Below are positions 1 through 59,209 of a stretch of DNA of 59,209 nucleotides, piece after piece. The notes beneath the pieces were generated by a model. That model saw only the letters and a list, made by a program, of their open reading frames with translations, had not been told where the DNA came from and made no database searches. The translations under genes and the position numbers were made by a program. Source of the stretch: Micromonospora chokoriensis (lineage in GTDB: Bacteria; Actinomycetota; Actinomycetes; Mycobacteriales; Micromonosporaceae); assembly GCF_000718555.1 (NCBI RefSeq), contig NZ_JOAN01000028.1, forward strand, positions 1 through 59,209, read 5' to 3'. The stretch's first letter is position 1, and each line of letters opens with the position of its first letter.

Positions 1-94
1 CGCCGACTCCGCCGACCCCAACATGGCCTCCTACTGGATCAGCGTCGAGCACCTCGCCGACTGGATCGCCACCCGCGGCTACTCCACCAGCTGA
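1..94 (+). CDS. 3' end of an unidentified gene (partial)
   Basis: The reading frame starting at base 2 runs through 30 codons to a TGA at 92-94; the 5' part lies outside the window. The visible C-terminus contains a Tyr-Trp pair and ends in LADWIATRGYSTS. I do not recognise the family. A strong hairpin follows 15 bases after the stop, which supports this being a real gene end. The last 49 coding bases and the 7 bases after them are repeated exactly, inverted, at the other end of the window (59154-59209). Confidence 0.6.
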   Translation, partial: ADSADPNMASYWISVEHLADWIATRGYSTS

Positions 95-99
95 CCCAC
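44..99 (+). repeat. 56-bp inverted repeat, left copy
   Basis: Bases 44-99 are identical, base for base, to the reverse complement of 59154-59209. The copy covers the last 16 codons and stop of the unidentified gene plus a few following bases; the sequences diverge from base 100. The right copy reaches the window edge, so the true repeat is probably longer. Confidence 0.9.
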
Positions 100-109
100 G
101 GCCACAACA

Positions 110-149
110 CACACCGAAGGGCCGCCCCACGGGGCGGCCCTTCGGTGTG
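110..149. terminator. strong bidirectional hairpin terminator
   Basis: The arms CACACCGAAGGGCCGCCCC and its exact complement surround a two-base loop, giving a stem of about 17-19 bp. It lies between the plus-strand gene end at 94 and the minus-strand DedA gene ending at 156, so it can serve both converging transcripts. Confidence 0.8.
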
Positions 150-155
150 ACTAAG

Positions 156-839
156 TCAGTGCTCGCCGCCCACGCGGACCGACTCGGCGTCGGGAGCCGA
201 CGCAGCCGGTTCGACGTCGGGAGTCACCTCGGCCGACTCCATGCGGTGAGCACGTCGGCGCAGCCACCAGGTGCTGCCGAGCCCGGCGAGCACCGCGAGG
301 ACCAGCCCGGCCCAGGAGATGTCCTTGAGCCAGTGTTCGGCTGCCCGACCAACCGAGTAGAGCAGGTACGTCGTACCGAAGGCCCAGACCAATCCGCCGG
401 CCGCGTTCGCCACCAGGAAGCGGCGGTACGGCACGTGCAGCGCGCCGGCGAGCGGCCCGGCCAGGATGCGCAGCAGTGCCACGAACCGGCCGAAGAACAC
501 CGCCCAGACGCCGTGCCGCGCGAAGCTCTGCTCGGCACGGGCGAGCTGCGCCGGGCCCAGGTGCTTGGGGAACCGCTTGCCCAACCGGGCGAGCAGCGGA
601 CGACCGCCGCGGCGGCCAATGGCGTACCCGATGGAGTCGCCGACGATGGCGCCGAACGCCGCCGCGCTGGCCACCCACTCCGGCTCCACCACCCCGGCGG
701 CGGCGAGCAGGGAAGAGCTGACCAGGACGATCTCGCCTGGCAGCGGGACGCCCATGCTCTCCACGCCGATCACCCCGGCGACGATCAGATAGACCACGCC
801 CGGAGGCAGCGCCGAGAGCCAGTGCTGAACGTCGATCAC
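156..839 (-). CDS. DedA family membrane protein
   Basis: A 227-residue integral membrane protein of the DedA/VTT superfamily. Members act in membrane homeostasis, and several are proposed lipid (undecaprenyl phosphate or phospholipid) flippases. The N-terminal half has two hydrophobic blocks around residues 14-70 with the motif GVPLPGE. The family-typical FGRFVALLRILAGPLAG stretch, whose arginines are conserved in DedA proteins, lies near residue 117, and further membrane segments follow near 145-160 and 170-195. The C-terminal tail is acidic and Ala/Pro-rich. Translation starts at a GTG with GGAAGG eight bases upstream. The gene is transcribed away from aconitase and ends at the shared terminator. 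Its physiological substrate cannot be inferred here. Confidence 0.85.
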   Translation of the reverse strand: MIDVQHWLSALPPGVVYLIVAGVIGVESMGVPLPGEIVLVSSSLLAAAGVVEPEWVASAAAFGAIVGDSIGYAIGRRGGRPLLARLGKRFPKHLGPAQLARAEQSFARHGVWAVFFGRFVALLRILAGPLAGALHVPYRRFLVANAAGGLVWAFGTTYLLYSVGRAAEHWLKDISWAGLVLAVLAGLGSTWWLRRRAHRMESAEVTPDVEPAASAPDAESVRVGGEH

Positions 840-978
840 TCGGCACCCCTTCCAAATCGACCCCGACCCTACCGCGCCGACCGGACGACGCGGGGTGGCC
901 GTGGACCGCGTCCAGCCGCGCGGAAAGGAAGCAGGAAGACAGCGGGGTCCCGAACCGTGGCGTCAGGTTGCGCAGATA

Positions 979-1000
979 GCAAGACGGACGTACGGTTTTG
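979..1000 (+). promoter_or_regulatory. candidate AcnR operator upstream of acnA
   Basis: The site reads GCAAGACGGAC followed by GTACGGTTTTG, about 110 bases before the aconitase start. It matches the near-perfect palindrome upstream of acnR (16852-16873) at 18 of 22 positions. AcnR of Corynebacterium glutamicum represses acn through a GTAC-containing palindrome; linking it to this pair is inference. Confidence 0.6.
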
Positions 1001-1107
1001 TTGAGAACGGATATCGGCGGTAAGTGTCACCTAACCTCGGCGGCACCCCGACCGGTGCGACAGACTGCTCAGGACTACTCACGGTCGCTGGTGTGAAGGA
1101 GTACGAC

Positions 1108-3945
<2,838 letters not shown>

Positions 3946-3957
3946 CGTACCGACGTC

Positions 3958-3996
3958 CGCAGGCTCCTTCCCGCCCTCGGCGGGAGGGAGCCTGCG
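3958..3996 (+). terminator. hairpin terminator after acnA
   Basis: CGCAGGCTCC...CCCGCC / GGCGGG...GGAGCCTGCG forms a long interrupted stem 12 bases after the aconitase stop codon. Confidence 0.75.
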
Positions 3997-4043
3997 TCGT
4001 TCCCGGGTCATTCCTCGTGCCGGGCCCTGCCACGGGCTAACCT

Positions 4044-4053
4044 CTTAGCTAAG
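4044..4053. promoter_or_regulatory. palindrome before the antitoxin gene, possible operator
   Basis: CTTAGCTAAG is a perfect 10-bp palindrome, AT-rich against its surroundings, immediately before the ribosome site of the vapB-like gene. Antitoxins of this class autorepress through short palindromes at their promoters; assigning this one is inference. Confidence 0.4.
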
Positions 4054-4064
4054 GGGGTGCCACG

Positions 4065-4319
4065 GTGGCCGGTGAAGCTGCGGCGCAGTTCAACATCCAC
4101 GATGCGAAGACGAACCTGTCACGCATCATCGAACGGGTCGAGCACGGCGAGGAGATCGTGATCAGCCGGGCTGGTAACCCGGTCGCCAAGGTCATTCCTC
4201 TTCGTCGTACGACACGCACCGGTCGCGGGTCGCTGCGCGGTGCGCTGGATCTCACCGGTGACTGGGATTCCGACGAGGTCAACGACGAGGTCGCTCGCGA
4301 CTTCGGGCTGTCCGGATGA
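4065..4319 (+). CDS. vapB: type II antitoxin, Phd/YefM-like (VapB)
   Basis: An 84-residue protein. Its first 45 residues match the Phd/YefM DNA-binding fold (FNIHDAKTNLSRIIERVEHGEE, then VISRAGNPVAKVIPL). The C-terminal part, with TGDWDSDEVNDE, is the expected toxin-wrapping tail. The GTG start at 4065 has AAGGGGG upstream. The stop overlaps the toxin start as ATGA, so the pair is translationally coupled. It should neutralise the downstream PIN nuclease and autoregulate. The module lies directly after the acnA terminator, where the 5' end of a DUF5753 regulator would be expected. Confidence 0.85.
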   Translation: MAGEAAAQFNIHDAKTNLSRIIERVEHGEEIVISRAGNPVAKVIPLRRTTRTGRGSLRGALDLTGDWDSDEVNDEVARDFGLSG

Positions 4320-4690
4320 GGCTCTTACTCGACACGCACGTGGTGCTCTGGTGGCTGACCGACGACCCGGTCCTCGCCACGGACATCAAGGACCGCATCG
4401 ACACCGAACCCGATGTGTACCTAAGCCCGGTCACGCTGTGGGAGGTCGCGATCAAACAGTCGCTGGGCAAGTTGGCCGGCCCGGCCGACCTCGCCGAACG
4501 GCTCCGTGACGCCGAACTGCGGGAACTCCCGATCCACCACGATCACGCCATCGCGGCTGGTCGGCTGCCGCTGATCCACCGGGATCCTTTCGACCGGATG
4601 TTGGTCGCGCAGGCCCTGCACGAAGGGCTGACCCTGGTCACCCGGGACGACCGCATCCAGAAGTACGACGTACCGATCCTGGTGGCGTGA
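4316..4690 (+). CDS. vapC: PIN-domain toxin (VapC-like ribonuclease)
   Basis: A 124-residue PIN-domain protein, predicted to cleave RNA with Mg2+ or Mn2+. The acidic active-site residues are visible: D6 (LLLDTH), E43 (LWEVAIKQSLGKL), D93 (DPFDRMLVAQA) and D111/D112 (VTRDD). The length and the LWE...K pattern match the VapC subgroup that pairs with Phd-type antitoxins. It starts inside the antitoxin stop codon. Directly after its stop, in another frame, a DUF5753 coding sequence begins without a start codon, indicating that the module replaced the front of that gene. Confidence 0.88.
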   Translation: MRLLLDTHVVLWWLTDDPVLATDIKDRIDTEPDVYLSPVTLWEVAIKQSLGKLAGPADLAERLRDAELRELPIHHDHAIAAGRLPLIHRDPFDRMLVAQALHEGLTLVTRDDRIQKYDVPILVA

Positions 4691-5251
4691 ACCTCATCCG
4701 CTCGCTGGGCCGAGATCGAGCGCGAGGCGCTGTCGCTGCGGTCGTTTCAGCTCGCGTGGATACCTGGCCTCCTTCAGACGAAGGCGTACGCGCTGGCGAC
4801 GCTTGTCGGCGAGGCGTTGACGCCGGCCGAGGCCGACGATCTCGCCGAGGCCCGGCTGAGTCGACAGGCCATTCTGCGCCGGGAGCGCCCGCCGCTGCTC
4901 GTCGCCGTCCTCGACGAGGGAGTCCTCCGGCGCACCCTCGACGGCGACCGGGCCATGATGCGGGAGCAGTGCGAGCGGCTGGCCGAGCAGGCCGCGCTGC
5001 CGAACGTGTCGCTGTTCGTGGTGCCCGCCGACGTCGGCATGTATCCGGGCCTCGGCGGGCCGTTCACCGTGGCCGAGATGCCGGACGGGGCACGGGTCGC
5101 GCATGTCGACAGCCAGGCGCAAGCGCAGCTCATCGACAAGGCGGCCGACGTTGCTACGCTCGATCGACGGTGGGAACGCATTCGCGACGGAGCCCTGTCG
5201 CGTGCACAGTCCCGCAATCTCCTCAGAGAAGCGGCAGCATCATGGACCTGA
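4691..5251 (+). pseudogene. 5'-truncated DUF5753 (XRE-type) regulator
   Basis: From the base after the vapC stop, a frame reads without interruption from SSARWAEIEREALSLRSF through PGLLQTKAYA to AASWT. This is the C-terminal DUF5753 domain of the Streptomyces-type regulators paired with DUF397 proteins. The full family has about 280 residues with an N-terminal helix-turn-helix. Here only about 186 residues remain, the helix-turn-helix is absent, and no ATG or GTG lies near the beginning; the first usable in-frame start is a TTG at 4817. The residual domain could still be made by reinitiation after vapC, but DNA binding is lost. Its stop overlaps the DUF397 start. Confidence 0.75.
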
Positions 5252-5433
5252 CCGGCGCTCGGTGGCGCAAGAGCAGCAAGAGTGGCAACAACGGCGGTGA
5301 CTGCGTCGAGGTGGCCGACAACCTCGTCGGCGTCATCGGCGTACGTGACTCCAAGGACCCGGCCGGTCCGGCGCTCGCCTTCGACCCGGCGGCCTGGGCC
5401 CGATTCCTGGCGATGGCCAAGCAGCAGGGCTGA
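5242..5433 (+). CDS. DUF397 domain protein
   Basis: A 63-residue protein consisting of one DUF397 domain, recognised by WRKSSKSG near residue 8, CVEVAD in the middle and VRDSKDP followed by a Phe/Trp-rich end. In actinobacteria these small proteins sit next to XRE-DUF5753 regulators, as in the whiJ/abaA-type loci that influence development, and are thought to act with them. Here the partner regulator is truncated, so this may be an orphan. The ATG overlaps the end of the DUF5753 fragment. A hairpin follows. Confidence 0.85.
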   Translation: MDLTGARWRKSSKSGNNGGDCVEVADNLVGVIGVRDSKDPAGPALAFDPAAWARFLAMAKQQG

Positions 5434-5446
5434 CCGTTGCACTCAT

Positions 5447-5475
5447 ACGGCCCTCGGCGATTCGCCGAGGGCCGT
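5447..5475. terminator. hairpin terminator between DUF397 gene and cvnD
   Basis: ACGGCCCTCGGCG and CGCCGAGGGCCGT form a perfect 13-bp stem with a three-base loop, placed between two converging genes. Confidence 0.75.
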
Positions 5476-5492
5476 TGAGGTCAGAGCTTTGG

Positions 5493-6104
5493 TCAGTCCC
5501 CGCTGGCGGCGCGGCGGCGGGCCTCGCGGGTCTTCATGGCGTGCTCCATAAGCGTGACGAGCACCTCCTTGCTGGACTCCCGCTGCCGAGCGTCGCAGAG
5601 CAGCACGGGCACGCCCGGGTCCAGGTTCAGGGCGGCCTGCACCTCGTCGAGCCGGTACTGCCGGGCGTCCTGGAAGCAGTTCACCGCCACCACGAAGGGC
5701 GTACCCCGGCCCTCGAAGTAGTCGATCGACGGGAAGCAGTCGGCGAGCCGGCGGGTGTCGGCCAGCACCACGGCGCCGATCGCACCCAACGCCAGCTCGT
5801 CCCAGACGAACCAGAACCGGTCCTGCCCCGGCGTACCGAACAGGTAGAGCACCAGGTCGTCGCTGATGGTGATCCGGCCGAAGTCCATTGCCACGGTCGT
5901 GGTGGTCTTACCCTCCACCCCGGACAGGTCGTCGATGCCGACCCCCGTCTCGGTCAGCACCTCCTCGGTGCGCAACGGCCGGGTTTCGCTGACCGCGCCA
6001 ACCATGGTCGTCTTGCCCACGCCGAAGCCGCCCGCGACGAGGATCTTGATCGCGGTGGGCAGTGGGGTCGCTCCCGCCGGCCGGTCAGAGTGCCCGTAGT
6101 CCAT
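5493..6104 (-). CDS. cvnD: conservon GTP-binding protein CvnD
   Basis: A 203-residue small GTPase-like protein, last gene of a cvnABCD conservon. The P-loop GGFGVGKTT lies near residue 25, the switch/G3 motif is FGTPGQDR, and the base-recognition region is VAVNCFQDA. In Streptomyces, Cvn proteins form a membrane-associated complex that resembles a eukaryotic G-protein system. The ATG at 6104 lies inside the end of cvnC (20-base overlap), so the two are coupled. What this conservon senses is unknown; the neighbouring terpene genes are a hint only. Confidence 0.92.
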   Translation of the reverse strand: MDYGHSDRPAGATPLPTAIKILVAGGFGVGKTTMVGAVSETRPLRTEEVLTETGVGIDDLSGVEGKTTTTVAMDFGRITISDDLVLYLFGTPGQDRFWFVWDELALGAIGAVVLADTRRLADCFPSIDYFEGRGTPFVVAVNCFQDARQYRLDEVQAALNLDPGVPVLLCDARQRESSKEVLVTLMEHAMKTREARRRAASGD

Positions 6105-6471
6105 TGATTACCGCCTCGAAGATGCTGTTGTCGGGAAGACCGGCCGTGGTCTGCGGCTCGCGGACCTGCACCAGGCTGCGGGCCGCCAGATCGCCGAGGA
6201 GCACCCGGATGGTGCCCACCGGCAGGTCAAGATGGGCGGCGATCTCGGCGACGGACTGTATGCGTTGGCACAGCCCGACGATCGCCAAATGCTCAGGACC
6301 GAGACCGACCTCGGGCGTGACCTCGGCTCGGGTCGCCGTGACCAGGGAGATCAGGTCGAATGTGCCGGTGACCGGGCGGGCCCGGCCGCGCGTCACCGCG
6401 TATGGACGCACCACCGGACCCGCATGGTCATCCACCCACTGATGTTCTGCGGACTCTCCCTGGACCGTCAT
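6085..6471 (-). CDS. cvnC: conservon protein CvnC (DUF742)
   Basis: A 128-residue DUF742 protein. The N-terminal part carries the family signature VRPYAVTRGR, and the middle holds a winged-helix-like segment (SVAEIAAHLDLPVGTIRVLLGDL). It sits between cvnB (8-base gap) and cvnD (20-base overlap), the standard conservon order. Its exact biochemical role in the complex is not settled in the family; the fold suggests DNA or protein binding. Confidence 0.92.
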   Translation of the reverse strand: MTVQGESAEHQWVDDHAGPVVRPYAVTRGRARPVTGTFDLISLVTATRAEVTPEVGLGPEHLAIVGLCQRIQSVAEIAAHLDLPVGTIRVLLGDLAARSLVQVREPQTTAGLPDNSIFEAVINGLRAL

Positions 6472-6479
6472 CGCCGCCG

Positions 6480-6902
6480 CTACCTCTCGCCGACCTGCTG
6501 CTCGGTGCCGCGCGATGGTGAAGCGACGTACTTGCCGACGCGGGTGACAAGCATCGCCATCTCGTAGGCGATCAGGCCGACGTCGGCGTCCTCGGTGGCC
6601 AGCACCGCCAGGCAGGCGTTGCGGCCGGCCGCTGTGACGAACAGGAACGACGACTGCATCTCGATGATGGTCTGCTGCACCTGCCCGCCACCGAAACGCT
6701 TGCCAGCGCCTCGGGCGAGGCTCTGGATGCCGGCCGCCATCGCCGCCAGGTGCTCGCCGTCGTCCCGGCTCAACCCCTGGGAGGAGGCCATCATCAGGCC
6801 GTCGGTGGAGAGCGCGACCGCGTGTTCGGCCTGCTTCACCCGACCTACCAGGTCATCCAGCAACCACGTCAGGTCGGCGCTCGAAGCCGTCTTCTGGGTC
6901 AC
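6480..6902 (-). CDS. cvnB: conservon Roadblock/LC7 protein CvnB
   Basis: A Roadblock/LC7-domain protein of 140 residues from the GTG at 6902 (GAGG about nine bases upstream); an in-frame extension to 6959 adds an Arg-rich leader and is less likely. Recognisable segments are DLTWLLDDLV, GLMMASSQGL and the strand-forming FLFVTAAGRNACLAVLA. Roadblock proteins pair with small GTPases, and in conservons CvnB is thought to couple the sensor CvnA with CvnD. The gene is second in the cvn operon. Confidence 0.92.
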   Translation of the reverse strand: MTQKTASSADLTWLLDDLVGRVKQAEHAVALSTDGLMMASSQGLSRDDGEHLAAMAAGIQSLARGAGKRFGGGQVQQTIIEMQSSFLFVTAAGRNACLAVLATEDADVGLIAYEMAMLVTRVGKYVASPSRGTEQQVGER

Positions 6903-6991
6903 TTCGTCGTCCTCTTCTCGCCCGGCTCTGCGCCGCGTTCGTCTGGGCTTGACCGTCACACCACGCGGGAACCCGCGTCCTCGGTGTTCGG

Positions 6992-9547
6992 TCAGGTCGC
7001 TTGTGGATCGTCGTCGGTCGGCTCGGTCGACTCCGCCGCCGGGGCGCCGGAGGCGCCACCGACCAGCCGAGCCGCGTCGGTCCGCCCACGTCGCGTGCCG
7101 GTCTGGTAGGAGCTCATCATCCGGCGGACCTGCTCCGGTGGGCGCACCACATCCTCGTCATCGGTCTCCGACACCGCCGGGTCGTCTCGCAACTCCGGAA
7201 CGATGTTCGCCTGTCGGACCCGGACGGGCAGGCCGGAGTCGGTCCGCTCCGCCTCGGCGCGGGCTGGCACCGGACCACCGTCGCCGGCCACGGCCGGCTC
7301 TGCGTCCCGGCTGTCCGGTCGGGTGCGCTCGACGGCGGGCAGGCCGGTGGGCACGGTCGGGGCCTCCAGGGCTGGCTGACCTGGGCCACGTCGCGTGCGG
7401 GTGGGCAGCTCGGGTGTGCCGCTGCCCGGGGTGGTCCGCTGTCGGGTGGGGAGGACGGCATCCACCTCGACCTCCTCGTCCGTCGCGGTGCTGGTGTCGG
7501 CCGACACCACCGCCGCCGAGGTGACCGGCGCGTCCGCAGCGGTGGCCGTCGGTGCGGCGAGCGCGAGCGGTGCGAGGAAAGCCGGACGGCCGGCGTCGAT
7601 TGCGGGCGCCGACGGGACCGGGATGGCCGAACCGGCCCGGAACGAGCCGGAGTCCTCCGGAGACGCCCCGACCTCGGTGACCAGCTCCAGCGGGATCAGC
7701 ACGACAGCGGTGGTGCCGCCGTACGCGGACTCCTTGAGCCGTACCCGCACGCCGTGCCGTTCGGTCAGCCGGCTCACCACGTACAGCCCGAGGCGGGCGG
7801 CGTTGGCGAGGTTCAGCTCGGACTGGTCGACGATCCGGTGGTTCGCCGCGGCCAGGTCCTCCTCGCTCATGCCGAGGCCCCGGTCCTCGATCTCGATGGC
7901 GAAGCCGTTGGAGACCAGCTGACCGCGGACCTCGACCGTCGTGTGTGGCGGCGAGAACGACAGGCCGTTCTCGATCAGCTCGGCCAGCAGGTGGATGATG
8001 TCACCGACCGCACGGCCGGCCAGCGAGACCGGCCCGAGCGGCAGCACGTTGACCCGGGTGTAGTCCTCCACCTCGGCCACGGCACCGCGCACCACGTCGA
8101 CCATCGGGACGTTGCGTCGCCAGGCCCGACCGGGGGTGGAGCCGGAGAGCACGATCAGGTTCTCCGCGTTACGCCGCATCCGGGTGGCCAGGTGGTCGAC
8201 CCGGAACAGGTCCTCCAGCTCCTCCGCGTCGTGTTCGCGGCGCTCCATCGCGTCGAGCAGGGTGAGCTGACGGTGCACGAGTGCCTGCGTACGTCGGGCC
8301 AGGCTCAGGAAGACCTCGCGAACGTTGCGACGCAGGTCGGCCTGCTCGACGGCGGTCCGCAGGGCGGTCTCCTGAACGGCGTTGAACGCCTTGCCGACCT
8401 GGCCGATCTCGTCGGTGCCGAACTCCAGCGGGGGCGCCTCGGTGGCCACGTCGACCTCCTCGCCGCGCCCGAGCCGCTCCACCACCCGGGGCAGCCGCTC
8501 GTCGGCGAGCTGCCAGGCGGCCTCACGCAGCCGGTCCAACTGGCGGAGCAGGTTCCGCGCGGTGGTGATCGAGACGACGACGGAGGCGATGACGGCGAGC
8601 AGACCCAGACCGGTGGCGAGCACCAGTCGGACGACGACCATCACGGCCACGCCGGTAGCCCGGTCCACGATGCCCTCGCCGCCGGCGGTGACCGCGTCGT
8701 TCACCTCGGCCAGCGCTGGCTCTACCGTGCCCCGCCACTGCTCGGCGCCGAGCGGCAGCTGGGTCGACGGCCGACCCTCGCGGATGATGCTGTCCTGCAC
8801 GGCGCGCAGGCGGGTGAACGTCTCCCCCTCGACGAGCTGCTGGTAACGGCGCTTGTCGGCGTCGGCGAGGCGGGCCTGGACCTCCTCGCCGAGGAACCGC
8901 TCGGCGGCGACCAGGCTGACGTAGCGGGCGTACTCCGGCCCACTCATCCGACCGTTGCCGAACAGGCCACTGAGCAGCGCGTCCTCCTGGGAGACCAGCT
9001 CCTTCATCCGGTTGAGCTGGATCAGGGCTGCCGCCTCGCCGGCGATCTGCTTGTCGTCCAGGCTGCCCGTCACGTCGTAGATCTGGAAGATCGACTCGAT
9101 CGCGTCGGTGTACGCCTCGGCGGCGCCGATCCGGTCGATTTTGCGGTCCAGCACCTCGGCGCGGGTCTGCTCCAACGCGTTGATCTGGGCGATCGTCAGG
9201 TCGAGCTGGGTGTCCAGATCGGAGCTGCCGGCGATGCCGACCTGCCAGTTGCGCACCGAGGCGGCGAAGTCGGCGGCCAACTCCGCGGCCTTGCGCTGTT
9301 CGGCTTCGAGTGCCGTCCGCTGCGCGGCCTCGGGGCTGCTCAGGTACGTCTGGGTCAACCGTCGCTCCAACTGGAGCTCCTGCAACAGCGGCTCGCTCGG
9401 CGTGTAGACCTTGCTGTTGATCAGCTGGACGCCGAGCAGGTTGAAGCCATCGCGCAGGGTCACCCATGCCGCGAACATCCAGAGCGCGACCAGGGAGAGC
9501 AGCAGGGCGACAACCTTGGTGCGGATACTCGTACCGCGAGAACGCAT
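6992..9547 (-). CDS. cvnA: conservon sensor kinase-like protein CvnA
   Basis: An 851-residue membrane sensor. A first transmembrane helix lies at about residues 11-30, and an extracytoplasmic helical (nitrate/indole-sensor-like) domain reaches about residue 290. A second helix at about 300-330 and a HAMP-like linker (FGTDEIGQVGKAFNAVQ) lead to a histidine-kinase ATP-binding domain with N box ELIENGLSFSPPHTTVE and G box EIEDRGLGMSEEDL. There is no clear phospho-acceptor histidine box, as in other CvnA proteins. The last 200 residues are a disordered Pro/Thr/Glu-rich tail. The gene heads the cvn operon and probably has its own promoter (9647-9675). Confidence 0.92.
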   Translation of the reverse strand: MRSRGTSIRTKVVALLLSLVALWMFAAWVTLRDGFNLLGVQLINSKVYTPSEPLLQELQLERRLTQTYLSSPEAAQRTALEAEQRKAAELAADFAASVRNWQVGIAGSSDLDTQLDLTIAQINALEQTRAEVLDRKIDRIGAAEAYTDAIESIFQIYDVTGSLDDKQIAGEAAALIQLNRMKELVSQEDALLSGLFGNGRMSGPEYARYVSLVAAERFLGEEVQARLADADKRRYQQLVEGETFTRLRAVQDSIIREGRPSTQLPLGAEQWRGTVEPALAEVNDAVTAGGEGIVDRATGVAVMVVVRLVLATGLGLLAVIASVVVSITTARNLLRQLDRLREAAWQLADERLPRVVERLGRGEEVDVATEAPPLEFGTDEIGQVGKAFNAVQETALRTAVEQADLRRNVREVFLSLARRTQALVHRQLTLLDAMERREHDAEELEDLFRVDHLATRMRRNAENLIVLSGSTPGRAWRRNVPMVDVVRGAVAEVEDYTRVNVLPLGPVSLAGRAVGDIIHLLAELIENGLSFSPPHTTVEVRGQLVSNGFAIEIEDRGLGMSEEDLAAANHRIVDQSELNLANAARLGLYVVSRLTERHGVRVRLKESAYGGTTAVVLIPLELVTEVGASPEDSGSFRAGSAIPVPSAPAIDAGRPAFLAPLALAAPTATAADAPVTSAAVVSADTSTATDEEVEVDAVLPTRQRTTPGSGTPELPTRTRRGPGQPALEAPTVPTGLPAVERTRPDSRDAEPAVAGDGGPVPARAEAERTDSGLPVRVRQANIVPELRDDPAVSETDDEDVVRPPEQVRRMMSSYQTGTRRGRTDAARLVGGASGAPAAESTEPTDDDPQAT

Positions 9548-9646
9548 TGAACCGTCCCAGGCCGGGCGTTGACTCAGCTCATCAACGGGTGATCAGAGGG
9601 GGCGACGTCCCACCGCAGCGGGGCATCCGGGGCTGAGGCTCTGCGT

Positions 9647-9675
9647 ACGCTAGCAGTGTCCACACAACCCCTCAA
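9647..9675 (-). promoter_or_regulatory. candidate promoter for cvnABCD
   Basis: On the minus strand TTGAGG (9670-9675) and TAGCGT (9647-9652) are separated by exactly 17 bases, about 100 bases before the cvnA start. The -35 box overlaps the stop codon of the class II cyclase gene, so cvnABCD could be transcribed both from here and from the terpene genes. Confidence 0.45.
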
Positions 9676-11294
9676 GTTGCTGTTTTTGTTGCCTGGTCAC
9701 CGCAATCCATGACCGATCGGTCGACGTCGGAGGCACGATTGCCGGCTAGACGGCAGGCGGCGAGCACGGCGGCGCGAACGATGTTTGTCGGACAGTACAG
9801 CTCCTTGCCGTACCACAGTGGAGGGTGCTCCCCGGTGGCCGACTCGTGCAGGTAGGCGTGCCCACGGGCCACCGCGTCGTCGACCCGTGGCACCGTCGTC
9901 GGCACCGCCAACAGCACCTGCAGGGCGTACGCGGTCTCCTCGACGGTGCCGCCCCACCGCCCCCACGAGCCGTCCGGGCGCTGGCTGTTCAGCACCCAAC
10001 CGGCCGCCCGATCCACCGCCTCGGCGGCAGCGGCACCCCGGCCGAACTCCGCCAGTGCCAGCACGCAGCAGGCGGTGGCGTAGTACGGCGAGGCGTGCCA
10101 GCGGTCCTGCCAGGCCCCGTCCGCGCGCTGATGCCCGGGCAGCACCACGCTCTGCTTGTCAACCGTTCGGTGATAGCGCGCGTCCGCGTCCGGATGCCGG
10201 GTCAGGTGCTGACCGAAGGCGTCCAACACATGGGCGTTTGTGGTGACCGAGAAGCCGTCCTCGTCCTCCCCCGGCCAGGTGCAGAAGCCGTCGGCCGTCT
10301 CGTACGCCCACAGGCTGGCCGGGTCGGCCGGATGGCCGAGTCGGGCCAGCGCGTCGAGCGAGACCGAGGTGGTGTCGGCGTCGGTCGGCAGGCCGTCGCC
10401 GGTGGCGATGCCCTGGCCGGTGGTGGCAGCGGTCAGACTCTCCAGGACGGAGTTCGGTGGGCTGACCGTGATCCCGGCACGGCGCAGGCCGCTCAACACC
10501 CAGGCGCGCTCGAAGACGGTGATCGGGGCCGGGCAGGGCACCGGGCCACCTCCGTCGCGGATCAACGTCCGCAGGAACGCGTGCGCGGTGGGGCCGGCGG
10601 CCGGGCCGGCCGCGGTCAGCCAGGCCGCGGTCGCGGCCGGCGAGGCGCCGACCGCGGTCAGCGTGGGGCCGGCATCGGCGGGTGCCGCGTCCAGGATCTC
10701 GTAGAAGTGGGCCAGCTTCGGTGGCAGCGCCGCCCCGGCGGCAACCGCGGACCGCACCGCGCGCAGCCGGCCCGGGTTGAGACCGGCGGGCAGCGGCAAC
10801 GGCGGGCGGGGCAGCCGGTCGGCGGTGGCCCGATCCAGCCCGGCGAGCCGGTCGTTGATCGTGTCGACAAGCGCCGGGACGATGAGGTCCAGCGCGGGGG
10901 TGTCCGGCAGTCTTCGTGCGTCGACGGGGAGCAGCGTGCCGACGAGCGCGCCGAGCCCCCGAGCCACCGGGGCGAGCAGGTCCGTCCCGGCCGCACCGGC
11001 GGCCAGCGCGGCCAGCAGCGCGTCGGTGGCGCTCAACGTCGGCACCAGGGCGTACCCCTCGGGTGGGCCCCACGCCCCGTCCGGGCGCTGGCTGCGCAAC
11101 AGGAACGCGATCCGCCTGTGATGCCCGGCCAGCCAGGGGGCGTCGGCGACCAGCCGTCCGGTCTCGTACACCGATGCCGCGACCTGCCCCCACGGCCGCA
11201 GGGCAAGGCCGGCGACCAGCTCGCGGGCGGCGTCGGCGGCCGGGTCGCCGACGGTCGCCGCGTTGGCGAGCAGCCGGGTGGCGCCGTCACTCAT
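9672..11294 (-). CDS. class II (type B) diterpene cyclase-like protein
   Basis: A 540-residue protein of the class II cyclase fold, which protonates a prenyl diphosphate and cyclises it while keeping the diphosphate. The acid motif is D305-A-D307-T-T, that is DXDTT rather than the usual DXDD; I recall the same form in mycobacterial halimadienyl diphosphate synthase (Rv3377c). QW-like repeats SQRPDGAWG and SQRPDGSWG lie at about 68-76 and 437-445. The start overlaps the end of the class I gene by 8 bases. The likely substrate is geranylgeranyl diphosphate, but no GGPP synthase is present in this window. The product is unknown. Confidence 0.8.
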   Translation of the reverse strand: MSDGATRLLANAATVGDPAADAARELVAGLALRPWGQVAASVYETGRLVADAPWLAGHHRRIAFLLRSQRPDGAWGPPEGYALVPTLSATDALLAALAAGAAGTDLLAPVARGLGALVGTLLPVDARRLPDTPALDLIVPALVDTINDRLAGLDRATADRLPRPPLPLPAGLNPGRLRAVRSAVAAGAALPPKLAHFYEILDAAPADAGPTLTAVGASPAATAAWLTAAGPAAGPTAHAFLRTLIRDGGGPVPCPAPITVFERAWVLSGLRRAGITVSPPNSVLESLTAATTGQGIATGDGLPTDADTTSVSLDALARLGHPADPASLWAYETADGFCTWPGEDEDGFSVTTNAHVLDAFGQHLTRHPDADARYHRTVDKQSVVLPGHQRADGAWQDRWHASPYYATACCVLALAEFGRGAAAAEAVDRAAGWVLNSQRPDGSWGRWGGTVEETAYALQVLLAVPTTVPRVDDAVARGHAYLHESATGEHPPLWYGKELYCPTNIVRAAVLAACRLAGNRASDVDRSVMDCGDQATKTAT

Positions 11295-12204
11295 CGCGGG
11301 CCCCCCAGAAGTCCGACAGCTGGTAGAAGCCGCCGGTGAAGGAGATCTGCCGGTTGAGGTAGTCCGCCTGGCGGGGGCACCGCTGGGCGAGGGCAGCCAG
11401 GTCGCCCCGGGACCGGGCGGTCAGCTCGGCCAGCCGTTCGTGCACCTGCGCCGGGTCGTCGACCAGCGCAAGGGCGTTCAGGTCACCCCACTCGGCGTCG
11501 CGCGCCTGGGTGGCGAGGTCGTTGACCAGCCGCAGCACCCGCTGCACGCCACGTCCGGCGTCGAGCAGGTCGGTCAGCTGGGCGAGGGTCTTCTCGTCGC
11601 CGGTGGCGATCCAGTGGGTGACGTTGACGAAGGAGCTGCCAGAGTTGTCGGCGTTCTCCAGGTAGCGGTCCAGGTCCGGCAGCCGTCGCCCGGTGGTCGG
11701 GTCGGTCGGCAGGTTCTTCCAGTCCCACTCCCGAGCCGCGGCGGCGAGCATCCGGGCCAACTCGTCGCGCCAGATTGGGCGCAGCCGGGCGAAAGCCGGC
11801 ACGGTGGTCAGCTCGTCGCGCACGTCGGCCAGCAGCCGTGCCAGGTGTCGCCCCGGTGGCGGCGCCGCGCCGTCGGCCACCGCCAGGCAGTCGGTCACTA
11901 CCTGCCGGACGTCGTCAACGGACTGGGCGAGGTAGTCGACCTGCCAGTCGGCCGCGAAGACCCAGAGCACGGTACGGGTGGTGATCCGCAGTTCGGCGGC
12001 GGTGTGCCAAGGCGCGATGAAGGCGACCACGGTGGCCACCGAGCTGAGCAGCGCCGGGTCGAACGGCGCGGCGTCGAACAGCTCCGGGTGGGCGGCGGTG
12101 ACATCCTGCAGGTCGCGTACGCCCCGCACGGCGAGTGCGCACACCCGGCCCTGCTCGGCGACCGCGTCCTGACCGGCCCGTGCCGGTGGCGGGGTCTCCG
12201 TCAT
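11287..12204 (-). CDS. class I terpene synthase-like protein
   Basis: A 305-residue alpha-helical protein starting at an ATG that overlaps the P450 stop as ATGA. Probable metal-binding sites are degenerate: DWQVD at 86-90 in place of DDXXD, and NDLATQARD at 228-236, where the final Glu of the NSE motif is Asp. The surrounding RLVNDLATQ context is typical of bacterial class I synthases. With the class II partner it is expected to ionise the cyclised diphosphate and release an alcohol or hydrocarbon. Because both motifs deviate, activity and substrate are uncertain; a prenyl-transfer role is an alternative. Confidence 0.7.
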   Translation of the reverse strand: MTETPPPARAGQDAVAEQGRVCALAVRGVRDLQDVTAAHPELFDAAPFDPALLSSVATVVAFIAPWHTAAELRITTRTVLWVFAADWQVDYLAQSVDDVRQVVTDCLAVADGAAPPPGRHLARLLADVRDELTTVPAFARLRPIWRDELARMLAAAAREWDWKNLPTDPTTGRRLPDLDRYLENADNSGSSFVNVTHWIATGDEKTLAQLTDLLDAGRGVQRVLRLVNDLATQARDAEWGDLNALALVDDPAQVHERLAELTARSRGDLAALAQRCPRQADYLNRQISFTGGFYQLSDFWGARDE

Positions 12205-13592
12205 GATGCGACCGGACGCTCGACCGGGGTGAGGATCAGCTCGGCTCGCTGCCTGGGTTGCAGCGAGGCGCCCACCCGAGGGGTGAGGTCGGCCGGTTCG
12301 CGCAGCCGGAAGCGGTAGCGGCTCAGCACGGTGCTGACGATGAGCTGCGCCTCCAGCAGGAACAGGTACTGCCCGAGGCACTGGTGCGGGCCACCGCCGA
12401 ACGGGAAGTAGGAGTAGCGGTAGCGCCGCCGCGGCAGCTCCGGCGCGAACCGCTCCGGGTCGAAGAGCGCCGGGTCGTTCCAGAACATCGACATCCGCTG
12501 GGTGACGTACGGGCTGACCAGCACGGTGCCACCGGCCTTGATCCGCACCCCACCCAGCACGTCGTCGCCGACCGCGGTACGCGGGATCATCCAGCCGGCC
12601 GGGTAGAGCCGCAGCATCTCGTCGAGCACCATCCGGCCGTAGCGCAGCTGGGGCAGGTGTTCGCGGCCGACCCGTTCGGCGCCGACCACCCGCTCGATCT
12701 CGTCGGTCATCCGCTCGGCCACGTCGGGCCGGGACGCCAGCACCGGCCAGAGCCAGGAGAGCAGGGCGATGGTGGTCTCGGTGGCGGTGGAGAACATCGC
12801 GACCACGTCGCCGCGGATCGCGTACTCGTCGGGTTCGCTGCCGTCGGCGCGCGGCCGGCAGAGGGTGGAGATGATGTCGTCACCATCGGTGGGGTGGGCC
12901 CGAGCCTCCCGGATGATCGGCAGCACCACCTCGTCGATGGTGCGCACCGCCTCGCGGAAGCGCCGGTCGCCCGGCACCGGCACCGCGTACGGCACGGCGG
13001 GCAGCAGCAGTCGGGGAAGCATCGCGGTGGTGAGGACGTTCAGCGCGGCGCTGATCCGCAAGGCGTCGGGGACCGAGATCCGGTCGGCGAAGAGCACTCG
13101 CATGGTGGTGCGCAGGACGATCCGGGTCAGCTCGGCGCCACCGTCGATCGGGCGGCCGTCGCGGGCCGGTTCGAGCCACTCGTCGACCGCCTCGTTGATC
13201 GCCTCGGCCATCTTGTCGACGAGTGTCTCGGCCCGCTTGGCGGTGAACAGCGGTTGCAGAGCGCCTCGGCTGGACTCCCAGATCTCACCCTCGGCGACCA
13301 GGATCGCGTCCCCGACGATCCGCCGCACCGGTCGCCAGAGCAACCCGTCGCCGTCGCGGGTGTAGTTGGCAACGTTGTCCCGCAGGACGCGTTGCAGGTG
13401 CTCAGGATGGCTGACCAGATAGGGGCGGAACGAGCCGAGGTTCAGCCGGATGACCTCGCCGTCGGCGGCCTGCGCGAAGTCGACGAGGGCGCCGAGCGGA
13501 TCGCGGACCAGTGCGGGCAGTGCGCGTCGCAGTGGGATCGTCCGGGGTTCGGTGCTGACAGTGGCGGGGCCCGCCTCGGACACCTGCGACAT
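12201..13592 (-). CDS. cytochrome P450 (terpene-locus)
   Basis: A 463-residue P450 monooxygenase starting at the ATG at 13592, with GGAGACG upstream. The I-helix oxygen-binding segment is FSTATETT, the K-helix ExxR is DEMLRLYP, and the haem loop is FGGGPHQCLG with C405 as proximal ligand. It heads the minus-strand operon P450 - class I - class II cyclase, with 4- and 8-base overlaps, so it most likely hydroxylates the terpene made by its partners. It looks cytosolic, with no N-terminal membrane anchor. Its redox partner is not encoded in this window. Confidence 0.92.
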   Translation of the reverse strand: MSQVSEAGPATVSTEPRTIPLRRALPALVRDPLGALVDFAQAADGEVIRLNLGSFRPYLVSHPEHLQRVLRDNVANYTRDGDGLLWRPVRRIVGDAILVAEGEIWESSRGALQPLFTAKRAETLVDKMAEAINEAVDEWLEPARDGRPIDGGAELTRIVLRTTMRVLFADRISVPDALRISAALNVLTTAMLPRLLLPAVPYAVPVPGDRRFREAVRTIDEVVLPIIREARAHPTDGDDIISTLCRPRADGSEPDEYAIRGDVVAMFSTATETTIALLSWLWPVLASRPDVAERMTDEIERVVGAERVGREHLPQLRYGRMVLDEMLRLYPAGWMIPRTAVGDDVLGGVRIKAGGTVLVSPYVTQRMSMFWNDPALFDPERFAPELPRRRYRYSYFPFGGGPHQCLGQYLFLLEAQLIVSTVLSRYRFRLREPADLTPRVGASLQPRQRAELILTPVERPVAS

Positions 13593-13849
13593 CGAACCAC
13601 GTCTCCTCGTCGTCCCGGCGACCGCAGCGCTCCACTTCGGTCGGACAGGTTTGATGAAACTTTCACCTTCTGGGCCGACGGGAAGCATCTCACCAAACGC
13701 GAGGCACCTCTAGACTTGCGGACGGTGCAATTTCTATCCACGCCCAGGCACACTCATCGATATCCCAGGTCGGTGCGGCCGGTGACCTGGGACGCACCGG
13801 TACCCCCGAATCCGGGCGACGCCCGGCACCCTGTGCCAGGCTCTGTGGC

Positions 13850-14098
13850 ATGGACGACAAGACCATCCTGAACCGGATCTCCGAGCTGGTCGACGAGGAG
13901 CACAAGCTGCGTGCCGACGCCCAGGCCCATGAGTCGGGCACCGAGGGCGAGACCAGCGAGCGACTGCGCGCCCTGGAGGAGTCCCTCGACCAGTGCTGGG
14001 ACCTGCTGCGCCGCCGACGGGCCGCCCGGGACACCCACGGCGACCCGGACGCACAGGGCGAACGCCCCAAGCCCGAGGTGGAGCGCTACCTGCAGTAG
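13850..14098 (+). CDS. DUF2630 family protein
   Basis: An 82-residue, highly charged, mostly helical protein beginning MDDKTILNRISELVDEEHKLR, which is the DUF2630 signature. A second helix, ERLRALEESLDQCWDLLRRRRA, suggests a coiled hairpin. The family occurs throughout actinobacteria and has no established function. The gene is alone on the plus strand between the P450 and the RIO-type kinase; no operon partner is apparent. Confidence 0.85.
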   Translation: MDDKTILNRISELVDEEHKLRADAQAHESGTEGETSERLRALEESLDQCWDLLRRRRAARDTHGDPDAQGERPKPEVERYLQ

Positions 14099-14143
14099 CC
14101 GGTGTGGGCGGGTCGGGCGGTGTGGCCGCCCGACCCGCTCCGG

Positions 14144-15076
14144 TCAGCGGATGCCCGCCTCGCGCAGCAGTTCCCCCGTCAACGTGGCGGGGTCGACCTG
14201 CTCGGTGGGCAGACCACGGGCCGCGAACCAGGTGCCGACCACCCGCACGTCGCGGGCCAGAAACTCCGGTCCCTGCGGGTTGGCTACGACGTCGACCACC
14301 TGCGGCAGGTCGATCACGACCAGCCGACCCTGGTGCACCAGCAGGTTGTACGGCGACAGGTCGCCGTGTGCGTAGCCGGCCCGAGCCAGCACCCGCAGCG
14401 CCTCCACCATCTGCGCCCACAGGTCACGCAGCTCGACCGGGTCGGGTCGCAACTGGGCCAGCCGGGGCGCCGCCTCCCCCGACTCGGCGTCGCCGACGAA
14501 CTCCAGCATCAGCTCGGTGCCCCGCAACTGCACCGGGTACGGCACGGCGATCCGGTCGTGCCCAGCGCCGATCTCCCAGAGCCGGGAGAGGGCGGCGAAC
14601 TCGGCTGCGGCCCACTGCCCGGCGATCATCTGCCGGCCGAATGCCGTCCGGCTGGCCATTGCCCGGTTCTCCCGGGACCGGCGCACCCGACGGCCCTCCA
14701 GATAGCCGGCGTCCCGGTGGAAGAGCCGGTGCTCGGGGTCGCGATAGCGCTTCGCCGCGAGCAGGCAGGACCGGTCGGTGTCAGGCACCGCCCGACGGAC
14801 CAGGTGGACGTCCGCCTCCTTGCCGGTCTTCAGCACACCAAGCTCGGTGTCCTTGGCGGCCAACTCGGTGACCAGCCAGGCCGGGTACGGCTGCGGCCCG
14901 TGCACCGCGTCGTCCCAGGACGACCAGCGCTCGCCGGTGTCCGGGTCGGGCTCGCTGTCCAGGTCTGCGGGCGGCTCGGTCTGCCGCCCGCGCTTCAGAA
15001 ACTGCGGTTCGTCGTCGTCGAAGCGGCTCTTGCCGCGGCTCCGGCGCTCCAGCGCCGGAAGGTCATGATCGCGCAC
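14144..15076 (-). CDS. RIO1-like serine protein kinase
   Basis: An atypical protein kinase of the RIO family. The ATP-binding loop is GKEADVHL and the invariant Lys is in CLLAAKRY. The catalytic loop is HGDLSPYNLLVH, and the metal-binding Asp is in LVVIDLPQ. The N-terminal arm carries SRFDDDEPQFLKRGR, typical of actinobacterial members. From the GTG at 15076 the protein has 310 residues; the frame is open to 15184, so the start is uncertain. The strongest ribosome site upstream feeds a different frame (ATG at 15141). Substrates of bacterial RIO proteins are unknown. Confidence 0.85.
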   Translation of the reverse strand: MRDHDLPALERRSRGKSRFDDDEPQFLKRGRQTEPPADLDSEPDPDTGERWSSWDDAVHGPQPYPAWLVTELAAKDTELGVLKTGKEADVHLVRRAVPDTDRSCLLAAKRYRDPEHRLFHRDAGYLEGRRVRRSRENRAMASRTAFGRQMIAGQWAAAEFAALSRLWEIGAGHDRIAVPYPVQLRGTELMLEFVGDAESGEAAPRLAQLRPDPVELRDLWAQMVEALRVLARAGYAHGDLSPYNLLVHQGRLVVIDLPQVVDVVANPQGPEFLARDVRVVGTWFAARGLPTEQVDPATLTGELLREAGIR

Positions 15077-15141
15077 TGTGGTGAAGGTCCCTTGGTCGAG
15101 GCTGAGATAGGCGGCTGGAAGCGACCTGCGAAGACGGCCAT
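14995..15141 (-). other. possible 48-codon overlapping upstream ORF before the RIO kinase
   Basis: An ATG at 15141 follows the purine-rich GAGGAGAGGGGG (15148-15159) by six bases, the best initiation signal near the kinase. The frame is different from the kinase frame and runs 48 codons (MAVFAGRFQPP...) to a stop at 14995, overlapping the first 27 codons of the kinase. It could be a coupling leader peptide, or a sign of a frameshift near the kinase start. Confidence 0.3.
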
Positions 15142-15256
15142 GACCGACCCCCTCTCCTCGACCGGGCGCACGCCCGGGATGCACGATGCGCGGACAATGT
15201 TCGTGGCACTGCGACTGACGGTCAACCGAATTACCGCAGCAAGATCTGATGAACCC

Positions 15257-15901
15257 TCAGCGGGCGAGGACGGTGGCGACCGCGGCGATCAGCCCGTCCA
15301 CCGTGCGGCTCGGCGCGAACCGGACGTCCGACCAGGTGCGCCCCCGGTGCAGCCAGACGCTGGGCAGCCCGACGGCGGCGGCCCCACCGATGTCCGCCTC
15401 CGGGCTGTCGCCGATCACCCACGCCCCGCGCAGCGGCATCCGGACCCGCTGGGCGGCGAGCGCGAAGATTCGCGGGTTGGGCTTGCTGACGCCGGCCTCC
15501 TCGGAGATGACCCAGTCCGCGACGTACTGGTCCAGCCCGGTCCGGCGAATCTTGGCGTCCTCGAGGCGTACCGTGCCGTTGCAGACCACCACCGGCACCC
15601 AGCCGGCGTCGTCGGCGATCCGCAGCGCGCAGGCGGTCAGCGGGTCGAGCCGGGTCTGCTCCACCACCCCGTCGTGCAGCTCCTCCACCAGGTCGATCGA
15701 GGGTATGCGCAGCTCATAGCGGTCCCGGATGGCGTCGGCGAGATCCCAGCGATCGGTCAGCCCGTCGGCGTCGATGGAGACCAGCCAGTCGATGTCGGTG
15801 TGGGGGGCGCCGATGCTGTCCAGGAAGCGCTCACCCCACCGGCGGAACGGCCCGGCCCGGTCCAGCAGGGTGTTGTCCAGGTCCAGCAGGAGCAGTGGCA
15901 C
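15257..15901 (-). CDS. HAD family hydrolase (phosphatase-like)
   Basis: A 214-residue haloacid dehalogenase superfamily protein. Motif I is LLDLDNTLLD with the nucleophile Asp7, motif II is VVVCNGT, motif III is the Lys of EEAGVSKPNPRIF, and motif IV is VIGDSPEADIGG. The cap region after motif I is helical (subclass I). It probably hydrolyses a small phosphorylated metabolite, which cannot be identified here. The start is GTG at 15901. It lies 65 bases downstream of the nitrilase-family gene in the same direction and may share its transcript. Confidence 0.88.
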   Translation of the reverse strand: MPLLLLDLDNTLLDRAGPFRRWGERFLDSIGAPHTDIDWLVSIDADGLTDRWDLADAIRDRYELRIPSIDLVEELHDGVVEQTRLDPLTACALRIADDAGWVPVVVCNGTVRLEDAKIRRTGLDQYVADWVISEEAGVSKPNPRIFALAAQRVRMPLRGAWVIGDSPEADIGGAAAVGLPSVWLHRGRTWSDVRFAPSRTVDGLIAAVATVLAR

Positions 15902-15966
15902 TCGGGCACCCTACGGGACCGAAGTGTCCGCCAACAGATCCGGCAGGTATCGACCTGACGACGAGC

Positions 15967-16827
15967 TCAGCAAGGCATCGACGCCCGAGGCCCGCCCTGG
16001 TCCGGCAGTAGATCGGCGAGCATCGAGTGGGCCGCCCTGGTGGCCGCGAGCGCGGCGGGGTCCAGCGTCGCCACGAGCACCGCCGTACCGTCGTCGGCGC
16101 CGCGAACCAGCACCCGCCCCTCGGGGTCGTAGATGGCCGCGCCGCCGTTGAACCGCCACGGGTCGACGCCGCCGACCGCGTTGGCAAAGACCACGAACAT
16201 CGTGTTGTCCAGGGCACGCGCGGCGTAGTAGAGATCCCGGCGGTGCTCGGAGCCGGCCAGATATCCGCTGGGGCACAGGTAACCGTGCGCGCCGTCCAGG
16301 GCTGCGGCCCGGCCGTGCTCGGGGAAACAGCCGTCGTAGCAGATGCCCAGCCCGAGTCGCCAGTCGTCGACGACGAGCGTGGCACCCCGATCGCCGGGGG
16401 TGAACAGCTCGCGTTCGCCGCTCCACAGTTGCTGCTTGTCGTACCCGACCCGGACCGCGCCGGCCCGGTCGACCACCAGCGCGGCGATGGTCCGCCGGCC
16501 GTCGGAGTGCCGGACTGCCGCGCCGACCAGCGCGGTGACGCCGGCCTCGCGCGCCGCGGCGCGCAGCGGGTCGAGCCGGGGATCCGCGACCGCACCGGCG
16601 AGGTCGGCCGTGACGTCCGTGCCGGCCGGGTCGGCGGCGAGGGTCGGCGGGTGGTACGCGCAGAGGAACAGCTCCGGCAGGACGGCCACCTGGGCGCCCA
16701 GCTCAGCAGCCTGGCGGACCAGGTCGGCGGCGACGACCGCGTTGCCGGCGACGTCGCCCGGCGTGGGGGTGGCCTGAACGGTGGCCACGGTCAGCGGGGA
16801 GTTGGGCAGGGGGCGGGGCTGGGTCAC
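15967..16827 (-). CDS. nitrilase/carbon-nitrogen hydrolase superfamily amidase
   Basis: A 286-residue amidohydrolase with the Glu-Lys-Cys triad: E52 (LPELFLCAY), K131 (GYDKQQLW) and C163 (GICYDGCFPEHGR). The length fits single-domain amidases of the omega-amidase or N-carbamoyl hydrolase type; the substrate cannot be told. The GTG start at 16827 lies only a few bases after a TACCAT hexamer, so the message may be leaderless. It is transcribed divergently from acnR across the AcnR palindrome, so AcnR could also influence it. Confidence 0.85.
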   Translation of the reverse strand: MTQPRPLPNSPLTVATVQATPTPGDVAGNAVVAADLVRQAAELGAQVAVLPELFLCAYHPPTLAADPAGTDVTADLAGAVADPRLDPLRAAAREAGVTALVGAAVRHSDGRRTIAALVVDRAGAVRVGYDKQQLWSGERELFTPGDRGATLVVDDWRLGLGICYDGCFPEHGRAAALDGAHGYLCPSGYLAGSEHRRDLYYAARALDNTMFVVFANAVGGVDPWRFNGGAAIYDPEGRVLVRGADDGTAVLVATLDPAALAATRAAHSMLADLLPDQGGPRASMPC

Positions 16828-16851
16828 CGGGCGATGGTAGTCGGCGACATA

Positions 16852-16873
16852 GCAAGCCGTACGTACGGTTTGC
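16852..16873. promoter_or_regulatory. AcnR-type palindrome between nitrilase gene and acnR
   Basis: The half sites GCAAGCCGTAC and GTACGGTTTGC abut and are complementary at 10 of 11 positions, giving a 22-bp palindrome. It lies 31 bases before the acnR start and 24 bases before the divergent nitrilase start. A closely related copy precedes acnA. Autoregulation by AcnR is the straightforward inference. Confidence 0.7.
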
Positions 16874-16904
16874 ATGGCCCGAGGTGACCTGCAACGATCG
16901 ACGT

Positions 16905-17477
16905 GTGCCCAGAGTAAGTCAGGACCAGCTCGACGCGCGCCGGCAGGAGATCCTCGCCGCAGCCCGGGCGTGTTTCGCCCGGCTCGGCTACGAGGGGGCG
17001 ACCGTACGTCGCCTTGAAGAGGCCACCGGCCTGTCCCGTGGCGCGATCTTCCACCACTTCCGCGACAAGGACTCGCTCTTCCTGGCCGTCGCCGAGGACG
17101 ACGCAGCGGCCATGGTCGAGACGGTGGCGCGCAACGGTCTGGTGCAGGTGATGCGCGACCTGCTCGCCCGCGCCGTCTCCCCGGACACCACCGGCTGGCT
17201 GGGCAGCCAACTGGAGGTCTCCCGGCGGCTGCGCACCGACCCGGCGTTCGCCCAACGCTGGGCGGAGCGGTCCGCCGCGATCGCTGAGGCGACCCGGGAC
17301 CGGCTGGCCCGCCAGCGCGACGCCGGGGTGCTGCGCGAGGACGTGCCGATCGACGTGCTGGCCCAGTTCCTGGAGTTGGCCTACGACGGCCTGGTGCTGC
17401 ACCTGGCCATGGGCCGACCGGCCGGTGACCTGGGCCCGGTGCTCGACCTCGTCGAGGAGGCGGTCCGCCGCCACTGA
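16905..17477 (+). CDS. acnR: TetR-family aconitase repressor AcnR
   Basis: A 190-residue TetR regulator. The N-terminal helix-turn-helix reads FARLGYEGATVRRLEEATGLS then RGAIFHHFRDKDSLFLAV, which closely resembles C. glutamicum AcnR, as does the C-terminal EVSRRLRTDPAFAQRW. AcnR represses aconitase and responds to citrate/cis-aconitate and iron status in that organism. The GTG at 16905 is chosen because it starts at the family-typical position; an in-frame GTG at 16884 would add seven residues. In corynebacteria acnR adjoins acn, whereas here it lies about 13 kb away. The two related palindromes support the assignment. Confidence 0.85.
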   Translation: MPRVSQDQLDARRQEILAAARACFARLGYEGATVRRLEEATGLSRGAIFHHFRDKDSLFLAVAEDDAAAMVETVARNGLVQVMRDLLARAVSPDTTGWLGSQLEVSRRLRTDPAFAQRWAERSAAIAEATRDRLARQRDAGVLREDVPIDVLAQFLELAYDGLVLHLAMGRPAGDLGPVLDLVEEAVRRH

Positions 17478-17559
17478 CCGCGCCGACACCGGTACGCCGA
17501 CCCTGGCGGGGCTGCTCCACAATGGGGCCGCCGTTCCCCTTCGGTGACAGGAGCAGTCG

Positions 17560-18483
17560 ATGATCGTCCACGCCGCGTCGGGCGACACCTGGGGCATCCC
17601 CGGTCCGACCTTCATCCGGTACTACATCCTGACCGCCGTCGTGGTGGTGGCGATCGCGGTGTACCAACGGTTCCGTCCTACGGCCGGACCCACGGCTGCC
17701 ACGGCCGACCCGCTCGGCCCGCAGCAGGTCGCGTACCTCAACGGTGGACCTGAGCTCGCCGTGCACGCCGCGCTCGGCGGGCTGCGCGGCAGCGGCGCGA
17801 TCGGCGTACGACCGGACCGCCGGTTGACCACCGTCGGTGCCGCGCCGACCGGCCTCACCCCGCTGGACCAGGCCATCCACTGGGCCGCCCACCAGCACTC
17901 GCGAGTCAAGGATCTGCCACAGGACGAGCGGGTACGCACCGCGCTGGACCAACTCCGCAACGGTCTGGAGCAGCGCGGGCTGCTGGCGAACGACACGCAG
18001 CGGGCCCGCGTCCGCTTCTGGGCGACGATCATGATCGCCCTGCTGGGAATCGGTGTGCTCCGGTTGGTCTCCGGCCTGTTCAGCGGTCACCCGGTCGGTT
18101 ACCTGCTGCTGACCCTCGTCCCGCTCCTGATCGCCGTACTGGTGCTGCGCCGGGTGCCCCTGCGCACCCGGGCCGGCCGGGCCGCGCTGCGCGGCATCCG
18201 CCAGGAGTACACCCACCTCGCGCCGGCCTCCGCGCCGGCCTACGCCACCTACGGAGCGACCGGCGCGGCGATGGGCGTGGCCCTGTTCGGCACCGCCTCG
18301 CTCTGGGCGCTCGACCCGGGCTTCGCCGAGCAGGCCGAGATTCAGCGCCAGGCCGCGTCCAGCAGCGGCTGGACGGGCGGCTCCGACGGCTCGTACAGCG
18401 ACGGAGGTAGCTCCGGTGGAGACGGCGGCAGCTCCTGCGGCGGTGGTGGGGGCTGCGGCGGCGGCGGAGGGTGCGGCGGATGA
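17560..18483 (+). CDS. TIGR04222-type membrane protein with Cys/Gly-rich C-terminal tail
   Basis: A 307-residue membrane protein that I assign to the TIGR04222 group. Hydrophobic segments lie at about 19-35, 153-173, 179-197 and 232-252, with a soluble domain at 40-150. After residue 265 the chain becomes Ser/Gly-rich and ends in CGGGGGCGGGGGCGG, with cysteines at 293, 299 and 305. The only cysteines in the protein are these three. AGGAG precedes the ATG. The stop overlaps the start of the DUF692 gene as ATGA. The tail is the probable substrate of that enzyme, making this a membrane-anchored RiPP-like precursor. Positive charges place the soluble domain inside and the tail outside. Confidence 0.8.
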   Translation: MIVHAASGDTWGIPGPTFIRYYILTAVVVVAIAVYQRFRPTAGPTAATADPLGPQQVAYLNGGPELAVHAALGGLRGSGAIGVRPDRRLTTVGAAPTGLTPLDQAIHWAAHQHSRVKDLPQDERVRTALDQLRNGLEQRGLLANDTQRARVRFWATIMIALLGIGVLRLVSGLFSGHPVGYLLLTLVPLLIAVLVLRRVPLRTRAGRAALRGIRQEYTHLAPASAPAYATYGATGAAMGVALFGTASLWALDPGFAEQAEIQRQAASSSGWTGGSDGSYSDGGSSGGDGGSSCGGGGGCGGGGGCGG

Positions 18484-19298
18484 CCGGCCCGTCCGGGGTC
18501 GGCATCGGCTGGCGTCCGGAGATCGCCGGCTTCGTGGCCGAGCTGCCCGGCCTGCGCTTCGTCGAGGTGGTGGCCGAGGGGGTGCCGTCGTCCGGGCCGC
18601 TCCCGCACGGGCTGGCACAGCTGCGGGAACGCGCGGTGACTGTCGTACCGCATGGGGTGCGGCTCTCCCTCGGCGGCGCCGAGCCGGTCGACCCGGCCCG
18701 GGTCGCCCACCTGGCCTCGGTGGCGCAACGCCTGGACGCCCCGCTGGTCAGCGAGCACATCGCGTTCGTCCGGGCCGGCGGCCTGGAGGCCGGTCACCTG
18801 CTGCCGCTGCCGCGCAGCCGGGAAGCGGTCGACGCGGTCTGCGCCAACGTGGCCCGGGCACAGGCCGAGTTGCCGGTGCCGATCGCGCTGGAACCGATCG
18901 CCGCGCTTGTCGACTGGCCCGACGACGAACTCGACGAGGCGGACTTCCTCACCGAGATCCTCGACCGGACCGGGGCACTGCTGCTGCTGGACGTGGCCAA
19001 CGTGCACGCCAACGCCCGCAACCGGGGTGCCGACCCGCTCGCGCTGCTGGACCGTCTGCCGCTGGAGCGGGTCGCGTACGCCCACGTGGCCGGCGGCGCG
19101 GAGCACGGCGGCTACTACCACGACACCCACACCGACCCGGTGCCGGCGGCGGTGCTGGAGCTGGTCGGCGCGCTCTGTGCCCGGCAGCGCCCACCGGCGC
19201 TGCTGCTGGAACGAGACGGCCACTACCCACCGGCAGCCGAACTCCGCGCCGAGCTGGACGCCCTGGCCGCCGCCGCGGGCTACCCGGCCGTCACATGA
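18480..19298 (+). CDS. DUF692 / MNIO family iron-dependent oxidase
   Basis: A 272-residue TIM-barrel protein of the DUF692 family, now called multinuclear non-haem iron-dependent oxidases (MbnB, TglH, ChrH). The ligand pattern is complete: H58, E92/H93 (SEHIAF), E138 (LEPIA), D171/N174/H176 (DVANVHANARN), H202 (AYAHVAGG), D215/H217 (HDTHTD) and E244 (LLERDGHYP). Known members oxidise cysteine residues of a ribosomal peptide with the help of a partner protein. Here the substrate is inferred to be the Cys tail of the preceding protein. The gene overlaps both neighbours by four bases, so the three products are made together. Confidence 0.9.
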   Translation: MTGPSGVGIGWRPEIAGFVAELPGLRFVEVVAEGVPSSGPLPHGLAQLRERAVTVVPHGVRLSLGGAEPVDPARVAHLASVAQRLDAPLVSEHIAFVRAGGLEAGHLLPLPRSREAVDAVCANVARAQAELPVPIALEPIAALVDWPDDELDEADFLTEILDRTGALLLLDVANVHANARNRGADPLALLDRLPLERVAYAHVAGGAEHGGYYHDTHTDPVPAAVLELVGALCARQRPPALLLERDGHYPPAAELRAELDALAAAAGYPAVT

Positions 19299-19843
19299 CG
19301 GGCGCACCCGACGGCGAGACCCCGCCCCGGGCCGGGCTTGCCGAGCGACAGGCCGCGCTGGTCGCCGCGCTGGTCGCCGGGGGTGAACCGCCGGCGGGGT
19401 TCGCGCCGGGACCGCTGGCCGCCACCCGGGCGGCCCTGCTGCGCAAGCGGGCCGGCGAGGTGGCCCGGCACTGGCCGCTGCTCGCCGCCAGCCTCGGTGC
19501 CGGGTGGTCGACGACCTTCGCCAACTGGGCCGCCCGGCGACCCACCGTCGGGTCACTACGCGATGGTTGGGACCTGGCCCGTGCAATGCACGACCAGCAC
19601 ACGCTCCCCCCGGCTGCCGCCGAGGAGTTGGCCGTCCGGGAGGCACGCCTGCGCTACGACGGGCTCCGGGCGCCGCGTCCGCGCCGGGTGCCGGCGGTGG
19701 GCCGCGCCGGCGGCGCCGTCGCGGTGCAGATCGCCGGCCGGGTACGCCTGCTGCGCCCCGCCCCACGGCCATCGACAGCACCCAGCTTTCATGGCGAGGG
19801 TGCGCCGGATACGGCAGGATCGGCCTCATGGATCTCGGACTGA
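19295..19843 (+). CDS. putative MNIO partner protein (DUF2063-like layout)
   Basis: A 182-residue protein that I do not recognise with certainty. The N-terminal helices (LAERQAALVAALVAGG, then RAALLRKRAGEVARHWPLLAASLGAGW) have the layout of the DUF2063/MbnC-type partners of DUF692 enzymes. These bind the precursor and present it to the oxidase. The C-terminal 60 residues are Arg/Pro/Ala-rich and poorly structured. The ATG overlaps the DUF692 stop as ATGA, and the last 16 bases overlap the start of the SDR gene. The role is inferred from position and helical layout only. Confidence 0.65.
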   Translation: MTGAPDGETPPRAGLAERQAALVAALVAGGEPPAGFAPGPLAATRAALLRKRAGEVARHWPLLAASLGAGWSTTFANWAARRPTVGSLRDGWDLARAMHDQHTLPPAAAEELAVREARLRYDGLRAPRPRRVPAVGRAGGAVAVQIAGRVRLLRPAPRPSTAPSFHGEGAPDTAGSASWISD

Positions 19844-20589
19844 CCGACCGCGTGTACGTCCTCACCGGCGCCTCCCGCGGCCTGGGTTACGCGACCGCGC
19901 AGTGCCTCGTCGCCGATGGGGCGAGGGTGGTGCTCTCGGCCCGGGATCCGGATGCGGTGGCTGCCGCCGCCAAGCAGCTGGGTGGCCCGGAGCACGCCGT
20001 CGGGCTGACCGGCGACCTGAGCGACCCGGAGACCCCGACACAACTCGTCGCCGCCGCCCAGGAGCACTTCGGCCGGCTCGACGGCGCCCTGATCTCGGTC
20101 GGCGGGCCACCGCCGGGCAACGCCGCGGCGGTCACCGACGAGCAGTGGCGGATCTCCTTCGAGACCGTCTTCCTGGGCACCGTCCGCGCGGTCCGCACGG
20201 TCGCCAACGCACTGCCCGAGGGTGGTGCGATCGGGCTGGTGCTCTCCACCTCGGCCCGCGGCCCGGTGCCCGGCCTCGGCATCTCCAACGCTCTCCGGCC
20301 CGGCCTGGTCGGCGCCGCCAAGGACGTCGCCGACGACTACGGCCCGCGCGGGGTCAGAGTGGTCGGCCTGCTGCCCGGCCGGATCATGACCGACCGCAAC
20401 CGGGAACTCCTCTCCGCAGCCGGCGACCCGGAGCAGGCCCGCACCGAGGCGGAGGCCGGCATCCCACTGCGCCGCATCGGCGACCCCGCCGAGTTCGGCC
20501 GGGTGGCCGCGTTCGTGCTCTCCCCCGCCGCGAGCTACCTCACCGGGATCACCCTGCCGGTCGACGGCGGCGCGCTGCGCGGGCTGTGA
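19828..20589 (+). CDS. short-chain dehydrogenase/reductase (SDR)
   Basis: A 253-residue NAD(P)-dependent oxidoreductase with Rossmann motif TGASRGLG near residue 12. The NAG-equivalent region is ISVGGPPPGN, and the C-terminal end is ITLPVDGGALRGL. The usual YxxxK is replaced by a Phe/Arg-poor segment around STSARGPVPGLGISNALR, as in some divergent SDRs, so catalysis may differ from the norm. The ATG lies inside the end of the MNIO partner gene, so it may be cotranscribed with the MNIO genes; whether it belongs to the same pathway is open. Its stop overlaps the mug start as GTGA. Confidence 0.85.
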   Translation: MDLGLTDRVYVLTGASRGLGYATAQCLVADGARVVLSARDPDAVAAAAKQLGGPEHAVGLTGDLSDPETPTQLVAAAQEHFGRLDGALISVGGPPPGNAAAVTDEQWRISFETVFLGTVRAVRTVANALPEGGAIGLVLSTSARGPVPGLGISNALRPGLVGAAKDVADDYGPRGVRVVGLLPGRIMTDRNRELLSAAGDPEQARTEAEAGIPLRRIGDPAEFGRVAAFVLSPAASYLTGITLPVDGGALRGL

Positions 20590-21194
20590 CGCCCGCCAGT
20601 GCCCGAGCTGTGCGCGCGGTGACCCCCGGGACGGCACGGCCGACCCGCGCGGACTTGGCGGCTGCCGCGGACCGGACCATCCCCGACGTCCTCGCACCAC
20701 GGCTGGCGGTGCTCTTCGTCGGTATCAACCCCGGCCTGTGGTCGGCCGCGACCGGGTGGCACTTCGCCCGGCCCGGCAACCGGTTCTGGCCGGCGTTGCA
20801 CACAGGCGGGTTCACCCCCCGACTGCTGCACCCCAGCGAACAGGACGAGCTGCCAGCTCTCGGGCTCGGCATCTCCAACATGGCTGCCCGGGCCAGCGCC
20901 CGCGCTGACGAGCTGAGCGCCGAGGAACTTCTCGCCGGCGCGGCGATCCTGACCGACAAGGTGGACCGGTACCGGCCGCGCTGGGTGGCCGTGGTGGGGG
21001 TGACCGCGTACCGGATCGGTTTTCAGCGGCCGAAAGCCACCTTCGGGCCGCAGCCGGAGTCGCTGGCCGGGGCCCGGCTGTGGGTGCTGCCGAATCCGAG
21101 TGGCCTGAACGCACACTTCACGCCGGTCACGCTGGGCGCCGCGTTCGCGGAACTACGGGTGGCCACCGGTTTGCCGGACCGCCGCCCCACCTGA
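20586..21194 (+). CDS. mug: G/U mismatch-specific DNA glycosylase (Mug)
   Basis: A 202-residue Mug/TDG-type glycosylase that removes uracil or ethenocytosine opposite guanine. The diagnostic motifs are GINPGLWSAATGWHFARPGNRFW, in which the Asn serves as the catalytic residue of the family, and NPSGLNAHF near the C-terminus, which forms the strand-penetrating loop. The GTG start overlaps the SDR stop by four bases; a second GTG at 20619 is an alternative start that would remove a low-complexity leader. The role in base-excision repair is unrelated to the upstream genes, so the overlap may only reflect gene packing. Confidence 0.9.
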   Translation: MTPASARAVRAVTPGTARPTRADLAAAADRTIPDVLAPRLAVLFVGINPGLWSAATGWHFARPGNRFWPALHTGGFTPRLLHPSEQDELPALGLGISNMAARASARADELSAEELLAGAAILTDKVDRYRPRWVAVVGVTAYRIGFQRPKATFGPQPESLAGARLWVLPNPSGLNAHFTPVTLGAAFAELRVATGLPDRRPT

Positions 21195-21215
21195 TGCCTA
21201 GGCCCCTCGACCAGC

Positions 21216-23204
21216 TCAATTCGCGGCGGCGGGCGGCATCGCCTCGTCGGCGACGTACGTGCCCAGCGGCATGACCACCGGCTCGGGGCCGGTCGCATCC
21301 ACGAAGGGCCGGGGCGAGTCGGCGACCGCGAACTGGGTCCGGTACAGCTCGGCGTAGAGCCCGCCGACCGCGACCAACTCGTCGTGCCGCCCCCGCTCGA
21401 CGATCCGCCCGCCGTCCAGGACCAGGATCTGGTCGGCGTCGCGCACGGTGGAGAGCCGGTGCGCGATCACCAGGGCGGTACGCCCGGCCAGCGCCACCGA
21501 CAGCGCCCGCTGCACCGCCGCCTCACTCTCCGAATCCAGGTGTGCGGTCGCCTCGTCGAGGATCACGATCGACGGGGCCTTGAGCAGCAGTCGCGCGATC
21601 GCGATGCGCTGCTTCTCGCCGCCGGAGAAGCGGTAGCCGCGCTCCCCCACTGTGGTGTCCAGACCATCGGGCAGCGCCCGCACCAGGTCGGCCACCTGCG
21701 CGCCGGCCAGTGCGGCCCAGATCTCGTCGTCGGTGGCGTCCGGCTTGGCGTAGCGGAGGTTCTCGGCAATCGTCTCGTGGAACAGGTGCGAATCCTGGGT
21801 GACCACACCGATCTCGTCACGCAGGGAAGCGAGCGTGGCGTCGCGCACGTCCACCCCGCCGACGAACACCTGCCCGTCGCTGACGTCGTAGACCCGGGAG
21901 ATGAGCATCGACAGCGTCGACTTGCCCGCCCCGGACGGGCCGACAAGCGCGACCATCTGCCCCGGCTCGACGCTGAACGAGACCCCCTTGAGCACCGGCT
22001 CGTTGACGGTCCGGTCGAGCGTGGCGACCTCCTCCAGGGAGGCGAGGGAGATCTCGGCGGCGCTCGGGTAGCGGAATCGCACGTCCCGGAAGTCCACCCG
22101 GCCGGCGCCCCGGGGCACCGGCACCGCGTCGGGCTTCTCCACGATGCCCGGCTGCAGGTCGAGCACCTCGAAGACCCGGTCGAAGGAGACCAGCGCGCTC
22201 ATCACGTCCACCCGGACGTTGGAGAGCGCGGTGAGCGGCCCGTACAGGCGGGTGAGCAGCAGCGCGAGCGTCACCACGGTGCCGGCGCTGACGCCGCCGG
22301 TCACCGCGAGCCAGCCACCGAGACCGTAGGTCAGCGCCTGCGCCAGGGAGGCGACCAGCAGCATCGCCACGAAGAACGTGCGGGAGTACATCGCGGACTG
22401 GATGCCGATGTCGCGGACCCGCTCGGCCCGGCCGGCGAACCGGCGAGCCTCGATCTCGGGCTGGCCGAAGAGCTTCACCAGCAGCGCACCGGCCACCCCG
22501 AACCGCTCGGTCATTGTCGCGTTCATCTTGGCGTCGAGGTTGTACGCCTCGCGGGTGATGTCCGCCAGCCGTCGACCCACCCGACGGGCCGGAATGATGA
22601 AGATCGGCAACAGCACCAGCGAGAGCGCGGTGATCTGCCAGGAGAGGGTGAACATCACCGCCGCGGTGAGCACCAACTGAATGACGTTGCTGACCACACC
22701 GGAGAGCGTGGAGGTGAACGCCCGCTGGGCGCCGAGCACGTCGTTGTTGAGCCTGCTGACCAGGGCGCCGGTCTGGGTACGGGTGAAGAACTGCAACGGC
22801 ATCCGCTGCACGTGGTCGTAGACCCGGGTGCGCAGGTTGAAGATGATGCCCTCGCCGATGCGGGCCGAATACCACCGCTGGGCCAGCGAGAGCAGCGCGT
22901 CGGCGACCGCCAGCGCGGCGATGAACAGAGCCAGCCGCACCACCAGCCGGCCGGCCTCGGTGCCGCCCCGGTTGATCGCGTTGATCACATCGCCCGCGAG
23001 CACCGGGGTGGCCACGCCGATGATCGCGGCGAGCACCACGGTGATCAGGAAGACGATGATGTCGCGCCGGTAGGGCTGGGCGAAGGCGACGATGCGGCGG
23101 GCCACCCCACGCTGGAGCCGGTGGGCGGAGACCTCGTCGCGGTTGCGCATCGACCGGAGCATGCTCCACCCGGCCATGCCACCGCCGGACATCGGGTTGG
23201 ACAT
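21216..23204 (-). CDS. ABC transporter, fused permease and ATPase (exporter type)
   Basis: A 662-residue half-transporter. Six membrane helices span about residues 40-340, including long coupling segments. The ATPase follows, with Walker A LVGPSGAGKSTL, signature FSGGEKQR, Walker B SIVILDEATAHLDSESE and the H-loop IAHRLSTV. The start has GGAGG eight bases upstream. The layout matches MsbA/LmrA-type exporters that work as homodimers or with a partner; no second half-transporter is nearby. The substrate is unknown, with lipid or drug export the usual range. The gene stands alone on the minus strand, convergent with mug. Confidence 0.92.
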   Translation of the reverse strand: MSNPMSGGGMAGWSMLRSMRNRDEVSAHRLQRGVARRIVAFAQPYRRDIIVFLITVVLAAIIGVATPVLAGDVINAINRGGTEAGRLVVRLALFIAALAVADALLSLAQRWYSARIGEGIIFNLRTRVYDHVQRMPLQFFTRTQTGALVSRLNNDVLGAQRAFTSTLSGVVSNVIQLVLTAAVMFTLSWQITALSLVLLPIFIIPARRVGRRLADITREAYNLDAKMNATMTERFGVAGALLVKLFGQPEIEARRFAGRAERVRDIGIQSAMYSRTFFVAMLLVASLAQALTYGLGGWLAVTGGVSAGTVVTLALLLTRLYGPLTALSNVRVDVMSALVSFDRVFEVLDLQPGIVEKPDAVPVPRGAGRVDFRDVRFRYPSAAEISLASLEEVATLDRTVNEPVLKGVSFSVEPGQMVALVGPSGAGKSTLSMLISRVYDVSDGQVFVGGVDVRDATLASLRDEIGVVTQDSHLFHETIAENLRYAKPDATDDEIWAALAGAQVADLVRALPDGLDTTVGERGYRFSGGEKQRIAIARLLLKAPSIVILDEATAHLDSESEAAVQRALSVALAGRTALVIAHRLSTVRDADQILVLDGGRIVERGRHDELVAVGGLYAELYRTQFAVADSPRPFVDATGPEPVVMPLGTYVADEAMPPAAAN

Positions 23205-23306
23205 CGCTCACCTCCGGGTTGTCGGGCAGACCGCGCCGTCAGGTCGATTCTCCCGACGAGTGTGACAACCTCGGTCGTAACCCGGATCTTCCCGTGCGGT
23301 CCTTAC

Positions 23307-24074
23307 CTATTCTCCCCTGCCGGCGAGGTCCCGCAGCCGACGGGTCTGTGCCTCCCGCTCGGCGCGCTGCTGGTCGGCGTGCGACCGCCCGGCCGCACCG
23401 GCGAGCAACGCCTTGATCTCCACCACCGCGTCACGGGCCCCGGAGAGCAGGCCGGCGGTCAGGTCCCGCACCGCGCCGTCCAACTCGGCCGGGGGCACGA
23501 CCAGGGTGGCTAGCCCGATCCGGTCCGCCTCGGCCGCGTCCAACCGACGGCCGGTGGCACAGATCTCCAGCGCCCGCGCATAGCCGACCAACTCGACGAG
23601 GCGTTTCGTGCCGGCCAGGTCGGGCACCAGGCCGAGCGTCACCTCGGCCATCGAGAACTTCGCGTCCGCGGAGAGCACGCGCAGGTCACAGGCGAGCGCA
23701 AGCTGGAAGCCAGCACCGATCGCGTGACCCTGCACGGCCGCCACGGAGACGACATCCGGCCGATGCAGCCAGGTGAAGCCGGCCTGAAACTCCGCGATGC
23801 GCTCGGCGCACTCCTGCTCGGGCAGCGTGGCCAGCTCAGCGAACGACCCCGGCCCGGAGGCACCAGCCACCGCGAGATCGAGGCCGGCGGAGAACGCGCG
23901 ACCCTCACCCCGGACCACCACCACCCGCACGTCGCCGGGCAGCTCACGAGAGAAGTCGCTCATCGCTCGCCACATCGCGGGCGTCTGGGCATTGAGCACG
24001 TCGGGCCGGCACAACGTCACCGTGGCGACCGGCCCGTCGCAAGTCAGCCGAACCCCGGTAGCCTCGGCGGTCAC
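23307..24074 (-). CDS. enoyl-CoA hydratase/isomerase family protein
   Basis: A 255-residue crotonase-fold protein. The oxyanion-hole motifs are GRAFSAGLDLA (near residue 55) and the GHAIGAGFQLALACDLR helix; FSMAEVTLGLVPD follows. The position usually occupied by catalytic Glu164 is in the MAEVTLGLVPD region, so hydratase or isomerase activity is plausible, but the acyl-CoA substrate cannot be assigned. The GTG at 24074 gives the family-typical N-terminus TAEATGVRLT; the frame is open further to 24149. The gene lies 46 bases downstream of the small HTH gene on the same strand. Confidence 0.88.
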   Translation of the reverse strand: MTAEATGVRLTCDGPVATVTLCRPDVLNAQTPAMWRAMSDFSRELPGDVRVVVVRGEGRAFSAGLDLAVAGASGPGSFAELATLPEQECAERIAEFQAGFTWLHRPDVVSVAAVQGHAIGAGFQLALACDLRVLSADAKFSMAEVTLGLVPDLAGTKRLVELVGYARALEICATGRRLDAAEADRIGLATLVVPPAELDGAVRDLTAGLLSGARDAVVEIKALLAGAAGRSHADQQRAEREAQTRRLRDLAGRGE

Positions 24075-24120
24075 CGGACGTCCCGGGGAGCGGCGCTGGT
24101 GGACGACGCTGAGGGGCGGG

Positions 24121-24348
24121 TCACGCCTTCTTGCGGCGCCGGGCACCACCGCGCTGACGCAGCTGCACGCCGGACTCGGTGAGCACTCGGTGGATGAACC
24201 CGTAGGAACGGCCGGTCGAGGCCGCCAACGCGCGGATGCTCTCCCCCGAGGTGTACCGCTTTACCAGGTCCTTGGCGAGCGTCTGACGCTCGGCTCCGAC
24301 GATCCGGCGACCTTTCTCAGTGCTGGTGGCTGTGCCAGTGGCTGCCAT
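24121..24348 (-). CDS. small conserved helix-turn-helix protein
   Basis: A 75-residue basic protein with a central helix-turn-helix, SIRALAASTGRSYGFIHRVL, and a Lys/Arg-rich C-terminus ending RRRKKA. Nearly identical small proteins are widespread in actinobacteria and are annotated as HTH DNA-binding proteins; their role is not established, and a nucleoid-associated function would fit size and charge. GAGGA precedes the ATG by eight bases. The 216 bases upstream are more AT-rich than their surroundings and must contain the promoters of this gene and of the divergent transporter gene, but no box pair stands out clearly. Confidence 0.85.
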   Translation of the reverse strand: MAATGTATSTEKGRRIVGAERQTLAKDLVKRYTSGESIRALAASTGRSYGFIHRVLTESGVQLRQRGGARRRKKA

Positions 24349-24564
24349 GCTGTGTCCTCACGTCCCAGACTGTGCGGTTCGGATACGGTCCCACCTATTA
24401 GACCGCCTCGAACGATCATGCGCCAGATATCAACTCTTCGCCAACCGACACGCTATGCAATGTCAGCTTCCCGATAGCGTGATCCTGGCGATCGGGCCCG
24501 CCGCCTCGTCCGGGCGTACCACCGCAGGGTGTTGGCGGCTGCCGACGACCCGTAGCCTGCGGTC

Positions 24565-25164
24565 GTGATCGACCTGTTGAGCACCGCGGCCGGCGCGGCC
24601 GTGGTCTTCGCGGCCACCGACATCGACGACATCGTCATCCTGACGCTGTTCTTCGTCGCGGCCCGCACCACCGGCCGACCCCGCCGATGGGAAATTGTCG
24701 CCGGGCAATACCTCGGCATCGGCGCGCTCGCGCTGGCCAGTGCGGTGATCGCGGGTGGGCTCCTGGTGGTTCCGGACCCGTGGACGGGGCTGCTCGGCCT
24801 GCTGCCGATCGCGCTGGGCGTGCGCGCGCTGCGGGGCTCCGGCGACGACGAGGCGCCCGTGGTGGTCACCGGAGCGCTTGGCGTGGCCGGGGTGACGATC
24901 GCGAACGGCGCCGACAACGTGGCCGTCTACGTACCCGTCTTCCGGGCTCTCGGCGTCGCCGACAGCGCGGTCTTCCTGCTGGTCTTCGTGCTGCTCATCG
25001 CGGTGTGGTGCGCCGCCGGGGCCTGGTTGGGCGGGCACCGGAGGGTGGTCCGCCTGGTCGAGCGCGCCGGGGCCTGGCTGGTGCCGACGATCTTCATCGC
25101 CATCGGGGTGGTGATCCTGGTCAGCTCCGGCGTGCTCGGCCGACTGGCCGACCTGCTCGGTTGA
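24565..25164 (+). CDS. CadD-like cadmium resistance transporter
   Basis: A 199-residue membrane protein of the LysE superfamily, CadD family. About five to six hydrophobic segments are visible. The conserved acidic start is ATDIDDIVILTLFF (residues about 17-30), and ANGADNVAVYVPVF lies near residue 115; both match the paired Asp motifs of CadD. CadD proteins confer modest cadmium resistance and probably export divalent cations. The GTG start is at 24565. No metal regulator (ArsR/CadC) lies alongside, so the true substrate is uncertain. It converges with the ABC-F gene. Confidence 0.85.
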   Translation: MIDLLSTAAGAAVVFAATDIDDIVILTLFFVAARTTGRPRRWEIVAGQYLGIGALALASAVIAGGLLVVPDPWTGLLGLLPIALGVRALRGSGDDEAPVVVTGALGVAGVTIANGADNVAVYVPVFRALGVADSAVFLLVFVLLIAVWCAAGAWLGGHRRVVRLVERAGAWLVPTIFIAIGVVILVSSGVLGRLADLLG

Positions 25165-25203
25165 GCGCAGGCCGGGCCTCAGCGCGGTCCGGGCCGGCGT
25201 CGG

Positions 25204-26808
<1,605 letters not shown>

Positions 26809-27072
26809 GTATTCGGGCTCGCTCTCGGGGTCTGGAAGGCTGACTCGGGGCACGCGAAACGGCCGGCGGGCTCAAGGGGCCCGACGGCGCGGGGCGGTTC
26901 AGCCTTCGCAGCGCAGCACCCGACAAGTGTACCGGGCGCTGTCGGACGCCCTACCCGGATTACCGATCAAGATCATCGGGTACCGGAACGCCTGTCCGGA
27001 CCCCGTCCGGCACTGAAGAGACGAAAAGGCACACAAACGACATTCATCGGTACACGGCGATCGGGGTCACCC

Positions 27073-27993
27073 ATGGAACTCAACGAGCGGGCCGAAATCG
27101 ACACCTCCCAGGTCAACGACGTGGGCCGCGGTGGCGGATCCGGCGGCGGCATCGGCATCCCGATCCCCGGTGGCGGCGGTCGAGGCGGCATCATCGGCAT
27201 CGTGGTGGCCGTGCTCATCGCGCTGCTCGGCGGCGGTTTCGGCCTCAACGCCATGACCAACGGCGACGAGGGCCCCCAGGCCGGCGGCACCGACCTGGAG
27301 CAGCTCTGCTCCACCGAGAACCCCGAACGTCTCGACGACGCGCGCTGCCGCAACGCGCTCTACGTCAACAGCATCCAGGGCTACTGGCAGAAGGCGTACC
27401 CGGAGCTGGGCAGCGGGAAGTACGAGCCGACCGACACCAACTTCTTCCAGGCCGCCGTGAACACCGGCTGCGGGCAGGCCGACTCGGGCGTCGGCCCGTT
27501 CTACTGCCCCGCCGACAAGCACGTGTACATCGACCTGAGCTTCTACGACGAGCTGGCGTCCCGGTTCGGGGCCAAGGGTGAGTTCGCCCAGCCGTACGTC
27601 CTCGCGCACGAATACGGCCACCACATCCAGAACCTGCTCGGCACCAACGCGAAGGCCGGCCAGGGCGACCAGAGCGGCCCCCGCTCCGCCTCCGTACGGC
27701 TGGAGTTGCAGGCCGACTGCTACGCCGGCGCCTGGGCCAAGCACGCCACCGAGAGCAAGGACAAGACCGGCCAGGAGCCGCTGTTCAAATCGATCACCCC
27801 GGCCGACATCAGCGAGGCCGTGCAGGCCGCCGAGGCGATCGGCGACGACAGCATCCAGGAACGCTCCGGCGGGCAGGTCAACCCCGACCAGTTCACCCAC
27901 GGCACGTCCGAGCAGCGCAAGCGCTGGTTCACCCAGGGCTACGACGGCGGCGACCCGAAGACCTGCGACACCTTCGGCACCGACCAGCTCTGA
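27073..27993 (+). CDS. membrane-anchored neutral zinc metallopeptidase (YpfJ family)
   Basis: A 306-residue protein with a Gly-rich cytoplasmic start, one membrane helix at about residues 38-58 (GIIGIVVAVLIALLGGG) and an external peptidase domain. The zinc motif is H179-E-Y-G-H183-H, as in the YpfJ/zinc metallopeptidase family (PF04228). Further conserved pieces are LELQADCYAGAWA, which supplies the third ligand region, and the C-terminal HGTSEQRKRWF. Six or more cysteines suggest disulfides outside the cell. The start is the ATG at 27073. The 264 bases before it show no clear promoter boxes. Its substrates are unknown. Confidence 0.9.
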   Translation: MELNERAEIDTSQVNDVGRGGGSGGGIGIPIPGGGGRGGIIGIVVAVLIALLGGGFGLNAMTNGDEGPQAGGTDLEQLCSTENPERLDDARCRNALYVNSIQGYWQKAYPELGSGKYEPTDTNFFQAAVNTGCGQADSGVGPFYCPADKHVYIDLSFYDELASRFGAKGEFAQPYVLAHEYGHHIQNLLGTNAKAGQGDQSGPRSASVRLELQADCYAGAWAKHATESKDKTGQEPLFKSITPADISEAVQAAEAIGDDSIQERSGGQVNPDQFTHGTSEQRKRWFTQGYDGGDPKTCDTFGTDQL

Positions 27994-28018
27994 AACTAGC
28001 CTCGGTCGCCGTCCCCGC

Positions 28019-28089
28019 CGATCATGGAGTTGTGGTGCCCGGTATGGGTCGACGAGCAACTTTCGTCCACCACCACAACTCCATGATCG
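28019..28089. repeat. REP-like element with perfect 19-bp inverted arms
   Basis: The arms CGATCATGGAGTTGTGGTG (28019-28037) and its exact complement (28071-28089) enclose a 33-base loop, 25 bases after the metallopeptidase stop. I recall the core ATCATGGAGTTGTGGTG as a recurrent intergenic sequence in Micromonosporaceae genomes, but copy number here cannot be checked. It could also act as a terminator. Confidence 0.6.
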
Positions 28090-28096
28090 ACCCGGG

Positions 28097-28134
28097 CGGG
28101 GCGGAGCGGGGCGGAGCGGGCGGAGCGGGGCGGG
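28097..28134 (+). repeat. short G-rich tandem repeat
   Basis: Three and a half units of CGGGGCGGAG, one shortened by a G, run up to the stop codon of the following minus-strand gene. The units differ only by single-base slippage. Confidence 0.7.
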
Positions 28135-28494
28135 TTAGTTCGGCTTGGAGACCTGGTAGTGACTGATGAGCCAGTCTTCGTCGATCCGGCTTAGCAGCAC
28201 GCCCAGGTGGACCGTCAGCGACGGGCGGTCGGTGAAGCCGAACTCCACCTCCAGGTAGCCGAGGACCAGGTCGTCGGCGAGACGCCGGGTCTCCCGGATC
28301 TCGTAGGCGGCGGTCAGGCCGAGCGGCTGGGCGGCGTAGTACGCGGCAACCCCGGCACGGCCGACGGTGTACGGGTACAGCCCCTGAAAGATCGCGTCAT
28401 CGGTGAAGTACGACGCGACCCGGTCCGGCTCGTGGGCGTCGACCGCCGACTTCCACCGGTCGAGGACGGTACGCAGGATCTGCGCCTCGGACAT
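28135..28494 (-). CDS. SnoaL/NTF2-like (SgcJ/EcaC-type) protein
   Basis: A 119-residue protein of the NTF2-like cone fold, starting at the ATG at 28494 with GGGAG eight bases upstream. The N-terminal helices (ILRTVLDRWKSAVDAHEPDRVASYFTDDA) followed by strands with VGRAGVAAYY and LTVHLGVLLSRIDEDWLISHYQVS are typical of SgcJ/EcaC-type proteins. The family includes ketosteroid isomerase-like enzymes and ligand-binding proteins; nothing here fixes the substrate. It is a single gene with its stop directly beside the G-rich tandem repeat. Confidence 0.8.
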   Translation of the reverse strand: MSEAQILRTVLDRWKSAVDAHEPDRVASYFTDDAIFQGLYPYTVGRAGVAAYYAAQPLGLTAAYEIRETRRLADDLVLGYLEVEFGFTDRPSLTVHLGVLLSRIDEDWLISHYQVSKPN

Positions 28495-28608
28495 GATGAT
28501 CTCCCTGGGAGTGTTGCGGCCACGGTTACCGGGGCGATGCGCCCATCCTCGGACCGTCAGCACGGCAGCACACCGGGAACGCCGATCTCCCTCCGTCGAG
28601 CGCCACGG

Positions 28609-29262
28609 TCAGTCGGGTGCCGGGTCGCGCAATCGGATCCGTACCGCACGGGCCGCGCCCACCGCCGCGACCAGCACCGCGTGCCGGGGCTCCGGCACGT
28701 CGAGCAACCGCTCCGCTCGCAGCGGCACGAGCGGGGCCAACCGTCGGTCGGCCAGCACGGTGTCCACCGCCCGCCGGTCACCGCCGCAGACCACCGCGTC
28801 GAGCGTCGCCGCCTGCGGCAACAGCAGCCGTACGGCCAGATCCGCCGCGTCACCCAGCGCCGCCTTGGCCTGGTTGTCGCGACGCCGGGCGAACCGATGC
28901 TGCGACCAACCGCCCGCCGCGGTGCGCCCCTGGACGTACCGGGTGTCCACCTTGGAGACGACGAGGTCGGTGCCCTCGGCCACTCCGATCGCCACCGCAC
29001 CCTTGCGGGCCAGCAGCAGGCCGATCCGGCGGGGCAGGACGGCGCCGGCCACGAACCCGGCCACCTCGTCGCTGGCCGGCGAACCCGGCGGGGCGTACAG
29101 CTCGGCGGTTGCTCCGTCCGGGGCGGCGAGCAGCAGGCCGTACTCCCGGGTGCTGGTGATGGGCGGGCCGTGCCGGTCGGCGAAGCCCTCGACCCAGCGG
29201 CCGACGCGGGCCGGGTCGACCTCGACCCACCGGCCTCCGCCGGCTGCGGGTCGACTGGTCAC
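28609..29262 (-). CDS. acVLRF1 family peptidyl-tRNA hydrolase
   Basis: A 217-residue member of the actinobacterial VLRF1/Vms1-like release factor family. The diagnostic catalytic loop is GGWSQHRFARRRDNQA at about residue 118, equivalent to the GSQ-type loop of eukaryotic Vms1/ANKZF1. Such proteins release nascent chains from peptidyl-tRNA on stalled or split ribosomes. The GTG at 29262 is chosen because the preceding codons are Pro/Arg-rich read-through; the frame is open to 29376. No other ribosome-rescue gene is nearby, apart from the ABC-F gene about 2 kb away. Confidence 0.85.
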   Translation of the reverse strand: MTSRPAAGGGRWVEVDPARVGRWVEGFADRHGPPITSTREYGLLLAAPDGATAELYAPPGSPASDEVAGFVAGAVLPRRIGLLLARKGAVAIGVAEGTDLVVSKVDTRYVQGRTAAGGWSQHRFARRRDNQAKAALGDAADLAVRLLLPQAATLDAVVCGGDRRAVDTVLADRRLAPLVPLRAERLLDVPEPRHAVLVAAVGAARAVRIRLRDPAPD

Positions 29263-29308
29263 CGCCCGACCGTACGGCACCGCGAGCCCGTCCGGGCCCC
29301 CGGGCCGG

Positions 29309-29941
29309 TCAGGTCTGCCGCAGCGCGGCCACCGCCAGCGCGGCGATGAGCACGCTGGAGACCACGCCGGTGACAAGCCGGCCGCGCGGCCCGGTCAGTG
29401 CCTGGCCGACCACGGTGCCGCCACCGGCGATGAGCAGTTGCCAGCTCGCCGACGCCAGCAACACGCCCACCACGAACAGCGCCGCGGAGACCGCGTCGGC
29501 GTCGGCGGTGTCCCGGCGGCCGAGCACCAGCGCGGCGAAGTAGAGCACCGTTGTCGGGTTCAACAGGGTCAGCCCGAGCAACGCCGCGTAGGCCCGACCG
29601 GGAGTGCTCAGACCCCGACCGGCATGCGTCGTCGGAGCACGTCGCGAGCGATGGGCGGCCCAGGCCCGGTGCAGACCGTGCGCGGCGAGACCCAGCAGGA
29701 CCACGGCGGCGACGACCCGCAGTGGCCCGGCGACCGGCGCGATGACCCCGGCCAGGCCGGCGCCGCCGAGCACGGCCACCGCCGCGTAGAGCCCGTCGGC
29801 CGTCGCCACGGCGAGCGCTGCGGCCGCACCAACCCGAAACGAGGTACGGGCGCTGAGCCCCAGAATGAGAATCGCGATCGCGCCGACGGGTATGGCGACG
29901 CCGTAGCCGGCCACGAGACCGGCGAGGAACGCGCCGCTCAC
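29309..29941 (-). CDS. LysE/RhtB family transporter
   Basis: A 210-residue membrane protein with about six hydrophobic segments. The N-terminal GYGVAIPVGAIAILIL and the central LLGLTLLNPTTVLYFAALVLG carry the Pro-Gly and Asn-Pro motifs of the LysE/RhtB amino-acid exporter family. It is expected to export an amino acid or small cationic metabolite, which cannot be specified. The start is the GTG at 29941. It lies 46 bases upstream of the acVLRF1 gene on the same strand and may be cotranscribed, although no functional link is evident. The 207 bases before it hold nothing I can identify. Confidence 0.88.
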   Translation of the reverse strand: MSGAFLAGLVAGYGVAIPVGAIAILILGLSARTSFRVGAAAALAVATADGLYAAVAVLGGAGLAGVIAPVAGPLRVVAAVVLLGLAAHGLHRAWAAHRSRRAPTTHAGRGLSTPGRAYAALLGLTLLNPTTVLYFAALVLGRRDTADADAVSAALFVVGVLLASASWQLLIAGGGTVVGQALTGPRGRLVTGVVSSVLIAALAVAALRQT

Positions 29942-30148
29942 GACGGCGGGCGAGGGATCGAGGCGGGCCCGGGCACGGTGCGCTGTCGACGCACGGCTGC
30001 GGCCGCACGGACAGGAACCTGCTTCGGGTACGCCTCAATCACCCCGTCATCCTGACCGCCGAAGCCGCACCCGCGCCATCGGATTTCCCGCCCCACGCGC
30101 GTCGCCCGCGTTGGGGGCATGCACGATCTCGGGGCCGAGCCGCGGCTT

Positions 30149-30748
30149 TCAGGCGGTCAGTCGGGGGTCGCGACCGAGGTAGGAGAGCAGGGCGGCGACC
30201 TCGTCGGCCTCCGGAGCGGAGTCGATCGCCGGGGCGTACGCGCCATAGGCCCGCAGCGGCTCGACGATCTGCCGGGCCACCACCAGCAGGGGGCGGGCAA
30301 GTTCGACGCCGAGCGGGGACGACTGGCCGGTGGCCACCGCGATGTCCCAGGCGTGCACCGCCGCATCCAGGGCGCACGCTACGGCGCCGACCTTGGCCGG
30401 CAGCTTGCCCTGAGGCAGCGGCGTGGGCACCTCCGCGTCGTCGTCGGCGACACCCTGCCAGGCCCGAGCGGACGCGTCGAGGGCAGCGCGCAGGCTGGCC
30501 AACTTGTCACCGTCGACCCGACCCGAGGGCGTGAACGGGTCCTCCGCCGGCCCCGGCCCGCCGTCGATCGCCGCCGCGAAGGCGAGCTGGTCGCCGACCG
30601 CGTGCTGAAGCACCTGGGTGACGTTCCACCGCTCGCACGGGGTGGGCTGCTCCCAGGCGTCGGCCGGAACCCCCTCGACGGCCGTCCGAAGCGCCTCGTG
30701 CGCCTCTTCGAGCACGATCCGCCACTGCCCCGCTGCCATCTCGCTCAT
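30149..30748 (-). CDS. TIGR03086 family (DinB-like, maleylpyruvate isomerase fold) protein
   Basis: A 199-residue helical protein. The metal-binding DinB-like fold is indicated by PTPCERWNVTQVLQHAVGDQ (first His) and by ALDAAVHAWDIAVATGQ (second His), both typical of TIGR03086/MDMPI_N proteins. Mycothiol-dependent enzymes share this fold, and a thiol-related role is common for actinobacterial members but unproven here. GAGAGG/AGGACG precedes the ATG. Upstream lie two palindromes (30801-30857) that look like an operator region, although no regulator gene is adjacent. Confidence 0.85.
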   Translation of the reverse strand: MSEMAAGQWRIVLEEAHEALRTAVEGVPADAWEQPTPCERWNVTQVLQHAVGDQLAFAAAIDGGPGPAEDPFTPSGRVDGDKLASLRAALDASARAWQGVADDDAEVPTPLPQGKLPAKVGAVACALDAAVHAWDIAVATGQSSPLGVELARPLLVVARQIVEPLRAYGAYAPAIDSAPEADEVAALLSYLGRDPRLTA

Positions 30749-30800
30749 CGTCCTGCCCTCTCTGCCGGCCTTCAGCGAGCTACCCCACCCGCTGCCGGAT

Positions 30801-30857
30801 CGGAATGTTCCGCTCCGCTCAGTAAGACCAGCTTAGCAGACCGGAACGATCCGTTCC
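30801..30857. promoter_or_regulatory. pair of palindromes upstream of the TIGR03086 gene
   Basis: CGGAATGTTCCG (30801-30812) and GGAACGATCCGTTCC (30843-30857) share the GGAAC/GTTCC half site and lie about 44 bases apart centre to centre. The spacing and sequence resemble TetR-family operators. They flank the region where the promoter of the minus-strand gene should be. The regulator is unknown. Confidence 0.4.
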
Positions 30858-30935
30858 ACTACCTTCCCGCGCTGCCTGGAAACACGTCGAGCGCGGCACC
30901 CGGATGGGTACCGCGCTCGACGAAGTGGAATCGGG

Positions 30936-31373
30936 TCAGACGTTGAAGCCCAGCGAGCGGAGCTGGTCGCGACCCTCGTCAGTGATCTTGTCCGGGCCCC
31001 ACGGCGGGAGCCACACCCAGTTGATCCGGATGTCGTTGACCAGGCCGCCGCCGGGGCCGGTGGTCAACGCCTGCCGGGTCTGGTCCTCGATCACGTCGGT
31101 CAGCGGGCAGGCCGCCGAGGTGAGCGTCATGTCCAGGGTGGCGACGTTCTCGTCGTCGACGTGTACGCCGTACACGAGGCCGAGGTCGACCACGTTGATG
31201 CCGAGCTCCGGGTCGACGACGTCCTTCATCGCCTCCTCGATGTCGGCGATCACGGCCTTGCTGACGCCGCCCGCAGGGGCAGCGGCGTCACCGGTCGTCG
31301 CGGCGTCGGTCTGCGGCACCACTGTGGTGTCACCGGCCTCCGGCGTCGCCTCAGTAGCCGTATTTTCGCTCAT
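30936..31373 (-). CDS. sufT: SufT-like iron-sulfur assembly factor (DUF59/MIP18)
   Basis: A 145-residue protein. An acidic Thr/Ala-rich leader of about 38 residues precedes the DUF59 domain (IEEAMKDVVDPELGINVVDLGLVYGV, then TLTSAACPLTDVIEDQ, whose Cys is conserved, and INWVWLPPWGPDKIT). SufT-type proteins help mature iron-sulfur enzymes. It is the last gene of the suf operon, its ATG overlapping the sufU stop as ATGA. Confidence 0.92.
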   Translation of the reverse strand: MSENTATEATPEAGDTTVVPQTDAATTGDAAAPAGGVSKAVIADIEEAMKDVVDPELGINVVDLGLVYGVHVDDENVATLDMTLTSAACPLTDVIEDQTRQALTTGPGGGLVNDIRINWVWLPPWGPDKITDEGRDQLRSLGFNV

Positions 31374-31843
31374 GCCTTCACCTCCGGGCTCACGCCCACA
31401 CCGGCGCGTGCCGCGGCGTCCTTGAACGCCATCCACGGCAGCAGCGCGCACTTGACCCGGGCGGGGTAACGGGCCACACCCGCGAAAGCAACCCCGTCAC
31501 CGAGCACGTCCTCGTCCGGCGTGACCTGGCCACGTCCGGACATCAACTCCACGAACGCCTCGTGCACCTCGAATGCTTCCCCAGCGCCGCGGCCACGCAG
31601 CAACTCGTGCAGCACGCTCGCCGAGGCCTGGCTGATCGAGCAGCCCATCCCGTCGTACGAAATGTCGTGCAGCACGTCGCCGTTGGTGGCCACCCGGACG
31701 GTGACCTCGTCACCGCAGGTCGGGTTGACGTGGTGCGCCTCCGCGACCTGGTCACCCGGGTCGTCGGCGTCGCGTAGGCCACGCCCGTGTGGGCGCTTGT
31801 AGTGGTCCAGGATGATCTCCTGGTAGAGCTGGTCGAGCTGCAT
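31370..31843 (-). CDS. sufU: sulfur-relay protein SufU
   Basis: A 157-residue zinc protein that accepts sulfur from SufS. Ligands and acceptor are visible: C43 and D45 (NPTCGDEV), C68 (GMGCSISQAS) and C132 (RVKCALLPW). The insertion between the first and second cysteines is of the SufU rather than IscU type. The ATG shares one base with the sufS stop, so the two are coupled. It lies in the middle of the sufS-sufU-sufT end of the operon. Confidence 0.95.
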   Translation of the reverse strand: MQLDQLYQEIILDHYKRPHGRGLRDADDPGDQVAEAHHVNPTCGDEVTVRVATNGDVLHDISYDGMGCSISQASASVLHELLRGRGAGEAFEVHEAFVELMSGRGQVTPDEDVLGDGVAFAGVARYPARVKCALLPWMAFKDAAARAGVGVSPEVKA

Positions 31844-33147
31844 CAGTCGAACACCTTCCGCACCTGCTCCAGACCGGCCACCAGAGCGTCGATCTCCTCG
31901 GTGGTGGTGTAGAGGTAGAACGAGGCCCGGGTCATCGCCGGGACGCCGAACCGGCTGCACACCGGCTTGGCACAGTGGTGGCCCACCCGCACCTGCACGC
32001 CGAGCGAGTCGAGCACCTGACCCACGTCGTGCGGGTGCACGTCACCCAGCGCGAACGAGATGGTGCCGCCCCGGCCCACCGGCACGGTCGGGCCGAAGAT
32101 CCGCAGGTCCGGCACCGAGCCGAAGGCATCCAGCGCGTACGCCGTCAGCTCCTTCTCGTGCCACTGGATGGCCTGCATTCCGATGCCGGTCAGGTAGTCG
32201 ACCGCCGCACCGAGCGCGACCGCCTCGGCGATCGGCGGGGTGCCCGCCTCGAAACGGGCCGGCGGCGCGGCGAACGTCGAGCGGGCCATGGTGACCGTCT
32301 CGATCATCGAGCCGCCGCCGAAGACCGGCGGCATGGCCGCCAGCAGTTCGCCTCGACCCCAGAGCACGCCGATCCCGGTCGGGCCGCACATCTTGTGCCC
32401 GGTGAAGACGATGTAGTCGGCGTCCAGGTCGACCACGTCGATGGGCAGGTGCGGCACCGACTGCGAGCAGTCCAGCAACAGCAGCGCGCCCACCTCGCGC
32501 ACCCGCGCGGTGATCCGGGAGGTGGCGTTGACGGTGCCGAGGATGTTGGACATGTGCACCAGCGAGACGATCTTCGTCCGTTCGGTGACCAGATCCTCCA
32601 GGCCCGACTCGTCCAACCGGCCCTGGTCGGTGACCGGGAACCAGCGCAGGGTCGCGCCGGTCCGCTCGCAGAGCAGCTGCCACGGGACGATGTTCGAGTG
32701 ATGCTCCATCTCGGAGATCACCACCTCGTCGCCCGGGCCGAGCCGGAAACGGGGGTCGGCATCCGGGCGCAGCGAGGCGTTCGAGAAGGCGTACGCCACG
32801 ATGTTGATCGCCTCGGTGGAGTTCTTCGTGAACACCACCTCGTCGGTGCTGGGGGCATTGATGAACGCGGCGATCTTCGCCCGCGCGCCCTCGTACGCCT
32901 CGGTGGCCTCGGTGCCAAGGGTGTGCACCGAACGCGACACGTTGGCGTTGTGCCGCGCGTAGTGCTCGTCGAGCACGTCGAGCACCTGGCGCGGTTTGTG
33001 CGAGGTGTTGGCGCTGTCGAGGTAGACCAGCGGGTGTCCGTTGACCTCCCGACCGAGGATCGGGAAGTCGGCGCGCACCCGGGCCACGTCGAAACGCGGC
33101 ACGTCGTCGTACTGCGGCATCCCCGCAGGGATCACGATGCTGGTCAT
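31843..33147 (-). CDS. sufS: cysteine desulfurase SufS
   Basis: A 434-residue PLP enzyme that takes sulfur from cysteine for cluster assembly. The PLP lysine lies in FTGHKMCGPTGIG, the PLP-binding His in ISEMEHHSNIVPW, and the catalytic Cys392 in RVGHHCAKP, which marks it as a group II (SufS) desulfurase. GGGAGAGG lies upstream of the start. It is separated from sufC by 20 bases and overlaps sufU. Confidence 0.96.
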   Translation of the reverse strand: MTSIVIPAGMPQYDDVPRFDVARVRADFPILGREVNGHPLVYLDSANTSHKPRQVLDVLDEHYARHNANVSRSVHTLGTEATEAYEGARAKIAAFINAPSTDEVVFTKNSTEAINIVAYAFSNASLRPDADPRFRLGPGDEVVISEMEHHSNIVPWQLLCERTGATLRWFPVTDQGRLDESGLEDLVTERTKIVSLVHMSNILGTVNATSRITARVREVGALLLLDCSQSVPHLPIDVVDLDADYIVFTGHKMCGPTGIGVLWGRGELLAAMPPVFGGGSMIETVTMARSTFAAPPARFEAGTPPIAEAVALGAAVDYLTGIGMQAIQWHEKELTAYALDAFGSVPDLRIFGPTVPVGRGGTISFALGDVHPHDVGQVLDSLGVQVRVGHHCAKPVCSRFGVPAMTRASFYLYTTTEEIDALVAGLEQVRKVFD

Positions 33148-33167
33148 CTCGGCAGCGCCTCTCCCAC

Positions 33168-33941
33168 TCAGGCCTTGGCCGTGCCGGCCCCGGCGGCGTA
33201 CCGCTCGTAGCCCTCGGCCTCAAGCTTGTCGGCCAGCTCCGGGCCGCCCTGCTCGACGATCCGGCCGGCCACGAAGACGTGCACGAAGTCCGGCTTGATG
33301 TAGCGCAGGATCCGGGTGTAGTGGGTGATCAGCAGCATGCCGGTGTCGCCGTTGTCGCGGACCCGGTTGACGCCCTCGCTGACCACGCGCAGCGCGTCCA
33401 CGTCGAGACCCGAGTCGGTCTCGTCGAGGATGGCGATCTTCGGCTTGAGCAGCTCCAGCTGGACGATCTCGTGCCGCTTCTTCTCACCACCGGAGAAGCC
33501 CTCGTTGACGTTGCGCTGGGCGAACGCCGGGTCCATCTGCAGGCGCTCCATCGCACCGCGCAGCTCGCCGCCCCAGGTGCGAAGCTTCGGCGCCTCGCCG
33601 TCGATGGCGGTCTTCGCGGTGCGCAGGAAGTTGGCCACCGAGACGCCGGGCACCTCGACCGGGTACTGCATGGCCAGGAAGAGGCCGGCGCGGGCACGCT
33701 CGTCGACAGTCATGGCCAGCACGTCTTCACCGTCGAGGGTCACCGAACCGCCGGTGATCTCGTACTTGGGGTGACCGGCGATCGAGTACGCCAGGGTGGA
33801 CTTGCCGGAGCCGTTCGGGCCCATGATCGCGTGAGTCTCGCCCGACTTCACGGTCAGGTCGACGCCGGCCAGGATCGGCTTGAGCTCACCCTCGGGCAGC
33901 TTGACCGACACCTTCAGGTCGCGGATCTCCAGGGTGCTCAT
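33168..33941 (-). CDS. sufC: Fe-S assembly ATPase SufC
   Basis: A 257-residue ABC-type ATPase of the SufBCD scaffold. Walker A is MGPNGSGKSTLAYS, the signature FSGGEKKR, and Walker B IAILDETDSGLD, with the SufC-specific DETDSGLDVDAL. ATP hydrolysis by SufC drives opening of SufBD for cluster formation. The ATG overlaps the stop of the Rieske gene as TAATG. Confidence 0.96.
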   Translation of the reverse strand: MSTLEIRDLKVSVKLPEGELKPILAGVDLTVKSGETHAIMGPNGSGKSTLAYSIAGHPKYEITGGSVTLDGEDVLAMTVDERARAGLFLAMQYPVEVPGVSVANFLRTAKTAIDGEAPKLRTWGGELRGAMERLQMDPAFAQRNVNEGFSGGEKKRHEIVQLELLKPKIAILDETDSGLDVDALRVVSEGVNRVRDNGDTGMLLITHYTRILRYIKPDFVHVFVAGRIVEQGGPELADKLEAEGYERYAAGAGTAKA

Positions 33942-34267
33942 TATCGGGTCACTCCATTACTCGGCGTCAGGCTGAGGTAGATGTCGCCGTCGCGGACTTC
34001 GACGGGGTAGACGGGGACGGGTTCGGTGGCGGGCAGGCCGGAGGGCTGCCCGGTGCGCAGGTCGAAGCGCGAGCCGTGCAGCCAGCACTCCAGGGTGCAG
34101 CCGTCGACCTCGCCCTCGGAGAGCGCGACCGCGGCGTGCGAGCACTCGTCGTACGCGGCGTAGAAGTTGCCGTCCTCGCCGTGCACCAGGGCGATCGGAG
34201 TGCCGTCGACGTCCGCGCTGATCGCGGTGCCCTTCGGCACGTCCTCGGTGGAGCAGAGTCGGATCAT
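33941..34267 (-). CDS. Rieske-type ferredoxin of the suf operon
   Basis: A 108-residue small Rieske protein. The [2Fe-2S] ligands are C42-S-H44 and C61-W-L-H64 (ECWLHGSRFD), as in NirD and dioxygenase ferredoxins. Actinobacterial suf operons commonly carry such a gene between sufD and sufC; an electron-transfer role in cluster assembly is likely but unproven. The ATG at 34267 shares a base with the sufD stop; the preceding TTG is not needed. Confidence 0.9.
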   Translation of the reverse strand: MIRLCSTEDVPKGTAISADVDGTPIALVHGEDGNFYAAYDECSHAAVALSEGEVDGCTLECWLHGSRFDLRTGQPSGLPATEPVPVYPVEVRDGDIYLSLTPSNGVTR

Positions 34268-35409
34268 CAAGCGCCCGCCTTGGTCAGGCGGGCCTCGATC
34301 GCGTCGCCGAGGCGCTCGCGCAGCGACTCCACCGGGATCTTGTTGATCAGCTCGGCGAAGAAACCACGGACCACCAGACGGCGGGCCTCACTCTCCGGGA
34401 TGCCCCGGGCCATCAGGTAGAACAACTGCTCGTCGTCGAAGCGGCCGGTCGCGCTGGCGTGGCCGGCGCCGGCGATCTCGCCGGTCTCGATCTCCAGATT
34501 GGGTACGGAGTCCGCACGCGCGCCGTCGGTGAGCAGCAGGTTCCGGTTGATCTCGTACGTGTCGGTGCCGGTCGCCTCGGCCCGGATCAGCACGTCGCCC
34601 ACCCAGACGGTGTGCGCGTCGGCACCCTGCAGGGCGCCTCGGTAGCCGACGTAGCTGCGGCAGTCCGCGACGGTGTGGTCGACCAACTGCCGGTGCTCCA
34701 GGTGCTGGCCGGAGTCGGCGAAGTAGACGCCGTACAGCTCGGCCTCGCCACCCCGACCGGTGTATTCCACGCTGGTGAACTGCCGCACCAGGTCGCCACC
34801 GAGGGAGACCTGGATGTGGATGATCTTGGCGTCCCTACCCAGCTTGATCTTCAGGTGCTGGGCCTGGACCGCGTCGTCGGCCCAGTCGGCGACCGTGACC
34901 AGCGTCAACTTCGCGCCGTCGGCCACGGCGACCTCGACGTTGTCGGCCAGCGTGGCCGACCCGACGTGCTCCAGCACCAGAGTCGCCTCGGCGAACCGGC
35001 CCACCTCGACGAAGGTGTGACCGAACGCCGGCTGCTCGATGCCCTCGCCGACCACCCGCAGGCGCAGCGGCTCGCCGAGCACCACGTCTTGGGCCACCCG
35101 CACCAGCAGGGCATCGGCGGCGGCGCCGTAGGCCAGCGCGCTGACCCGGTCGACCGGCGTCAGCACACTGCCGATGCGCTCGTCGTCGCGGCCGACACGG
35201 GTGATGGCGACGCCCTCGGGCAGGTCACCGTACTCGTGCCGGACCGCGCCGGTCGCGGCCGGCACGTCGGCAGTCAGGCCGCGCAGGCGCTTGAGCGGGG
35301 TGAAGCGCCACTCCTCTTCCAGGCCGGTGAGGGCCGGGAAGTCGGCGACGTCGTACGAACGCAGCGCCTGCGACTTGGTGCTGGGCGGCGCGGAAGCCTG
35401 GGTAGTCAT
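34267..35409 (-). CDS. sufD: Fe-S assembly protein SufD
   Basis: A 380-residue beta-helix scaffold protein that pairs with SufB. The C-terminal core has HASATGRFDDEQLFYLMARGIPESEARRLVVRGFF, the SufBD family signature. The N-terminal 100 residues are variable, as usual for SufD. It follows sufB by 91 bases and precedes the Rieske gene with a one-base overlap. Confidence 0.95.
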   Translation of the reverse strand: MTTQASAPPSTKSQALRSYDVADFPALTGLEEEWRFTPLKRLRGLTADVPAATGAVRHEYGDLPEGVAITRVGRDDERIGSVLTPVDRVSALAYGAAADALLVRVAQDVVLGEPLRLRVVGEGIEQPAFGHTFVEVGRFAEATLVLEHVGSATLADNVEVAVADGAKLTLVTVADWADDAVQAQHLKIKLGRDAKIIHIQVSLGGDLVRQFTSVEYTGRGGEAELYGVYFADSGQHLEHRQLVDHTVADCRSYVGYRGALQGADAHTVWVGDVLIRAEATGTDTYEINRNLLLTDGARADSVPNLEIETGEIAGAGHASATGRFDDEQLFYLMARGIPESEARRLVVRGFFAELINKIPVESLRERLGDAIEARLTKAGA

Positions 35410-35500
35410 TTCTTCCTTGGTCTGTCTGTTCCGTGACGACGAGGTTGGGGCCGGGTGCGGGCGGGCCGACGTTCCGGCCCGCCCCGCGGGAGCGGCGGCG

Positions 35501-36931
35501 TCAGCCGACCGCGCCCTCCATCTGAAGCTCGATCAGGCGGTTGAGTTCCAGGGCGTACTCCATCGGGAGCTCCTTGGCGATCGGCTCGATGAAGCCGCGC
35601 ACGATCATGGCCATCGCCTCGTCCTCGCTCAGACCCCGGCTCATCAGGTAGAAGAGCTGGTCGTCGCTGATCTTGGAGACGGTCGCCTCGTGCCCCATCG
35701 ACACGTCGTCCTCGCGGATGTCGACGTACGGGTAGGTGTCCGAGCGGGAGATGGTGTCGACCAGCAGCGCGTCGCACTTGACCGTGCTCCGGCTGTGGTG
35801 CGACCCCTCCAGCACCTGCACCAGACCCCGGTACGAGGTGCGGCCGCCGCCACGGGCGATCGACTTCGACACGATGGTCGAGGAGGTGTGCGGCGCGGCG
35901 TGCACCATCTTGGCGCCGGCGTCCTGGTGCTGACCCTCGCCGGCCATCGCCACCGAGAGCACCTCGCCCTTGGCGTGCTCGCCGGTCATGTAGACCGCCG
36001 GGTACTTCATGGTCACCTTGGAGCCGATGTTGCCGTCGACCCACTCCATGGTCGCGCCCTCGTGGCACACAGCGCGCTTGGTGACCAGGTTGTAGACGTT
36101 GTTCGACCAGTTCTGGATGGTCGTGTAGCGGCAGCGCGCGTTCTTCTTGACGATGATCTCCACGACCGCGCTGTGCAGCGAGTCGGAGGAGTAGAGCGGC
36201 GCGGTGCAGCCCTCGACGTAGTGCACGTACGCGCCCTCGTCGACGATGATCAGCGTCCGCTCGAACTGGCCCATGTTCTCCGTGTTGATCCGGAAGTAGG
36301 CCTGCAGCGGAATCTCCACGTGCACGCCCTTCGGCACGTAGATGAACGAGCCACCGGACCACACGGAGGTGTTCAGGGCGGCGAACTTGTTGTCGCCGAC
36401 CGGGATCACCGTGCCGAAGTACTCCTTGAAGACGTCCTCGTGCTCGCGCAGCGCCGTGTCGGTGTCCAGGAAGAGCACGCCCTGCTCCTCAAGGTCCTCA
36501 CGGATCTTGTGGTAGACGACCTCCGACTCGTACTGCGCCGCGACACCGGCGACCAGGCGCTGCTTCTCCGCCTCCGGGATGCCCAGCCGGTCGTAGGTGT
36601 TCTTGATGTCCTCGGGCAGGTCCTCCCAGCTGGTGGCCTGCTTCTCGGTCGACCGCACGAAGTACTTGATGTTGTCGAAGTCGATCCCGGTGAGGTCCGC
36701 TCCCCAGGCCGGCATCGGCTTACGGCCGAACAGCCGCAGGCCCTTCAGCCGCAGGTCGAGCATCCACGCCGGCTCACTCTTCTTGGCCGAGATGTCCCGC
36801 ACCACCGCCTCGTTGATGCCGCGCTGGGCGACCGCCCCGGCGGCGTCCGGGTCGGACCAGCCGTACTCGTACCGGCCCAGGGCGGCGAGCTGCTCTTCCT
36901 GGGTCAGGGGCTGGACGATCTGCTCGGTCAT
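35501..36931 (-). CDS. sufB: Fe-S scaffold protein SufB
   Basis: A 476-residue scaffold on which new clusters form. Recognisable parts are [20 protein letters not shown], the long beta-helix with [24 protein letters not shown], whose Cys is conserved in SufB, and the C-terminal [33 protein letters not shown]. The ATG overlaps the sufR stop as ATGA, so repressor and scaffold are coupled. Confidence 0.97.
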
Positions 36932-37728
36932 CTATCTGTCCTCACAGTGGTGACGGGATTACCGGATTGAGCGCGGCCCGGCTGAGTCGGGATGTGCGTG
37001 GTGCACACCCCGTCGCCGTGCGCGATGGTGGCCAGACGCTGCACGTGGGTGCCGACCAGACGGGAGATAACCGCGGTCTCGGCCTCGCACAGCTGGGGAA
37101 ACTCGGCGGCCACGTGCGCCACCGGGCAGTGGTGCTGACAGAGCTGGCCGCCGGAGGCGATCGTGGTCGCGTTGGCAGCGTAACCCTCGGCGGTGAGAGC
37201 CGCGGCGAGTGCCTCGGCTCGTGCGAGAGGGTCGTCGCCGGCGTCCTCCATGGCCGCCCGACAACGGGACTCGAGAGCCGACACCTGCTCGGTGGCGAAC
37301 GCCTCGACTGCGTCCGAACCGCCGCTGCGGGCGATCCAACGCAACGCGGCGGTGGCCATGTTGTCGTAGTGGTGTGTGCCACAGCGGACCCGGGCGGCCT
37401 CGGTCAGCAGGAACACCTTGGCCGGACGGCCCCGACCACGGCTGCCCTGCACGGTCTGCTCGCGGGCGTACACGTCACCGTCCGCGAGCATCGCGTCCAG
37501 GTGCCGGCGGATCGCCGCCGGGCTGAGCCCGAGGGCCACGCCGAGCTGTGCGGCGGTGGTGGCACCCCGCTCCAGCAGCAGCTGGGTGACCCGGTCGCGG
37601 GTGGAGATCTCGGCCGCCGCCGCACCGGCGAGGGCGGCCGCAGTGGTCACGACGGGCGCGGACACTGGCGCACCGAGGGCCGGTACGGCCGTCGGTTGGT
37701 GCCCAGAGAGCGCCGCCGCGTTTTTCAC
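36928..37728 (-). CDS. sufR: Fe-S cluster-dependent repressor SufR
   Basis: A 266-residue regulator. An Ala-rich leader of 40 residues precedes a winged helix-turn-helix ([23 protein letters not shown]), and a C-terminal cluster domain has C197, C201 and C214 (CQHHC...C), the spacing known for SufR. With a [4Fe-4S] cluster it represses the suf operon; loss of the cluster induces it. It is the first gene of the operon, and its GTG start lies at the edge of a SufR-like operator. Confidence 0.93.
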
Positions 37729-37741
37729 AACGCCAACGTTA
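37728..37741 (-). promoter_or_regulatory. SufR-like operator at the suf promoter
   Basis: On the minus strand TAAC-N6-GTTG (plus strand CAAC-N6-GTTA) deviates by one base from the CAAC-N6-GTTG palindrome that I recall for Streptomyces SufR. It overlaps the -10 box of the predicted promoter and touches the sufR start codon. Confidence 0.5.
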
Positions 37742-37764
37742 CGTAATTACCCGGAGGGTCGCAA
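37736..37764 (-). promoter_or_regulatory. candidate suf operon promoter, probably leaderless
   Basis: Minus-strand boxes TTGCGA (37759-37764) and TAACGT (37736-37741) are separated by exactly 17 bases. The sufR GTG lies seven bases after the -10 box, so transcription should begin at or next to the start codon. Confidence 0.55.
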
Positions 37765-37844
37765 ACTGTGGCCCCGGTGATCCGAACCACCGCGCCAACG
37801 GAGTCGGACGAACCTCGATCACTACGGTGCGTAGGATTTGCGCC

Positions 37845-38792
37845 GTGAACCGATTCGTCCCCCCGGTCTCCGGCATCCTGCTGCGCCGCCTCGCGCTCGC
37901 CTCGATCATTGCGAACGTGGGCATCGTCGTCACCGGCGGGGCCGTCCGGCTGACCGCCTCAGGCCTCGGCTGCCCCACCTGGCCCCGGTGCACCGACGAC
38001 TCGTACGTCACGACGCCCGAAATGGGCGTCTACGGGGTGATCGAGTTCAGCAACCGCATGTTGACCTTCGCGGTGGCGCTGATCGCGTTGGCCACCGTGC
38101 TGGGCGTGCTGGCCCACCGGCCCCGCCGACCCGGGCTCCTCGCACTGGCCGTCGCGGTGTTCCTGGGCATTCCCGCCCAGGCGGTGATCGGCGGTTTCAC
38201 CGTGCTCACCAACCTCAACCCGTGGGTGGTCGGGCTGCACTTCCTCGCCTCGATGGGGGTGATCGCCGCCGCGTACGCCCTCTGGCGGCGCGTCGGCGAC
38301 CCCGACGGCCCGACCGTGGCCGTGGTGCCCGCACCGCTGCGCGCGCTGGCCCGGGTCACCACCGGCGTCACCGTCGCCGTGCTGGTCGTCGGCACCTGGG
38401 TCACCGGCAGCGGCCCGCACGCCGGCGACCACGGCGCCGCCCGCAACGGGCTCGACCCGGAGTCGATCTCGCAGGTGCACGCGGACGGGGTCTTCCTGCT
38501 GATCGGGCTGTCGGTGGCGCTGATCTTCGCGTTCCGCGCCGTCGGCGCGCAGCGGGCCACCCGTGCCGCGATCGTGCTGGTCGCCGTGGAGTTGGGTCAG
38601 GGCCTGATCGGCTTCGTGCAGTACTTCACCCACGTGCCGGCGCTCCTGGTCGGCGCGCACATGCTCGGCTCCTGCCTGGTGCTGCTGGCCACCCTGTCGG
38701 TGCAGTGGTCGACCCGGGAACGCCACTCGGTGGCGCCGGCACCGCAGGGCACCCAGACCGAAGCCCCCACCCCCGTGCCGGTCACCGCCTAA
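37845..38792 (+). CDS. ctaA: heme A synthase (COX15/CtaA)
   Basis: A 315-residue membrane enzyme converting heme O to heme A for cytochrome aa3 oxidase. About eight hydrophobic segments are present, with the family motifs GGAVRLTASGLGCPTWPRC, EFSNRMLTF (Glu/His region), VVGLHFLASM and a C-terminal VGAHMLGSCLV. The two cysteines of GCPTWPRC match the paired external Cys of CtaA. The GTG at 37845 is chosen: a TAGGAT hexamer ends seven bases before it, suggesting a leaderless message. It diverges from the suf operon. Confidence 0.94.
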   Translation: MNRFVPPVSGILLRRLALASIIANVGIVVTGGAVRLTASGLGCPTWPRCTDDSYVTTPEMGVYGVIEFSNRMLTFAVALIALATVLGVLAHRPRRPGLLALAVAVFLGIPAQAVIGGFTVLTNLNPWVVGLHFLASMGVIAAAYALWRRVGDPDGPTVAVVPAPLRALARVTTGVTVAVLVVGTWVTGSGPHAGDHGAARNGLDPESISQVHADGVFLLIGLSVALIFAFRAVGAQRATRAAIVLVAVELGQGLIGFVQYFTHVPALLVGAHMLGSCLVLLATLSVQWSTRERHSVAPAPQGTQTEAPTPVPVTA

Positions 38793-38825
38793 CCCACGCC
38801 CGCGACCGCTACCGCTACCGCGCCG

Positions 38826-38917
38826 AGATCGCACCCGCGCCGGAGATCGTGCTCGAACCAGGAAGTAGTGGCTTCGCAGCGCGCCGACACCACTACAACT
38901 GGGATATTGCGCGATCT
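38826..38917. repeat. nested inverted repeat, REP-like
   Basis: Outer arms AGATCGC (38826-38832) and GCGATCT (38911-38917) enclose inner arms GTAGTGG (38865-38871) and CCACTAC (38890-38896). The inner right arm continues AACT, giving AGTTGTAGTGGTG on the other strand, close to the core AGTTGTGGTG of the element at 28019. It lies in the non-coding gap after ctaA. Confidence 0.4.
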
Positions 38918-38995
38918 TGACGGCGCGGACGCGGCGCGTAGAGCAACTGCCGTCGTCCGGGTCGAGGTCGACCAGCTCGGCGCAGATAACAAGAG

Positions 38996-39019
38996 CGACC
39001 CGGGGTTTCCCCCGGGTCG
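38996..39019. terminator. hairpin terminator between ctaA and the next gene
   Basis: CGACCCGGGG, a TTTC loop and CCCCGGGTCG form a perfect 10-bp stem between two converging genes. Confidence 0.7.
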
Positions 39020-39051
39020 ACTGGTAGTGGTCGGTCAGTTCAACTGCTATC

Positions 39052-39387
39052 TCAGCGGGCCATCGTGCGCCGGGCCATCGACCGCCACAGGTCGTTGCTC
39101 GGACGCATCTGGTCCATCAGTTCACGCTCCCAGGCGTTCTCGACGGTGACTCCCGCCTTGGCGCACGCCTCCCGGGCGGTGACGGTGTCGTCGGCGAACT
39201 GGTCGCCCCACTCACCGTCGGAACCCACCAGGACGATTCGCGCGCCACGCTTGCCGACGTACTCGATGACCGCCTTCGCGCCGCCGTGTCCGGCGGCGAA
39301 CGCCTTGAGGCCGGCGACCAGGCCGTGGGGCGCCTGCTCGCCAGCGGTCTGCTCGGCCGTCAGCGTCGTATCGGAACCATCTGCCAT
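39052..39387 (-). CDS. conserved hypothetical protein, 111 residues
   Basis: I do not recognise a named family. The protein has an acidic Thr-rich start, a compact alpha/beta core (AKAVIEYVGKRGARIVLVGSDGEWGDQFADDT, then AREACAKAGVTV) and a basic end (RSMARRTMAR). The ATG at 39387 is chosen because the in-frame extension to 39477 runs into the AT-rich intergenic region. A TAGGCT hexamer seven bases before the ATG suggests a leaderless message. Homologues appear to be common in actinobacteria, judging by the style of the protein; this is an impression only. Confidence 0.7.
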   Translation of the reverse strand: MADGSDTTLTAEQTAGEQAPHGLVAGLKAFAAGHGGAKAVIEYVGKRGARIVLVGSDGEWGDQFADDTVTAREACAKAGVTVENAWERELMDQMRPSNDLWRSMARRTMAR

Positions 39388-39779
39388 GACGCGAAGCCTA
39401 AGCAGAGTTGCACTCCGTCGGGCGAGAACCATGAAGCTTTTGTGATGCCAATTACCTAGAGGTTTAAGGATGAGCACAGGTTTCCTGTCCGATTATATGC
39501 GGACTTTTGCGCTCAAAGCACGTCGGCAAACCGCCACCCAACCGCCCTAGGTTGAGCCGATCCGACTCATGCCGAAAGTTACTCTGATGTGACCTTAAAG
39601 CCGGACAACTCATCCACGTCCATCATTAGTCAGCAGATCATCGACGCCCATCGCCAGCGGCGCAGAGCGCAGCGCGGCGGCCGACCAGAACCACGAAGAC
39701 GACCGGCAGAGCAGCGCTGCGCGATTCGACCGACACAAAGCACCGCGGCAAACCCCGCAGGGCAGAGCCGGGGAACGCC
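39388..39779. other. 392-bp gene-poor region, AT-rich for this genome
   Basis: The region between the 111-residue protein and ctaB is less GC-rich than its surroundings at 39430-39640. It contains a small open frame (39470-39550), an ACAGG-TTT-CCTGT palindrome inside it, and no recognisable terminator or RNA gene. The last 140 bases before ctaB are ordinary in composition and read as an overhang of the ctaB 3' side. Confidence 0.6.
39470..39550 (+). CDS. possible 26-residue small protein
   Basis: ATG at 39470, with GAGG about nine bases upstream, opens 26 codons (MSTGFLSDYMRTFALKARRQ...) to TAG. Codon third positions are unusually AT-rich for this genome, so it is either a real small gene of unusual composition or chance. 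Confidence 0.2.
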   Translation: MSTGFLSDYMRTFALKARRQTATQPP

Positions 39780-40733
39780 TCAGATCAGCGCGTCGAGCGC
39801 GACGGCCACGAAGACGATCGTCAGGTACGTCGTCGACCAGTGGAACAGCCGCATCGGCTTGACCGCCTCGCCGCGCGTCGCCCGCCGGCAGAGCCGGTGC
39901 GCCTCGACCACGAAGATGGCGCCCACCACCAGGGTCGGCACCCCGTAGATCGCGCTGAGCCCCAGCGGCCAGACAGCCAGGGAGGTAAGCACGGTGAGCC
40001 ACGCGAAGATCAGGATTTCGGCGTTCACCCGGCGGACCGAGGCCACCACCGGCAACATCGGGATGCCGGCGCGGGCGTAGTCGTCCTTGTACTTCATGGC
40101 GAGCGGGTAGAAGTGCGGCATCTGCCAGAAGAAGACCACCGCGAAGAGCCCCCAGGCCGCCGGCGCCAGCGAGCCGGTCACCGCAGCCCAGCCGATCAGC
40201 ACCGGGGCCGCCCCGCAGGCGCCACCCCAGAAGGTGTTCGTCGGGGTGGAGCGCTTGAGCCACAGGGTGTAGACGAGGTCGTAGTAGGCGATCGCCGCGA
40301 GGGTCAGGCCGGCGGCCAGCAGGTTGGTGAAGGTCGCCATCAGGGCCACCGACACCGCCGCCAGCACCAGGCCGAAGATCAGCGCGCTTCGCGGCGACAC
40401 GGTGTGCGCCGGCAGCGGCCGACGCTTGGTACGCCGCATCAGCTGGTCGATGTCGCGGTCGATGTAGCAGTTGAGGACGCTGGCTGCCCCGGCGGCGAGC
40501 GAGCCGCCGATCAGCACGATGGCCATCAGCCACAGCGACGGCAGCCCACCCTCGGCGAGCATCATCGCCGGGACGGTGGTGACCAGCAGCAGCTCGACGA
40601 TCCGTGGCTTGGTGAGCGCCACGTACGCCGAGATGACGCCGCGCACGTCCCGCCGGGCCACCGGGCCCTCGGCCGCCCGCGCCGGGTGCTGCCCGGCCGG
40701 GTTGCTCGCGGGGCGCTCGGTGATCATGCTCAC
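39780..40733 (-). CDS. ctaB: protoheme IX farnesyltransferase (heme O synthase, CtaB)
   Basis: A 317-residue membrane prenyltransferase that attaches farnesyl to heme B. The catalytic motif [21 protein letters not shown] carries the metal-binding Asp residues, and [21 protein letters not shown] is the second family signature. Seven to nine hydrophobic segments follow. The GTG at 40733 has GGAAGGTGG upstream; ATG at 40727 is an alternative. It works with ctaA, which lies 1 kb away in the opposite direction, and diverges from tkt. Confidence 0.95.
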
Positions 40734-40998
40734 GGATTGCCACCTTCCGGCATCGGCACGGGGAGATCGGATTGGCCGGGCCCGATTGGGTCCGCACACC
40801 GACCCACACACTACGCGTCGTCGTTTTGGCTGCCCGGCCGACCCGACAACGGTGCGGGCCGTCACACCACCGGGTTGAACCGAGCAGCCAGATCGTCACG
40901 TAGCGCACACCATGCACAGATCCCTGGGCGCACGTTTAGGGACGCTCGATAAGGTCATCGGTGAGGGTTCCGCCCATCTGCCGAGGAGCACAACCATC

Positions 40999-43137
40999 GT
41001 GGCTGCCAAACGACCCGAGCACTCCGCACTGAACTGGTCCGACCTCGATCGCCGGGCCGTAGATACCGTCCGCGTGCTGGCCATGGACGCCGTAGAGAAA
41101 TCCGGCAACGGCCACCCGGGCACCGCGATGAGCCTCGCGCCCGCGGCGTACCTCCTCTTCAACCGCGTCATGCGGCACAACCCGGCCGATCCGAACTGGC
41201 CCGGTCGGGACCGGTTCGTCCTCTCCGCCGGGCACTCCAGCCTGACGCTCTACATCCAGCTGTTCCTGTCGGGTTACCCGCTGAGCCTGGAAGACCTCAA
41301 GTCGCTGCGGCAGTGGGGCTCGCAGACGCCGGGTCACCCGGAGCACGGGCACACGCCGGGCGTGGAGACCACCACCGGCCCGCTCGGGCAGGGTCTGGGC
41401 AACGCGGTCGGCATGGCCATGGCGGCCCGCCGCGAGCGCGGCCTGTTCGACCCCGAGGCCGAGCTGGGCGCGTCGGTCTTCGACCACGACATCTGGTGCA
41501 TCGTCTCCGACGGTGACATCGAGGAGGGCATCAGCCACGAGGCCAGCGCCCTCGCCGGGCACCAGCAGCTGGGCAACCTCACGGTGATCTACGACGACAA
41601 CGAGATCTCCATCGAGGACGACACCCGCATCGCCAAGAGCGAGGACGTGGCGGCCCGTTACGAGGCGTACGGCTGGCACGTGCAGACCGTCGACTGGCGC
41701 AGTGGCGACGCCGACCAGGGCGACTACCACGAGGACGCCGAGGCGCTGTACGCGGCGCTGCTGGCCGCCAAGGCGGAGACCGGCCGCCCCTCCTTCATCG
41801 CGCTGCGCACCATCATCGGATGGCCTGCGCCCAACAAGCAGAACACCGGCAAGATCCACGGCTCGGCGCTCGGCGCCGACGAGGTGAAGGCCACCAAGCG
41901 GATCCTCGACTTCGACCCGGAGCAGACCTTCCAGGTCGACGAGGACGTGCTCAGCCACGCCCGCACGGTGATGAGCCGCGGCTCCGAGGCGCAGCAGGAG
42001 TGGACCACCGGGTTCGACGCCTGGAAGAAGGCCAACCCGGAGCGCACCGCGCTCTACGAGCGGTTGGCTGGCCACGTACTCCCCGATGGCTGGACCAACG
42101 CGTTGCCGGTCTTCCCGGCGGACGCCAAGGGGGTGGCCACCCGGGCCGCCTCCGGCAAGGTGCTGGAGGCGCTCGCGCCGGTGCTCCCGGAGCTGTGGGG
42201 CGGCTCGGCCGACCTGGCCGAGAGCAACAACACCACCATGAAGGGCGAGCCGTCGTTCATCCCGGCCACCCACGCCACCAAGGACTTCCCCGGTCACGAG
42301 TACGGCCGCACGCTGCACTTCGGCATCCGTGAGCACGCCATGGGCGCGATCCTCAACGGCATCGCCCTGCACGGCGGCACCCGCCCGTACGGCGGCACGT
42401 TCCTGGTGTTCAGCGACTACATGCGTCCGTCGGTGCGGCTGGCCGCGTTGATGAAGCTGCCGGTGACCTACGTGTGGACGCACGACTCGATCGGCCTCGG
42501 CGAGGACGGCCCGACCCACCAGCCGGTGGAGCACCTGACCGCGCTGCGCGCCATCCCGGGCCTGGACGTGGTCCGTCCGGCCGACGCCAACGAGACGGCC
42601 TGGGCCTGGCGGCAGGCGCTGGAGCACACCGACCGGCCCACCGCGTTGGCGCTGAGCCGTCAGCCGCTGCCGACCATGGACCGCGACGTCCTGGGTGGCG
42701 CGGAGGGCGTGGCCAAGGGCGGGTACGTGCTGGCCGAGGCGTCCAACGGCAAGCCTCAGGTGATCATCGTCGGCACCGGTTCCGAGGTGCAGCTCTGCCT
42801 GACCGCCCGGGAGCGGCTGGAGGCCGACGGCACCCCGACCCGGGTCGTCTCGATGCCCTGCCAGGAGTGGTTCTACGAGCAGGACGAGGCGTACCGGGAG
42901 TCGGTGCTCCCACGCGGGGTAAAGGCACGGGTGAGCGTGGAAGCGGGCATCGCGATGTCCTGGCGCGGTGTCGTCGGTGACCTGGGCGAGAGCGTCAGCC
43001 TGGAGCACTACGGGGCGAGCGCCCCGCACACCGTGCTCTTCGAGCAGTTCGGGTTCACCCCCGACCGGATCGTGGCGGCAGCACACGCCTCGCTGGCCCG
43101 GGTGGGCGACATCACCGGTTTCACGACCGGCAACTGA
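40999..43137 (+). CDS. tkt: transketolase
   Basis: A 712-residue thiamine-diphosphate enzyme moving two-carbon units in the pentose phosphate pathway. Visible are KSGNGHPGTAMSLAPAA, the ThDP-binding GDGDIEEG-type motif (SDGDIEEGISHEASALAGH, then YDDNEISIED), and the C-terminal half with HFGIREHAMGAILNG and THDSIGLGEDGPTHQPVE. The GTG at 40999 follows GAGGAG; a longer in-frame start at 40912 is unlikely. It heads the operon tkt-tal-pgi-zwf-opcA-pgl. Confidence 0.96.
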   Translation: MAAKRPEHSALNWSDLDRRAVDTVRVLAMDAVEKSGNGHPGTAMSLAPAAYLLFNRVMRHNPADPNWPGRDRFVLSAGHSSLTLYIQLFLSGYPLSLEDLKSLRQWGSQTPGHPEHGHTPGVETTTGPLGQGLGNAVGMAMAARRERGLFDPEAELGASVFDHDIWCIVSDGDIEEGISHEASALAGHQQLGNLTVIYDDNEISIEDDTRIAKSEDVAARYEAYGWHVQTVDWRSGDADQGDYHEDAEALYAALLAAKAETGRPSFIALRTIIGWPAPNKQNTGKIHGSALGADEVKATKRILDFDPEQTFQVDEDVLSHARTVMSRGSEAQQEWTTGFDAWKKANPERTALYERLAGHVLPDGWTNALPVFPADAKGVATRAASGKVLEALAPVLPELWGGSADLAESNNTTMKGEPSFIPATHATKDFPGHEYGRTLHFGIREHAMGAILNGIALHGGTRPYGGTFLVFSDYMRPSVRLAALMKLPVTYVWTHDSIGLGEDGPTHQPVEHLTALRAIPGLDVVRPADANETAWAWRQALEHTDRPTALALSRQPLPTMDRDVLGGAEGVAKGGYVLAEASNGKPQVIIVGTGSEVQLCLTARERLEADGTPTRVVSMPCQEWFYEQDEAYRESVLPRGVKARVSVEAGIAMSWRGVVGDLGESVSLEHYGASAPHTVLFEQFGFTPDRIVAAAHASLARVGDITGFTTGN

Positions 43138-43152
43138 GGGAGCGTGGATGGC

Positions 43153-44331
43153 ATGACGGACAAGCTGAATGAGCTCACCGCCGCGGGTGTGGCGGTCTGG
43201 CTCGATGATCTTTCCCGGGTGCGTTTGAGCTCTGGCGGGCTGGACCAGCTGCGCCGCGAGAAGCACGTGGCCGGCGTCACCACCAACCCGACGATCTTCG
43301 CCAAGGCGCTGAGCGACGCCGACGAGTACAACTGGCAGCTGCGCGACCTCGCCACCCGTGGCATCGAGGTCGAGGAGTCGGTGCGCATGCTCACCACGTA
43401 CGACGTACGGTGGGCCTGCGACGTGATGCGCCCGTCTTACGACGGCAGCGCCGGCGTCGACGGCCGGGTCTCCATCGAGGTGGACCCCCGGCTGGCACAC
43501 GACAGCGACAAGACCGTGGCCGAGGCCAAGGCGCTGTGGTGGCTTGTCGACCGTCCCAACCTCTTCATCAAGATCCCGGCCACCGAGGCGGGCCTCCCGG
43601 CGATCACCGCCACCCTGGCCGAGGGGATCAGCGTCAACGTCACGCTGATCTTCGGTCTGGACCGCTACTCGGCGGTCATGGAGGCGTTCCTCGCCGGGCT
43701 GGAGCAGGCCAAGGCGAACGGCCACGACCTGTCGAAGATCGGCTCGGTCGCGTCGTTCTTCGTCTCCCGGGTCGACTCCGAGGTCGACAAGCGGCTCGAG
43801 AAGATCGGGTCCGACCAGGCCAAGGCCCTGAAGGGCAAGGCCGCCATCGCGAACGCGCAGCTGGCGTACGAGCGCTACACCGAAATTTTCTCCTCGGACC
43901 GCTGGAAGGCGCTCGCCGCCGCCGGCGCGCACCCGCAGCGGCCGCTGTGGGCGTCCACCTCGACGAAGAACCCGGACTACCGGGACGTCATCTACGTCGA
44001 GGAGCTGATCGCCCCCGGCACTGTCAACACCATGCCGGAGTCGGTCATCCACGCGTACGCCGATCATGGCGAGACCCGTGGCGACACCATCACCGGCGCG
44101 TACGACGCGGCCCGCAAGGTCTTCGCGGACCTGGAGTCGGTCGGGGTGGACATGGACGACGTGATCGCCACCCTGGAGCGCGAGGGCGTGGAGAAGTTCG
44201 AGGCCAGCTGGCAGGAGCTGCTCGACGGCGTTCGCAAGTCCCTGGAGGCGGCGGCGAAGGGCAAGGGCTCGCCGAACAAGGCCGCCAAGGGCAACGCGAA
44301 GGCCGCCGAGAAGGCCGGTGGCAACGCATGA
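43153..44331 (+). CDS. tal: transaldolase
   Basis: A 392-residue transaldolase exchanging three-carbon units. [12 protein letters not shown] near the N-terminus, the Schiff-base lysine in [16 protein letters not shown] and the core [20 protein letters not shown] identify the family. The last 35 residues are an Ala/Lys/Gly-rich tail ([19 protein letters not shown]) not needed for the fold. The ATG at 43153 lies ten bases after GGGAG. Its stop overlaps the following micro-ORF as ATGA. Confidence 0.95.
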
Positions 44332-44411
44332 GTGAGCGCAGCGAGCGAATCAGCAAGCTCAGTGCGAAGGTGCCTCATGACGACACGCAGCGAAGCGGAG
44401 TGACGGCATGA
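44328..44411 (+). CDS. 27-residue micro-ORF between tal and pgi
   Basis: The frame begins at the ATGA shared with the tal stop and ends at the ATGA shared with the pgi start, encoding [20 protein letters not shown] and seven more residues. The DNA motif GAGCGCAGCGAGCGAATCA is one that I recall as a dispersed repeat in Micromonospora and related genomes. It may therefore be an inserted repeat that keeps the frame coupling rather than a functional peptide gene. Confidence 0.45.
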
Positions 44412-46057
44412 GCGACCTACTTAGTGGGCCGGTGGAGGCAGCCGCCGGGCTCGCCGTGTACGGCGCGGACGCGGTCGACAAGTCCGCGCCGGCCTCGACC
44501 CGGGACGCGCTGGTCAAGGCCGGCGTCCCGGGCAAGTTGGCGGGCAAGGACGCGAGCCTCTGGGGTCCGGACGCCGAGGCCGAGGCGAAGATCCGGCTGG
44601 GCTGGGTGGACACCCACCGGCGCAGCCGTGAGCTGCTCGTGCAGTTGGCCGAGCTGACCGCGGAGTTGGCCGACCTGGACCACGTGGTGCTCGCCGGAAT
44701 GGGTGGCTCGTCGCTGGCCCCCGAGGTGATCACCCGGACGCTGGGTCGCCCGCTGACCGTGCTGGACACCACCGACCCGGGCCAGGTCCGGGCGGCGCTC
44801 GGTGACCGGCTGGAGCGCACCGTCGTGGTGGTGGCCAGCAAGTCCGGGTCGACGGTGGAGACCGACAGCCACCGGCGCGCCTACTGGCAGGCGTTCCTGG
44901 ACGCCGGGATGACCGAGGCGGAAGCAGGCCGGCACTTCGTCATCGTCACCGACCCGGGTTCGCCGCTGGAGGCCACCGCGGCCGAGATGGGCGCGTTCAC
45001 CGTGCTCGCCGACCCGAACGTCGGCGGTCGGTACTCGGCGCTCACCGCGTTCGGTCTGGTGCCCTCGGCGCTGGCCGGGGTCGAGGTCGCGGAGTTGCTC
45101 GACCAGGCCGACGCGCTGGCCGCGTCGCTCGGCGCGGACCAGAACAACCCGGCGCTGGCGTTGGGCGCCGCCCTGGGCGCGGCGGCCACGCTGGCCCGTG
45201 ACAAGGTCGCCCTGGTCTCCGACGGCACCGGCATCGACGGGCTCGGCGACTGGGCCGAGCAGTTGATCGCCGAGTCGACCGGCAAGGCCGGGGTGGGCAT
45301 CCTCCCGGTGGTCGTGGAGTCCCCGCAGAGCCCCGGCGCCTCTGGCGCGGACGTGCTGACCGTCAGCTACGGCGGCGCGCTGGCCCCCGATGCCGTTCCG
45401 GGCGGCGGCGCCGAGCCAGACGTGGCTGTCAACGGCCCGCTGGGCGCGCACTTCCTGGCCTGGGAGTACGCCACCGCGGTGGCCGGCGTGGTGCTCGGCA
45501 TCGACCCGTTCAACCAGCCGAACGTCACCGAGTCCAAGGAGAACACCAACAAGATCCTGGCCTCGGGCCTGCCGGCGGAGACGCCGACGTTCACCGAGGG
45601 TGCGATCGAGGTGTACGCCCCGCAGGGCGCCCCCGGGGATCTGGCCGGCGTGCTGCGCTGGCTGCTCGACGGGCTGGGCGACGACGGTTACCTCGCGGTG
45701 ATGGCGTACCTCGACCGGTTCGCCGACGCCGACGCGGCCCGGCTGCGGCCGCTGCTGGCCCAGGCGGGTGGGCGGCCGGTCACCTTCGGCTGGGGTCCCC
45801 GGTTCCTGCACTCGACGGGCCAGTACCACAAGGGCGGCCCGCAGGTGGGCAGCTACCTTCAGGTGACCGGCGCGGTCGCCGAGGACCTGGCGGTGCCGGG
45901 CAAGCCGTACACCTTCGGTGAGTTGCAGGCGGCGCAGGCCGCCGGTGACCGGCAGGCCCTCGCCGGGCGGGAGCGGCCGGTGCTCCGGTTGCACCTGACC
46001 GACCGGGCCGCCGGTGTCGCCCAACTGCTCGACGCAGCCGGTGATCTGCGGGCGTGA
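44408..46057 (+). CDS. pgi: glucose-6-phosphate isomerase
   Basis: A 549-residue sugar isomerase linking glycolysis and the pentose phosphate pathway. The sugar-phosphate-binding segments are [14 protein letters not shown] and [15 protein letters not shown]. This is the two-SIS-domain layout of actinobacterial Pgi associated with zwf operons, and it diverges from the E. coli enzyme. [17 protein letters not shown] near the C-terminus is also typical. The ATG overlaps the micro-ORF stop, and the stop overlaps the zwf start. Confidence 0.92.
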
Positions 46058-47613
46058 GGATGGACGACGTGACTGAAGCGCGAAGCGACGTGGCTGCGGT
46101 GAACCCGCTGCGCGATCCGCAGGACCGCCGGTTGCCCCGGATCCCGGAGCCCTGTGCTCTGGTGATCTTCGGGGTGACCGGCGACCTGGCCCGCAAGAAG
46201 CTGCTCCCCGCGGTCTACGACCTGGCCAACCGGGGTCTGCTGCCGCCCGGCTTCGTGGTGCTCGGCTTCGCACGCCGCGACTGGGGCGACGGCGACTTCG
46301 AGACGTTGGCCTGCGAGGCTGCCCGCAAACACGCCCGCACCCCCTGGCGGGACGAGGTGTGGGCGCGGCTGGCCGGCAACATCAAGTTCGTTCCTGGGTC
46401 GTTCGACGACGACGCCGCCTTCGACACCCTCGCCGCGACGCTTGACGACCTGCGCCAGACGCACGGCATCGCCGGCAACGCGGCGTTCTACTTCTCCATC
46501 CCGCCGGCCGCGTTCCCCGTGGTGCTCAAGCAGCTGGCCCGCACCGGAATGGCCGACAACAACAAGTCCGGCGGCTGGCGTCGGGTGGTGGTGGAGAAGC
46601 CGTTCGGCAACGACCTGCCCTCGGCGAAGGCGCTCAACGACCTCGTCGACGACGTGTTCACCCGGCAGGACGTCTTCCGGATCGACCACTACCTGGGCAA
46701 GGAGACGGTCCAGAACATCCTCGCCCTGCGGTTCGCCAACAACCTGTTCGAGCCGCTGTGGAACTCCAAGTACGTCGACTCGGTGCAGATCACCATGGCC
46801 GAGGACGTCGGCATCGGCACCCGTGCCGGCTTCTACGACACCGTCGGCACCGCTCGTGACGTCCTGCAGAACCACCTCCTGCAACTTCTCGCCCTGGTGG
46901 CGATGGAGGAGCCGACCAGCTTCGACGCCGACGAGATCCGGGCCGAGAAGCTGAAGGTACTCAAGGCCATCACCCTGCCCAAGGACGTCGCCCGGGACAC
47001 CGTGCGCGGTCAGTACCTGCCCGGCTGGGTCGGCGGCGAACGCGCCGTCGGTTACCTGGACGAGCGGGACGTCCCCACCGACTCCACCACCGAGACGTAC
47101 GTGGCGGTGCGGCTGGGCATCCAGAACCGCCGCTGGGCGGAGGTGCCGTTCTACATCCGGGCCGGCAAGCGGCTGCCCCGGCGGGTCACCGAGGTCGCCA
47201 TCATGTTCAAGAAGGCGCCGCACCTGCCGTTCAACGACGCCGACATGGAGTCGCTGGGCAACAACCAGCTGGTCATCCGGGTACAGCCGGACGAGGGCGT
47301 GGTGCTCAAGTTCGGCTCGAAGGTGCCGGGCACCACCATGGAGGTCCGCGACATCGCGATGGACTTCCAGTACGGCGAGGCGTTCACCGAGTCCAGCCCC
47401 GAGGCGTACGAGCGTCTGGTGCTGGACGTGCTGATCGGCGACCGCACCCTGTTCCCGGACGCGGCCGAGGTCGAGCAGAGCTGGCAGGTGATCGACCCGC
47501 TGGAGCACGCCTGGGTGGGCACCACGCCGGAGCCGTACCGGGCCGGCGAGTGGGGCCCACGGGCCTCCGACGAGATGCTGGCCCGCGAGGGCCGCGCTTG
47601 GAGACGAGCATGA
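46054..47613 (+). CDS. zwf: glucose-6-phosphate dehydrogenase
   Basis: A 519-residue NADP-dependent enzyme, first step of the oxidative pentose phosphate pathway. The Rossmann motif [14 protein letters not shown], the substrate-binding RIDHYLGKE (with the catalytic region [11 protein letters not shown]) and [10 protein letters not shown] are present. The GTG at 46054 overlaps the pgi stop as GTGA; GTG/ATG codons 6 to 15 bases further in are alternatives. It is coupled to opcA, its usual actinobacterial partner. Confidence 0.97.
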
Positions 47614-48626
47614 TCGGGCTGTGGGACACCACCGGCAACGAGGTCGTCAAGGCGCTCGCCGCCGAACGGCGCAGCGCCGGTGGGGTGGCCAGCGGCATGG
47701 CGCTCACCCTCATCGTGGTCGTGGACGAGAAGCGGGTCCGGGAGGCGGAGGCGGCGGCGACGATCGCCGCCGCCGCGCACCCGTGCCGGCTCGTGGTGGT
47801 GGTGCGCTCGGAGATCGAGCGGGACCGCAACCGTCTGGACGCCGAGATCGTGGTCGGTGGCCGGCTCGGCCCGTGCGAGGCGGTGGTCACCCGGATGTAC
47901 GGCCGGCTGGCCCTGCACGCCGAGTCGGTCGTGATGCCGCTGCTCGTTCCCGACGTGCCGGTGGTCACCTGGTGGCACGGCGAGCCGCCGGCGGAGATCG
48001 CCACCGACTTCCTCGGGGTGGTGGCCGACCGGAGGATCACCGACTCCGCGCAGGCCGCCGACCCGGTGGAGGCGCTGCGGCAGCGTGCCCGGGACTACGC
48101 CCCGGGCGACACCGACCTGGCGTGGACCCGGATCACCCCGTGGCGCACCCTGGTCGCGGGGGCGTTCGACACCACCAGCGCCCAGGTCACCGAGGCGACA
48201 ATCGTCGCGCCGCCCACCGACCCGACGGCGGCGCTGATGGCCGGTTGGCTGTCCAGCCGGCTCGGCATCACCCCCCGTCGGGTGGACAGCGACGAGTTCC
48301 CTCGGATGCGGGAGGTGCAGCTCAACTGCGCCAACGGCGACCAGCTGACGCTGACCCGCGAGGACAGCATGGCGGTGTTCCGGCGGACGGGTCAGGACGA
48401 CCGGGCCCTGCCGCTGGTTCGTCGCCCGCTCGGTGACGAATTGGCCGAGGAGCTGCGCCGTCTGGACGCCGACCAGGTGTACGCGGAGGCGCTGGGCGCG
48501 ACGGTCGGGCTGCGGGGGCTGGAGCAGCGCCCCCCGCAGCGGGTCCACGTCTGGAAGGATCCGGCCACCGCGAAGCGCGCCGAGGCCGGGGTCACCGCAC
48601 ACGCCGGCACCAGCGGCCAGGGCTGA
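47610..48626 (+). CDS. opcA: glucose-6-phosphate dehydrogenase assembly protein OpcA
   Basis: A 338-residue actinobacterial and cyanobacterial protein that activates glucose-6-phosphate dehydrogenase. Family features are [30 protein letters not shown] in the middle and [19 protein letters not shown]. The ATG overlaps the zwf stop as ATGA. A double hairpin follows, before pgl. Confidence 0.95.
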
Positions 48627-48647
48627 GCACAGCCAAGTCACCACGTC

Positions 48648-48695
48648 GGGCAGGGCCGGCACGCACCGGCCCTGCCCCGCAACCTCCGGGGTTTT
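48648..48695 (+). terminator. double hairpin between opcA and pgl
   Basis: GGGCAGGGCCGG and CCGGCCCTGCCC (48648-48677) form a 12-bp stem. The second stem CCCCG/CGGGG (48675-48691) is followed by TTTT and shares bases with the first, so the two are mutually exclusive. Confidence 0.6.
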
Positions 48696-48771
48696 CGCCC
48701 CACCACCTCGGGCAGACCGGCCCGGGCACGATCAGCGACCGCCGGGCGGTCGGGAAACGAAGGCGCAACCC

Positions 48772-49542
48772 ATGAGTGAGGCGAGTGTCGCCGTCCACGC
48801 CGACGCCGATCTGCTGGCGCAGGCGGTGGCGGCCCGGCTGCTGGTGAAGCTGCTCGACGCCCAGGCCGACCGGGGTGAAGCCTCGGTGGTGCTCACCGGA
48901 GGTCGGGTTGCCGCGGCCGTGTACCGGGCGGTGGCGACGCTGCCGGCGCGCGACGCGGTGGACTGGTCCCGGGTCGACGTGTGGTGGGGCGACGAACGGT
49001 TCCTGCCCGCCGGTGATCCGGACCGCAACGAGACCCAGGCCCGAGCCGCCCTGCTCGACGTGGTGCCGCTGGACCCGGCCCGGGTGCACGCGATGCCAGC
49101 GTCGGACGGCCCGGCCGGCAACGACCCCGAGGCGGCGGCCGCCGCGTACGCGCAGGAGTTGGCGCGCGCCGCTCGACCCGGGCACGCCACGCTGCCGCAC
49201 TTCGACGTGCTGATGCTGGGCGTCGGCGAGGACGGCCACGTGGCCTCGGTCTTCCCCGAGCACCCGGTGAGCTACGAGACCCGGCCGGTCAGCGCGGTGC
49301 GGGGCAGCCCCAAGCCGCCGCCGACGCGGACCACCCTCACCCTGGCGGCGATCAACACCGCCGAGGAGGTCTGGCTGGTGGCCGCCGGCGCCGACAAGGC
49401 TCGCGCGGTGGGTATGGCGTTGGCCGGCGCCGGGCCGGTGCAGTTGCCGGCCGCCGGTGTACGCGGCGTGGACCGCACCCGCTGGTTGCTGGACCGGGCG
49501 GCGGCAGTGGACGTGCCGGCCCGGCTGCGCAGCCTGCGCTGA
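48772..49542 (+). CDS. pgl: 6-phosphogluconolactonase
   Basis: A 256-residue enzyme hydrolysing 6-phosphogluconolactone, second step of the oxidative branch. SVVLTGGRVAAAVYRA, the DVWWGDERFLPAGDPDRNE segment and LMLGVGEDGHVASVFPEH are characteristic. It ends the pentose phosphate operon, 145 bases after opcA, with a hairpin between them that may reduce its expression. It converges with rbpA. Confidence 0.94.
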   Translation: MSEASVAVHADADLLAQAVAARLLVKLLDAQADRGEASVVLTGGRVAAAVYRAVATLPARDAVDWSRVDVWWGDERFLPAGDPDRNETQARAALLDVVPLDPARVHAMPASDGPAGNDPEAAAAAYAQELARAARPGHATLPHFDVLMLGVGEDGHVASVFPEHPVSYETRPVSAVRGSPKPPPTRTTLTLAAINTAEEVWLVAAGADKARAVGMALAGAGPVQLPAAGVRGVDRTRWLLDRAAAVDVPARLRSLR

Positions 49543-49559
49543 GCGTGCGGAGGAGCCCG

Positions 49560-49901
49560 CTACTCGCCGCGCCGACGGCGTAGCGCGGCGAGCGCCTCGG
49601 CGAGCAGGGCTTCCCCCTCCTCGGCGGTGCGCCGCTCCTTCACGTACGCCAGGTGGCTCTTGAACGGTTCGGCGCGGACCCGGCCCGGCGGGTTCTGGGC
49701 GTCCCGGCCGGCGGGCAGGCCGCAGCGGGTGCAGTCCCACAGGGGCGGCGGCTCGACGTCCGCAGCGATCCGGATGTCGATCCGGTGGTCGTTGCGGCAC
49801 CAGTAGGTGACGTCCTGTCGGGGGGCGGGTTGGTGCCGCTCGTCCGGGCGCATTGGTGCGGACCCGACTCGGGCTCCCCGGATAACGTTGCCATTCGGCA
49901 C
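49560..49901 (-). CDS. rbpA: RNA polymerase-binding protein RbpA
   Basis: A 113-residue actinobacterial protein that binds the principal sigma factor and RNA polymerase and stimulates open-complex formation. The zinc site residues are visible as YWCRNDHRI and DCTRCGLPAG, and the sigma-interaction domain as PFKSHLAYVKERRTAEEGEALLAEAL. The GTG start gives MPNGNVIRGARVGSAP, the basic linker typical of the family. It follows the secG terminator, so it should have its own promoter. Confidence 0.95.
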   Translation of the reverse strand: MPNGNVIRGARVGSAPMRPDERHQPAPRQDVTYWCRNDHRIDIRIAADVEPPPLWDCTRCGLPAGRDAQNPPGRVRAEPFKSHLAYVKERRTAEEGEALLAEALAALRRRRGE

Positions 49902-49976
49902 GGCTGCTCGCTCCTGTCGTCGGAGGGGACCCGCCGTCTTCGGGGGTGGAGCGGCGGGCGACGCGGTGCAGCGGAG

Positions 49977-50018
49977 AAAAGCCTGCGCGCGGCCCGTCGA
50001 GTGACGAACCGCGCGCAG
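49977..50018 (-). terminator. rho-independent terminator after secG
   Basis: On the minus strand CTGCGCGCGG and CCGCGCGCAG form a 10-bp stem followed by TTTT (plus-strand AAAA at 49977-49980), 24 bases after the secG stop. Confidence 0.75.
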
Positions 50019-50041
50019 ATTGTACGACTTACTGAGCCTGC

Positions 50042-50302
50042 TCAGGTGCCGCTGTTCATTTGGAGGCGCAGCCAGAGCCCGAGCCCGATGATGGCGGCGA
50101 ACCAGACGACGCTCACCAGAATGGTGTAGCGGTCCAGGTTTTTCTCCGCGACCGAGGAGCCGGCGAGGCTGGAGCTGACGCCACCGCCGAACATGCTCGA
50201 CAAACCGCCGCCCTTGCCGCGGTGCAGCAGGATCAGCATGGTGAGCAGAATGCTCGTGATGACCAGCAACACGATCAACGTGTATGCGAACCAGATCGGC
50301 AT
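50042..50302 (-). CDS. secG: preprotein translocase subunit SecG
   Basis: An 86-residue membrane protein with two hydrophobic helices (about 3-24 and 58-78) and the intervening LLHRGKGGGLSSMFGGG, the SecG signature. It stabilises SecYE during export. The ATG at 50302 begins MPIWFAYTLIVLL; the frame is open 17 codons further. It is the last gene after tpiA, 96 bases away. Confidence 0.94.
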   Translation of the reverse strand: MPIWFAYTLIVLLVITSILLTMLILLHRGKGGGLSSMFGGGVSSSLAGSSVAEKNLDRYTILVSVVWFAAIIGLGLWLRLQMNSGT

Positions 50303-50398
50303 GGCTGGGGTCAGTTCCTCTCGTAGCGATCCTCGCCCGGTCTGATCGGGCACGGCGGCACCGACCGGTGGACGGGCGGTGTCAAGGATACCGAGCGA

Positions 50399-51190
50399 TC
50401 AGCGGGCGAGGTGCTCCGGGAACCGGCAGATCTGAGCGAATTCCTCCGCGTCCAGGCTGGCGCCCCCCACCAGGCCCCCGTCGACGTCCGGCTGGGCCAT
50501 GATCGAGGCGACGTTGGACGCCTTGACCGAGCCGCCGTAGAGGACCCGGACCTGGTCGGCGGTCTCCTGGTCGAAGCGCTCCGCCAGTCGCTGGCGCACC
50601 GCCCCACAGACCTCCTGGGCGTCCTCCGGGGTCGCGGTCTTGCCCGTGCCGATCGCCCAGACCGGCTCGTACGCGATCACGACCTGCCGCACCTGCTCCG
50701 CGGTGAGCCCGGCGAGGCCCCCGTCGAGCTGGTCGGCGCAGTGCGCCACGTGGGTGCCCTGCTCGCGGACGTCCAGCCCCTCCCCCACGCACAGGATCGG
50801 CGTCAGGCCGTGCGTCAACGCCGCCTTGACCTTGGCGTTGACCAGCGCGTCGTCCTCGTTGTGGTAGGCCCGCCGCTCGGAGTGCCCGACCACCACGTAC
50901 GTGCAGCCGAGCTTCGCCAGCAGCGGCCCGGAGATATCCCCGGTGTACGCGCCAGACGCGTGCGGGGAGAGGTCCTGCCCGCCGTAGCCGATCAGCAGCT
51001 TGTCCCCGTCCACCGCGGTCTGCACGGTGCGCAGGTCGGTGAAGGGCGGCAGCACGACCGTCTCGACGGCGGTGAGCTGCTTCTCGGTGAGGCTCGCCGC
51101 CAGCTTCTGCACCAGCAGGTTGGCCTCGAGGTGGTTGAGGTTCATCTTCCAGTTGCCGGCCATCAACGGCCGGCGGGTGGTGCTCGACAT
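50399..51190 (-). CDS. tpiA: triosephosphate isomerase
   Basis: A 263-residue TIM-barrel enzyme. NWKMNLN carries the substrate lysine, [13 protein letters not shown] the catalytic His, [21 protein letters not shown] the catalytic Glu, and [11 protein letters not shown] the phosphate loop. The start directly follows the pgk stop. Glycolytic order gap-pgk-tpiA is normal. Confidence 0.97.
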
Positions 51191-53484
<2,294 letters not shown>

Positions 53485-53656
53485 TCATCTCGGCCACCCC
53501 GCCGCGCGGTCTGAGGACCTGACCGCCCGAGGCGGTGGGCACGACGAGAAGTGCCGGTGTCGGCCCCCTTGCCGTACTCAGCGACCATATCCGAGCGTGC
53601 GAGACCACGCCGCGCCGGGTCGTGCCCCGGACGCACCGTGCGGCCCCACCGTCCTA

Positions 53657-54637
53657 TCAGACCACGAGCATGTCGGGCGTGACTGCCGCTTCCGTATCCG
53701 GGATGCCGAGGTCGCGGGCTCGCTTGTCGGCCAACGCCAGCAGTCGGCGGATCCGGCCGGCGATGGCGTCCTTGGTCAGCGGGGGGTCGGCCAGCGCGCC
53801 CAACTCCTCCAACGACGCCTGCCGGTGCTCCAGGCGCAGCCGCCCGGCGTCGGTCAGGTGGTTGGGCGCCTCCTCGGCGAGGATCTCCAGCGCACGGGTG
53901 ACCCGGGCGGCGGCGGCGACCGCCGCGCGCGCCGAGCGGCGCAGGTTGGCGTCGTCGAAGTTGGCGAGCCGGTTGGCGGTGGCCCGCACCTCGCGGCGTA
54001 CCCGACGCTCCTCCCACGCCAGCACGCTGGAGTGCGCGCCGATCCGGGTGAGCAGCGCGGCGATCGCGTCGCCGTCCTTGACGACCACCCGGTCCACCCC
54101 GCGTACCTCGCGGTTCTTGGCGGTGATGCCGATGCGCCGGGCCGCGCCGACCAGCGCCAGCGCCGACTCCGGCCCCGGGCAGGTGATCTCCAGGGCGCTG
54201 GAGCGGCCGGGCTCGGTGAGCGAGCCGTGCGCCATGAACGCGCCCCGCCACGCGGAGACCGCGCAGCAGACGTTGGCCGCCACCACGTGCGGGGGCAGCC
54301 CCCGCACCGGGCGGCCCCGCACGTCGAGCAGGCCGGTCTGCCGCGCGAGGGCCTCGCCGTCCTTGACCACGCGCACGATGAAGTGGCTGCCCTTGCGCAG
54401 CCCGCCGGAGGCCAGCACGTGGATCTCGCTGGGGTACCCGTAGACCTCGGCGATCTCCCGGCGCAACCGCCGGGCCACCGCCCCGGTGTCCAGTTCGGCC
54501 TCCACCACCACGCGGCCGGAGACGATGTGCAGCCCACCAGCGAAGCGCAGCAGCGCGGCCATCTCCGCCCGCCGACAGCAGGGCTTGGGCACGTCGACCC
54601 GACTCAGCTCGTCCTTGACCGCGGCCGTCATCGCCAT
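53657..54637 (-). CDS. whiA: sporulation/division regulator WhiA
   Basis: A 326-residue protein combining a LAGLIDADG-like N-terminal domain ([32 protein letters not shown]) with a C-terminal helix-turn-helix ([28 protein letters not shown]). It controls division genes, and sporulation in Streptomyces. GAGGGG precedes the ATG at 54637; ATG at 54631 is an alternative. It follows yvcK in the conserved rapZ-yvcK-whiA order. Confidence 0.96.
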
Positions 54638-54691
54638 TGTGCGTCCCCTCACGGACCTGTTCCGGCGTGTCGCCGGAGATTACGTACGTGT

Positions 54692-55681
54692 CTAACGATC
54701 GGAGCCCAGGACAGGCACCAGCGCGGCGCCCAGGGCAGCCGGATCATGGCGGGGAGTGCCGTCGACGACGGCGACGGGGGCGAGGACCAGGCGGGCACCC
54801 AGCGATTCTGCCGCACGTTCGACCGGTTCGGGGTCACCCACCGCCTTGGCATCGGCGAGCACAAGATCCACCTTGAGCTCGGGCAGGTACCAGTGCAGAG
54901 CCGCGAGATGGTCGGCCACGGAGAGCCCGAGGGTCTCCTTCTCGGCGGCGAGGTTCAACGTGACCAGCCGCCGAGCCGAGGTGGACACGATCGCGTCGGC
55001 CAACTGCGGCACCAGCAGGTGCGGCAGCACGCTGGTGTACCAGCTGCCCGGCCCGAAGATCAACCAATCGGCCGCCCGGATCGCCTCGATGGCCTCGGCG
55101 CAGGCCGGCGGGGCGCCCGGGGTGAGGCGCAGCGACTCGACCCGCCCGGTGGTGACGGCCACCTGGTGCTGGCCACTCACCGTGCGCACCTCGTCGGGGG
55201 CGGCCGGGTCGACACCGCGTACCCGCGCCTCGATGCCGACCGGCTGGCGGGACATCGGCAACACCCGGCCCACCGTGCCGAGCATCGCGCCGGCGTGCTC
55301 CAGCGCGGCCACCGGGTCACCGAGCAGCTCCATGAGACCGCAGAGCACCAGGTTGCCCACCGCGTGCCCGGTCAGACCGTCGACGCCGGCTGACGCCCCG
55401 TCGGTGCCGCGCCGGGCGTCGGCGAAGCGATGTTGGAACAGCGCGGCGCTACGCCGGGTGGCCGGGTGATCCCCGGCCAACGCCACCAGCGCCTGACGTA
55501 GATCCCCCGGGGGCAGGCCACCCCGCTCAGCTCGCAGTCGACCACTGGAGCCCCCGTCGTCACCCACCGTCACCACTGCGGTGATGTCGAGGTCGAGTTC
55601 CGGAGCGCAGTGGCGCAGCGCGCGCAGCGAGGCGGAGAGGCCGTGCCCGCCTCCGAACGCCACCACCCGCCGGGCCGTCAT
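54692..55681 (-). CDS. yvcK: YvcK/CofD-like protein (gluconeogenesis factor)
   Basis: A 329-residue protein of the CofD fold. VVAFGGGHGLSASLRALR binds the nucleotide, and VTVGDDGGSSGRLR and LIFGPGSWYTSVLPHLLV are conserved. In Bacillus and Mycobacterium YvcK (CuvA) affects carbon metabolism and cell-wall growth and binds UDP-sugars. The ATG overlaps the rapZ stop as ATGA. Confidence 0.93.
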   Translation of the reverse strand: MTARRVVAFGGGHGLSASLRALRHCAPELDLDITAVVTVGDDGGSSGRLRAERGGLPPGDLRQALVALAGDHPATRRSAALFQHRFADARRGTDGASAGVDGLTGHAVGNLVLCGLMELLGDPVAALEHAGAMLGTVGRVLPMSRQPVGIEARVRGVDPAAPDEVRTVSGQHQVAVTTGRVESLRLTPGAPPACAEAIEAIRAADWLIFGPGSWYTSVLPHLLVPQLADAIVSTSARRLVTLNLAAEKETLGLSVADHLAALHWYLPELKVDLVLADAKAVGDPEPVERAAESLGARLVLAPVAVVDGTPRHDPAALGAALVPVLGSDR

Positions 55682-56610
55682 TCCCGCCCCAGATCGCGGT
55701 GCTGGGCGTTCGCCGCCAGCCCGGAGTGGCGCAGTCGGCTGGCCAACTCCTCGGAGATGGCCACACTGCGGTGCTTGCCGCCGGTGCAGCCCACGGCGAC
55801 GGTCAGGTACCGCTTGCCCTCCCGCTCGAAGCCGGTCGTGGTGGCGTTGACCAGGTCGGCGTACGAGGCGACGAAGGCGTCCGCGCCCTCCTGGCCCAGC
55901 ACGTACGCGCTGACCGCCTCCTCCCGCCCGGTGTGCTCACGCAGCTCCGGCACCCAGTACGGGTTGGGCAGGAAGCGGGCGTCCAGCACGAAATCGGCGT
56001 CCGGCGGCAGGCCGTACTTGAAGCCGAACGACAGCACGGTCACCCGCAGCCGGCGGGCGTCCTCGCCGCCGAACAGCTCCTCGATGCGCCGCCGGAGCTG
56101 GTTGACGTTCAGGTGGCTGGTGTCGATGATCACGTCGGCTTGGTCGCGCGCCTCCTCGAGCAGGCCGCGCTCCACGGCGATGCCGTCGGCCAGCCGCCCG
56201 TCGCCCTGCAACGGGTGCGACCGGCGAACGCTCTCGAACCGCCGGATCAGCACCTCGTCGTCGGCGTCGACGAAGACCACCCGGGGCGAGAACCCGCGCT
56301 CCTTGAGCTCCCGGATCGCCCCGGCCAGGTCGGTGGAGAAGGCCCGCGACCGCACGTCCAGCACCATCGCGGTACGCCGGGCCGCCCCGCCCGCCTTGAA
56401 CGCCAGCTCGGCCATGTCCAGCATCAAGGCCTGCGGCAGGTTGTCCACGACGTAGTAGCCGACGTTCTCCAACGCCCGGGCGACAGTGCTGCGGCCACCC
56501 CCGGAGACGCCGGTGACCACCACCAGGGTGGTCTCCGACTCGGGCGTCAACTGCTCGTCATCGGCGGCCGGGCCGTCGATCCGGTCACCGGCTGTGCGCG
56601 CCTCGCTCAC
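55678..56610 (-). CDS. rapZ: RNase adapter RapZ (YvcJ family P-loop protein)
   Basis: A 310-residue NTPase. The P-loop GVSGGGRSTVARAL has Arg where Lys is usual, which I recall as common in actinobacterial members. The C-terminal domain has SFGFKYGLPPDADFVLDARFLPNPY and VGCTGGKHRSVAISEEL. E. coli RapZ controls glucosamine-6-phosphate synthase through RNA; the actinobacterial role is less clear. GTG at 56610 is the likely start. The uvrC gene that usually precedes it is absent. Confidence 0.93.
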   Translation of the reverse strand: MSEARTAGDRIDGPAADDEQLTPESETTLVVVTGVSGGGRSTVARALENVGYYVVDNLPQALMLDMAELAFKAGGAARRTAMVLDVRSRAFSTDLAGAIRELKERGFSPRVVFVDADDEVLIRRFESVRRSHPLQGDGRLADGIAVERGLLEEARDQADVIIDTSHLNVNQLRRRIEELFGGEDARRLRVTVLSFGFKYGLPPDADFVLDARFLPNPYWVPELREHTGREEAVSAYVLGQEGADAFVASYADLVNATTTGFEREGKRYLTVAVGCTGGKHRSVAISEELASRLRHSGLAANAQHRDLGRE

Positions 56611-56760
56611 CCGTACCCCCAAGCCGTGGCGCCGCGGCCGCCCTCGGCCGCGATTGGTCAATCAGCGACTCTATCCCGCCGCCGGGTCGAGGCCGGGCAC
56701 CCGTGGCCGAGCGGCGGCTGCGGACCGTTCGACGGTCGCCCTCCCGACAGCCACCCACCC

Positions 56761-56790
56761 TTGATAACGATCAGTAGTTGTCAATACGCT
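56761..56790 (+). promoter_or_regulatory. candidate promoter of the 114-residue protein gene
   Basis: TTGATA (56761-56766) and TACGCT (56785-56790) are separated by 18 bases in an AT-rich stretch, 42 bases before the ATG at 56833. Confidence 0.45.
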
Positions 56791-56832
56791 CACCGTGATC
56801 GTCGCAGGTCAAACCGACACCTGGAGGGCGCG

Positions 56833-57177
56833 ATGCACGACCTGGCGGACAAGAACAAATACGTCGGCTTCCTGTTCATGCGGATCAACCCCGAGTACTT
56901 CGCTCTCGGCCGCGAGGGCATCCACGAGGTCTCCGCCGAGCACGCCCGCGACCTGGGCCGCTTCGCCAAGCAGCTCACCCACGTCGTCTGCACCGGGGTG
57001 AACGGCAAGTACGACCAGGTCACCATGGTCGAGGCCGACACCCTCGAAGAGATCAACGCGGCGGCCACCGCCTTCCGGATGGGCAACAAGGCCCGCTACA
57101 TCGAGATCGTCGACATCGTGGTCGGGATGAAGGCCCCGCCGCGCGGCCTGGCCAACCGATCCAGCCAGCCCGGCTGA
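56833..57177 (+). CDS. conserved small protein, 114 residues, family not recognised
   Basis: A compact soluble protein with an alternating strand/helix pattern: YVGFLFMRINPEYFALG, AKQLTHVVCTGVNGKYDQVTMVEADTLEEINAAATAF and ARYIEIVDIVVGMKAPPRG. The pattern suggests a ferredoxin-like dimeric barrel, as in GYD- or Dabb-type proteins, but I cannot name the family. GGAGG lies six bases before the ATG, so it should be translated well, and it has its own candidate promoter and terminator. Confidence 0.8.
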   Translation: MHDLADKNKYVGFLFMRINPEYFALGREGIHEVSAEHARDLGRFAKQLTHVVCTGVNGKYDQVTMVEADTLEEINAAATAFRMGNKARYIEIVDIVVGMKAPPRGLANRSSQPG

Positions 57178-57183
57178 CCGCGT

Positions 57184-57219
57184 CGCCCGGCGCACCCCAC
57201 CGCTCGGGTGCGCCGGGCG
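57184..57219 (+). terminator. hairpin terminator before recQ
   Basis: CGCCCGGCGCACCC and GGGTGCGCCGGGCG form a perfect 14-bp stem with an 8-base loop, six bases after the preceding stop. Confidence 0.75.
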
Positions 57220-57252
57220 GGCGCTGTCCGGGTGGGCTCGTAGACTCCCCGG

Positions 57253-59097
<1,845 letters not shown>

Positions 59098-59109
59098 GTA
59101 CGCGCATGC

Positions 59110-59146
59110 CGAAGGGCCGGGCCCCGTGGTGGGGTCCGGCCCTTCG
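59110..59146. terminator. bidirectional hairpin terminator after recQ
   Basis: CGAAGGGCCGG and CCGGCCCTTCG with an inner CCCC/GGGG extension form a stem of about 16 bp between recQ and the converging partial gene. It resembles the terminator at 110-149 in its outer arms (GAAGGGCC). Confidence 0.75.
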
Positions 59147-59153
59147 ATTGCGT

Positions 59154-59209
59154 GTGGGTCAGCTGGTGGAGTAGCCGCGGGTGGCGATCCAGTCGGCGAG
59201 GTGCTCGAC
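59154..59209 (-). repeat. 56-bp inverted repeat, right copy
   Basis: Exact reverse complement of bases 44-99. It runs to the window edge, so its full extent is unknown. Confidence 0.9.
59159..59209 (-). CDS. 3' end of a gene identical to the one at the left edge (partial)
   Basis: Reading on the minus strand, 16 codons (VEHLADWIATRGYSTS) lead to a stop at 59159-59161. The nucleotide sequence is the same as that of the left-edge gene end. Only the C-terminus is visible, so the family cannot be named. It converges with recQ across the terminator. Confidence 0.6.
   Translation of the reverse strand, partial: VEHLADWIATRGYSTS

Follow-up and report, generated by a model that had tools for sequence, protein, structure and literature searches.

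A TIGR04222-MNIO-partner cassette in Micromonospora chokoriensis and the probable placement of its cysteine tail on the cytosolic side of the membrane

Does the MNIO (DUF692) enzyme of Micromonospora chokoriensis act on the cysteine tail of the membrane protein encoded directly before it, and on which side of the membrane would that tail lie? The question is raised by three genes in a window of 59,209 nucleotides, by which we mean the whole stretch of contig NZ_JOAN01000028.1 (assembly GCF_000718555.1) that was analysed.

The cassette and its published class

A first-pass annotation, made from the sequence alone, had described three genes joined by ATGA overlaps, and the reading frames together with the TIGR04222 and PF05114 matches confirm this (Table 1). 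The MNIO start at 18480 lies within the stop of the TIGR04222 gene, and the partner start at 19295 within the stop of the MNIO gene. Only one of the 613 open frames of at least 50 amino acids in the window carries a Cys/Gly tail, and profile searches of the host genome gave a single match each for TIGR04222 and MNIO, adjoining each other; the cassette is therefore beyond chance. Its homologues are found chiefly in Micromonospora.

Table 1. Positions of the cassette genes, of segments of the TIGR04222 protein, and of one single-helix peptide from another locus
Feature	Position	Strand	Basis or remark
Gene 1, TIGR04222 membrane protein, proposed substrate	17560..18483	+	307 aa; NCBIfam TIGR04222 over residues 22-249, 175.7 bits (cut-off 43)
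Membrane helix 1, residues 15-38	17602..17673	+	AlphaFold helix, hydrophobic in the family; N-terminus predicted outside
Membrane hairpin, helices 145-175 and 180-197	17992..18150	+	AlphaFold, hydrophobicity; followed by a basic stretch
Segment 228-251, earlier taken as membrane helix 4	18241..18312	+	Borderline hydrophobicity; kinked in the model
Gly/Ser/Cys tail with GCGG at its end, proposed modification site	18355..18480	+	Cys 293, 299, 305
Gene 2, MNIO (DUF692, MbnB_TglH_ChrH) enzyme	18480..19298	+	272 aa; PF05114 MbnB_TglH_ChrH, 270.2 bits (cut-off 25)
Gene 3, partner protein	19295..19843	+	182 aa; PF26136 on homologues
Example single-helix peptide	L152:4816-5082		88 aa

The AlphaFold model of the TIGR04222 protein (pLDDT 75.8) contains the three helices listed in Table 1 and a kinked segment, 228-243/245-251. 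As had been noted from the sequence, the three tail cysteines are the only cysteines of the protein. The terminal GCGG is invariant in all 50 aligned rows, and of 121 close homologues, some of which are partial, 112 have at least two cysteines within the last 60 residues, and in 108 no cysteine lies outside this stretch. No solved structure resembled the model at E ≤0.001, a profile of the protein matched no solved chain, and a search of plasmid records with the protein gave no match. A weak match to DUF2207_C (20.8 bits, E 3.5e-4, cut-off 33) is a slight likeness to DUF2207 membrane proteins.

The window MNIO has 3bww and TglH as solved relatives. All of the metal-ligand positions that the first-pass annotation expected are occupied (H58, H93, E138, D171, N174, H202, D215, H217 and E244), and each is kept in 96-100% of the 47 MNIOs linked to a TIGR04222 gene in the survey described below; the putative iron ligands are among these conserved His, Asp, Glu and Asn positions of the superfamily. 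Among the models of characterised systems the enzyme scores nearest to BufB (191 bits, below the cut-off of 310) and HvfB (155 bits, below 360), and the combination of MNIO and partner also resembles BufABC and HvfABC; the MbnB equivalog model of methanobactin biosynthesis gives 24 of the required 325 bits. The substrates of TglHI (pearlin pathway) and MbnBC (methanobactin) are short peptides and the bufferin precursor is short and Sec-exported, whereas the candidate substrate here has 307 residues and several helices.

The first-pass annotation had called gene 3 a helical partner protein, and a partner function now appears likely. Gene 3 itself matches nothing in Pfam at E values up to 10, and hence not DUF2063, which the bufferin partner (PME-type 1) carries. 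Its homologues contain PF26136, the SCO6045-like C-terminal domain, which in Streptomyces is fused behind the MNIO; PF05114 and PF26136 occur together in all 120 of the matches listed for one Streptomyces fusion, an independent confirmation that the fusion is genuine. Lying directly after the MNIO gene and lacking the DUF2063 signature, gene 3 corresponds in these two respects to a PME-type 2. DUF2063 exceeded its cut-off in three of 296 genomes of the class, each time adjoining a different, higher-scoring MNIO. As to a helical fold related to NGO1945 and TglI, a profile comparison of the partner with three DUF2063 proteins gave E 0.012 but a probability of 3.5 (controls 0.24 and 0.72), a search of solved structures gave no sequence match below E 0.4, and the structure model of the fused MNIO-partner protein was poor (pLDDT 67, pTM 0.49).

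The membrane-protein substrate had been described as unlike the known cases. This does not hold, as Antoine et al. 2025 (PMC12452194) describe TIGR04222-MNIO-'PME-type 2' clusters in Actinomycetota with the same three components, and the window cassette is a member of this class already in print. According to that paper, more than 3,500 TIGR04222 proteins were collected, mostly from Actinomycetota and many encoded before MNIO genes. Both a TIGR04222 protein and a PME-type 2, a short helical partner, were modelled there from Micromonospora. The Cys-rich tail is there proposed to be modified and is placed in the periplasm, and the product is stated to be unknown. PME-type 2 is given for at least 10% of the TIGR04222 clusters, many being apparently partnerless, and the C-proximal cysteines are missing in more than a quarter of the TIGR04222 proteins (PMC12452194). 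We found no further papers treating TIGR04222 together with MNIO in the open-licence literature.

Survey of the class

Profile searches for TIGR04222 and MNIO were carried out on 296 genomes of the class. TIGR04222 matched in 100 of the genomes, 74 of them over the cut-off, and MNIO in 66. Regions of up to 20 kb were fetched for 88 of the stronger TIGR04222 matches and for those MNIOs that lie away from them, and were annotated with further profiles built from these sequences. The table of tails was restricted to 88 rows of at least 46.7 bits; the weaker rows were left out, as were rows flagged as passing the cut-off with 44.7-45.5 bits or only when combined with their neighbours (G069, G101, G133, G200, G121 and G102 among those omitted, G069 being added later as L141).

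A TIGR04222 gene lies within the fetched region at 47 of the 66 MNIO loci. The partner domain is present at every one of these 47, 27 of them having it at the C-terminal end of the MNIO frame itself, and at 60 of the 66 loci overall (13 of the 19 without TIGR04222). A partner that is universal, or fused to the enzyme, at the TIGR04222-linked loci surveyed is a new element.

A second set, of named loci, comprises the top 80 among at least 562 relatives; since the ranking followed similarity to a single Parafrankia MNIO, the set is not a random sample. Genes were called by a crude GC-position method, and counts refer to the 75 loci that lie clear of contig edges. A Cys tail was found at 68 of these 75, on a TIGR04222 protein in 66 and on another frame in two, the second of which (L248) is possibly a TIGR04222 gene with a frameshift; four of the remaining loci have only a TIGR04222 protein with fewer than two motifs, and three have none. 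The partner is present at 73 of the 75. Only MNIO, partner and TIGR04222 cross families; the most widespread other gene cluster reaches nine genera. The cassette thus gives the impression of a unit complete in its three genes. The TetR gene upstream of the window cassette has a counterpart in G095 and none in ten other loci scanned with the same crude gene calls.

Membrane side of the tail and its carriers

Hydrophobicity was measured as the Kyte-Doolittle mean over 19 residues with a threshold of 1.6 on an alignment of 107 TIGR04222 rows, in which the window protein is present twice and helix 1 could be scored in 102 sequences. The first-pass annotation had counted four membrane helices. Helices 1-3 reach the threshold in 98, 93 and 100% of the sequences, and the supposed fourth in 10%; the mean insertion scores of the four are about 0, 1.3, -0.1 and 7.9 kcal/mol. 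The count of four is therefore not supported for the family, and in the window protein segment 228-251 is borderline, as in most Micromonosporaceae rows (Kyte-Doolittle 1.41, insertion +2.7). Lysine and arginine are concentrated between helices 1 and 2, following the one and preceding the other, and again behind helix 3, where the basic stretch following the hairpin averages 5.6 K+R per 18 residues in 41 Micromonosporaceae rows, and they are sparse at the Micromonosporaceae N-terminus and in the hairpin loop; the N-terminus is less clear in other genera (1.9 K+R). Together, hydrophobicity and charge fit three helices with the C-terminus inside. Judged from these sequence properties, segment 228-251 probably does not span the membrane, and the TIGR04222 tail probably faces the cytosol, contrary to the published periplasmic placement. 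Soluble TIGR04222-like proteins with a single-Cys Gly tail, found in four Streptomyces genomes (see below), point to the same side. The kinked helix of the AlphaFold model does not decide the side.

The same kind of tail was also found on proteins other than TIGR04222. Such tailed frames make up 8 of 871 frames near an MNIO or partner gene on the same strand and 3 of 7386 elsewhere (p 2e-6); one of the eight (L079) is probably a frame-shifted TIGR04222 tail, and without it the count is 7 of 871 (p 1e-5). All seven are encoded at MNIO loci that have a partner and have no TIGR04222 gene. Six are peptides of 83-119 amino acids with one hydrophobic helix (in G198, G111, G122, G292, G276 and G078), followed by a basic stretch and then a Gly-rich tail with 3-8 cysteines and often histidine. 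They have 0-1 K/R before the helix and 6-8 in the 22 residues after it. Three of the peptide genes overlap the preceding stop by ATGA, this being the MNIO stop in L146 and L152 and that of the partner-holding frame in L154. The seventh carrier, from Parafrankia colletiae (G284), has 447 residues and no hydrophobic segment; neither it nor the L152 peptide matched Pfam or NCBIfam. Antoine et al. 2025 searched for precursors before the MNIO gene, and the single-helix peptides come after it; they might fall within the 'adjamnio-V' group of that paper, very small proteins encoded after MNIO genes (PMC12452194).

The alternative that survives best is that the tail, modified either ahead of membrane insertion or in the course of it, lies on the outer side in the manner of a tethered bufferin. 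Antoine et al. 2025 read it in this way and predicted a periplasmic tail from transmembrane topology (PMC12452194). For the lineage of the window, where the segment is borderline and moderately hydrophobic, such an orientation may be conceivable, a few relatives such as G107 having a convincing, clearly hydrophobic helix at this place. Against it stand the 10% of aligned sequences in which segment 4 passes the threshold, compared with 93-100% for the other helices, and the Streptomyces Cys-tailed members, in which about 21 residues of this segment are polar or charged. In addition, the single-helix carriers show the charge pattern of an inside C-terminus and the MNIO has no apparent export signal. 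We consider an outside tail unlikely, though it deserves to be kept in view.

A cytosolic tail is part of a broader suggestion, that the Actinomycetota MNIO-partner pair recognises a portable, cytosol-facing Gly/Cys tail on unrelated carriers, so that the outcome would be a counterpart of the bufferins that stays protein-bound at the inner membrane face and is not secreted, with the single-helix peptides as its minimal form. We hold this broader suggestion tentatively, at slightly less than even odds. The carriers it brings together are three-helix TIGR04222 proteins, single-helix peptides and soluble proteins.

The tail cysteines as candidate target

The first-pass annotation had named the tail cysteines as the target of the enzyme, and they are still the best candidate, since the tails track MNIO-containing genomes and recur on unrelated proteins beside MNIO-partner pairs. 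With a Cys-motif tail defined by two or more [GSA]C[GSA] motifs among the 60 C-terminal residues, such tails were found in 39 of 53 genomes with MNIO and 2 of 18 without (Fisher 4e-6; these 71 genomes are phylogenetically non-independent), and, counted by genus, in 18 of 19 with MNIO and 2 of 9 without (2e-4). Both MNIO-less exceptions are doubtful: the region fetched from G079 contains an MNIO fragment scoring 30 bits, taken as a gene cut by the contig edge, and the tail of G183 was probably read from a wrong frame. Four Cys tails lie away from the MNIO, all of them in MNIO-containing genomes.

Cassettes without tail cysteines had been named in advance as evidence against modification of the tail. 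Such cassettes exist, as 12 of the 47 TIGR04222-linked ones lack these cysteines, though almost all belong to one clade: 11 of the 12 fall in a single Streptomyces clade (14 rows including three loci without TIGR04222; support 100/94) of a tree that has several long or weak branches. What this clade kept is a Cys-less TIGR04222 paralogue, which other Streptomyces have next to a Cys-tailed copy. The MNIOs of the clade have lost none of the conserved polar positions, and their median dN/dS is 0.14, indicating purifying selection, compared with 0.23 in Cys-tailed Streptomyces. The intact and constrained enzyme must therefore act on another substrate in this clade.

Searches for this substrate gave no common candidate, neither when TIGR04222 was sought at greater depth in 15 Streptomyces genomes nor in a scan of small Cys/Gly-tailed frames at the loci. 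The deeper search did find, in four genomes of the clade but not in most of them, soluble TIGR04222-like proteins without a hydrophobic segment and with a single-Cys Gly tail. A divergent Cys-tailed protein of G073, used as a query against 24 genomes, retrieved itself and one relative of 34% in G101. The Cys-less paralogue has three core cysteines that are shared by 14-15 of 18 rows, and an alternative target at this place is a possibility.

The clade is also an argument for a more general alternative, in which the MNIO-partner pair has some other substrate, the TIGR04222 protein is an assembly factor or a mere neighbour, and the Cys tails are incidental in some lineages. Three Streptomyces loci (L142, L144 and L158) have a fused MNIO and no TIGR04222 gene in the region, which also speaks for it. 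We nevertheless regard this alternative as quite improbable, because unrelated carriers encoded next to this pair of proteins bear the tail as well, and no further gene cluster in the named set exceeded nine genera. That the tail cysteines stay unmodified, binding metal or forming disulphides while the MNIO acts elsewhere, is very improbable given how nearly the Cys tails are confined to MNIO-containing genomes, even if Gly-rich Cys tails could bind metal unaided and the tails of the Parafrankia-containing family hold a mean of 1.15 His per 45 residues (13 tails).

The reading we prefer is a three-gene maturation cassette in which the MNIO and its partner oxidise the cysteines of the Gly-rich TIGR04222 tail, the tail being cytosolic and the product tethered, and we assign it a probability of about 0.55. 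In such a scheme, the tail would be bound by partner and MNIO on the inner side of the membrane, where its cysteines would be oxidised by analogy with known systems. The TIGR04222 domain would serve as carrier and the tail as the working part, giving a membrane-tethered array of modified cysteines, a ligand array, on the cytosolic side. By analogy with bufferins the product might take up a metal ion or respond to redox stress. Since the MNIO scores nearest to the BufB and HvfB models, a thiooxazole is our first guess for the oxidation product.

A hint at redox comes from SCO6045, the namesake of the partner domain. In a study of S. coelicolor (PMC4991794), this gene rises 3.0-fold with H2O2 in dependence on HbpS-SenS-SenR, and sulfate-to-cysteine genes rise together with it. 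From the name of the Pfam domain we infer that SCO6045 is itself an MNIO-partner fusion.

Compared with the clusters described by Antoine et al. 2025, where the partner is often missing and the tail is periplasmic, the new elements are the universal or fused partner, the probable cytosolic position of the tail, and a tail common to unrelated carriers. If this is true, clusters that have been called partnerless would be explained by a fused or unrecognised partner, and the peptides of about 90 residues would offer simple test substrates. The search for a function would shift from secretion to the inner membrane face. MNIO chemistry would then take place within the cell, on a protein tail tethered to the membrane, and an enzyme class of peptide natural products would be widened to protein maturation in soil actinobacteria, with MNIO present in 66 of the 296 genomes.

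Cys tails of TIGR04222 proteins

A W-C motif followed by repeated SSC-type units is common to the Cys-tailed TIGR04222 proteins of Streptomyces, and this motif distinguishes them from the Micromonospora TIGR04222 proteins, which lack it. In the alignment the Cys of the motif was kept in all nine Streptomyces rows (loci L062, L063, L067, L071, L072, L087, L104, L115 and L117).

At locus L079 (genome G128) the TIGR04222 gene terminates in its own frame without Cys, and a Gly/Ser tail rich in Cys lies directly 3' in a different frame. This out-of-frame tail is a frame shift or an error. A divergent TIGR04222-like protein (20 bits) with the C-terminal end CGTSCGGGCGGGCGGE was found at L176 (G073), where its gene is distant from the MNIO gene; one relative of it, at 34%, was found in G101 in a search of 24 genomes.

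Partner domain arrangements

Both the TIGR04222 and the partner domain profiles matched one open frame of L127 (G038) in the profile search. MNIO is absent from the fetched region, and a partial MNIO is located elsewhere in that genome. At the Streptomyces locus L158 (G208), CGLRAAG units are repeated directly 3' of the MNIO-partner fusion, in a frame that is incomplete as it continues past the contig end.

Genes flanking the cassette

Coordinates of the features described (by window or locus)
Feature	Position	Strand	Basis
TetR-type regulator gene	window 16884-17477	+	family match
Short-chain dehydrogenase gene	window 19828-20589	+	family assignment of product
Out-of-frame Cys tail	L079 5804-6163	+	
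TIGR04222 and partner domain frame	L127 from 3776	+	profile search
CGLRAAG repeat frame	L158 5130-5444	+	

The start of the short-chain dehydrogenase gene overlaps the last 16 bases of the partner gene. No relatives of it were found among 11 other loci scanned, a weak result as an approximate reading frame was the query. The TetR-type regulator gene lies 83 bases 5' of the cassette, and locus comparison placed a counterpart with 95% identity at the equivalent position in G095.
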